DNA from: Clostridiales bacterium
GTDB taxonomy: Bacteria; Bacillota; Clostridia; Christensenellales; Borkfalkiaceae
Assembly: GCA_015055805.1 (NCBI GenBank)
Contig: SVHN01000015.1
Span: forward strand, 1 to 32,104
Direction of reading: 5' to 3'
Length of the DNA stretch: 32,104 nucleotides
Part shown: positions 1-32,104 of the stretch, one piece after another
Numbering within the stretch: the first letter of the stretch is position 1
Layout of the letters: each line of letters begins with the position of its first letter
Program-made: the position numbers and the translations under genes
Notes under the pieces: model-generated
What the model was told of the DNA's origin: nothing
What the model saw: only the letters and a program-made list of their open reading frames with translations
Database searches by the model: none

Positions 1-299
1 CTACTGCTCTTTAAGTCATTTAAAACTACGTCGTATGACGGAACGTCTTCTTTTGTCGCCGTCATTATTATTTGATACGCCTCTTCTTCACCGCGGATTG
101 CAGTAACAGAAACGGACGGATCTTTCTTTATATCGTCGTAAATATCGACCACGTCTTGCAACACTTTTTCCGAAGAATACGCGCCCCAAAACTCTACGCC
201 CTCAACCGATTTCTTTTCTTCGTTCTTGCACGCGCAAAGACTGAACGTCATCATGCCTGCAAGCGAAATTGCCAAGAGCTTAACAAGATTTCTCTTCAT
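1..299 (-). CDS. Secreted lipoprotein, N-terminal part (possibly DUF4091-like)
   Basis: Only the first 99 codons lie in the window; the gene continues past base 1. The start is the ATG at 299, with AGGAGA seven to eight bases upstream. The protein opens with KR, a hydrophobic stretch and a lipobox-like L-C-A-C (Cys24), so it is probably a lipid-anchored surface protein. After the anchor comes a segment with the pattern GEEEAYQIIMTA (residues 70-81), followed by 'YDVVLNDL'. This resembles the N-terminal region of secreted DUF4091-type glycoside hydrolase-like proteins, but that match is from memory and the catalytic part is outside the window. It is the last gene I can see in the ABC-transport operon, 93 bases after the solute-binding protein and separated from it by a strong hairpin. 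It could simply be a second binding or glycan-handling lipoprotein. Confidence 0.6.
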   Translation of the reverse strand, partial: MKRNLVKLLAISLAGMMTFSLCACKNEEKKSVEGVEFWGAYSSEKVLQDVVDIYDDIKKDPSVSVTAIRGEEEAYQIIMTATKEDVPSYDVVLNDLKSS

Positions 300-331
300 T
301 ATTTTCTCCTTGTCAAATCTATCAAACACCG

Positions 332-362
332 CTTGGCTATTCACGGCAAGTGAATAGCCAAG
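332..362 (-). other. Intercistronic hairpin without U-tract
   Basis: A perfect 13-bp inverted repeat (CTTGGCTATTCAC, loop 345-349, then its complement) lies between the solute-binding protein stop (392) and the lipoprotein start (299). The downstream minus-strand sequence has no run of Us, so it is unlikely to be a simple terminator. Such hairpins after ABC binding-protein genes often protect the upstream mRNA end or partly attenuate transcription; that role is inferred here. Confidence 0.7.
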
Positions 363-391
363 GGCGCGCCCTTTAAAATTAAACTAAATTT

Positions 392-2068
392 TTACTGAAC
401 GGACGAGTTTACCATCTGCGTCCAGTTACTCTCACTCCAATATTCTGCCTCTGCTGCTAAAATATCTTCGGCGGTCATTCTGTTAGCGCCCGTTTGGCGG
501 AACATAACTTCAAATCTTCCGTCGAAGTGAAGAGACGTTAAGCCTGCTTTACCGAGAGTGGTTGACGCTGCTGGTGGGATACGAGTAAACTTGTAATTGC
601 TAGTGCCTTTAAGCATTTCTATACTACTTCTACTTACGTTGTCGAACTGAGCCACAAGTTCAGCGTCGCCTGCAACGTCGTAATTTGACGGGAAGAGTAT
701 TCCCTTGCTTGCAGATGCGAAAGTTTTTATCGCATTATCGGTGAACATAAACCTTAAGAAGTCAGATGCAATACCCTTTGCAGGTGAATATTCAGGTACA
801 ACTACCGCGTGACCGCCTGAGCCTGCGTTACCTGCTATGCAACGTGCGGCAGCAACGATATCAAAGTCGTCTTCAGATATGCCTGCTGCTTTTGCAGCGG
901 ATTCGTCGTAAGTCTTATCAGCGTCAACGTCGGCAATAATAACGCGCAACTTTTCGTCATACGCTTTTTTCTTCGCAGCGTCGAGATCGTTAAATTCAAC
1001 GTCTTCGTCTTCATAGAGTTCAAGTTTTTCTACGATAGAACTGATAACAGGCATCTTCATAAATCTAATGTCGTAATTGCACGATTCAAGTTCAATCGCC
1101 ATTTCTGACGCAAAGTATGAACCATTATAATGGAATATACCCCTTCCTTCTAAGAAGAAAGTCTGCGCTCTCTTATAGTCGATACCCGACTGAGAGAATT
1201 CGTAACTATACCCTTCTAGGATATCTTCAACTACCTGCAAAGATTCAAGTCTGCCGTGCTGAGAAAGAACTTTACTAGAACCTTTTAAATCGTTCTTTTT
1301 ATCGTAGCCTTCGTAGTAGGCGTTTACGTTCTCAATACCTTCATACTGCGCCCACCACACGTCGTAAGAACTTCTCCAATAGTCGTCGTTGGCGTTGTTC
1401 ATAATAACCGTCTTTTCGCCGTCGGCAAGACTACTCTTATAGCCTTTTTCCATTATAGCGTCACCTACTTCCTTAAACTGTTCGGTGGTTAAAGGTACGG
1501 GAAGATTTAGTCCGTCTTTATCGGTCAATATGTCGTGGTTATAAAGCAAACCGTACATACCGTCGATATAAGAAACTACGTGATAAGTGTCGTAGCCGTC
1601 TTCTCTTTCAGGGGCTTTTGCGCGCCTTATTCTGTCAAGAACACGCTGCGGAACTTTATCTATTACCTTAACTCCGCTTTCACCCGGAACTTCGGTTAGA
1701 TATACGCTGTCGGTAAGGTCTGCTATAAGTCCCCTATCTTCATAACCTTGAAGGTTTACGCCAAACATAAGGTCGTATTTATTGATTGATTCACCAGAAT
1801 TTAGTTTGTTGTACTGGTCGGCATCTTCCGAGTTAGAAGTGTAAGAAATGTTCTCGCTAGTAATTCCAGGGTATTTTTCTTTAACCCAGTCTTGCTCAAC
1901 GAAGTCTTCCATTAAGGGTTTAAGCCAAGCGTCGCCAAACCCTTTATAGAGAAGATATATGTCGAGATGATCTTCGCCCGACGAACCGCTCTTTCCAAAG
2001 CAAGCCGATGTCCCGAAAGCAATGAATATTGCTAATACAAGGGATAAAAGTTTAGTAAGTTTTTTCAT
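392..2068 (-). CDS. Sugar ABC transporter solute-binding lipoprotein
   Basis: This 558-residue protein begins with KK, a hydrophobic signal and a lipobox ending at Cys23 (GTSAC), so it should be tethered outside the membrane. Its length and layout fit the large CUT1-type extracellular binding proteins (LplA/YesO-like) of Clostridia that capture oligosaccharides. Late segments such as 'SPAKGIASDFLRFMFTDNAIKTF' match the usual C-terminal lobe of these proteins. AAGGAGA precedes the ATG at a normal distance. It follows the two permease genes in the same direction, so it is the receptor of that transporter. The ligand cannot be read from sequence; the linked glycosidase genes suggest a glycan fragment, perhaps one containing uronic acid. 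Confidence 0.9.
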   Translation of the reverse strand: MKKLTKLLSLVLAIFIAFGTSACFGKSGSSGEDHLDIYLLYKGFGDAWLKPLMEDFVEQDWVKEKYPGITSENISYTSNSEDADQYNKLNSGESINKYDLMFGVNLQGYEDRGLIADLTDSVYLTEVPGESGVKVIDKVPQRVLDRIRRAKAPEREDGYDTYHVVSYIDGMYGLLYNHDILTDKDGLNLPVPLTTEQFKEVGDAIMEKGYKSSLADGEKTVIMNNANDDYWRSSYDVWWAQYEGIENVNAYYEGYDKKNDLKGSSKVLSQHGRLESLQVVEDILEGYSYEFSQSGIDYKRAQTFFLEGRGIFHYNGSYFASEMAIELESCNYDIRFMKMPVISSIVEKLELYEDEDVEFNDLDAAKKKAYDEKLRVIIADVDADKTYDESAAKAAGISEDDFDIVAAARCIAGNAGSGGHAVVVPEYSPAKGIASDFLRFMFTDNAIKTFASASKGILFPSNYDVAGDAELVAQFDNVSRSSIEMLKGTSNYKFTRIPPAASTTLGKAGLTSLHFDGRFEVMFRQTGANRMTAEDILAAEAEYWSESNWTQMVNSSVQ

Positions 2069-2107
2069 AATTTTTCTCCTTTTTTATATCCGTGGGTTTC
2101 CCCATAA

Positions 2108-3016
2108 TTAACCTTTAAGTCCGCCGATTGATAAGTTTTTCATCATCTTTTCAGCCATAAACCCGTAAAGAATAAGAACGGGTATCATTGTCATAACTAA
2201 GCCTGCGTAATATACCGGCTTACCTGCCCTAGTTGCAAACTCTCTAACCTTGTAGAGTCCTGACGCAACCGTCGGCGTACTCGGCATATACATTAGGAAC
2301 TGAAAATATTCGTTCCAATAGCCTATAAGCGCTTTAACCATCATTGCCGCTATTGCAGGCATTGCTTGCGGCAACATTACTCTAATAAACGCCGTAAAGT
2401 TCCCGCCGCCGTCAACGAATACCGCTTCTGCATAGTCCCAAGAAAGCCCTTTAAATATTCCGTAATAAATAAGGAAAGAACTTGTAAATCCGTTTACGCC
2501 CGTGACGATAACAAACAGCGGTCCTTTATCGTAAATACCAAGGTTATCAACAAGCCTTAACATTGCGCCCATCGTTCCCATAACGGGAATAGTAAGGGTG
2601 AAAATAATTACCGAATAAAAAATTTCCTTACCCTTAAACTTATACTTTGCAAAAATGTACCCAGTCATTACCGGCCAGAACAAACACCAAGTCTCTGCAA
2701 TAAGAATAAACCACGCGCTGTTCATAAACATACCGATAATGTTTACGTTACGCTCTTTCATAGTGGTAAGTGCGCTCAAATAATTTTCAAAATGCAAACC
2801 ATCGGGAAGAGCAAACGGTCCGTTTTGAATCATTGCGTGTTCGTAACTGTTTGCGCCCGTCGTGGGGAACACAGATTGAACCACAAGCCACAAAAGTGGG
2901 AATACGAGCGTCAACGCGTAAGCCGCGAAAATAACGAACATTATTGAGTGAACGACTTTTTCCGCCCCTGTCTTTTCCATGAATATATAGGCGGTATCTT
3001 TAGTTTTCTTTTTCAT
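2108..3016 (-). CDS. Carbohydrate ABC transporter permease, MalG type
   Basis: This 302-residue inner-membrane protein has about six hydrophobic segments. The cytoplasmic EAA loop that docks the ATPase is visible as EAVFVDGGGNFTAFIRVMLP near residues 196-215. The short N-terminus and C-terminal 'MKNLSIGGLKG' are typical of MalG/LplC-type CUT1 permeases. It lies 12 bases after the other permease and 39 bases before the binding protein, with a GGGGGTG ribosome site before the ATG. It would form the channel as a heterodimer with the neighbouring permease. No ATP-binding subunit is encoded nearby, so a shared multi-sugar ATPase of the MsmK type encoded elsewhere is presumed. Confidence 0.92.
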   Translation of the reverse strand: MKKKTKDTAYIFMEKTGAEKVVHSIMFVIFAAYALTLVFPLLWLVVQSVFPTTGANSYEHAMIQNGPFALPDGLHFENYLSALTTMKERNVNIIGMFMNSAWFILIAETWCLFWPVMTGYIFAKYKFKGKEIFYSVIIFTLTIPVMGTMGAMLRLVDNLGIYDKGPLFVIVTGVNGFTSSFLIYYGIFKGLSWDYAEAVFVDGGGNFTAFIRVMLPQAMPAIAAMMVKALIGYWNEYFQFLMYMPSTPTVASGLYKVREFATRAGKPVYYAGLVMTMIPVLILYGFMAEKMMKNLSIGGLKG

Positions 3017-3028
3017 TTCAACACCCCC

Positions 3029-3985
3029 TTAATATTCAACGCTTGGAACAAGATCCAAGAGTTTACGGATAGCAAGTATGATAGGAACAGCAACAACGGT
3101 CAGCATTAAGCCTGCCGCAGACACGAGATTGTTTACGCCGTTATCAATGTTACCCGTGCTACTAGTCGCATAGACTTTATCCCAAATCCAGTAACTTATG
3201 GTGGTTATTTCTAAGTCGGCTGCCGAAGTGTTAAATAAAAGTATCGGACCAGACGCACTCAAAAATCCCGTGCAAGTAAGGATAAGAAGTGTTGATAGAG
3301 TCGGCCAAATAAGCGGCAGAATAATATTTATAAGTTCTCTGCCAGGACCTATTCCGTCGAGACGAGCCGCTTCCAGCACGTCTACGGGAATTCTATTCAT
3401 TGCACCGCACACTAAAAGCATATTTCCACATACGCAAGTCCAAATAACGTACGTCATAATGGTTTTGGTTGCAGTATCAGGCGAACCCATTAGGGTTGGC
3501 ATTTGGAATTCGGGATTGAACATTTTAACGATTTCCTGTATTGCGCCGATATCGGGGTCGATAAAGGCTTGGAATACCGTAGTCAAAACTATGCCCGAAA
3601 TTATTGCTGGAAGATAAAATATATAGCGGAAAAATTTATAACCCCAAATCTGCTTGTATAAAAAATAGCAAGTTACGATTTGGATAGGAAACTCCACGCA
3701 AATGGTAAGCAAAAAGTACGAAAGGGTGTTTTTAAAACCAACCGCTAACGAAGAACTTCTTGCAAACTGCGACGGATTGAATATGTCAACCCACACGTCC
3801 TTAAAGTTCTGCAAGGTCCAAAATCCGTCCCTGTCCTGAAACGCGCCAACGAACGAACTTAGGTTCAAGTACCAGTAGAACACTGCCCAAGCTATTATAG
3901 GAATAGCAAGCCAGCCCCAAACGAACATAAGCTGTTTGCGTCTATAATCGTTTATAGGCTTTTTCTGTCTTTCTTTGTCCATCAT
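3029..3985 (-). CDS. Carbohydrate ABC transporter permease, MalF/LplB type
   Basis: This 318-residue membrane protein has a charged cytoplasmic N-terminus (MMDKERQKK) followed by roughly six membrane segments. The EAA motif is EAARLDGIGPGRELINIILP, near residues 205-224. That arrangement is typical of the first permease of CUT1 sugar importers. Its ATG overlaps the TGA of the upstream glycosidase gene by four bases (ATGA), indicating translational coupling. A second in-frame Met follows immediately, so the exact first residue is uncertain by one codon. Together with the next gene it forms the translocation pore for the sugar captured by the lipoprotein at 392-2068. Confidence 0.92.
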   Translation of the reverse strand: MMDKERQKKPINDYRRKQLMFVWGWLAIPIIAWAVFYWYLNLSSFVGAFQDRDGFWTLQNFKDVWVDIFNPSQFARSSSLAVGFKNTLSYFLLTICVEFPIQIVTCYFLYKQIWGYKFFRYIFYLPAIISGIVLTTVFQAFIDPDIGAIQEIVKMFNPEFQMPTLMGSPDTATKTIMTYVIWTCVCGNMLLVCGAMNRIPVDVLEAARLDGIGPGRELINIILPLIWPTLSTLLILTCTGFLSASGPILLFNTSAADLEITTISYWIWDKVYATSSTGNIDNGVNNLVSAAGLMLTVVAVPIILAIRKLLDLVPSVEY

Positions 3986-6375
3986 CTGTCTCCTTCTTTT
4001 TTGTCTTTTTTCAAGTGGAACTGAGAGAAGTTTTGTTTACTCCACAGCCCGTACCCTAGCCAACCCGCTCTTTGGTATCTATTTGTGTAATACACGAACG
4101 AGCCGTAAGGGTTTATAGTTATCTTATCCACGCCTAGCGCATTAAACGGAATGACCTGAACGTGGAAATAATACCTTTTTCGTTTGTCTTTATCTAGGCT
4201 AATAAACTTTACGTCCCTCAGTCCGTCGGGGATCGGTTGCCGCTTTGGAACGCCTGCGTTTTCATAGAACTGACCGCGAGGGTCTTTTTCACCCATAAAT
4301 CCGCTTATATAACCGTAGTAGACCGACTGATTGAAAAGATTGCCGCCTATATACGTTTCCGCATAACTTATAAGTTCGCTACCGTCTTCCCTATACACCC
4401 TAACCGTTCCGTTATGGTCGGTCACGGTTTTTTCTATCCCGTCGTCGAACACGGTGTAACCCACGTATACATTCTCGTCGTCGTACGCCATCTTGCACGA
4501 GAACTTCGCTTCTCTTGGATAATATTCCATCGTGTCGTAATTCCTTAGCACGGTGAGCGGTTTACACTCGTTCCAAACGCTATCGGGATTGTTTATATAG
4601 TCGAGGCTTTCTTCTGACAGAACGTCTTTCCCCTTAACAAAACTAACTTCCGCCTTTTCCACAACGAAGTCTTTATACCTTGCAATCTGTTCAAAGACAG
4701 TCTGTTTTATCGAACTTATCTTTCTCTTAACGGCAAGACTTACGGCTTTTTCTTCGGCGGTTTTTAGAACGCTTTGAATTTCTTTATCAACGCCTGCGCC
4801 GATTATCAGTTGCAAGTAATATATGTCGCCGCCCGTCGTATACCAAACCATTGCGTCCTTATTGTTCCAACCCTTTTCAATGAGTGAAAAGTATTCTAGC
4901 ATTTGGTCTTCGCACTCTTTATAGACAAGCCTTGCGTACCGCCTTAAAAGTTCGTCTATATCCAAATCGGGATTCCATAAAAGTTTTTGTAATGCCCATA
5001 TGTGCGCTTCGTTCATATCGTAGAATTTAACGCACGCCTTTTGCGCCGCCGTAAGGTTTTCCATTTCAGTACAGTCAACCTTTCCTTCGATTATGAGTTT
5101 CTTTATTCCTAACTCTCTGAACCATTTAAGGTTTTCCTTGACCACTTTTAATATCGGTCTTGTGTAAATCGTACCCTTAAAACTGTTCCAATAAGTATAA
5201 ATTCCAAGACTTTTAGTCTTTTTAGACCACTCGATTATATTATCGCGTATCCCGTCGTTATCGTGGTTAGATTTATCGGCATACGAATATTTGTCGTTAG
5301 TAGATATGGGCGCAAGATAAACGTCAATCCTTTCGTCTACTTCTATCGCAGGCGCAAGTTCGGTATAGGTGTAAGCAAACACCGAAAGACGAGTACCCGA
5401 TCGAATTTCATTTATTCTTTTTATAGCGCGGTTTAGAAAATTAAAGTATACCGTTGACCTATAATTAGCGTTCTCGGGATAAACGGTTACGCCGCAATCG
5501 GTCGTAAACGGCTGTTCGTGAAGCCTTACACCACCGCTGACCATACAAAAGTAAGGATTATCAGGCATGACCCAAAACACCGAATCTTCTTCGCCTAAAT
5601 TTTCTTGCGTCTTTGCTATGCGCTCTGCAAAAGCGTCCACTATTCCGCTGTCATAATAATTTAAGAAACTATCGTACCCACCAAGCGCAGGCATAGGCTT
5701 TCCGCCAGGCGCAGTCATAAAATACTCGGGGTGCTCGTCAATTAAATCGTCAAAATTATTACACCTATCAAAATGCAACCCCGCGCCGAACAGCCCGAAC
5801 TTTTTCCATTTAGCGTCAAGATAATGTGAAACTGAATTGCATTTATTAAGGGCGATATATTCCGTCGTGCCGTCGTCTGCGTGCGTTTTGCCTTCCGTTC
5901 CCGTTCCGCAGAGATTAAACGCCCTTACGGTAAACGGACTGCTTTCTGCATAACCCGTCGTAGTAATACTAAACTCGTCACTACCTTCACAAGCGATACT
6001 CTCTTTTTTATTTCCCCTGCTAAAAATTATTCCTAAGTTTTTTTCGAGCAAATCGCTAACGCCGTAAAGCACGCCGCGCTCGGTCGGTGAAGTAACGACT
6101 ATAACGCCCGATTTTTCATAGACGGCAAAACCGTCTTCACTAAGGTTTTCAGTTAAGGTTTTATCGGTCAAACGCTCGTCTAGATTTGAAAGGGTTTCAA
6201 GCAGTATTCCGTCACTTAAATTTTCAAGCGAAGTTACCTTTTGAATTTTTACGGTGCTTTTAGTAAATTCATTTACAAGTTCGGAAAATTTTCCAGCCGC
6301 AAACTCAATTACCTTTTTAGAACTATCCATTAGGTAAATCACGCTAACCTTTTTTCCTTCTTTTTCAATATGCAT
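3982..6375 (-). CDS. DUF4838/GH67-N-type glycosidase-like protein
   Basis: The protein has 797 residues when started at the ATG at 6375, eight bases after AAGAGG. An in-frame GTG at 6384 touches the Shine-Dalgarno site and is unlikely. Residues 100-115 (RGVLYGVSDLLEKNLG) match the hallmark of the alpha-glucuronidase N-terminal domain found in DUF4838 proteins. A central TIM-barrel-like region follows, with 'HPEYF' and 'CTEMENL' segments. The final roughly 200 residues (CKMAYDDENVYVGYTV ... FHVQVIPFNALG) resemble a CBM9-like carbohydrate-binding sandwich. There is no signal peptide, so it probably acts in the cytoplasm on imported oligosaccharides. It is the first gene of the ABC operon and overlaps the permease by four bases. 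Substrate and catalytic residues are unknown; action on a uronate-bearing glycan is a guess. Confidence 0.8.
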   Translation of the reverse strand: MHIEKEGKKVSVIYLMDSSKKVIEFAAGKFSELVNEFTKSTVKIQKVTSLENLSDGILLETLSNLDERLTDKTLTENLSEDGFAVYEKSGVIVVTSPTERGVLYGVSDLLEKNLGIIFSRGNKKESIACEGSDEFSITTTGYAESSPFTVRAFNLCGTGTEGKTHADDGTTEYIALNKCNSVSHYLDAKWKKFGLFGAGLHFDRCNNFDDLIDEHPEYFMTAPGGKPMPALGGYDSFLNYYDSGIVDAFAERIAKTQENLGEEDSVFWVMPDNPYFCMVSGGVRLHEQPFTTDCGVTVYPENANYRSTVYFNFLNRAIKRINEIRSGTRLSVFAYTYTELAPAIEVDERIDVYLAPISTNDKYSYADKSNHDNDGIRDNIIEWSKKTKSLGIYTYWNSFKGTIYTRPILKVVKENLKWFRELGIKKLIIEGKVDCTEMENLTAAQKACVKFYDMNEAHIWALQKLLWNPDLDIDELLRRYARLVYKECEDQMLEYFSLIEKGWNNKDAMVWYTTGGDIYYLQLIIGAGVDKEIQSVLKTAEEKAVSLAVKRKISSIKQTVFEQIARYKDFVVEKAEVSFVKGKDVLSEESLDYINNPDSVWNECKPLTVLRNYDTMEYYPREAKFSCKMAYDDENVYVGYTVFDDGIEKTVTDHNGTVRVYREDGSELISYAETYIGGNLFNQSVYYGYISGFMGEKDPRGQFYENAGVPKRQPIPDGLRDVKFISLDKDKRKRYYFHVQVIPFNALGVDKITINPYGSFVYYTNRYQRAGWLGYGLWSKQNFSQFHLKKDKKEGDR

Positions 6376-6522
6376 TTTCCGCACCTCTTAACTTTTCGCC
6401 CGAACCAGTCTTTCCGCCACGTAAACTTACTTTTTCACTTTTTGCCGTTTTCCTAGGCTTTTGCTGTTATATTTATGATAATGTATATATAAAAAAGTAA
6501 AGTGACGCCTATTGTCATTATA

Positions 6523-6551
6523 ATTATACCATACGGCATAATTAGTGTAAA
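6523..6551 (-). promoter_or_regulatory. Promoter of the ABC-transport operon
   Basis: On the minus strand, TTTACA (6551-6546) and TATAAT (6528-6523) are separated by 17 bases. The expected start near 6516 gives a leader of about 140 bases before the glycosidase ATG. A short inverted repeat (TGTA-AA-TACA, 6546-6555) overlaps the -35 box and could be a regulator contact. The promoter is 44 bases from the -35 box of the divergent AraC gene. Confidence 0.65.
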
Positions 6552-6595
6552 TACACAAAATAAACCAAATATTGCAAAAAACGAACCTTAACGAT

Positions 6596-6624
6596 TTGAC
6601 AAAGTGGTGTTTTTTTTGTATAAT
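6596..6624 (+). promoter_or_regulatory. Consensus promoter of the AraC regulator gene
   Basis: TTGACA (6596-6601), a 17-base spacer and TATAAT (6619-6624) form a perfect sigma-A promoter. Transcription should start near 6631. This rules out the in-frame GTG at 6604 as the start codon and points to the ATG at 6673. Confidence 0.85.
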
Positions 6625-6672
6625 TTAGATATAAATTTTAGTAAAAAAACAAGGAAAATCCCGGTCAAAAAA

Positions 6673-7476
6673 ATGAAAAATCACCAACTTTTTTCCACTT
6701 CAAACAAGCCGCATATAGTCGCTACAAGCCTAATTTCTGTATACAATTCACACGTTTACGGACGGTATAAAAACACCCTTTTGCCCGAAAAAACTGATAT
6801 GCATTGCGCTATTATTACCTTAGACGGAACCGCCAAAATCATAATGAAAAACGGCGACGAAATACCCGTAAATAAGATGCAAATTTTCTTCGGACAACTA
6901 TCCAGTATTCTATCCCTTTCAAGCGATTGTGAGCATTGGCATTTTTTGTGCTACTGGTTTACTCCGCACAATATCAGTTTGCCTTTAAACGAAAGTTTTA
7001 TTATAAAAAACCTTAACGTTTTAGAAGAAGACGAAGACGCTAACAAAATCATAAGATTACTTCAAATGCAGCTGGACAGTAAAACCAAGCATGCAAACTC
7101 TATGTTTTGCTTTAAGCTTTTGAGTTATCTTGAAAAAATAAACCCGATAATCCAAAAGAGTACCGAACTTACCGACCAGATTATAGACTACATAAATAAC
7201 CACTTAGAAAGCGACGTTCAAATAAACCAGATAGCCGAAACTTTTCATTACAGCGAAAAGCACATACGCACGCTGTTTAAGACCACGCTTAATATAAGTC
7301 CTAAACAATACGTCGACAAACTCCGCTTAGAAAACGTTTGTCACTTACTTTTAAACACCAAGATGACCTTGCAAGAAATCGCAGAAAAATACTGCTACGC
7401 ATCGGTCAGTCATTTAGTCAATTCGTTCAAGAAAAAATACGGCGTTTCACCTAGCAAATACCGTACCGTAAAATAG
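6673..7476 (+). CDS. AraC-family transcriptional regulator (ABC operon)
   Basis: This 267-residue protein has an N-terminal cupin-like effector region (for example 'MHCAIITLDGTAKIIMKNGDEI') and a C-terminal double helix-turn-helix. The latter starts near 'QIIDYINNHLESDVQINQIAETFHYSEKHI' and ends with the family signature 'FKKKYGVSPSKYRTVK'. The ATG at 6673 is chosen because an upstream GTG lies inside the promoter; AAGGA sits rather far (17 bases) upstream. It is divergent from the transporter operon and most likely controls it in response to the imported sugar. A hairpin terminator follows directly. The effector cannot be deduced. Confidence 0.9.
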   Translation: MKNHQLFSTSNKPHIVATSLISVYNSHVYGRYKNTLLPEKTDMHCAIITLDGTAKIIMKNGDEIPVNKMQIFFGQLSSILSLSSDCEHWHFLCYWFTPHNISLPLNESFIIKNLNVLEEDEDANKIIRLLQMQLDSKTKHANSMFCFKLLSYLEKINPIIQKSTELTDQIIDYINNHLESDVQINQIAETFHYSEKHIRTLFKTTLNISPKQYVDKLRLENVCHLLLNTKMTLQEIAEKYCYASVSHLVNSFKKKYGVSPSKYRTVK

Positions 7477-7486
7477 CTTAAACAAC

Positions 7487-7524
7487 AAAAAACGCAGTCT
7501 CAAACTAATGAGCCTGCGTTTTTT
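7487..7524. terminator. Bidirectional terminator between convergent genes
   Basis: A run of As plus CGCAG (7487-7497) pairs with CTGCG plus Ts (7514-7524); CTCA/TGAG extends the stem inside the loop. It is followed by U-tracts in both directions and sits between the AraC stop (7476) and the epimerase stop (7540), so it can end both transcripts. Confidence 0.85.
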
Positions 7525-7539
7525 ATCGGTTATTATTTC

Positions 7540-8445
7540 TTATTTAACGGTAAGGCGCAAAGAAAATTCAAGCGTCTTATTGCCTTTTATTCCGCCGTAT
7601 TGCCCCATTTGTTGGGCATTATAAACGGTGTCGTAACCCCTTGTGCAAGGCTCTAAACCCACACAGCGATAGCCCTTAAAACCACCGTCGTCTATCCATA
7701 GTCCAAGGTATTTTAACTCTTCACTAAACTGCATAGAAAGCGTTACACCGTCAGCATACTTTACCCCGACTTCTCCACCGTCTAGCATTTGCGGAAAATA
7801 AAGTTTATAAGTACAGTTTCTCGGTGTATCCGAAAATTTTAGCATTTCTCTATCAAACTTTATTCTCGTTCCTTTCTTGCCGTAAAACTCAGTCGGGTCA
7901 CTAACTAGGTCAACTAAATCTCCGTCGCTAAAGGGCGTAATTATTTCCGCACCGTCGTCGACTACCGCCAAGGCATGCCCTGCCCAAATGCAGTTAAACT
8001 CGTCGTCGGACAAATTATCCACCCTATAATCTATTTTTATGTCGCCGTCAGCATCTACGCATACACGCTTTTCATAACTATAATTTAAGCGTGAAGAATA
8101 GGTTTTCATTACCAAACAATCGCTATCTATTTGATAATCAAATTTTAGTCTTGAAACTTCGCCGTGGTCGTTATAAAGTAACCCCTTTCTGCTACCTTCT
8201 TTTATCTCGGTCGGGTCAATGGTTGGGAACATGTCGTCAAAGCCCGCGCATTCAGTCTGTTCAAAACTGCCGTCTAGGCTTAAATGCAAAAACTTTTCCG
8301 ACGGATTTTGCACTAAAAATTCCTTTCCGTCACTTTTAAGCGACGCCATTTTTCCGCCCTCAGTAGGTAGAAAAACAGCCGTAAGTTTGCCAGTATCAAC
8401 CACTACCGATTGTATGTCTTTAAACGTAGACTTATATATTTTCAT
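7540..8445 (-). CDS. Aldose-1-epimerase-like (galactose mutarotase fold) protein
   Basis: This 301-residue protein shows features of the mutarotase beta-sandwich: 'PTEGGKMASLKSDGKEFL' near residues 27-44, 'GFDDMFPTIDPTE' near 68-80, 'NDHGEVSRLKF' near 92-102 and 'GLEPCTRGYDTVYNAQ' near 268-283. Family members interconvert sugar anomers or bind sugars in the cytoplasm. It is the last gene of the six-gene operon and begins one base after the PIG-L stop, so it is probably translationally coupled, as no strong ribosome site is visible. In a sugar-acid pathway it could speed opening of the sugar or lactone before oxidation. Exact substrate is unknown. Confidence 0.8.
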   Translation of the reverse strand: MKIYKSTFKDIQSVVVDTGKLTAVFLPTEGGKMASLKSDGKEFLVQNPSEKFLHLSLDGSFEQTECAGFDDMFPTIDPTEIKEGSRKGLLYNDHGEVSRLKFDYQIDSDCLVMKTYSSRLNYSYEKRVCVDADGDIKIDYRVDNLSDDEFNCIWAGHALAVVDDGAEIITPFSDGDLVDLVSDPTEFYGKKGTRIKFDREMLKFSDTPRNCTYKLYFPQMLDGGEVGVKYADGVTLSMQFSEELKYLGLWIDDGGFKGYRCVGLEPCTRGYDTVYNAQQMGQYGGIKGNKTLEFSLRLTVK

Positions 8446-8446
8446 A

Positions 8447-9163
8447 CTATTCTGGCAAATATCTCTTTAGGGGGATATGTCCCGTATGCTTGCAGAAAGT
8501 AAAGCCTTCAACGTAGCCAGTACCGCATTTAAGCCCCAACGATCTGCCGTGCGCTCTAATGCTTTCGGCAAGGTCGGCGTTGTCGTGAACGGCAAGCCAC
8601 TCTATTTGGCTCTTATGCTGTAAATACATTTCTACCTTGGTATCAATGGTGTCCGTTATATCTACTAAAATTTCAGCAGGCGGACAACATATACCTTTAT
8701 GTTCCATGTAAAATATAGGCGTAAACTTAGTAAATACAGGGTACTCTGGGTGATCGGTTGGATAATGGTAAACGGTTGCTGCCATTGACGCGTCGAAAAC
8801 GATAGTGTTGGTTATGCTGTGGTCAACCATATATTCGTCTGGTCCGTGGGTTATTATAAAGTCGGGCTGAACCTTTCTTATAACGTCGGAAACGCGCTTT
8901 ACAAGCAAGTCGTAATTTTGGCGAAGAAACATATCGTCAACGCCTAAATTAATATATTCTGCGCCGATTATTGCTGCGGATTTCTTTGCTTCTTCAAGTC
9001 TTACCGCTGCAATTTCTTCCATTGATAAAACCTTATGCCCTGCGCTGCCGTTGCCAAGTACGCACATAGTAACCTTGTCGCCGCGCTTAGCGCACTTTGC
9101 AAGCGTTCCACCTGCGTTAATTTCTAAGTCGTCGGGGTGACAACCTACTGCTAAAACGTTCAT
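8447..9163 (-). CDS. PIG-L/LmbE-family zinc deacetylase
   Basis: This 238-residue protein carries the family's N-terminal zinc motif GCHPDDLEINAGGTLAK, with His9, Asp11 and Asp12 as predicted metal and catalytic residues. 'THGPDEYMVDHS' near residues 105-116 supplies the further metal His. PIG-L enzymes remove N-acetyl groups from GlcNAc-type sugars and conjugates. The ATG is preceded by AGGAG about nine bases upstream, and the gene starts six bases after the dehydratase stop. Its place inside a sugar-acid operon is unusual and suggests that the substrate may carry an N-acyl sugar, or that the enzyme acts as an amidase on another bond. No signal peptide is seen. Confidence 0.88.
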   Translation of the reverse strand: MNVLAVGCHPDDLEINAGGTLAKCAKRGDKVTMCVLGNGSAGHKVLSMEEIAAVRLEEAKKSAAIIGAEYINLGVDDMFLRQNYDLLVKRVSDVIRKVQPDFIITHGPDEYMVDHSITNTIVFDASMAATVYHYPTDHPEYPVFTKFTPIFYMEHKGICCPPAEILVDITDTIDTKVEMYLQHKSQIEWLAVHDNADLAESIRAHGRSLGLKCGTGYVEGFTFCKHTGHIPLKRYLPE

Positions 9164-9168
9164 ACTTA

Positions 9169-10287
9169 TTATCTCCTATACTTATTCAATATATCCATGT
9201 TGAGTTCTACGCCGATACCGGGAAGATCGGGAATAGTAACGTAACCTTCTTTATCGAGCTGGAAGTGGTGCTTAACGAGATTTTTAGAAAGCACGGTTTC
9301 CTGCGCGCAGTATTCCAAAATATCAGCGTTGGGGATTGCTGCGATAAGTTGCAAGGTCGCGCCGATTAAGATACCCGTCTTAAATGCGTGCGGTATAAGT
9401 TTTTTACCGCGAAGGTATGCCATATCGGCAATCTTTTTAGCCATAGTAATACCGCCGCAACGGCTCATATCAGGTTGAACGATATCAACCTTGCCGTTAT
9501 CTAACATATCTTGGAATTCGTACATAGTGCCGAACTCTTCACCCGATGCAAGCGAGATGTTTATGTTGTCTGCCAAACGTCCAAAATCGGGCGTTCTGTC
9601 GGGTGCAAACGGTTCTTCAAGCCAGTATATCTTTTGCTTTTCGTATTCTTTTGAAACCCTTAAAGCGTATTTATAATCCGTCCATCTCATACCGATATCA
9701 ATCATAAGACGATTGTCACCAACCGCTTGACGACAGTATTCAACAAGTTTGATATCCTTTTCTTCAGATTCGCCGAGCGCACCCCAACCGAATTTATAAC
9801 CGTGATAATTGCAGTCTGCCTTGTGGTGAGCAACCAACTCGTCGATTTCTTCCTTAGTTCCCGGCATAAGCACCGAACAGTATGCAGGGATTTTTTCTCT
9901 AAATCTTCCGCCGATAAGTTTTGATACGGGCAGTCCGTACTTCTTACCCGTGATATCCCAAAGCGCGATATCGATACCACTCATTGCGTGGATACCAACG
10001 CTTCTTCTGGTGTAATAGTAGCTGTAATGATACATCTTGTGCCAGAGATATTCAACGTTAGTCGGGTCTTCGCCGATAAGAATTTCCTTAAGTCCCCTGC
10101 ATTGATCGTGCGACGCAGGCGTTTCAACGATAGCCTTTACTACTTCGGGGGACGAATCGACTTCGCCGATACCCGTTATCCCTTCGTCGGTATGAACTAA
10201 GATTACGGCGGTGTCTTGACTGCCGTCACCTATCATTTTAACTTCGTCTTGTCTTACAACAACAACTTCAACGTCTGTAATTTTCAT
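9169..10287 (-). CDS. Enolase-superfamily (mandelate racemase group) sugar-acid dehydratase
   Basis: This 372-residue protein has the capping domain (residues 1-125) and a TIM barrel with the expected landmarks. Lys165 lies on the second strand (GYKFGWG). Metal ligands are Asp197 (MIDIG), Glu224 or Glu225 (LEEP) and Glu250 (SGEE). The acid/base pair is Asp273 (QPDMSRCGG) and His300 (IPHAFKTG). These residues match sugar-acid dehydratases that convert aldonates or uronate-derived acids to 2-keto-3-deoxy acids. The usual K-x-K is reduced to K-F-G. It lies between the dehydrogenase and PIG-L genes in one operon and would pass its product to the DapA-type aldolase. The exact sugar acid cannot be assigned by eye. 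Confidence 0.9.
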   Translation of the reverse strand: MKITDVEVVVVRQDEVKMIGDGSQDTAVILVHTDEGITGIGEVDSSPEVVKAIVETPASHDQCRGLKEILIGEDPTNVEYLWHKMYHYSYYYTRRSVGIHAMSGIDIALWDITGKKYGLPVSKLIGGRFREKIPAYCSVLMPGTKEEIDELVAHHKADCNYHGYKFGWGALGESEEKDIKLVEYCRQAVGDNRLMIDIGMRWTDYKYALRVSKEYEKQKIYWLEEPFAPDRTPDFGRLADNINISLASGEEFGTMYEFQDMLDNGKVDIVQPDMSRCGGITMAKKIADMAYLRGKKLIPHAFKTGILIGATLQLIAAIPNADILEYCAQETVLSKNLVKHHFQLDKEGYVTIPDLPGIGVELNMDILNKYRR

Positions 10288-10304
10288 ATTTATTCTCCTT
10301 AAAA

Positions 10305-11330
10305 TTAAAATTTAATTACTGCTTTAATAAGTTTTCTGTCGTGCGCTCTATATAAGTCGAACGCTTGGTTAATATTGTCTAGCGTAAACACGTGCGTTAT
10401 CATGCGCTCTAAATAAATTTTTCCGCTATCAATCATTTCCACGAGCGGATACCACGCCTTGGTGTTTCCGACCGCACCTAGATAAGTTATTTCTTCACAC
10501 ACGGTTTTCTTGACCGGAATATTGACCTTTTCTTCGTCACCAGGTATGCCGTACTGTATAATCGTTCCGCCCTTAGCGCAATAATCAAAGGTCTTTTCAA
10601 TAACCGCCGCCGCGCCCGTCGCCTCTATCACGACGTCGGCTTTCTTTCCTGCGGTAATCTCTATAATTCTTTTTTCAACGTCTTCTTCCTTAGAATTTAT
10701 AGCGTGCGTTGCGCCGAAAGATTTGGTTAGTTCAGCTTTAACTGGGTCACGAACGACGGAAATAATCTTGCCTGCGCCCATAGCCTTAGCGACCATAATA
10801 TACGCAAGCGCAGCAGGACCGTTACCTGTTATAGCGACCGTGCCGTTAAGCGGTATTCCCACGCGCATAAGCGATTCGGTAGGGCACACGCAACTCTCTA
10901 ATATCGCGCCGGCAAAATCCGAAACCTTTTCGGTTATAGGCACAATTGCAGAAACTGGAACTTTAACGTACTCTGCGTATCCGCCGTTGTGCGGATAATA
11001 GCCTATTTCGGAATTTTCCGAACAAAGATACTGCTTGCCCGCTCTGCACATATCGCAATGACCGCAGCCGAGCGACGTTGCAATAACGCATCTCTGCCCG
11101 ACTTTTATATCCGTTCTTGCCGTCTTTATCTCGTAAACTTCACCGCAGATCTCGTGACCTTGAACGTTCGGCGGCTCACCTATTTTGAGTTTACCCGATA
11201 TAACGTGATAATCTGTAACGCATACGCCTGCGGCTCTTACCTTGATTATCGCCTCTTCGTCGGATATTTCGGGCATAGGTAAATCTTTTATTTCAATACA
11301 GTCGTTACCCGTCCATACTGCCGCTTTCAT
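10305..11330 (-). CDS. Zinc-dependent alcohol/polyol dehydrogenase (MDR family)
   Basis: This 341-residue medium-chain dehydrogenase has catalytic zinc ligands Cys37, His59 and Glu60 (GHE), and structural zinc cysteines 89, 92, 95 and 103 (CGHCDMC...YLC). A nucleotide-binding glycine turn follows (ITGNGPAALAYI, residues 167-178). Relatives include threonine, sorbitol and galactitol dehydrogenases using NAD(P). The start overlaps the aldolase stop as TAATG, with AAGGAGGT just upstream, so the two are coupled. In this operon it probably oxidises a sugar, or a hydroxyl of the sugar acid, before dehydration. Which carbon is oxidised is not evident. Confidence 0.9.
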   Translation of the reverse strand: MKAAVWTGNDCIEIKDLPMPEISDEEAIIKVRAAGVCVTDYHVISGKLKIGEPPNVQGHEICGEVYEIKTARTDIKVGQRCVIATSLGCGHCDMCRAGKQYLCSENSEIGYYPHNGGYAEYVKVPVSAIVPITEKVSDFAGAILESCVCPTESLMRVGIPLNGTVAITGNGPAALAYIMVAKAMGAGKIISVVRDPVKAELTKSFGATHAINSKEEDVEKRIIEITAGKKADVVIEATGAAAVIEKTFDYCAKGGTIIQYGIPGDEEKVNIPVKKTVCEEITYLGAVGNTKAWYPLVEMIDSGKIYLERMITHVFTLDNINQAFDLYRAHDRKLIKAVIKF

Positions 11331-12148
11331 TAATTTACCTCCTTATTTCCTATCTTTACGCCCATAACTTTACCGAGTAGTTCTTTATAGCCGAACGGAA
11401 AGGTCTTGCTATCCGCTTGGCGTAAAAGCGGCATAAAGAATTCTTGAATTTCTCTTGCCTTTTTATAGTCTCCCCTATCCATAGCGGCGTAAAGTTCGGA
11501 TATCTCGTTGGGGAATATTGCAGCAAACGCCGTAAAACTTCCCACGCAACCAGCAAACAACGCCGAGATAAGTATATCGTCCGTCCCGGTAAGAACGGCA
11601 ACGTCTTTATCCTTTGCAACGTCAAGCTGATGCATAAGCCTTTTCATATTTGCGCTGCTATCTTTCGTTCCTATAATATTTTTGTGGTCGAATAATTCGT
11701 AAACGCTCTTCAATTCCATTTCTTGGGTAAAGAAAGGAATATTGTATATAACCACGGGTAGTGGTGAATTATCCGCTACGTCAAGAAAATACTGTTTTTT
11801 CTGTTCGGTAGTATAGGTAAAGTAATAGGGCGGACAAACAAGTATCGCGTCACCGCCTACCGATTTAGCGTAATTTGCAATATCTAGCGTATCAACTGCA
11901 TTACCCGTGCATGCGCTCGCAATAAGCTTTTTATCGGCGTCCTTGTTGTCTGCAACAAGTTTAATAGCGCGCTTTTGCTCTTCTAACGATAACTGAATAA
12001 ACTCAGCCGTACTGCCGTTGACAACGAACCCCGACACGCCCGTGCCGTTGATTCTTTTGATCTGCTTAATAAAGGTTTCTTCGTCAAGCTTGTTGTCCTT
12101 AAACGGCGTCATAAGCACCGCGAACGGACCTTTCAAAAATTTTCTCAT
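11330..12148 (-). CDS. DapA/NanA-family class I aldolase
   Basis: This 272-residue TIM-barrel protein carries the family features: GSTAE at residues 45-49 (the usual GTTGE position), YNIP with catalytic Tyr135, and Schiff-base Lys162 in 'IIGTKDSSANM'. Such enzymes cleave or form 2-keto-3-deoxy acids with pyruvate. It is shorter than many dihydrodipicolinate synthases, and its operon context (dehydrogenase and sugar-acid dehydratase) argues for cleaving a 2-keto-3-deoxy sugar acid to pyruvate and an aldehyde instead of lysine synthesis. Its start overlaps the TGA of the M24 gene by four bases. No sugar-acid kinase is encoded nearby, consistent with a non-phosphorylative route. Confidence 0.9.
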   Translation of the reverse strand: MRKFLKGPFAVLMTPFKDNKLDEETFIKQIKRINGTGVSGFVVNGSTAEFIQLSLEEQKRAIKLVADNKDADKKLIASACTGNAVDTLDIANYAKSVGGDAILVCPPYYFTYTTEQKKQYFLDVADNSPLPVVIYNIPFFTQEMELKSVYELFDHKNIIGTKDSSANMKRLMHQLDVAKDKDVAVLTGTDDILISALFAGCVGSFTAFAAIFPNEISELYAAMDRGDYKKAREIQEFFMPLLRQADSKTFPFGYKELLGKVMGVKIGNKEVN

Positions 12149-12804
12149 TGTAAAATATACTCCTTTATGTCAAGCGGCAGCAAATCCTCAAAGAGATTTT
12201 CTGCTCCGCCATGATTTATGAAATAATCGTTTTCTAACCGTATTCCGCACCTGTCGTAAAGCCCCGACTCTATGGTAAAATACTCGCCTTTTTTAATCTT
12301 TTTTGTTTTATCCAAAAGCAACTGCGGCTGCATAAGCGCGCGCGTTCCTATTTTGTGCCCCGCATGATGAACAAGCGTGTATCCGCTTTTTATAAACTCA
12401 GCGTTTACCGCCGAATAAATATCGCACGCTTTAACCCCTGCCTTTAACGCCTTTTCGCCCGAACGGATAGACCGCGTTATAAGTTCGTACTTTTTTATCA
12501 AATCTTTAGTCGGCTCGCCTATAAAGAAAGTTCTGCACACGTCCGACCAACCGCACTCTGTTCTAACGCTTATATCAATAAGCACGGTATCGCCTATTTT
12601 AGGAACGAACCCTTTAGTGACGCCGTCGATATTAAGCGTTTCTTTTCCACACAAAAAGTCGTACTTTACCGCACAGTCGCCCAAACAATCTTTAATAGCC
12701 GATAAAAAAACTTTACGCATTTTATCGGAAGTCATACCCAAAACGTATTCAGATTTTAACTTGCGGTAGGCGTCCGCCACCACCTTTAACTGCTCTTTAA
12801 TCAT
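12145..12804 (-). CDS. M24-family metallopeptidase-like protein (pita-bread fold)
   Basis: This 219-residue protein consists only of the creatinase/aminopeptidase catalytic domain. Predicted metal ligands are Asp77 (LIDISV), Asp88 (WSDVCRTFF), His150 (AGHKIG), Glu179 (TIESGLY) and Glu191 (RLENDYF), so the full five-ligand set appears present. The N-terminal domain of Xaa-Pro peptidases and creatinases is missing. AAGGA lies seven bases before the ATG. It is the first gene of the sugar-acid operon and overlaps the aldolase. M24 enzymes cleave peptide, amidino or related bonds; an amide-linked sugar conjugate is one possible substrate here, but that is speculation. Confidence 0.85.
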   Translation of the reverse strand: MIKEQLKVVADAYRKLKSEYVLGMTSDKMRKVFLSAIKDCLGDCAVKYDFLCGKETLNIDGVTKGFVPKIGDTVLIDISVRTECGWSDVCRTFFIGEPTKDLIKKYELITRSIRSGEKALKAGVKACDIYSAVNAEFIKSGYTLVHHAGHKIGTRALMQPQLLLDKTKKIKKGEYFTIESGLYDRCGIRLENDYFINHGGAENLFEDLLPLDIKEYILQ

Positions 12805-12832
12805 TATTAATCCTTAAAATTAGATTTTAGAG

Positions 12833-12849
12833 ATAACACTTAGTGTTAT
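12833..12849. promoter_or_regulatory. Palindromic operator candidate
   Basis: ATAACACT-T-AGTGTTAT is a perfect 8+1+8 palindrome in the 129-base gap between the divergent sugar-acid operon and the PocR-AraC regulator. It ends six bases before the regulator's -35 box and lies 29 bases upstream of the M24 start, so a protein bound here could affect both directions. Confidence 0.6.
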
Positions 12850-12854
12850 TTTAG

Positions 12855-12883
12855 TTGATTTGGAAAAATAAATATAGTATAAT
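12855..12883 (+). promoter_or_regulatory. Promoter of the PocR-AraC regulator
   Basis: TTGATT (12855-12860) and TATAAT (12878-12883) are separated by 17 bases. The start near 12890 gives a leader of about 44 bases containing a small hairpin (GGTAA-TTTC-TTACC, 12898-12911). No good Shine-Dalgarno site precedes the ATG. Confidence 0.65.
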
Positions 12884-12933
12884 TTATACAAAAATATGGT
12901 AATTTCTTACCGAAAAAAACTATAATTGAAATT

Positions 12934-13752
12934 ATGGAAAATCTATTTCAAAAAAAGACCGAAGAACTTTTATCCAACTTTTATAACCTTACGGGCATAA
13001 AAATATGCCTTTACGACGGTGGTGGGAACGAACTTTATTATCACCCGAAAAAACTTTCGGGGTTTTGCGAACTGTTAAGGAAAGACCCCGTTATGGACGA
13101 GCGGTGCAAAGAGTGTGAAAAAAGGGCGTTTTCCGAGTGCAAAAAAACCCAGCGACACCACGCTTTCACGTGCCACGCCGGGCTTTTAGAGTGTGTAACC
13201 CCTATTCTTTACGGTCAAAATATTTTAGGGTATATAATGATCGGGCAAATGCGCAAAAAGGAAGACGATTTTTCCAGCATCAAAAAACTTTTGCCAAAGG
13301 ACAACCAAGAACAGCTAAAAACAGAGTTTTATAATCTTACCAAAATCAGCCTTGACAAGGTAAATTCCGCCGTGTGCATACTAGACGCGCTAGCAAGTTA
13401 CGAATACCTAAAAAAGATAATGAACGACAGCGAACAAAAAATAGACGTCTTGATAGCGAACTACATTAACTCTAACCTTATTGAAGACTTATCCGTACAA
13501 AAATTGTGTTCGGTCTTTCACCTTTCAAACAACGAACTCTATTCTATCTTTCGCGAATATTTTATGTCCACCCCTGCCGAATACGTCAAGAACCGCCGCC
13601 TAAACCGCGCTTGTGAACTGCTTGGTGAAACAAAATTAAAGGTAAATTCGGTGTGCAAAAAGGTGGGAATTTACGATTATAATTATTTTTCTAAAATATT
13701 TAAAAAATCTTTCGGGGTATCCCCCACAAAATATAGAAAGCTTTTCGGTTAA
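12934..13752 (+). CDS. PocR-domain AraC-family regulator
   Basis: This 272-residue protein has an N-terminal PocR sensory domain (about residues 5-160). Its cysteine set is Cys45, Cys58, Cys61, Cys69 and Cys80, followed by 'HAGLLECVTPI' and 'GYIMIGQMR'. PocR domains bind small molecules such as diols or hydrocarbon derivatives. The C-terminal AraC domain begins near 'IANYINSNLIEDLSVQKLCSVFHLS' and ends with 'FKKSFGVSPTKYRKLFG'. It is divergent from the sugar-acid operon and is its likely regulator. The last four codons (K-L-F-G-stop) lie inside the terminator hairpin shared with the convergent dehydrogenase gene, and the two coding regions overlap by four bases. Confidence 0.9.
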   Translation: MENLFQKKTEELLSNFYNLTGIKICLYDGGGNELYYHPKKLSGFCELLRKDPVMDERCKECEKRAFSECKKTQRHHAFTCHAGLLECVTPILYGQNILGYIMIGQMRKKEDDFSSIKKLLPKDNQEQLKTEFYNLTKISLDKVNSAVCILDALASYEYLKKIMNDSEQKIDVLIANYINSNLIEDLSVQKLCSVFHLSNNELYSIFREYFMSTPAEYVKNRRLNRACELLGETKLKVNSVCKKVGIYDYNYFSKIFKKSFGVSPTKYRKLFG

Positions 13753-13765
13753 ATACCGAAAAGCT
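13739..13765. terminator. Terminator hairpin inside two convergent coding ends
   Basis: AGCTTTTCGGT (13739-13749) and its complement (13755-13765) form an 11-bp stem with a five-base loop. The plus strand continues into CTTTTTC, so the hairpin should terminate the regulator transcript. The stop codons of both the regulator (13750-13752) and the dehydrogenase (13749-13751) lie in or at the loop. The minus strand has no comparable U-run after the stem. Confidence 0.8.
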
Positions 13766-14786
13766 CTTTTTCTATCCTATCAATAGACGCCATTGTATCG
13801 TCTAAAATTTCCACGTATCCTAAGTCAAGGCACTTTTGCATTTTATCCTTTTCTATCTCACCCGGATAAAACACCTTTTCCACTCCGTCGGCTTTTTTTG
13901 CCGATTTTATTTTATCCACCATAACGTCAACTTTGTTCTTATATTCTTCGGGATCGCCTAGTTTTGAAAGGTCTATCGCCATAAAGAAGTGCCCCGTATT
14001 TCCGCCCTTTTCGGGGTTGGTGTTCCATGCGTGAACGTCTTCGGTCACCGCCGCGCCCGACGTTACCGCCGCCAACAGTTCAACCATCATTGCTAAGCCG
14101 TAACCCTTATATCCACCGAACGGCAAAAGCGTTCCGCCTTTCAAATACTCGGCTGGATCAGTGGTCTGATTACCGTCTTTATCAATTATCCAGCCGGACG
14201 GTATAGGTTCGCCGTCCTTTGCCGCGCGGATTACCTTTTGGTCGGAAGTATGGCTCATTGCTATATCGTACACGACCTTGCCGTATTTACTTGCGGGATA
14301 CGCAAAGGAAAAGGGGTTGTTACCAATTGTCTTTTCAGCGCAGCCCGTCGCTGCAATAAGGATATCGCCGTTACTCATTGCCATACCTATCATATTATTA
14401 TCTGCGCACATGGACGTATAATACCCTGCCGCACCGAAGTGGTGGCTGCCCTTAACGTTGACTATACCTACGCCCGTGGTCTTTGCCTTTTCCATTGCCA
14501 AACTCATTGCTTTATATGAAATAACTATTCCAAGGTTGTCGTTTCCGTCGATAGATGCCCAACTAGGACTATCGAAGAGAACGCTGTATTTTCCGTCCGC
14601 CTTAATTCCGCCACTCTTTATGCAGTTAATATACCTTTCCAAACGAATAAAGCCGTGCGTAAACACGCCGCGCATTTCCGTTTCAAGTAAAACTGCGGTT
14701 ATAATCTTAGCGTCGTCTTGACTTAACCCTGCTTTAATAAAAATTTTCTCTGCCCTTGATTTTATATCGGTTATTGATACTTTCAT
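13749..14786 (-). CDS. Malate/L-lactate (LdhA2/AllD-type) dehydrogenase family protein
   Basis: The protein has 345 residues when started at the ATG at 14786, just after GGGGGTGG. An upstream in-frame GTG at 14921 lies in the divergent promoter and is rejected. 'KGSHHFGAAGYY' places the catalytic His pair at residues 115-116. 'GNNPFSFAYPA' and 'LLPFGGYKGYGLAMMVELLAA' are further hallmarks of this NAD(P)-dependent family, which does not use a Rossmann fold. Members reduce 2-keto acids or oxidise 2-hydroxy acids (ureidoglycolate, 2,3-diketogulonate, lactate, malate). It stands alone between two regulators and could handle the 2-keto acid or hydroxyacid made by the neighbouring aldolase pathways. 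Confidence 0.9.
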   Translation of the reverse strand: MKVSITDIKSRAEKIFIKAGLSQDDAKIITAVLLETEMRGVFTHGFIRLERYINCIKSGGIKADGKYSVLFDSPSWASIDGNDNLGIVISYKAMSLAMEKAKTTGVGIVNVKGSHHFGAAGYYTSMCADNNMIGMAMSNGDILIAATGCAEKTIGNNPFSFAYPASKYGKVVYDIAMSHTSDQKVIRAAKDGEPIPSGWIIDKDGNQTTDPAEYLKGGTLLPFGGYKGYGLAMMVELLAAVTSGAAVTEDVHAWNTNPEKGGNTGHFFMAIDLSKLGDPEEYKNKVDVMVDKIKSAKKADGVEKVFYPGEIEKDKMQKCLDLGYVEILDDTMASIDRIEKELFGI

Positions 14787-14858
14787 ATTCCACCCCCAAA
14801 GTGTGATTTTATTTATTACGATAATTATATCACGGCGGTTATTTTCATAATATACACT

Positions 14859-14892
14859 ATTTTGATATTTTGCGCCTATAATTTTGATATTT
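14859..14892. repeat. Direct repeat in divergent control region (AraC-site candidate)
   Basis: ATTTTGATATTT occurs twice, at 14859-14870 and 14881-14892, offset by exactly 22 bases (two helical turns). It is 22 bases upstream of the -35 box of the AraC operon at 14915. Tandem half-sites on one face of the helix are typical of AraC-family targets. Confidence 0.6.
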
Positions 14893-14914
14893 AAGGGTTT
14901 TTTATAAACAATTC

Positions 14915-14943
14915 TTGACACATAAAGTATGGCGTGCTATTAT
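14915..14943 (+). promoter_or_regulatory. Promoter of the AraC-GH-aldolase operon
   Basis: TTGACA (14915-14920) and TATTAT (14938-14943) have a 17-base spacer. Transcription should begin near 14950, immediately before the ribosome site of the AraC gene, leaving a very short leader. Confidence 0.8.
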
Positions 14944-14962
14944 TTAACTAAGGAGATAGGTT

Positions 14963-15799
14963 ATGCTCAAATATTATTTTAACGAGTGTCTTCCTGAAAA
15001 CGGCACGGTCCCGATTAACGTTTCCGCAAAATACAGAAGCACCACTCATATAGTTAAACACACTCACGATTTTTACGAACTTATTTTGGTTTGTAAAAAT
15101 ACGCTTGTGCACACGCTTAACGATCAAAAACGGCAGATGCAAAAGTACGACCTTTGCATTATATCCCCCGAAGATTGCCATTTTTCCATTGCGGAAAACC
15201 AGCAAGAGTCGCCGTGCTATTATACTATTTCTATTAGAGCGGAATATCTTAAAAACCTAACCGACGCAATAAGCAAAAACTTTCTCGACTCGATACTTTC
15301 CATGCGCTACACTACGGTAAAACAACAGGTTTTTGATCAATGCAAACAGCACCTTAACCGCGCGCTCTTTCTCACCGCCGAAGATATGGATAAAAAACAG
15401 TTTTTATACCAAACGGTAATAACTAAACTACTCACCGAGTTTACATTAAACGTCGTGGAAAAACAGGCTGGGCGGTCGCTTGTTGAACGGGCGTATTCGC
15501 TTATGACTGACAACGAGAATATGAGCCTTACTATAAAGGATATAGCCGAAAAGCTAGGCTATTCGGAAGAACACCTTATCAGGACTTTCAAAAAGCACGG
15601 CGAACAGTCGCCCTGTCAGGTGTTCACTAAAATCAAACTAGACTACGCTAGAGAACTGCTTATATCAGCCGATTACTCGGTGTCCTATATATGTGATCTC
15701 GTCGGGTATTACAGCCAGCACTATTTTAATAAAATCTTTAAGAAACACTTCGGTTGCTCACCGAGTTTTTACCGCAAGAAAAACTCAATACCGTTCTAA
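14963..15799 (+). CDS. AraC-family regulator heading the GH67-like operon
   Basis: This 278-residue protein has an N-terminal cupin segment with 'HTHDFYELILVCKNTLVHTLNDQ' and 'YDLCIISPEDCHFS', typical of sugar-sensing AraC proteins. Its DNA-binding domain starts near 'MSLTIKDIAEKLGYSEEHLIRTFKKH' and ends with 'FKKHFGCSPSFYRKK'. AGGAG lies seven bases before the ATG. It is the first gene of a plus-strand operon, 17 bases before the glycosidase-like gene, so it is probably autoregulated with its targets. The paired direct repeat at 14859-14892 is a good candidate binding site. Confidence 0.92.
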   Translation: MLKYYFNECLPENGTVPINVSAKYRSTTHIVKHTHDFYELILVCKNTLVHTLNDQKRQMQKYDLCIISPEDCHFSIAENQQESPCYYTISIRAEYLKNLTDAISKNFLDSILSMRYTTVKQQVFDQCKQHLNRALFLTAEDMDKKQFLYQTVITKLLTEFTLNVVEKQAGRSLVERAYSLMTDNENMSLTIKDIAEKLGYSEEHLIRTFKKHGEQSPCQVFTKIKLDYARELLISADYSVSYICDLVGYYSQHYFNKIFKKHFGCSPSFYRKKNSIPF

Positions 15800-15816
15800 C
15801 CGATAAAGGAGTTAAT

Positions 15817-17847
15817 ATGAATCACCTAATCCAACCGAAAATCAAGGGTATTTCCATCGTAAACCCTGACGAAGTAGAAAGAACTTATCTTCTTCGTTGC
15901 GTTGATTACGCCGTTAAAAACGGCTTTAATCATATTCAGCTTACAGGCCCTATCCACGACGGCGTTAAAGGCAACGTTGACGGTATGACCTTTAACAAGA
16001 AGTACGCTGAGTTTAACTACGAAAAAGACGCCGACTATATCAATATGTGTATGAACGTCGTAAACGAAGCTTTGGAAATCTCTAACGCCGCAGGGATTAA
16101 GACCTTTATGTGGCACCACGAACTCGTTCTGCCCACCGATTTTGGCAAGCGTTTTCCCGAAATACTCAACGAGAACGGGGATATGGAAGTAACCCACCCA
16201 CTAGTTAAGGATTATTTAGAAAATAAGATTTACGACTTTTTTGAAGCGTATCCCAAGATGGACGGTATAGTCTTAACGCTACACGAAACCAAGATACCGC
16301 TACTTAAACTTAAAAACCAAAAGCTTGGAAAAATCGAACGCGTTAAGTACGTGACCGAGATATTGTTTAACGCTTGCTCAAAGCTTGGCAAAGAAATGGT
16401 CGTTCGTCCGTTTGCAAGCCTTGCTGAAGATCAGGATATGATGCTTAAAGCGTTTGCCGAGATATCCCCTAAACTTATCGTTATGGACAAGTGGACTAAG
16501 TACGACTGGTCGCTATCTCTTCCCGACAACGACTTCTTTAAGAATATTAAAGGCAATCCTTTTCTTGTAGAAACGGATATATTCGGCGAATACTTTGGAA
16601 AGGGCAGACTTCCTATAATGTTTAAAGAGCATATCGAACATAAGTACGAGCATTGCGGACAGTTCCCCCACTCGGGGTTTGTCAACAGAATAGACCGCAA
16701 CTATCAAAATCCGTTCGGCAGCGTAAACGAAGTAAACCTAGTCGTTATGCACGCCCTAACCAATGACCTTGACGTTGAAGACGCAGTAAATAAGTTCTTT
16801 ACCGAGCGTTACGGAAAAGCTGGCAACGCCGTTCGTGAGATTATGGAAAAAACCGAAGAAAATCAGAAAAAAATTTTCTATATGAACGGATATTATTTTA
16901 CTCAGGGCAGTTACTTTCCTGAAGTCAACCACGCCAAAAACCACTTCTTCTTTGAGATAATGCGTGAAGATTACGCAATCGCGTCTAACGAGTGGTTTAT
17001 CCCAGTAGGTTGGAAGAGAAAATCAATAGAGAGTATTTTAGCCGAAAAGGAAGAGGCTAAGGTCGAGGCGGCGGAACTTCTAGAAAAGATAACCGCGCTC
17101 AAAGGTCAAATGAGCGACGACGAATACGACAAGATTTTGTTAAAGTTCAAAAACCTTGATTACGTCGCTAAGATTTGGAGAGAACTAGCCTACACCTTAT
17201 ATAATTACGCTAAGTACTTTGAAACCAAAGCTGAAAGTTATGAAACCGCGCTAAACGAGTGCTTAAAAAACATAGACGACTTGCACGCACAAGGTCGCAA
17301 AGAACTCGGCGAAGCCTTTTATAACTATCTTGGCGCAAGGGGTTACACCAACTCTATCCCCGAATTCGGCGGTGATTTCTGCGCTTGTTTAAGGGCGAAT
17401 TTCGCAGCTGAAAAGGCGGCTACCGCAGAACTTGAAAAACAAGATTTAGTTGACTTTATCGTGTGCGGCGGCGCAATGGAAGGGCATAAACTTCAAAAGG
17501 AAGTCAATTTCTCGGACACTTTGCTTATCGACGGTATGCAATGCCGTATCCCCGGCAATAAAGCAGGCGCAAAGTGGAGCACTATTAATGCGCACGGTTG
17601 GTTTTCTTACCTATTAAAAGTTAATAAGGATAAAGAAAACGTCGTTACCTTTAACCTTGGTTCGGCAACCGATAAACTTTCTATATCTCTTGATATCGGC
17701 GGCGAAGTTCACACTATAAAGCGTGAGCCTATACAGGGAAGAAAAGATTTCAGTTTCACTTTAACCCCAACGTCTGACTTCGTTCGTATCCGTATAGATA
17801 GAATAGACGAGAATACGCCGTATATTTTCAGTATTAAAATTAAGTAA
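15817..17847 (+). CDS. GH67-like uncharacterised glycoside hydrolase
   Basis: The protein has 676 residues from the ATG at 15817, five bases after AAAGGAG; an earlier in-frame ATG at 15754 lies inside the AraC gene. The first roughly 340 residues form a probable TIM barrel, with acidic candidates Glu157 (TLHET), Asp224 (VMDKW) and Glu252 (VETD). The segment 'NPFGSVNEVNLVVMHALTNDLDVEDAVNKFF' recalls the end of the barrel in alpha-glucuronidases (GH67). A helical region (about 350-560) and a C-terminal beta-sandwich (about 580-676) follow. It has no signal peptide and is presumably cytoplasmic. Its operon partners are an aldolase and hydroxyacid dehydrogenase, so release of a uronic or related acidic sugar is plausible but unproven. 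Confidence 0.75.
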   Translation: MNHLIQPKIKGISIVNPDEVERTYLLRCVDYAVKNGFNHIQLTGPIHDGVKGNVDGMTFNKKYAEFNYEKDADYINMCMNVVNEALEISNAAGIKTFMWHHELVLPTDFGKRFPEILNENGDMEVTHPLVKDYLENKIYDFFEAYPKMDGIVLTLHETKIPLLKLKNQKLGKIERVKYVTEILFNACSKLGKEMVVRPFASLAEDQDMMLKAFAEISPKLIVMDKWTKYDWSLSLPDNDFFKNIKGNPFLVETDIFGEYFGKGRLPIMFKEHIEHKYEHCGQFPHSGFVNRIDRNYQNPFGSVNEVNLVVMHALTNDLDVEDAVNKFFTERYGKAGNAVREIMEKTEENQKKIFYMNGYYFTQGSYFPEVNHAKNHFFFEIMREDYAIASNEWFIPVGWKRKSIESILAEKEEAKVEAAELLEKITALKGQMSDDEYDKILLKFKNLDYVAKIWRELAYTLYNYAKYFETKAESYETALNECLKNIDDLHAQGRKELGEAFYNYLGARGYTNSIPEFGGDFCACLRANFAAEKAATAELEKQDLVDFIVCGGAMEGHKLQKEVNFSDTLLIDGMQCRIPGNKAGAKWSTINAHGWFSYLLKVNKDKENVVTFNLGSATDKLSISLDIGGEVHTIKREPIQGRKDFSFTLTPTSDFVRIRIDRIDENTPYIFSIKIK

Positions 17848-17866
17848 ATCTTTAAGGAGTATTATT

Positions 17867-18631
17867 ATGAATAAATATGAAAGCTTAAAAAACAAATTTG
17901 ACAAAGCGGAAAAAGTTGTAGGAACTTCAATGGTAATGTTCAACAACACGCTAATTTTAGAAAAAATCGCTAAGCGCGACGACGTTGACTTTATCTTGTT
18001 CGACGCTGAACACGGCGTGTTTGATGCGCAGAACATTATTCCGTCGCTACAAGTAATGCGTCTTTTGGGTATTCCATCTATCGTAAGGGCGCAAGATAGC
18101 GAATATTATTTGGTCGCAAAACTTATAGATATGGGCGCGGACGGTATTATGATACCTAGAACGGAAAGTTTAGAACAATTAAAAACTGCCGTTGACGGAC
18201 TTTTATTTGCGCCTGACGGAAGAAAAGGTATGGGCGGTGTTGCACAGATGCGCGCAGGCGAAAAATACGCAGACTTTCCAAAGACTAGGTTCCTTCTTCC
18301 CCAGATCGAATCACCCGAAGGCATAAAACTTCTTCCCGAAATGCTTGAAAAGTACGGCAAGTATATAAGCGCAGTTATCGTTGGACCTTACGATATGTCG
18401 GTTGCAGTAGGCACGCCTTGCGATATTAAAAGCCCCGAAATGACTTCGGCTATACAGCAGGTATTCGATACTTGTAAAAAATACGGCAAGTCAACGGGTA
18501 TATTCTGTGACGACGAAGAACTCGCTAAAAAATACAGAAAAATGGGCGCAAACGTTTTGTGGATGGCAACCGACAGAGATTACTTCGTTCGTGGCGTAAA
18601 CGCTTTCCTTGACGGTGTAAAAGATATTTAG
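17867..18631 (+). CDS. HpcH/HpaI-family class II aldolase
   Basis: This 254-residue protein shows the family's conserved residues: His49 in 'FDAEHG' (base), Arg74 in 'IVRAQ' (pyruvate binding), and metal ligands Glu148 (PQIES) and Asp176 (GPYDMS). 'GRKGMGG' precedes them, as in 2-keto-3-deoxy-L-rhamnonate and hydroxy-heptenedioate aldolases. These divalent-metal enzymes split 2-keto-3-deoxy acids to pyruvate plus an aldehyde such as lactaldehyde, glycolaldehyde or tartronate semialdehyde. AAGGAG is well placed before the ATG. It follows the glycosidase by 19 bases and precedes a hydroxyacid dehydrogenase by 11 bases, which fits a sugar-acid catabolic operon. Confidence 0.92.
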   Translation: MNKYESLKNKFDKAEKVVGTSMVMFNNTLILEKIAKRDDVDFILFDAEHGVFDAQNIIPSLQVMRLLGIPSIVRAQDSEYYLVAKLIDMGADGIMIPRTESLEQLKTAVDGLLFAPDGRKGMGGVAQMRAGEKYADFPKTRFLLPQIESPEGIKLLPEMLEKYGKYISAVIVGPYDMSVAVGTPCDIKSPEMTSAIQQVFDTCKKYGKSTGIFCDDEELAKKYRKMGANVLWMATDRDYFVRGVNAFLDGVKDI

Positions 18632-18642
18632 GAGAATAGGAT

Positions 18643-19602
18643 ATGAAAATAGTTGTTCTTGATAAACCCCGTGAAAACAAGGGCGAAATTGATTGGAGCG
18701 AATTAAACAAACTCGGCGACGCTAGAATTTACGACGATACGCCGCAAGAAGATATCGCTAAAACTATCGGCGACGCAGAAATAGTTATGCTTAACAAAGG
18801 CAAGATTACCAAAGAAATATTAGACGCTTGCCCTAATATTAAGTTTATCTCGGTTATTGCAACGGGATTTAATAAGATTGATTTGGAAACGGCAAAGAAA
18901 AAGGGTATTTTGGTATCCAACGTTCCTTCTTACGGCAGCAAGGCTATCGGTCAACACGCCGTTGCCCTACTTCTTGAAATCACCAACCACGTCGCGCACC
19001 ACGACGGCGAAGTTAGAAAACTTCGCAAGAGTTCGGACACCGACTGGTGTTTCTGGGATTATCCGTCGTACGAACTTGAATATAAGACTATGGGCATAAT
19101 CGGACTTGGCAGAATCGGTCAAACGGTTGCTAAGGCTGGACTTGCTATGGGTATGGACGTCATTGCTTACGACGCGTTTATTAACCCCGAAATGCAAAAA
19201 CTCGGCATCAACTACGTTTCGCTTGACGAACTCTATAAGAGAGCGGACGTCATAAGCTTGCATTGCCCTGAAACCGAAGACAATAAAGATATGATAAATG
19301 CTGACAGCATTGCAAAAATGAAAGACGGCGTAATTATTTTAAACAACAGCCGCGGCGGTTTGGTTGACGAATACGCGCTTACAGACGCGCTTAAATCGGG
19401 CAAGGTTTACGCAGCAGGGCTTGACGCCATTAAGGTTGAACCTATAACTGCGGATAACCCCTTACTCACCGCGCCTAACTGCTTTATCACACCACACATA
19501 AGCTGGGCGGCTTTGGATTGCAGAAGAAGACTTATAAGACTTGCTATCGAAAACGTAAAAGCTTTCCTTGACGGAAAGCCCATAAACGTGGTAAACTTAT
19601 AA
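18643..19602 (+). CDS. D-isomer-specific 2-hydroxyacid dehydrogenase
   Basis: This 319-residue protein has the NAD-binding motif GLGRIG at residues 154-159 and the catalytic set Arg237 (NNSRGG), Glu266 (KVEP) and His285 (TPHISW). It is closest in appearance to glycerate/hydroxypyruvate reductases (HprA-like). In this operon it could reduce hydroxypyruvate or tartronate-type products, or oxidise a hydroxyacid, balancing NADH from sugar oxidation. Ribosome site AGGAGA precedes the ATG, and spacing to both neighbours is under 20 bases. Confidence 0.93.
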   Translation: MKIVVLDKPRENKGEIDWSELNKLGDARIYDDTPQEDIAKTIGDAEIVMLNKGKITKEILDACPNIKFISVIATGFNKIDLETAKKKGILVSNVPSYGSKAIGQHAVALLLEITNHVAHHDGEVRKLRKSSDTDWCFWDYPSYELEYKTMGIIGLGRIGQTVAKAGLAMGMDVIAYDAFINPEMQKLGINYVSLDELYKRADVISLHCPETEDNKDMINADSIAKMKDGVIILNNSRGGLVDEYALTDALKSGKVYAAGLDAIKVEPITADNPLLTAPNCFITPHISWAALDCRRRLIRLAIENVKAFLDGKPINVVNL

Positions 19603-19620
19603 AAAACAGAGGACGATAAA

Positions 19621-20403
19621 ATGAATTACTGGGATTATTACTTAGAGCCTACGCAATACACCGACGATATTTATCATATCGGCTCAAAGAACGCGCCGTG
19701 CTGGCTTATAAAGAGCCTTGACGGACTTATTCTACTTGATACGGGACTTCCTAAAACGCTCTATCAAATACTTGAAAACATCAATAAGTTAGGCTTTGAT
19801 TATCACGATATTAAACACATTATCCACTCGCACGGTCATATCGACCATATCGGCGGCACTCGCGCTTTGGTGGAAATGACGGGCGCAAAAACTTATATCG
19901 GCGAAGGCGACGCGGATATGGTAAGGGGCGTTAATCAGTTGCAATGGACAAACGAGTTTAATATGCCCTTTGAAGAGCCTTTTGAACCCGACGTTATAAT
20001 TAAGGACGGCGACGAAATCACTATCGGCGAAAAGACCTTTACCTTTTACGCTTGCCCCGGTCATACCCAAGGCACGCTTACTATTTTCTTTAACTGCTAC
20101 GACGACGGAAAAGAATACCGCGCAGGTATGTTCGGTGGCGCAGGGTTATTATCAATGTGCAAAAAGTATCTTGATAAATACTCTCTTCCCCACTCGTTGA
20201 GAGAAGAGTTTATTCAAGGCATAGACCGCATGATGGACGAAGTTATCGACGTGCATTTAGGCAATCACTTAGGCGACAATAAGCACGCTGAAAAAATGGC
20301 GGCAATGGGCGGAGAAAAAAATCCGTTCCTTGACGGCACAAGTTGGAAATGGTTCTTAGAAAAACGCCGTGCCGAGGCAATCGAAAAATTCAAAACAGAA
20401 TAA
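19621..20403 (+). CDS. MBL-fold metallo-hydrolase
   Basis: This 260-residue protein has the metallo-beta-lactamase signature HSHGHIDH (metal residues His71, His73, Asp75 and His76) and a third-position His148 in 'PGHTQGT'. At the site where many family members have a metal-bridging Asp (SGD), it reads 'MFGGAGLLS', with no Asp. Later histidines occur in 'VHLGNHLGD'. That pattern recalls B3-like subgroups. As the last gene of a sugar-acid operon it may act as a lactonase or thioesterase; neither can be proved from sequence. GAGGA precedes the ATG, and a strong terminator follows its stop. Confidence 0.88.
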   Translation: MNYWDYYLEPTQYTDDIYHIGSKNAPCWLIKSLDGLILLDTGLPKTLYQILENINKLGFDYHDIKHIIHSHGHIDHIGGTRALVEMTGAKTYIGEGDADMVRGVNQLQWTNEFNMPFEEPFEPDVIIKDGDEITIGEKTFTFYACPGHTQGTLTIFFNCYDDGKEYRAGMFGGAGLLSMCKKYLDKYSLPHSLREEFIQGIDRMMDEVIDVHLGNHLGDNKHAEKMAAMGGEKNPFLDGTSWKWFLEKRRAEAIEKFKTE

Positions 20404-20419
20404 GAATTTTATAATTTAG

Positions 20420-20461
20420 AAAAAAAGAACAACGACTTAAAAAAATCGTTGTTCTTTTTTT
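20420..20461. terminator. Terminator of the AraC-GH-aldolase operon
   Basis: GAACAACGA (20427-20435) pairs with TCGTTGTTC (20446-20454). The stem is preceded by seven As and followed by nine Ts, so it can act on both strands. It lies 17 bases after the MBL-fold gene stop. Confidence 0.9.
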
Positions 20462-20510
20462 TTCGCGACTATCGAGATTTGCTGATTGACTGTATAATTA
20501 TCTTATATAA

Positions 20511-20660
20511 AATAAAAAGTGCGCAACCGAAAGGCAACGCACCGAAAAACGTATTGCCCACAGTTGCAACACAGTTCCACACTTACAGCATAGGAATACA
20601 GGGCATACGCTTTTACCAAAGTAAAGTATGCCTATACTGTAAAAAATTAAACTGTGTTGC
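20511..20660 (-). ncRNA. Candidate structured small RNA (about 150 nt)
   Basis: This element lies in the 359-base gap between convergent genes. A minus-strand promoter points at G20660. From there the RNA folds into an 11-bp perfect closing stem (20660-20650 with 20576-20566), a small internal bubble (20649-20643 opposite 20582-20577), a bulged apical arm (20642-20632 with 20593-20583; 20631-20626 with 20608-20603; 20625-20621 with 20616-20612) and a linker. It ends in a terminator hairpin (20542-20519) followed by UUUUUAUUUU. The hairpin's inner U-U-G steps form G-U wobbles only on the minus strand, which fixes the strand. The rod shape with a bubble recalls 6S RNA, but I cannot name the family. 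A dispersed repeat is the main alternative. Short open frames here lack ribosome sites. Confidence 0.6.
20519..20542 (-). terminator. Intrinsic terminator of the small RNA
   Basis: On the minus strand GUGCG, UUG, CC, loop UUUC, GG, UUG, CGCAC form a near-continuous 10-step stem with two G-U wobbles and one U-U, followed by UUUUUAUUUU. The same bases on the plus strand leave unpaired CAA/CAA and have no U-tract. Confidence 0.75.
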
Positions 20661-20666
20661 GACATT

Positions 20667-20695
20667 ATTATATCACACGCAAAAATTTTTATCAA
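20667..20695 (-). promoter_or_regulatory. Promoter of the small RNA
   Basis: Reading the minus strand, TTGATA (20695-20690) and TATAAT (20672-20667) are separated by 17 bases. The predicted start, G20660, is exactly the first base of the RNA's perfect closing stem. Confidence 0.7.
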
Positions 20696-20714
20696 GCCGT
20701 TTTATAAAAAAATA

Positions 20715-20745
20715 AAAACTCAACTTATAAACCAAGTCGAGTTTT
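20715..20745 (-). terminator. Terminator of the SDR gene
   Basis: AAAACTC-A-ACTT (20715-20726) pairs with AAGT-C-GAGTTTT (20734-20745) across a seven-base loop. The minus strand continues with a U-rich tract (20714-20704), 18 bases after the SDR stop. The plus strand also has some Ts but no gene ends there. Confidence 0.75.
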
Positions 20746-20762
20746 ATGTATTTTATATTCCG

Positions 20763-21491
20763 TTAAATTAAGAACGGCGCTTTATTCGCCCTATGAACGT
20801 TGATTTCGTCTATTACCGCGTTTGTGCGGTGGGTTAAAATAAACGTAACGATATCTGCGATATCTTCGGGCATAATCATTCCTTCCGCTGTTAGATCGGG
20901 ACGTGATATTTTTACCATATCGGTATAAACTCCGCCAGGTGATATCGCATGAACTCTTATTCCGTCTTTATAAACTTCTGCTGCAAGCGATTTGGTAAAG
21001 CCTAAAAGCGCGTGCTTTGACGCGCTATACGCGCTTTGATTGACGTAGCCTTGATGCGCTACAACTGATGCGATATTTATTATGCTTGCGCTCTTAGATT
21101 TTTTTAGGTACGGTAAAGCCGTTTGAGTTAGCAAATACGGTGCTCTTGCATTTATATTCATTATTTTGTCAAACGTTTCTATATTCGTACTTTCAAACGG
21201 TGAATTAAGGGTTGCGCCTGCGTTGTTTATCAATATGTCGGGTGCGCCAAACTCTTCCACCGCCGCTACAAAATTTTCGGTTATAAACTTATCGTCGGTA
21301 AGATTACCTGCTTTCACATAGCACTCTCCGCCACAAGCCGTAACGGCTGATAAAGTTTCATTAAGTTTTTCTTTATTATTTCCACCAAACAAAACTAGTT
21401 TTGCGCCTTCTTTTGCTAGCGCGACTGCTATGGCTCTACCTATTCCGCCGCCTGCGCCCGTAATGAAAGCCGTAAGATTTTTAAGTTTCAT
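20763..21491 (-). CDS. Short-chain dehydrogenase/reductase (SDR)
   Basis: This 242-residue protein is a classical SDR: TGAGGGIG at residues 11-18 for NAD(P), NNAGA at 89-93, and the catalytic Ser142, Tyr155 and Lys159 (YSASK). Classical SDRs oxidise or reduce hydroxyl and keto groups on sugars, acyl chains and many other substrates. It is a single gene with its own promoter and terminator. AAGG precedes the ATG. The surrounding carbohydrate genes suggest a sugar or sugar-acid substrate, but there is no direct operon link. Confidence 0.92.
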   Translation of the reverse strand: MKLKNLTAFITGAGGGIGRAIAVALAKEGAKLVLFGGNNKEKLNETLSAVTACGGECYVKAGNLTDDKFITENFVAAVEEFGAPDILINNAGATLNSPFESTNIETFDKIMNINARAPYLLTQTALPYLKKSKSASIINIASVVAHQGYVNQSAYSASKHALLGFTKSLAAEVYKDGIRVHAISPGGVYTDMVKISRPDLTAEGMIMPEDIADIVTFILTHRTNAVIDEINVHRANKAPFLI

Positions 21492-21512
21492 ACACTTTAC
21501 CTTTTTTATTTT

Positions 21513-21542
21513 AGTATAACATTTATTCTAACTTTAAGTCAA
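21513..21542 (-). promoter_or_regulatory. Promoter of the SDR gene
   Basis: Minus-strand TTGACT (21542-21537) and TATACT (21518-21513) are separated by 18 bases, about 22 bases upstream of the SDR ATG. A CATATC-GT-GATATG inverted repeat (21570-21583) lies farther upstream and might bind a regulator. Confidence 0.65.
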
Positions 21543-21610
21543 TTAGATATGCAAATCTATTCACTTGTACATATCGTGATATGCTAAAACAAACATTTCA
21601 CCACGCATAC

Positions 21611-21641
21611 AAAAAACCGAACGATAAACGTTCGGCTTTTT
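21611..21641 (-). terminator. Terminator of the DegV gene
   Basis: CCGAACG (21617-21623) pairs with CGTTCGG (21629-21635) around a five-base loop. On the minus strand the stem is followed by six Us. It is 41 bases after the DegV stop. Confidence 0.9.
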
Positions 21642-21681
21642 GCTATATATGTTAAGGTTCTATTCTTTAAGACTAAAGTGC

Positions 21682-22572
21682 CTACTTTTTATTTACAGTT
21701 ACTTCCTTACCAAAGAAATATACTGCAAGCGTTCCCGGACCTGCTGATGCGCCTACGATAGGTCCGATATAACCCATTGTTATATCCATCGGTTTTTTAA
21801 GTTTGCTTTCTACCGCTGCTTTTAACTTCAAACCGTCTTCAAGGTTATCTGCGTGGCATACGCAAACGTTTTGATAATCAACGTCTTCAACTTCTTCTGC
21901 AAAACGCTCTGCTAAGCGTTCGATTGAAGTTTGTCTACCCTTAACCTTTTCTACCGCATGGTTTTGACCGATAGCGTCCGATATGATTATAGGTTTAATG
22001 TTTAAAAGTCCACCGAAAAACGCGCTTGCTGCGCTTACTCTTCCAGCCTGCTTTAAGTAAGAAAGTTTTTCAACCGTGCATTCTTGGTTAGCTGTGAGTT
22101 TTTTCTCTTCTAACCACTCGGCAACTTGGTCAATGCTCTTGCCTTCTTCACGAAGTTTTGCCGCTTGTATACAGAGTATGCCTAGTCCGAAAGACGAATT
22201 CAAGCTATCAATACAATAGATTTTTGCATCGGGGTACTGCTCTAACAACTGTTCTCTTACAACGCGGCTTGCGTTGATTGACGCAGAAAGTGCAGACGAG
22301 CAAGAAATTGACAAGACGTCGTAGCCTTTTTCTATCCACTCGGTAAACGCCTTTTTATAATCTTCGGCTATTACCTGCGCCGTCAAAAAGCGTTTGCCGT
22401 TACGCATGTGGTTATAAAACTCGCTTACTGAAAAATCTTCCCAGTCAAGGCTTGCCTTATAATCCTTTCCGTCCATAGAAAAGTGCATGGGCACGTATTC
22501 AATATCGTATTTCGTTCTAAGTTCTTTATTAAGGTCGCTACAAGAATCGGTTATAATAACAAATTTTTTCAT
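21682..22572 (-). CDS. DegV-family fatty-acid-binding protein
   Basis: This 296-residue protein has the full DegV layout: 'ITDSCSDL' at residues 7-14, 'PMHFSMDGKDY' near 28-38, 'SISCSSALSASINAS' near 88-102, 'IDSLNSSFGLG' near 122-132 and 'KLSYLKQAGRVS' near 174-185. DegV (FakB-like) proteins hold a fatty acid; in Gram-positive bacteria FakB presents exogenous fatty acids to the FakA kinase. No kinase gene lies nearby. It is a single gene with AAGGTG before the ATG. I found no convincing -35 box upstream, although TATAAT-like sequences are present. Confidence 0.93.
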   Translation of the reverse strand: MKKFVIITDSCSDLNKELRTKYDIEYVPMHFSMDGKDYKASLDWEDFSVSEFYNHMRNGKRFLTAQVIAEDYKKAFTEWIEKGYDVLSISCSSALSASINASRVVREQLLEQYPDAKIYCIDSLNSSFGLGILCIQAAKLREEGKSIDQVAEWLEEKKLTANQECTVEKLSYLKQAGRVSAASAFFGGLLNIKPIIISDAIGQNHAVEKVKGRQTSIERLAERFAEEVEDVDYQNVCVCHADNLEDGLKLKAAVESKLKKPMDITMGYIGPIVGASAGPGTLAVYFFGKEVTVNKK

Positions 22573-22668
22573 TAGTTCACCTTTTTCGTTTTTTCTTTTA
22601 TTATAAAATTATAGTTTCAAATTTATATCAATCTTTGTTCAAATTTACTTGAAGTTTATAAAAGGAAA

Positions 22669-22694
22669 CCCTGCATAACTATTGCTATGCAGGG
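22669..22694 (-). terminator. Terminator of the phosphohexomutase gene
   Basis: CCCTGCATA (22669-22677) and TATGCAGGG (22686-22694) form a 9-bp stem with an eight-base loop. On the minus strand it is followed by TTTCCTTTTAT, eight bases after the mutase stop. Confidence 0.8.
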
Positions 22695-22702
22695 CAAATC
22701 TT

Positions 22703-24205
22703 TTATTCAGCAAAATCAATAAGGGTTTTCGCGTCGAGTTTATCGTACTGTTTAATAAACTCTGCAAGTTCCCCTGCAATTTTCTTTGCGCCGCCAACGT
22801 CGTTACTTTCTATATTTAAGGGAAGTAACGGGTCGTGAAGTGATAAGCGTAACAAGAACCAACCGTTGCCGTGGTCTTTATCAAGGTTTACTCTTACGCC
22901 CTCAAAGTTATCGGGCGCAACCGACCAACCACTCTTATTTGCAGCGTATTCGTTGAGCGCGGTTATAACGTCCTGACCGTAAGACTTAAAGTCTTCAACC
23001 AAGATATTCATACGGAACTCAACGCTCTCTTTGGGCTCGCCAAGGTCTGCTATTAGAGATTCTAAGGTATAACCTTCTTTCTTTCCCCTTGCAAGTTCAA
23101 TGAGAAGTTTGGTTACTATATACGCGCCGTCGTCAAGGAAATAGTTTTCCTTAAACGCGCCGTGGCCAGACGTTTCGATTGCGAGTTGGCTATCCTGTCC
23201 TAAGTTATTCAATCTTATAGATTCGTTAATAACGTTTCTGTATCCCCTTTTAAAGCGGTGGTGAATACCGCCTTTTGCTTTAATAAACTCTGCTAAACCT
23301 GTTGAAGTTATTGAGTCGGTAACGATAGTCGTACCGGGGTGTTCGCGAAGAAGTATAGCAGACAGCATTGCTATAATGCGGTTACGGTTAAGTTCGCTGC
23401 CGTCGGATAAAACTGCGCCCGCGCGGTCAACGTCGGTATCGAAGATTATGCCGAGATCTGCGCCCGTTTCTTTAACCGCCTCGGTAATACTTTCCATAGC
23501 CTCTTTATTCTCAGGGTTAGGAATATGGTTGGGGAAACTTCCGTCGGGATCGAGATAACGGCTACCATTAGTGTCTGCGCCGAGCGGTTCTAACACCTTA
23601 GATACGTAAAATCCGCCCGCGCCGTTACCAGCGTCAACGACGATTTTGAAGCCTTTTAAGGGTTGCTCTTCACCCGTTGCCGCGCGAATCTTATCGGCAA
23701 GAATTTTGGAATATGCGTCCATAAATTCGCCGTCAGTTAAACTACCTTTATTAAGTCCCGTATTCTCTTTGCTCTCTGCATATTCGAGAATTTCTTTTAT
23801 ATCCTGCTTTTCAAGCCCGCCGTTTGCGGTAAAGAACTTAAAGCCGTTTCTATTGAAAGGAAGGTGGCTTGCGGTAATCATTACCGAGCCGTCGTAATTA
23901 TATCCGTCGGTAACCGTAGACATAAACATTGCAGGGGTTGACGCCATCTTAAAGTCGGTGACTGAAACGCCTGCATCAACTAACGCCGAACACAACCACT
24001 CGGATAAATCCGCGCCCGAAAGACGTGAATCACGGCCTACTGCAACGCGAAGGTCTTTCTTGCCCGTCTTTTTGATAAGCCACAATGCAAAGCCTCTACC
24101 GATATCCTTTGCTACCTGTTCGGTAAGGTTTACGTTCTGCCCTTCGATACCCTCAAGCGCAACGCCGCGGATATCACTTCCGTTCTGTAACTTTTTATAA
24201 TCCAT
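22703..24205 (-). CDS. Phosphomannomutase/phosphoglucomutase
   Basis: This 500-residue protein is an alpha-D-phosphohexomutase with all four signatures. The phosphoserine loop is TASHLPFNRNG (Ser113), the metal loop is FDTDVDR (Asp256, Asp258, Asp260), the sugar-recognition motif is ETSGHGAF (residues 344-351), and phosphate-binding residues lie near the C-terminus. It interconverts sugar 6-phosphates and 1-phosphates, linking glycolysis with cell-wall and glycan precursor synthesis. AGGAG precedes the ATG by eight bases. It is monocistronic with its own promoter and terminator, and looks like a housekeeping gene more than part of the catabolic operons. Confidence 0.94.
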   Translation of the reverse strand: MDYKKLQNGSDIRGVALEGIEGQNVNLTEQVAKDIGRGFALWLIKKTGKKDLRVAVGRDSRLSGADLSEWLCSALVDAGVSVTDFKMASTPAMFMSTVTDGYNYDGSVMITASHLPFNRNGFKFFTANGGLEKQDIKEILEYAESKENTGLNKGSLTDGEFMDAYSKILADKIRAATGEEQPLKGFKIVVDAGNGAGGFYVSKVLEPLGADTNGSRYLDPDGSFPNHIPNPENKEAMESITEAVKETGADLGIIFDTDVDRAGAVLSDGSELNRNRIIAMLSAILLREHPGTTIVTDSITSTGLAEFIKAKGGIHHRFKRGYRNVINESIRLNNLGQDSQLAIETSGHGAFKENYFLDDGAYIVTKLLIELARGKKEGYTLESLIADLGEPKESVEFRMNILVEDFKSYGQDVITALNEYAANKSGWSVAPDNFEGVRVNLDKDHGNGWFLLRLSLHDPLLPLNIESNDVGGAKKIAGELAEFIKQYDKLDAKTLIDFAE

Positions 24206-24242
24206 TTTTATAGCTCCTAAAAGTTATATTTTGTATAGGAAA

Positions 24243-24271
24243 ATAATAACATATTACGCGTGATTTGTCAA
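24243..24271 (-). promoter_or_regulatory. Promoter of the phosphohexomutase gene
   Basis: Minus-strand TTGACA (24271-24266) and TATTAT (24248-24243) have a 17-base spacer, giving a start near 24236 and a leader of about 30 bases. Confidence 0.8.
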
Positions 24272-24316
24272 AGAAATATAACTTTTGACTAAAAATTATA
24301 ATCCTTTTAATTTTAC

Positions 24317-24346
24317 TTGTTTTTAATATATCAATTATGATATACT
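24317..24346 (+). promoter_or_regulatory. LysR-hydrogenase promoter with inverted repeat
   Basis: TTGTTT (24317-24322) and TATACT (24341-24346) are separated by 18 bases; a second TATAAT lies at 24351-24356. The inverted repeat TATATCA-ATTA-TGATATA (24327-24344) overlaps the -10 region, a position suited to autorepression by the LysR protein. The box assignment is tentative. Confidence 0.45.
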
Positions 24347-24394
24347 AAAATATAATTTAGAAGGTTTATATCCGTTTAGATATACGAGGTTTAT

Positions 24395-25327
24395 ATGAAC
24401 ATACTACACATCAAATACGCAGTCGAAGTTGCAAACACGCGTTCTATAAGCAAGGCGGCAGAAAATTTATACACTTCTCAGCCCAATTTAAGTCGTGCAA
24501 TAAAAGCGTTAGAGAGTGAACTTAAAATCAAGATATTTAAGCGTTCGTCAAAGGGGCTTGAAATTACCATAGACGGCGAAGAATTCTTGTTATACGCTAA
24601 AAACGCGCTTTCTCAGATAAAGAAAATCGAGTCCATATACGAGACTAGAAACGAAAAGAAGTTGCGTTTATCGGTGAGCGTGCCGAGAGCAAGTTACTTT
24701 TCCTATGCGTTTTCCGAGTTTTCAATGGCTCTAAACAACGAAACTCACGCGGAAATTATATATAAAGAAACCAACTCAATGCGCACCATTATTAACGTCG
24801 TTAAGGAAGAATACGACCTTGGAATCGTTAGATATCAAAGCACTTTTGAAAAGTATTTTAGTACGCTCTTTGAAGAGAAAAAACTTAACTACGAAGTCTT
24901 GAACGAATTTACTTACGTTATGGCGGTGTCAAAAAACAATCCCCTTGCAAAGAAAGAAAAAATCGTTGCAGAAGATTTGTCGGGGTGCATAGAGATTACT
25001 CACGGCGACCCTTACGTTCCGTCCCTACCGCTTATTGACGTTAAGCGCGCAGAACTTTCGGAATTTGCTAAAAAGCGCATAATGGTTTTTGAACGCGGTG
25101 TTCAGTTCACGCTTTTAGAACAAGTCCCAAACACCTTTATGTGGGTATCGCCGATCCCGAACGACCTTAAAGACAAATTCAATCTAGTAGAACTAAAATG
25201 CGATTTTAACACCAAGACGTACAAAGACGTTTTGATATACAGAAAAAAATATCATCTAACCAAACTCGATACCGAGTTTATTTCTAAGGTAACCGAGGCA
25301 AAAAGCAAATATTTTCCAGCCAAATAA
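24395..25327 (+). CDS. LysR-family transcriptional regulator
   Basis: This 310-residue protein begins with the LysR winged helix-turn-helix: 'MNILHIKYAVEVANTRSISKAAENLYTSQP' continues as 'NLSRAIKALESELKIKIFKRSSKGLEIT' (residues 1-58). A two-lobed effector domain (about 90-305) follows. GAGG lies just before the ATG. Most LysR genes are divergent from their targets; this one is transcribed with the hydrogenase gene that starts 25 bases downstream, so it may regulate its own operon. The effector is unknown. Confidence 0.92.
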   Translation: MNILHIKYAVEVANTRSISKAAENLYTSQPNLSRAIKALESELKIKIFKRSSKGLEITIDGEEFLLYAKNALSQIKKIESIYETRNEKKLRLSVSVPRASYFSYAFSEFSMALNNETHAEIIYKETNSMRTIINVVKEEYDLGIVRYQSTFEKYFSTLFEEKKLNYEVLNEFTYVMAVSKNNPLAKKEKIVAEDLSGCIEITHGDPYVPSLPLIDVKRAELSEFAKKRIMVFERGVQFTLLEQVPNTFMWVSPIPNDLKDKFNLVELKCDFNTKTYKDVLIYRKKYHLTKLDTEFISKVTEAKSKYFPAK

Positions 25328-25351
25328 AACTTACTACAAGGGAGCATTACT

Positions 25352-26782
25352 TTGAGAAAATTCGACACTAAAGTTCAACACTTAAAATACAGAGTATTAA
25401 AGGAAGTTGCTAGATTTTCTTGGGCAGGTACTCTAAAAGAAAATCTAGCTAGCATACCCAAAATAATCGTACCTGGCAAAACGCCCACTATGCGTTGCTG
25501 TATATATAAAGAGCAAGCAATAGTTATCGAGAGAATAAAACTTGCTATGGGCGGAGATAAACAAAATAAGAACGTTATTGAAGTTATAGATATCGCGTGC
25601 GACGAATGCCCTATGGGCGGTTATGAAGTAACAGGCGCGTGCAGAGGCTGCTTAGCGCACCGCTGTGAAGACGCTTGCAAAAAGGGCGCGATAACGATTG
25701 ACGCTCAACAGAAAGCGCATATCGACAAGGATAAATGCGTAGAGTGCGGACTTTGCGCCAAGGTCTGCCCTTACAGCGCGATAATAAACCATAAGCGTCC
25801 GTGCGAACAAGCGTGCAAGGTCAAGGCTATTTCTATGGACGAAAATAAAGCCGCTAAAATAAACGACGAAAAATGTATCGCTTGCGGCGCGTGCGTTTAT
25901 CAATGTCCTTGGGGCGCGATAAACGATAAGTCTTACATACTTGACGTCATTGATATAATAAAGGGCAGTAACGACAATAAAGATTATAAAGTATACGCGG
26001 TAATTGCGCCTTCTATCGCTAGTCAATTCGTTTACGCTAAACTCGGTCAAGTCTTATCGGGAATAAAAGCACTTGGTTTTTACGAAGTCGTTGAAGCCGC
26101 TCTCGGCGCGGATATGGTCGCGCTGTCCGAGGCTAAAGAACTTACAGAAAAGGGCTTTTTAACAAGCTCGTGCTGTCCTGCGTTCGTGTCGTACGTTAAA
26201 AAGCAGTTCCCCGAACTTTCCGAATACGTATCGCATAACCTATCACCTATGGCAACCATTTCTAAGCGCATAAAAGAAACCGAGCCGAACGCCAAGGTTA
26301 TATTTATCGGACCGTGCACCGCTAAAAAAATGGAATTCAAAAAGGAAGAAGTCAAAGATTACGTTGACTCGGTTATAACCTTTGAAGAATTACAGGCGTT
26401 GTTTGACAGCAAGGATATAGACATAACCACCCTTGAAGAAGACACCATAAACAGCGCGTCCTACTACGGCAGAATATTCGGGCGCAGTTGCGGACTTTCA
26501 GAAGCCGTTGCCGAGGGCATTAAAGAACACGGTATAGACGGATTTGACCTTAAAGCCGTGCCCTGTGACGGAATCGACGCGTGCAGAGTTGCCCTATTAA
26601 AAGCGTCTAAGAAAATACTTGACGGTAACTTTATTGAAGGCATGGCGTGCGTCGGCGGTTGCGCAGGCGGCGCAGGGTGTTTAACCCACGGCGATATAAA
26701 CAAAGTACGCATAGACAAGTACGGTAAAATGGCAGATTATTCGGTTATATCCGACGCTGTTAAATCAATAGATAAAAAATAA
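25352..26782 (+). CDS. [FeFe] hydrogenase, group B-like, with ferredoxin domain
   Basis: This 476-residue protein starts with TTG, supported by AAGGGAG seven bases upstream. Cysteine-rich segments (residues 97-109, 129-139 and 175-185, including CVECGLCAKVCP and CIACGACVYQCP) should hold [4Fe-4S] clusters. The H-cluster motifs follow: TSSCCPAF (Cys274 as proton relay, Cys275 as ligand), GPCTAKK (Cys322) and EGMACVGGCAGGAG (Cys433 and Cys437). TSSCCPAF instead of TSCCPGW points to group B, whose physiological role is poorly known. It would evolve or oxidise H2 with ferredoxin. Maturases HydEFG are not in the window. It is co-directional with the LysR gene and ends at a bidirectional terminator. 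Confidence 0.93.
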   Translation: MRKFDTKVQHLKYRVLKEVARFSWAGTLKENLASIPKIIVPGKTPTMRCCIYKEQAIVIERIKLAMGGDKQNKNVIEVIDIACDECPMGGYEVTGACRGCLAHRCEDACKKGAITIDAQQKAHIDKDKCVECGLCAKVCPYSAIINHKRPCEQACKVKAISMDENKAAKINDEKCIACGACVYQCPWGAINDKSYILDVIDIIKGSNDNKDYKVYAVIAPSIASQFVYAKLGQVLSGIKALGFYEVVEAALGADMVALSEAKELTEKGFLTSSCCPAFVSYVKKQFPELSEYVSHNLSPMATISKRIKETEPNAKVIFIGPCTAKKMEFKKEEVKDYVDSVITFEELQALFDSKDIDITTLEEDTINSASYYGRIFGRSCGLSEAVAEGIKEHGIDGFDLKAVPCDGIDACRVALLKASKKILDGNFIEGMACVGGCAGGAGCLTHGDINKVRIDKYGKMADYSVISDAVKSIDKK

Positions 26783-26800
26783 AATCTTTCTAAAGATAAG

Positions 26801-26829
26801 AAGAACTCGGCAATTTTTGCCGAGTTCTT
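26801..26829. terminator. Bidirectional terminator between hydrogenase and SIS genes
   Basis: A perfect 13-bp stem (AAGAACTCGGCAA, 26801-26813, with its complement 26817-26829) with a three-base loop lies between the hydrogenase stop (26782) and the convergent SIS-gene stop (26841). The plus side continues TTGTTG, so the U-tract is short. Confidence 0.8.
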
Positions 26830-26840
26830 GTTGTATTAAT

Positions 26841-27590
26841 TTATAACATTTTTATTCTAGGACGGTATTTATCGAGCATTGCTTTATTCTTTTGGTCGCC
26901 ACCGGGCGTGTTTGCGCTACTCCATACGGGTGGTTCTATACCTTGTTCAACACATTTGCGTACGGTTGCTATTTCTAGTTGGTGCGCTATATAAAAATCA
27001 ACGATATTTGATACCGGTCCGATAGGCGTTTCAAAGCCGTCTACGTTCACAACGGCGTCCCCTACGGGGTTATAATCGTCAATGCAAACGTCTGCAAGTT
27101 CAAAAAGGTTTTTACCACTCGGATGACGGATAAAGTGGTCTGACGGCATTTCGTCTTGCCAAAAACTCGACGATATAGCAACTATTTTTGCGCCTGCTTT
27201 TTTGGCTTCTAACGCCGCGTCAATGGTCGCTGCATTTATGCCGATATTGTGGAAAATTATGAGTAAATCGTCCTTTTGTAGGTTGTAATACTTAACTATC
27301 GACGCGCCAAAATTTACCGTGCGCTCTAACTCTAAATATTTGAGTGCTTGGTTAAATACTGACAAAGCCGTTTCCATTATCGGGTTAATATTTGCTAACC
27401 CACCCGCACGGAAAAACATTTCACCAACGGGCAGAGTGGTATGTCCACCGCCGCCGAAAACACTAATTAACTTATCGTTCTTAATGGCTTCCGCCATTAA
27501 ATCCGCCGCCTTTTCTATGTTTTCTTCCTGATTTGCGTTTACCTTTTCTAAATTCTCAATGATTTTCTTGTAAAATCCAAAATCTTTCAT
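26841..27590 (-). CDS. SIS-domain protein (UPF0309-like)
   Basis: This 249-residue protein carries a sugar-isomerase (SIS) fold: 'LISVFGGGGHTTLPVGEMFFRAGGL' near residues 41-65 and 'DDLLIIFHNIGIN' plus 'AKIVAISSS' in the middle, which bind phosphosugars. Overall layout resembles UPF0309 family members. SIS proteins isomerise phosphosugars or sense them. AGGAGA precedes the ATG. It is the last gene of the glycosidase operon, 12 bases after the TIM-barrel gene, so it may process an imported amino or keto sugar phosphate. No catalytic assignment is possible by eye. Confidence 0.85.
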   Translation of the reverse strand: MKDFGFYKKIIENLEKVNANQEENIEKAADLMAEAIKNDKLISVFGGGGHTTLPVGEMFFRAGGLANINPIMETALSVFNQALKYLELERTVNFGASIVKYYNLQKDDLLIIFHNIGINAATIDAALEAKKAGAKIVAISSSFWQDEMPSDHFIRHPSGKNLFELADVCIDDYNPVGDAVVNVDGFETPIGPVSNIVDFYIAHQLEIATVRKCVEQGIEPPVWSSANTPGGDQKNKAMLDKYRPRIKML

Positions 27591-27602
27591 AATATTCTCC
27601 TA

Positions 27603-28634
27603 TTATTTTTTCATAACCCTTTTATAATTTTCACCTATGGCGTCCCAAAGTTTAATGGGGTCGGGTGCGGCAACGCTCGTTCCTAAACCGCCGCGATATG
27701 TCCAAGTAGCAAGCCTATCCACGCCCATGCTTTCGTACATATCTACTACTTTATCTATCTGTTTAAAGTCTTCCGGTTGCGCGTTATAACCCATTATCCA
27801 ACGCTCGCTTTGCTTGCCGTACTTCTTAGCAATTTTAACCGTTCTTTCGGTAATTTCCTTAAAGAAACTTTCGGGCAACGACCAGTTGATAATAGTCGTA
27901 GAAAACACGTCGAAGTACGGACATGCCGCAACCATATCCCAGTTATCGTAACCGCGAAGTTCGGTGACGTAATAAGTGTTTTTAGTTGCGTGTACGCAAC
28001 AGGTAATCTCTAAATTGGGATTGACTTCTTTTATGGCTTTTGAGCAGTCTGCAAGCGTTTTAAGTGCTTCACGCCATCTAAACTGCTTGACGTCGTCGTT
28101 CATAAATTTGGGCATCTCATACCAGTAATAGTCTTGGAATTTCTTCATGCACTCTGGGCAGCGGCACGACCAGTCGTCACCTGCTCCACCGGTTATCGAC
28201 GCATACGCTTTGGGATAAGCATAATGCGGTTCGTCCCAGAAAAATCCGTCCACTTCGGTTTCCCTTGCAAGTTTTAAACATATATTAGTAAAGTAATCCC
28301 TAAACGAGTTGGTATTAAAGCAAGCGGCGTTTAATACTTCGCCCGTATACGCCGATACCTGACGGTGATGAATATTGTTCTGCAAAAACAAACTCACTTG
28401 CTCTCCGCCAAAATATTTACCTATGCCCCAAGTATCCGCTATACACCTTAGCCCTACTTTATGCGCCGTCTTAACTATTTCGTTTATATTAGGAAACCAA
28501 AAGTCCATATCGAACTCGGTTATAGCAAGTATAACGGTATCGCAACCGTGTTCTTTCATTTCGATAAAGTCTTTTTCTGCGTGTTCTACGTAGTTTAATC
28601 CGTAATAACTTACAGCAGTATGTTTAATAGCCAT
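27603..28634 (-). CDS. Uncharacterised TIM-barrel glycosidase-like protein
   Basis: This 343-residue protein has no family I can name. Repeated beta/alpha segments suggest a TIM barrel: 'CDTVILAITEFDMDFW', 'GLRCIADTWG', 'VDGFFWDEPHY', 'LEITCCVHA' and 'VDRLATWTYRGG'. Asp134-Glu135 in the WDEP motif sits where glycoside hydrolases often carry an acid catalyst. Three cysteines in 'SCRCPECMKKF' (157, 159 and 162) could bind a metal; the C-P-E-C-M-K-K-F pattern also recurs in secreted GH-like proteins. There is no signal peptide. It has a strong AAGGAG and lies between a GH113-like and a SIS gene, so action on an oligosaccharide is likely. Confidence 0.7.
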   Translation of the reverse strand: MAIKHTAVSYYGLNYVEHAEKDFIEMKEHGCDTVILAITEFDMDFWFPNINEIVKTAHKVGLRCIADTWGIGKYFGGEQVSLFLQNNIHHRQVSAYTGEVLNAACFNTNSFRDYFTNICLKLARETEVDGFFWDEPHYAYPKAYASITGGAGDDWSCRCPECMKKFQDYYWYEMPKFMNDDVKQFRWREALKTLADCSKAIKEVNPNLEITCCVHATKNTYYVTELRGYDNWDMVAACPYFDVFSTTIINWSLPESFFKEITERTVKIAKKYGKQSERWIMGYNAQPEDFKQIDKVVDMYESMGVDRLATWTYRGGLGTSVAAPDPIKLWDAIGENYKRVMKK

Positions 28635-28645
28635 TTTTCTTCTCC

Positions 28646-29728
28646 TTATAGTTTCGTTTCTTTAAACACTTTTTCCGCAGGTTTTCCTTGGATAGTAAAT
28701 CCCCCGTCGCCAGCAGGGTCTTCGTGATAATGTGGACGGTTTTGTGTCTCGTCCCATTTCCACCAGCAAAGCCCCATCCAGTAGGGCACGGCTTTAAACA
28801 CGTCGAACGACGCCGCCATAAAGTCGGCTTGTTCTTGACCGTCGTATTTGCCGCGGAAAGTAATGTTATAGGGCAACTGAATACAGCCGTGCATAGAACG
28901 TGTGCCGTATTCGGTAAACAGTATCGGTTTGTTATTAAACCTAGAACAAATCTCTTCCATTTTCTGCCGTCTATCAAGCATGAATTCAAACATATCTTTC
29001 TTGGTATAAGTGGGATTGTTTTCGGGATCTTCTATATGATCGCGCGGACAAGCAGGCGGATAATAACTGTACGCTAAAAAATCTAGTTCGTCAAACCAAG
29101 CTAGCGAATAGCGTTTGCGCGACGTACAAGTAAATTCGTAGGTAACCGCGCCGTCGTAAACTTCTCGCACTTTTTTTACTAGTTCACGCCAGTATGGGTC
29201 GATACCGTAACCGCCTTCCATACCTAAGAGTTCTGCGCCTATCATAAACCCTTCCGCCTGCATTTTTTGTGCAAGCGTTGCGCAGTAAACTATGCACTTA
29301 GTATAACTTTCAAACCACGCCTTGCGGTAATCTACGCGCACCCCTTCTATTTGCATACCTGTTTCGGGGAATTGAACTGCGCCCATTGCCTGACCGTCTA
29401 AACAGGTCATACACGGCTTAAAAAGCACCATTATTCCTTGCTCGTGAAGAAGTTTTGCCATCTCTAACAACTCGTCTTCACCAACGCTATACTCAAAGTC
29501 TAAATACAGTTTGGTTGAACACCAAGTATCTTGACAAACGTTTAGGTTAAGGGTTACTAAATTAACGCCCATCTCTTTCATAAGCGCAGGCTGTTTTTTT
29601 ACGTCTTCTCTTTCGTAATATCCACGCTTTGATAAAAATCCAAAGTTCATACCCTTTATGCGCTGTTGAAATAGCGGATTATTTTTTAACTTTTCGGAAA
29701 TATTTACCTTTTCGTCATATTTAAACAT
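28646..29728 (-). CDS. GH113-like glycoside hydrolase
   Basis: The protein has 360 residues from the ATG at 29728, seven bases after AAGGAGA; an earlier in-frame start at 29791 lies inside the upstream gene. It is a (beta/alpha)8 barrel with 'RIKGMNFG' near residue 24, 'GVNLVTLNLNVCQDTW' near 54-69, 'GIMVLFKPCM' near 98-107, candidate acid/base Glu166 (MIGAEL) and candidate nucleophile Glu273 (ILFTEYG). These features match GH113 beta-mannanases and related clan-A enzymes. It has no signal peptide, so it probably trims imported oligosaccharides. It starts two bases from the stop of the GH20-like gene, indicating coupling. Confidence 0.8.
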   Translation of the reverse strand: MFKYDEKVNISEKLKNNPLFQQRIKGMNFGFLSKRGYYEREDVKKQPALMKEMGVNLVTLNLNVCQDTWCSTKLYLDFEYSVGEDELLEMAKLLHEQGIMVLFKPCMTCLDGQAMGAVQFPETGMQIEGVRVDYRKAWFESYTKCIVYCATLAQKMQAEGFMIGAELLGMEGGYGIDPYWRELVKKVREVYDGAVTYEFTCTSRKRYSLAWFDELDFLAYSYYPPACPRDHIEDPENNPTYTKKDMFEFMLDRRQKMEEICSRFNNKPILFTEYGTRSMHGCIQLPYNITFRGKYDGQEQADFMAASFDVFKAVPYWMGLCWWKWDETQNRPHYHEDPAGDGGFTIQGKPAEKVFKETKL

Positions 29729-29730
29729 TA

Positions 29731-31068
29731 TCAATTCTCCTTTGATAACTTTGAGTTTACCGCTTGGTCTAACGGCTCTTCGCCGCACCACATATATCCA
29801 CCGCTGTAAACGACCGTTTTCATTGCCGTTTCAGGTCTATGCCAAGTAGTTTGATTTATGCCTAAACTTTTATTTTTTATGCATTGTTTAACCATATTCC
29901 TTGCCCCGTCTTTTCCAAGGAACGGTGAATAAATAGTTTCAAAACCACGAGATTCAAAGAATCCAACGTCTTCCCACTCTCTCTCGCCTATATCGTTATG
30001 AGTCCAAATATTCATAAGAATATCTTTGGGCAACTCGTCGGCTACCGTCGGCGCGCATTTCCAGTACTTAACGTCCAATGACGAATAAAGCATATCCGCC
30101 CACATAACCATTCTGCTACCGTATTTTTTAAGTTCGTCGTGCAAGAACTTTAAGTGATTTATAAACAACTCGTCTGCTGGCAATACTCTTTCTTCTTCGG
30201 TCGAACCGAACCCGAAACACTTATCGCAAGAACAATGCACGAACGGTGGATTGCGGAAAGTAGTTACTAAGTCTTGAATTATATCGCGAAGATAAGCTTT
30301 GGTATCTTCTCTTGTCGTTGCAAAGCACCAACCACCGGGAATCCACATGTCCGCTAGGTCTGGGCGTTGATCCAAAACTACGTGCTGACGCGAAGATATC
30401 CTACTCCACCCTGCGTGACTAGTTAGGTTTTGAACGGGAATAGGCGTAACGTGCATATCGTCTATTGCAAAAGAAATAATCTTTTCTACGTCCTCACGCG
30501 AATAGCAGTTTTTCCAATGCGCATAGGGGTGCTTTTCATAAGGAAACATGCCCCAAAATTCCAAAAGAACGTAGTTATATCCGCAAAGCGCGGCTTTTTT
30601 AATTCTATAAATAATATCTTGAACTTCCGTGCGTTCTTTATCCGTACCGTCGTCGGGGCGGAAAATGCAAAAATGAACTGCGCGCATATCTACTTTGGGG
30701 ATATGACGGTATTCACCAACAGGAAATTCCCCCGCATCATTTTGCATACTGATTAACATTTTTATTCCGTTAGAAACGTCTTGGTGGGTTTTACCAAACA
30801 CGGCTATCGTGTTTTTAGTCACCTTAACTACACACTCTCCGTCTTTAAGATTAAGTCCGTCTTTGAGAGTTAAATCGCAGTCGCCTATCATTAAAAATTT
30901 GTCGCCGTCATTCGTCACTTTTTTTGCTGAAGAATAGCCTAATATCGATAATAGAAAACTATAATCCTTTTCTGTAACGTTCGTAACAGACTGGTTTAAT
31001 AAACTCAATTTTTCATAACCACTAAAAGCTGAAATCGTTTTTGGTCTTAATAATACGTTTTTAAGCAC
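29731..31068 (-). CDS. GH20-like protein with altered catalytic pair
   Basis: The protein has 445 residues when started at the GTG at 31068, seven bases after AGGAG; an in-frame TTG at 31185 lies in the divergent promoter. The first roughly 120 residues look like a GH20b N-terminal domain ('GKTHQDVSNGIKMLISM'). A TIM barrel then begins with 'VDMRAVHFCIF'. The expected GH20 motif H-x-G-G-D-E is H-C-S-C-D-K (His278, Asp282, Lys283): the Asp is kept but the acid/base Glu is Lys (codon AAG at 30220-30222). It may be inactive, sugar-binding, or use another residue. It leads the minus-strand glycosidase operon. Confidence 0.75.
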   Translation of the reverse strand: MLKNVLLRPKTISAFSGYEKLSLLNQSVTNVTEKDYSFLLSILGYSSAKKVTNDGDKFLMIGDCDLTLKDGLNLKDGECVVKVTKNTIAVFGKTHQDVSNGIKMLISMQNDAGEFPVGEYRHIPKVDMRAVHFCIFRPDDGTDKERTEVQDIIYRIKKAALCGYNYVLLEFWGMFPYEKHPYAHWKNCYSREDVEKIISFAIDDMHVTPIPVQNLTSHAGWSRISSRQHVVLDQRPDLADMWIPGGWCFATTREDTKAYLRDIIQDLVTTFRNPPFVHCSCDKCFGFGSTEEERVLPADELFINHLKFLHDELKKYGSRMVMWADMLYSSLDVKYWKCAPTVADELPKDILMNIWTHNDIGEREWEDVGFFESRGFETIYSPFLGKDGARNMVKQCIKNKSLGINQTTWHRPETAMKTVVYSGGYMWCGEEPLDQAVNSKLSKEN

Positions 31069-31096
31069 TTTGTTGCTCCTTTTATTATTTTTCTTA

Positions 31097-31125
31097 ATTA
31101 TACTATTTAAACTATCGTTTGAAAA
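31097..31125 (-). promoter_or_regulatory. Promoter of the GH20-like operon
   Basis: Minus-strand TTTTCA (31125-31120) and TATAAT (31102-31097) are 17 bases apart. The start near 31090 leaves a 22-base leader holding the AAAAGGAG ribosome site. The weak -35 box is consistent with activation by the divergent AraC protein. Confidence 0.6.
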
Positions 31126-31178
31126 CCCAAAAATCGATTGTAAAGGTTGAATTTTCGCTACTAATTTTATATTATCTA

Positions 31179-31207
31179 TTGACAAACTTTGCCTTGTGAA
31201 ATATAAT
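31179..31207 (+). promoter_or_regulatory. Consensus promoter giving a leaderless AraC mRNA
   Basis: TTGACA (31179-31184), 17 bases and TATAAT (31202-31207) form a perfect promoter. The base seven positions beyond the -10 box is A31214, which is the A of the AraC start codon. Confidence 0.85.
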
Positions 31208-31213
31208 TAATTT

Positions 31214-31960
31214 ATGTTTAATTCTGATAAATTCCCCTTTACAATACTATCAGTTCACAAGTTAAACTTTCCAAATTCCAAAAGATATTCGTCTAAAAAG
31301 AGTTATAATACGTTGACTTTTCGCCACTACGGTAGTGCTGAAATCAGCTACGGCGAAAATAGGGTTACACTTAATAAAAACGACCTGACTTTTATCCCAA
31401 AAGACTTTGACTACACAATCTGCTCGGAAGATGAGGAAATAACTATTATTCATTTTAATATTGATAATAGCGCGATTTATCCTTTTTCTTATATCAACGC
31501 AGCACGACCAGAACTCTTCGTTGGGCTTTTTGAAAAGTTACTTTCCGTTTGGAAAACAAAGCCTTTAGGGTATCAATATAGAGTTGACGCCTTGTTTTTG
31601 TCTATATTAGAAAATATAGAAATTCAGTCCAAAACCGATATAACTTCCCGCGTGCACGGTCATATATATACCGCAGTCGATTATATGCACAAGCATTTTA
31701 CCGACCACGACTTTTCGATAGACAACCTTGCAAAGCAGTCGGGATATTGCGCATCTTATTTTCGTAGAATATTTAAGTGCGCTATCGGCGTATCCCCGCA
31801 GAGTTACCTAACCGATCTAAGACTTTCTTACGCCGACAACCTATTATCTTCTGGATATTACAGCGTAAAAGAAGTCGCGTTTTTATGTGGCTTTGAAGAT
31901 CCTAAATACTTTTCAACGGCATACAAATCAAAGCGCAAAAAGTCACCGTCAAAAGTATGA
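31214..31960 (+). CDS. AraC-family regulator of the GH20-like operon
   Basis: This 248-residue protein has an N-terminal cupin-like sensor ('LTFRHYGSAEISYGENRVTLNKNDLTFIPKDFDY') and a C-terminal AraC domain, from 'TAVDYMHKHFTDHDFSIDNLAKQSGYCASYFRRIF' to 'FSTAYKSKRKKSPSKV'. It ends soon after the usual signature and is slightly short. There is no Shine-Dalgarno site before the ATG, and the promoter position predicts a leaderless transcript. It is divergent from, and most likely regulates, the GH20-like/GH113-like operon. No Met is available until late in the protein, so a downstream ATG start is not possible. Confidence 0.9.
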   Translation: MFNSDKFPFTILSVHKLNFPNSKRYSSKKSYNTLTFRHYGSAEISYGENRVTLNKNDLTFIPKDFDYTICSEDEEITIIHFNIDNSAIYPFSYINAARPELFVGLFEKLLSVWKTKPLGYQYRVDALFLSILENIEIQSKTDITSRVHGHIYTAVDYMHKHFTDHDFSIDNLAKQSGYCASYFRRIFKCAIGVSPQSYLTDLRLSYADNLLSSGYYSVKEVAFLCGFEDPKYFSTAYKSKRKKSPSKV

Positions 31961-31983
31961 TTTAATTATAATTTAATAATCAT

Positions 31984-32104
31984 AACTACGCGTAAAACGC
32001 GTAGTTTGCACAAGCCCTATAAGGGCATGGTACTGGCAGTGCTATTCGCACTTGAATAGTATGCCAACCGCAATCGTTTTCAGGCTGCTGCTTAAGCAGC
32101 CTTA
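31984..32104. repeat. Multi-hairpin non-coding element, cut by window end
   Basis: Successive hairpins fill this stretch. AACTACGCGT pairs with its complement (31984-31993 with 31997-32006). GCCC pairs with GGGC (32014-32026). AGTGC pairs with GCACT (32038-32052), nested in a bulged stem joining GGCAT and ACT to AGT and ATGCC (32024-32065). AGGCTGCT pairs with AGCAGCCT (32082-32102). No U-tract follows, so these are not ordinary terminators. The density of structure suggests a dispersed repeat, a structured RNA, or the end of an IS200/IS605-type element whose body lies outside the window. It could not be assigned. Confidence 0.5.

Follow-up and report, generated by a model that had tools for sequence, protein, structure and literature searches.

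A structured RNA of a Clostridiales bacterium is probably an orphan copy of a large transcription attenuator family

T-box leaders (Rfam RF00230) are rich in stems, carry an antiterminator and sometimes occur in tandem, and second-messenger riboswitches are known to be present in many copies per genome. Attenuators and riboswitches with terminator/antiterminator platforms, as surveyed in PMC2965389, consist of a 5' leader, an intrinsic terminator, a mutually exclusive antiterminator and a gene behind them, and all of these parts are shared by the RNA family described here. Among candidate structured RNAs of the human microbiome, 508 lie directly upstream of genes (PMC8040213). We analysed a structured element in a stretch of 32,104 nucleotides from a Clostridiales bacterium (the window) and conclude that its RNA is very probably an orphan copy of a large cis-acting transcription attenuator family of Clostridia. 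The anatomy of the leader, its two mutually exclusive pairings with their covariation and its position before genes are established here by computation.

The element is read on the minus strand and sits between the 3' end of a plus-strand gene (19621-20403) and the 3' end of a minus-strand gene of the SDR family (20763-21491). The former encodes an MBL-fold protein that was left without assignment, since its best match, a B3 metallo-beta-lactamase model, scored 164.7 bits against a cut-off of 240. A -35 box (TTGATA, 20690-20695), a 17-nt spacer and a -10 box (TATAAT, 20667-20672) can be read in the sequence, with a predicted +1 at G20660; relatives also have -35-like boxes ahead of the first stem, and the gap of 6 nt between stem and -10-like hexamer, the latter loosely defined, is the same in 89 of 134 parsed copies. 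The predicted +1 is the first base of stem P1, in which 20660-20650 pairs with 20576-20566 over 11 bp without mismatch (12 bp in the computed fold), coinciding with inverted repeat I2 (14 nt, 93%). A small internal loop inside P1 is followed by a second arm and the apical region. The inner arm P2 (20631-20640 with 20585-20594, from fold and alignment) keeps 10 of 10 pairs in L004, L207 and the window copy, among which one pair has both of its bases changed and another a single base; it can be aligned in these three nearest copies only, and most of the other eight alignment rows lack its pairs. The terminator hairpin (strands 3 and 4, 20519-20543, -14.0 kcal/mol alone) runs into the U tract TTTTTATTTT (20509-20518) and is one-sided, with no U tract after the hairpin when it is read on the other strand. 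The fold of 20662-20505 has an energy of -55.9 kcal/mol compared with -35.41 ± 3.65 for 200 dinucleotide shuffles (z -5.61), none of which folded as well. The promoter, the start at G20660, the 11-bp stem, the inner arm and the one-strand terminator that had been proposed in a sequence-only reading are therefore all present in sequence and fold, and both support its prediction of a structured RNA that has its own putative promoter and terminator.

When 44 genomes of the genus were searched by DNA similarity, 22 had matches, mostly to the terminator part only, and the regions upstream of them shared one layout of promoter, stem from the start, inner arms, linker and terminator, mostly with a ribosome binding site (RBS) and an open reading frame (ORF) next. 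A linker-plus-terminator pattern matched 115 stretches of public genome contigs (L042-L156); the 80 titles listed were Clostridia, Clostridiales, Oscillospiraceae or Christensenella assemblies, and the named sources were mostly animal gut. From these two sources 134 distinct copies were parsed, and 76 long ones (186-218 nt), picked for dissimilarity, formed alignment A1. The covariance model derived from it, R1, comprises P1, the apical hairpin and the terminator. The window copy was kept out of R1 and was recovered at 54.3 bits (E 3.5e-6 in its genome) over model positions 1-210, the full length. R1 matched 34 of the 44 genomes of the genus and, in the order, 67 of 297 genomes and 36 of 125 sampled genera (E<=0.01 in both searches); the class sample (E<=0.001) gave matches in 92 of its 391 genomes, which belong to 54 of the 222 genera. 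The own genome was the sole match in a phylum sample of 299 genomes (E<=1e-4), which doubles as a specificity control. These counts include the own genome, the samples overlap, and scoring in the order, class and phylum searches stopped at 6 or 8 candidates for each genome, so copy numbers there are lower bounds. We counted 3 to 17 copies per genome in 14 genomes, most of them picked for many copies, and leader lengths of roughly 130-250 nt across the family. Tandem leaders, two or three at a spacing of about 210-350 nt with no gene seen between them, were observed in L018, L010/L028, L307, L309 and L310. L078 (2460-2504, minus strand) holds a partial copy reduced to linker and terminator, with an ORF behind it that reads like an ABC-transporter ATPase; this copy and two poorly parsed ones, L012 and L117, were left out of the selection for A1, the duplex energies, permutations, leader pairs, full and cut folds and recurring bases.

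The key part of the leader, absent from the sequence-only description, is the linker (strand 2, 20544-20565, AACTGTGGGCAATACGTTTTTC), whose partner is either strand 1, the apical segment AAAAGCGTATGCCC (20601-20614), or strand 3, as judged from duplex energies, covariation and permutation. In the window copy the 1:2 duplex has an energy of -18.4 kcal/mol and the 2:3 duplex -14.7 kcal/mol, values that take no account of pseudoknot geometry, and the terminator (-14.0) is in near balance with the 2:3 antiterminator fold (-13.5), as required of a switch. Among the 76 relatives in A1, 97.6% of the cells are paired in P1, where 8 of 10 pairs show changes on both sides, and the same proportion is paired in the 14-bp 1:2 helix, which joins the linker to the loop and 3' side of the apical hairpin and has both-sided changes at 4 pairs; the competing apical hairpin is paired in 85.5%. 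None of 500 shuffles reached any of five measures for the whole A1 structure, and sliding the partners by 1-3 columns reduced pairing to at most 47.2%. The terminator is paired in 100% of the cells, with most of its letters preset by the search pattern, and the constancy of linker and terminator in A1 proves little because the pattern had fixed these letters in L042-L156.

We therefore turned to divergent copies found by R1 (L201-L259 together with L182, n=60), which, like the window copy, are mostly short variants. The letters of linker, apical segment and terminator vary widely among them, yet each of the two partners is still matched by the linker. For the 58 copies that remained after L211 and L222 were left out, nearly all of them divergent, the mean energy of the 1:2 duplex was -17.3 versus -11.0 with a shuffled arm, and that of the 2:3 duplex was -15.0 versus -7.6 with a shuffled linker and -9.7 with partners swapped between copies. 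For 131 copies of the first set the corresponding values were -19.0 versus -11.3 (linker-apical) and -14.4 versus -7.1 (linker-terminator). With L078 and L012 left out beforehand, 113 of 132 copies had a 1:2 duplex stronger than any of 20 shuffles gave, and 19 did not; in L117, L225 and L241 it was no better than the shuffled mean. When 94 distinct linkers were permuted, the real combinations averaged -17.9 versus -13.9 for 1:2 and -16.7 versus -12.0 for 2:3, and none of 2000 permutations was as low for either. The real linker was the single best for only 7 (1:2) and 8 (2:3) of the 94, with median ranks of 12 and 9, many of the linkers resembling one another. Taken together, the duplex energies and the 2000 permutations indicate a mutually exclusive antiterminator that is kept by covariation: both pairings persist over the relatives while the letters change. 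A single strand with two exclusive partners, one freeing and the other breaking the terminator, is the layout of a transcription attenuator.

A start codon, a rough RBS and an ORF were found behind the leader in 177 of 190 distinct copies, counting the window copy and retaining L078, L012, L117, L211 and L222, under a rule of at least 35 aa within 260 nt whose start definition is loose, so that a few ORFs are possibly due to chance. In these 177 the leader lies between promoter and gene on the coding strand; the window copy has no such gene. The ORF begins within 60 nt in 151 cases, the median distance to the U tract being 21 nt. Judged crudely, the N-terminus is hydrophobic in 91 of the 177 proteins, and 52 are lipoprotein-like. 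The 137 complete dissimilar proteins fall into 69 Pfam families, none with more than 7 members, and the 25 of these families listed include BspA-type repeats (7), SHOCT (5), zinc ribbons, YpsA/SLOG (3), Rho_N (3) and DNA methyltransferases. By eye, a protein of about 77 aa (KKKxTNEEV...AENDL...) without an assigned function recurs behind leaders of several subtypes (L005, L026, L031, L061, L069, L072, L140, L182), and small proteins with a Rho_N-like start (LRxxGxxxGVxAPT...GRP) stand behind the leaders of L020, L202, L212, L213 and L214. In gut Clostridia the leaders stand at the head of many surface and accessory genes that are unrelated to one another, and the 177 ORFs would constitute one candidate regulon of well over 100 accessory genes.

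In 171 pairs, both leaders have an ORF behind them and show 80% identity or more along no less than 80% of the longer leader; these pairs are non-independent. The proteins were unrelated in 158 pairs and detectably related in 13, one of which is the same copy fetched twice. Across the 158 pairs, ungapped similarity fades on both flanks: it is down to about 30% at some 60 nt ahead of P1, and to about 35% no more than 10 nt past the terminator. Like leaders before unrelated genes suggest that promoter, leader and terminator move or get copied as one unit, and from these alignments the three seem to form one spreading unit. In L051, L076, L092, L103 and L148, leaders that are about 80-85% alike precede genes that, by eye, look like several different DNA methyltransferases, which hints at mobile or defence cargo.

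The sequence-only reading had offered a mobile palindromic repeat with its own promoter as one possibility. A promoter-leader unit before unrelated genes agrees with the mobile half of that proposal, whereas covariation shows that an RNA structure with its two alternative pairings is conserved in the leader, and the idea that the family is an inert inverted repeat is rejected on that ground. Nor did the own genome contain the many near-identical scattered copies of a REP-like repeat: DNA similarity gave one full copy, that of the window, and one further match to the terminator part, and R1 found two more distant copies, making three diverged copies by model. These two, G000:C16:26965-27168 (L182, outside R1) and G000:C2:14588-14779 (L002, inside R1 together with several genus copies, whose matches are by construction), each lie before an ORF. 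A phage or plasmid origin was rejected, as plasmids gave no match to the window copy, and viral contigs none to the long-form pattern or to the linker-plus-terminator pattern; a "Bacteriophage sp." record, MT835845.1, carries one copy (L272:2077-2230, E 4.7e-14 in L272) and was excluded as phage evidence because its neighbouring ORFs look chromosomal by eye.

Behind the window leader no ORF was found; within 100 nt there is only a second terminator-like hairpin (20420-20461), two-sided, formed by inverted repeat I1, whose arms contain A and T runs, and able in principle to stop read-through from the leader. Because no gene follows, the product would be limited to an RNA of about 150 nt, or about 240 nt with read-through. 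At 20715-20745, immediately ahead of the promoter, there is a further terminator-like hairpin whose arms are of the CTCGACTT/AAGTCGAG type, and similar hairpins occur upstream of several other copies, e.g. L023, L024, L144 and L076. Orthologues of the SDR gene next to the element were located at 11 loci, 4 of them shortened, presumably by contig ends, and R1 matched none of these loci at E<=1; the window copy is therefore probably recent at its present place. With no gene behind it, it is an orphan leader, probably without a cis target, and may be a fresh relic, a decoy or a small RNA. That it is an inert relic whose gene has been lost and which is now decaying has, in our view, a little less than an even chance: the missing ORF and the second hairpin fit such a history, and tandem leaders without a gene between them exist elsewhere (L018, L010), whereas all four strands of the window copy are intact, as are its promoter, P1, both linker pairings and the terminator.

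In the attenuator reading that we prefer, each copy consists of a promoter, a structured leader with P1 at its first base, the linker and an intrinsic terminator, usually a few bases before the RBS, and the linker would be the switch between strands 1 and 3. In the OFF state the 1:2 pseudoknot would leave the terminator 3:4 free, and in the ON state the linker would pair with the 5' arm and loop of the terminator to give the 2:3 antiterminator; a signal would act on formation of the pseudoknot, and termination would be truly regulated. The default state is uncertain, because the terminator formed in just 63 of 191 full-length nested minimum folds, counted as formed by the rule used here. When transcripts were truncated 15 nt into the terminator, 189 of 191 had the linker paired to the terminator 5' arm, a weak test given that 134 still did so with a shuffled linker. 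From these folds we think that many copies may favour read-through when the pseudoknot is absent. Few unpaired bases recur across copies, and the inner arms differ freely. AATA stands directly after P1 in 134 of 191 copies versus 56 in shuffles, and our guess is that it could be a hinge allowing the arm to fold back onto the linker; ACA or GCA, which follows the P1 3' strand in 170 of 191, is part of the antiterminator. An aptamer-like arm joined to an expression platform, and up to 17 copies per genome among the 14 chosen genomes, would suit a true small-molecule riboswitch class, but a ligand pocket would sit uneasily with so few recurring unpaired bases and such variable inner arms, and we regard this assignment as somewhat improbable.

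A broader and more speculative proposal is that, across many Clostridia, the shared RNA switch is a movable promoter-attenuator cassette that places accessory genes under one signal, with orphan copies as decoys for it. Surface, DNA-methyltransferase and other newly acquired genes would then be silenced by attenuation instead of DNA binding, and the leader would jack-knife at the AATA loop, its apical strand reaching back to the linker. We offer this tentatively and consider it rather unlikely.

The sequence-only reading had also called the element a self-contained structured RNA gene. For the window copy the absence of a gene behind it agrees with that description; for the family it does not hold, as 177 of 190 copies have an ORF directly behind. 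It is unlikely, in our estimate, that the window copy acts in trans as an RNA of about 150 nt, or as a decoy titrating some signal or factor to which the genome's two gene-linked copies would also respond. Such a role would account for intact strands with no gene behind them, the two gene-linked copies would be able to share the signal, and L129, L147, L211, L242 and L252 likewise showed neither an ORF nor a second leader behind them; against it, the 11 SDR-orthologue loci without a copy give no sign of long upkeep there, and the family overall looks cis-acting.

The statement that no known family matches holds for Rfam 15 in the window and in 60 fetched loci that carry copies. No family reached its curated gathering score on the element in the window, and all 42 matches at E<=10 in 20300-20900 were below their own cut-offs; in the window and the 60 loci only tRNA, tmRNA, RNase P and drum RNA were matched, none at the place of a copy. 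The 6S model, RF00013, gave no match in the window at gathering, none at E<=10 in 20300-20900 and none in the own genome (G000), and matched in 11 of the 31 genomes searched. At E<=0.001 it was seen in 1 of 19 searched genomes of the own genus and in 10 of 12 genomes of other genera. Conversely, ten 6S loci fetched from relatives had no R1 match at E<=1. The likeness to 6S RNA that had been pointed out, a long rod opened by an internal loop and equipped with its own promoter and terminator, is thus not borne out, as the two models fail in both directions and the family occurs in several copies per genome placed before genes; we reject 6S RNA, and a 6S-like RNA polymerase regulator is extremely improbable.

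The family is large and apparently has no name: among the matches listed in a search of literature titles and abstract openings, mostly excluding subscription papers, no such family was named. It may be among the 508 candidates of PMC8040213, whose text, in the extract, holds no description of such a family. Matched in about a quarter of sampled class genomes (92 of 391), with up to 17 copies per genome and no Rfam 15 match, it would rank among the larger undescribed leader families. With similar copies preceding unrelated genes, the nature of the signal becomes a question that experiments can address directly, and a 6S-like rod in such a genome gains a different, testable reading.

The closest comparisons remain the leaders named at the outset. 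Like T-box leaders, those of the family are rich in stems, have an antiterminator and are sometimes in tandem; they differ in that no Rfam T-box match was obtained in the window or the 60 fetched loci and that none of the 25 of 69 Pfam families listed is an aminoacyl-tRNA or amino-acid family. Relative to the attenuators surveyed in PMC2965389, the family is without a known aptamer and its leader stem begins at +1, its antiterminating strand also pairs with an apical part of the leader to form a pseudoknot, and its promoter and leader are found together before unrelated genes.
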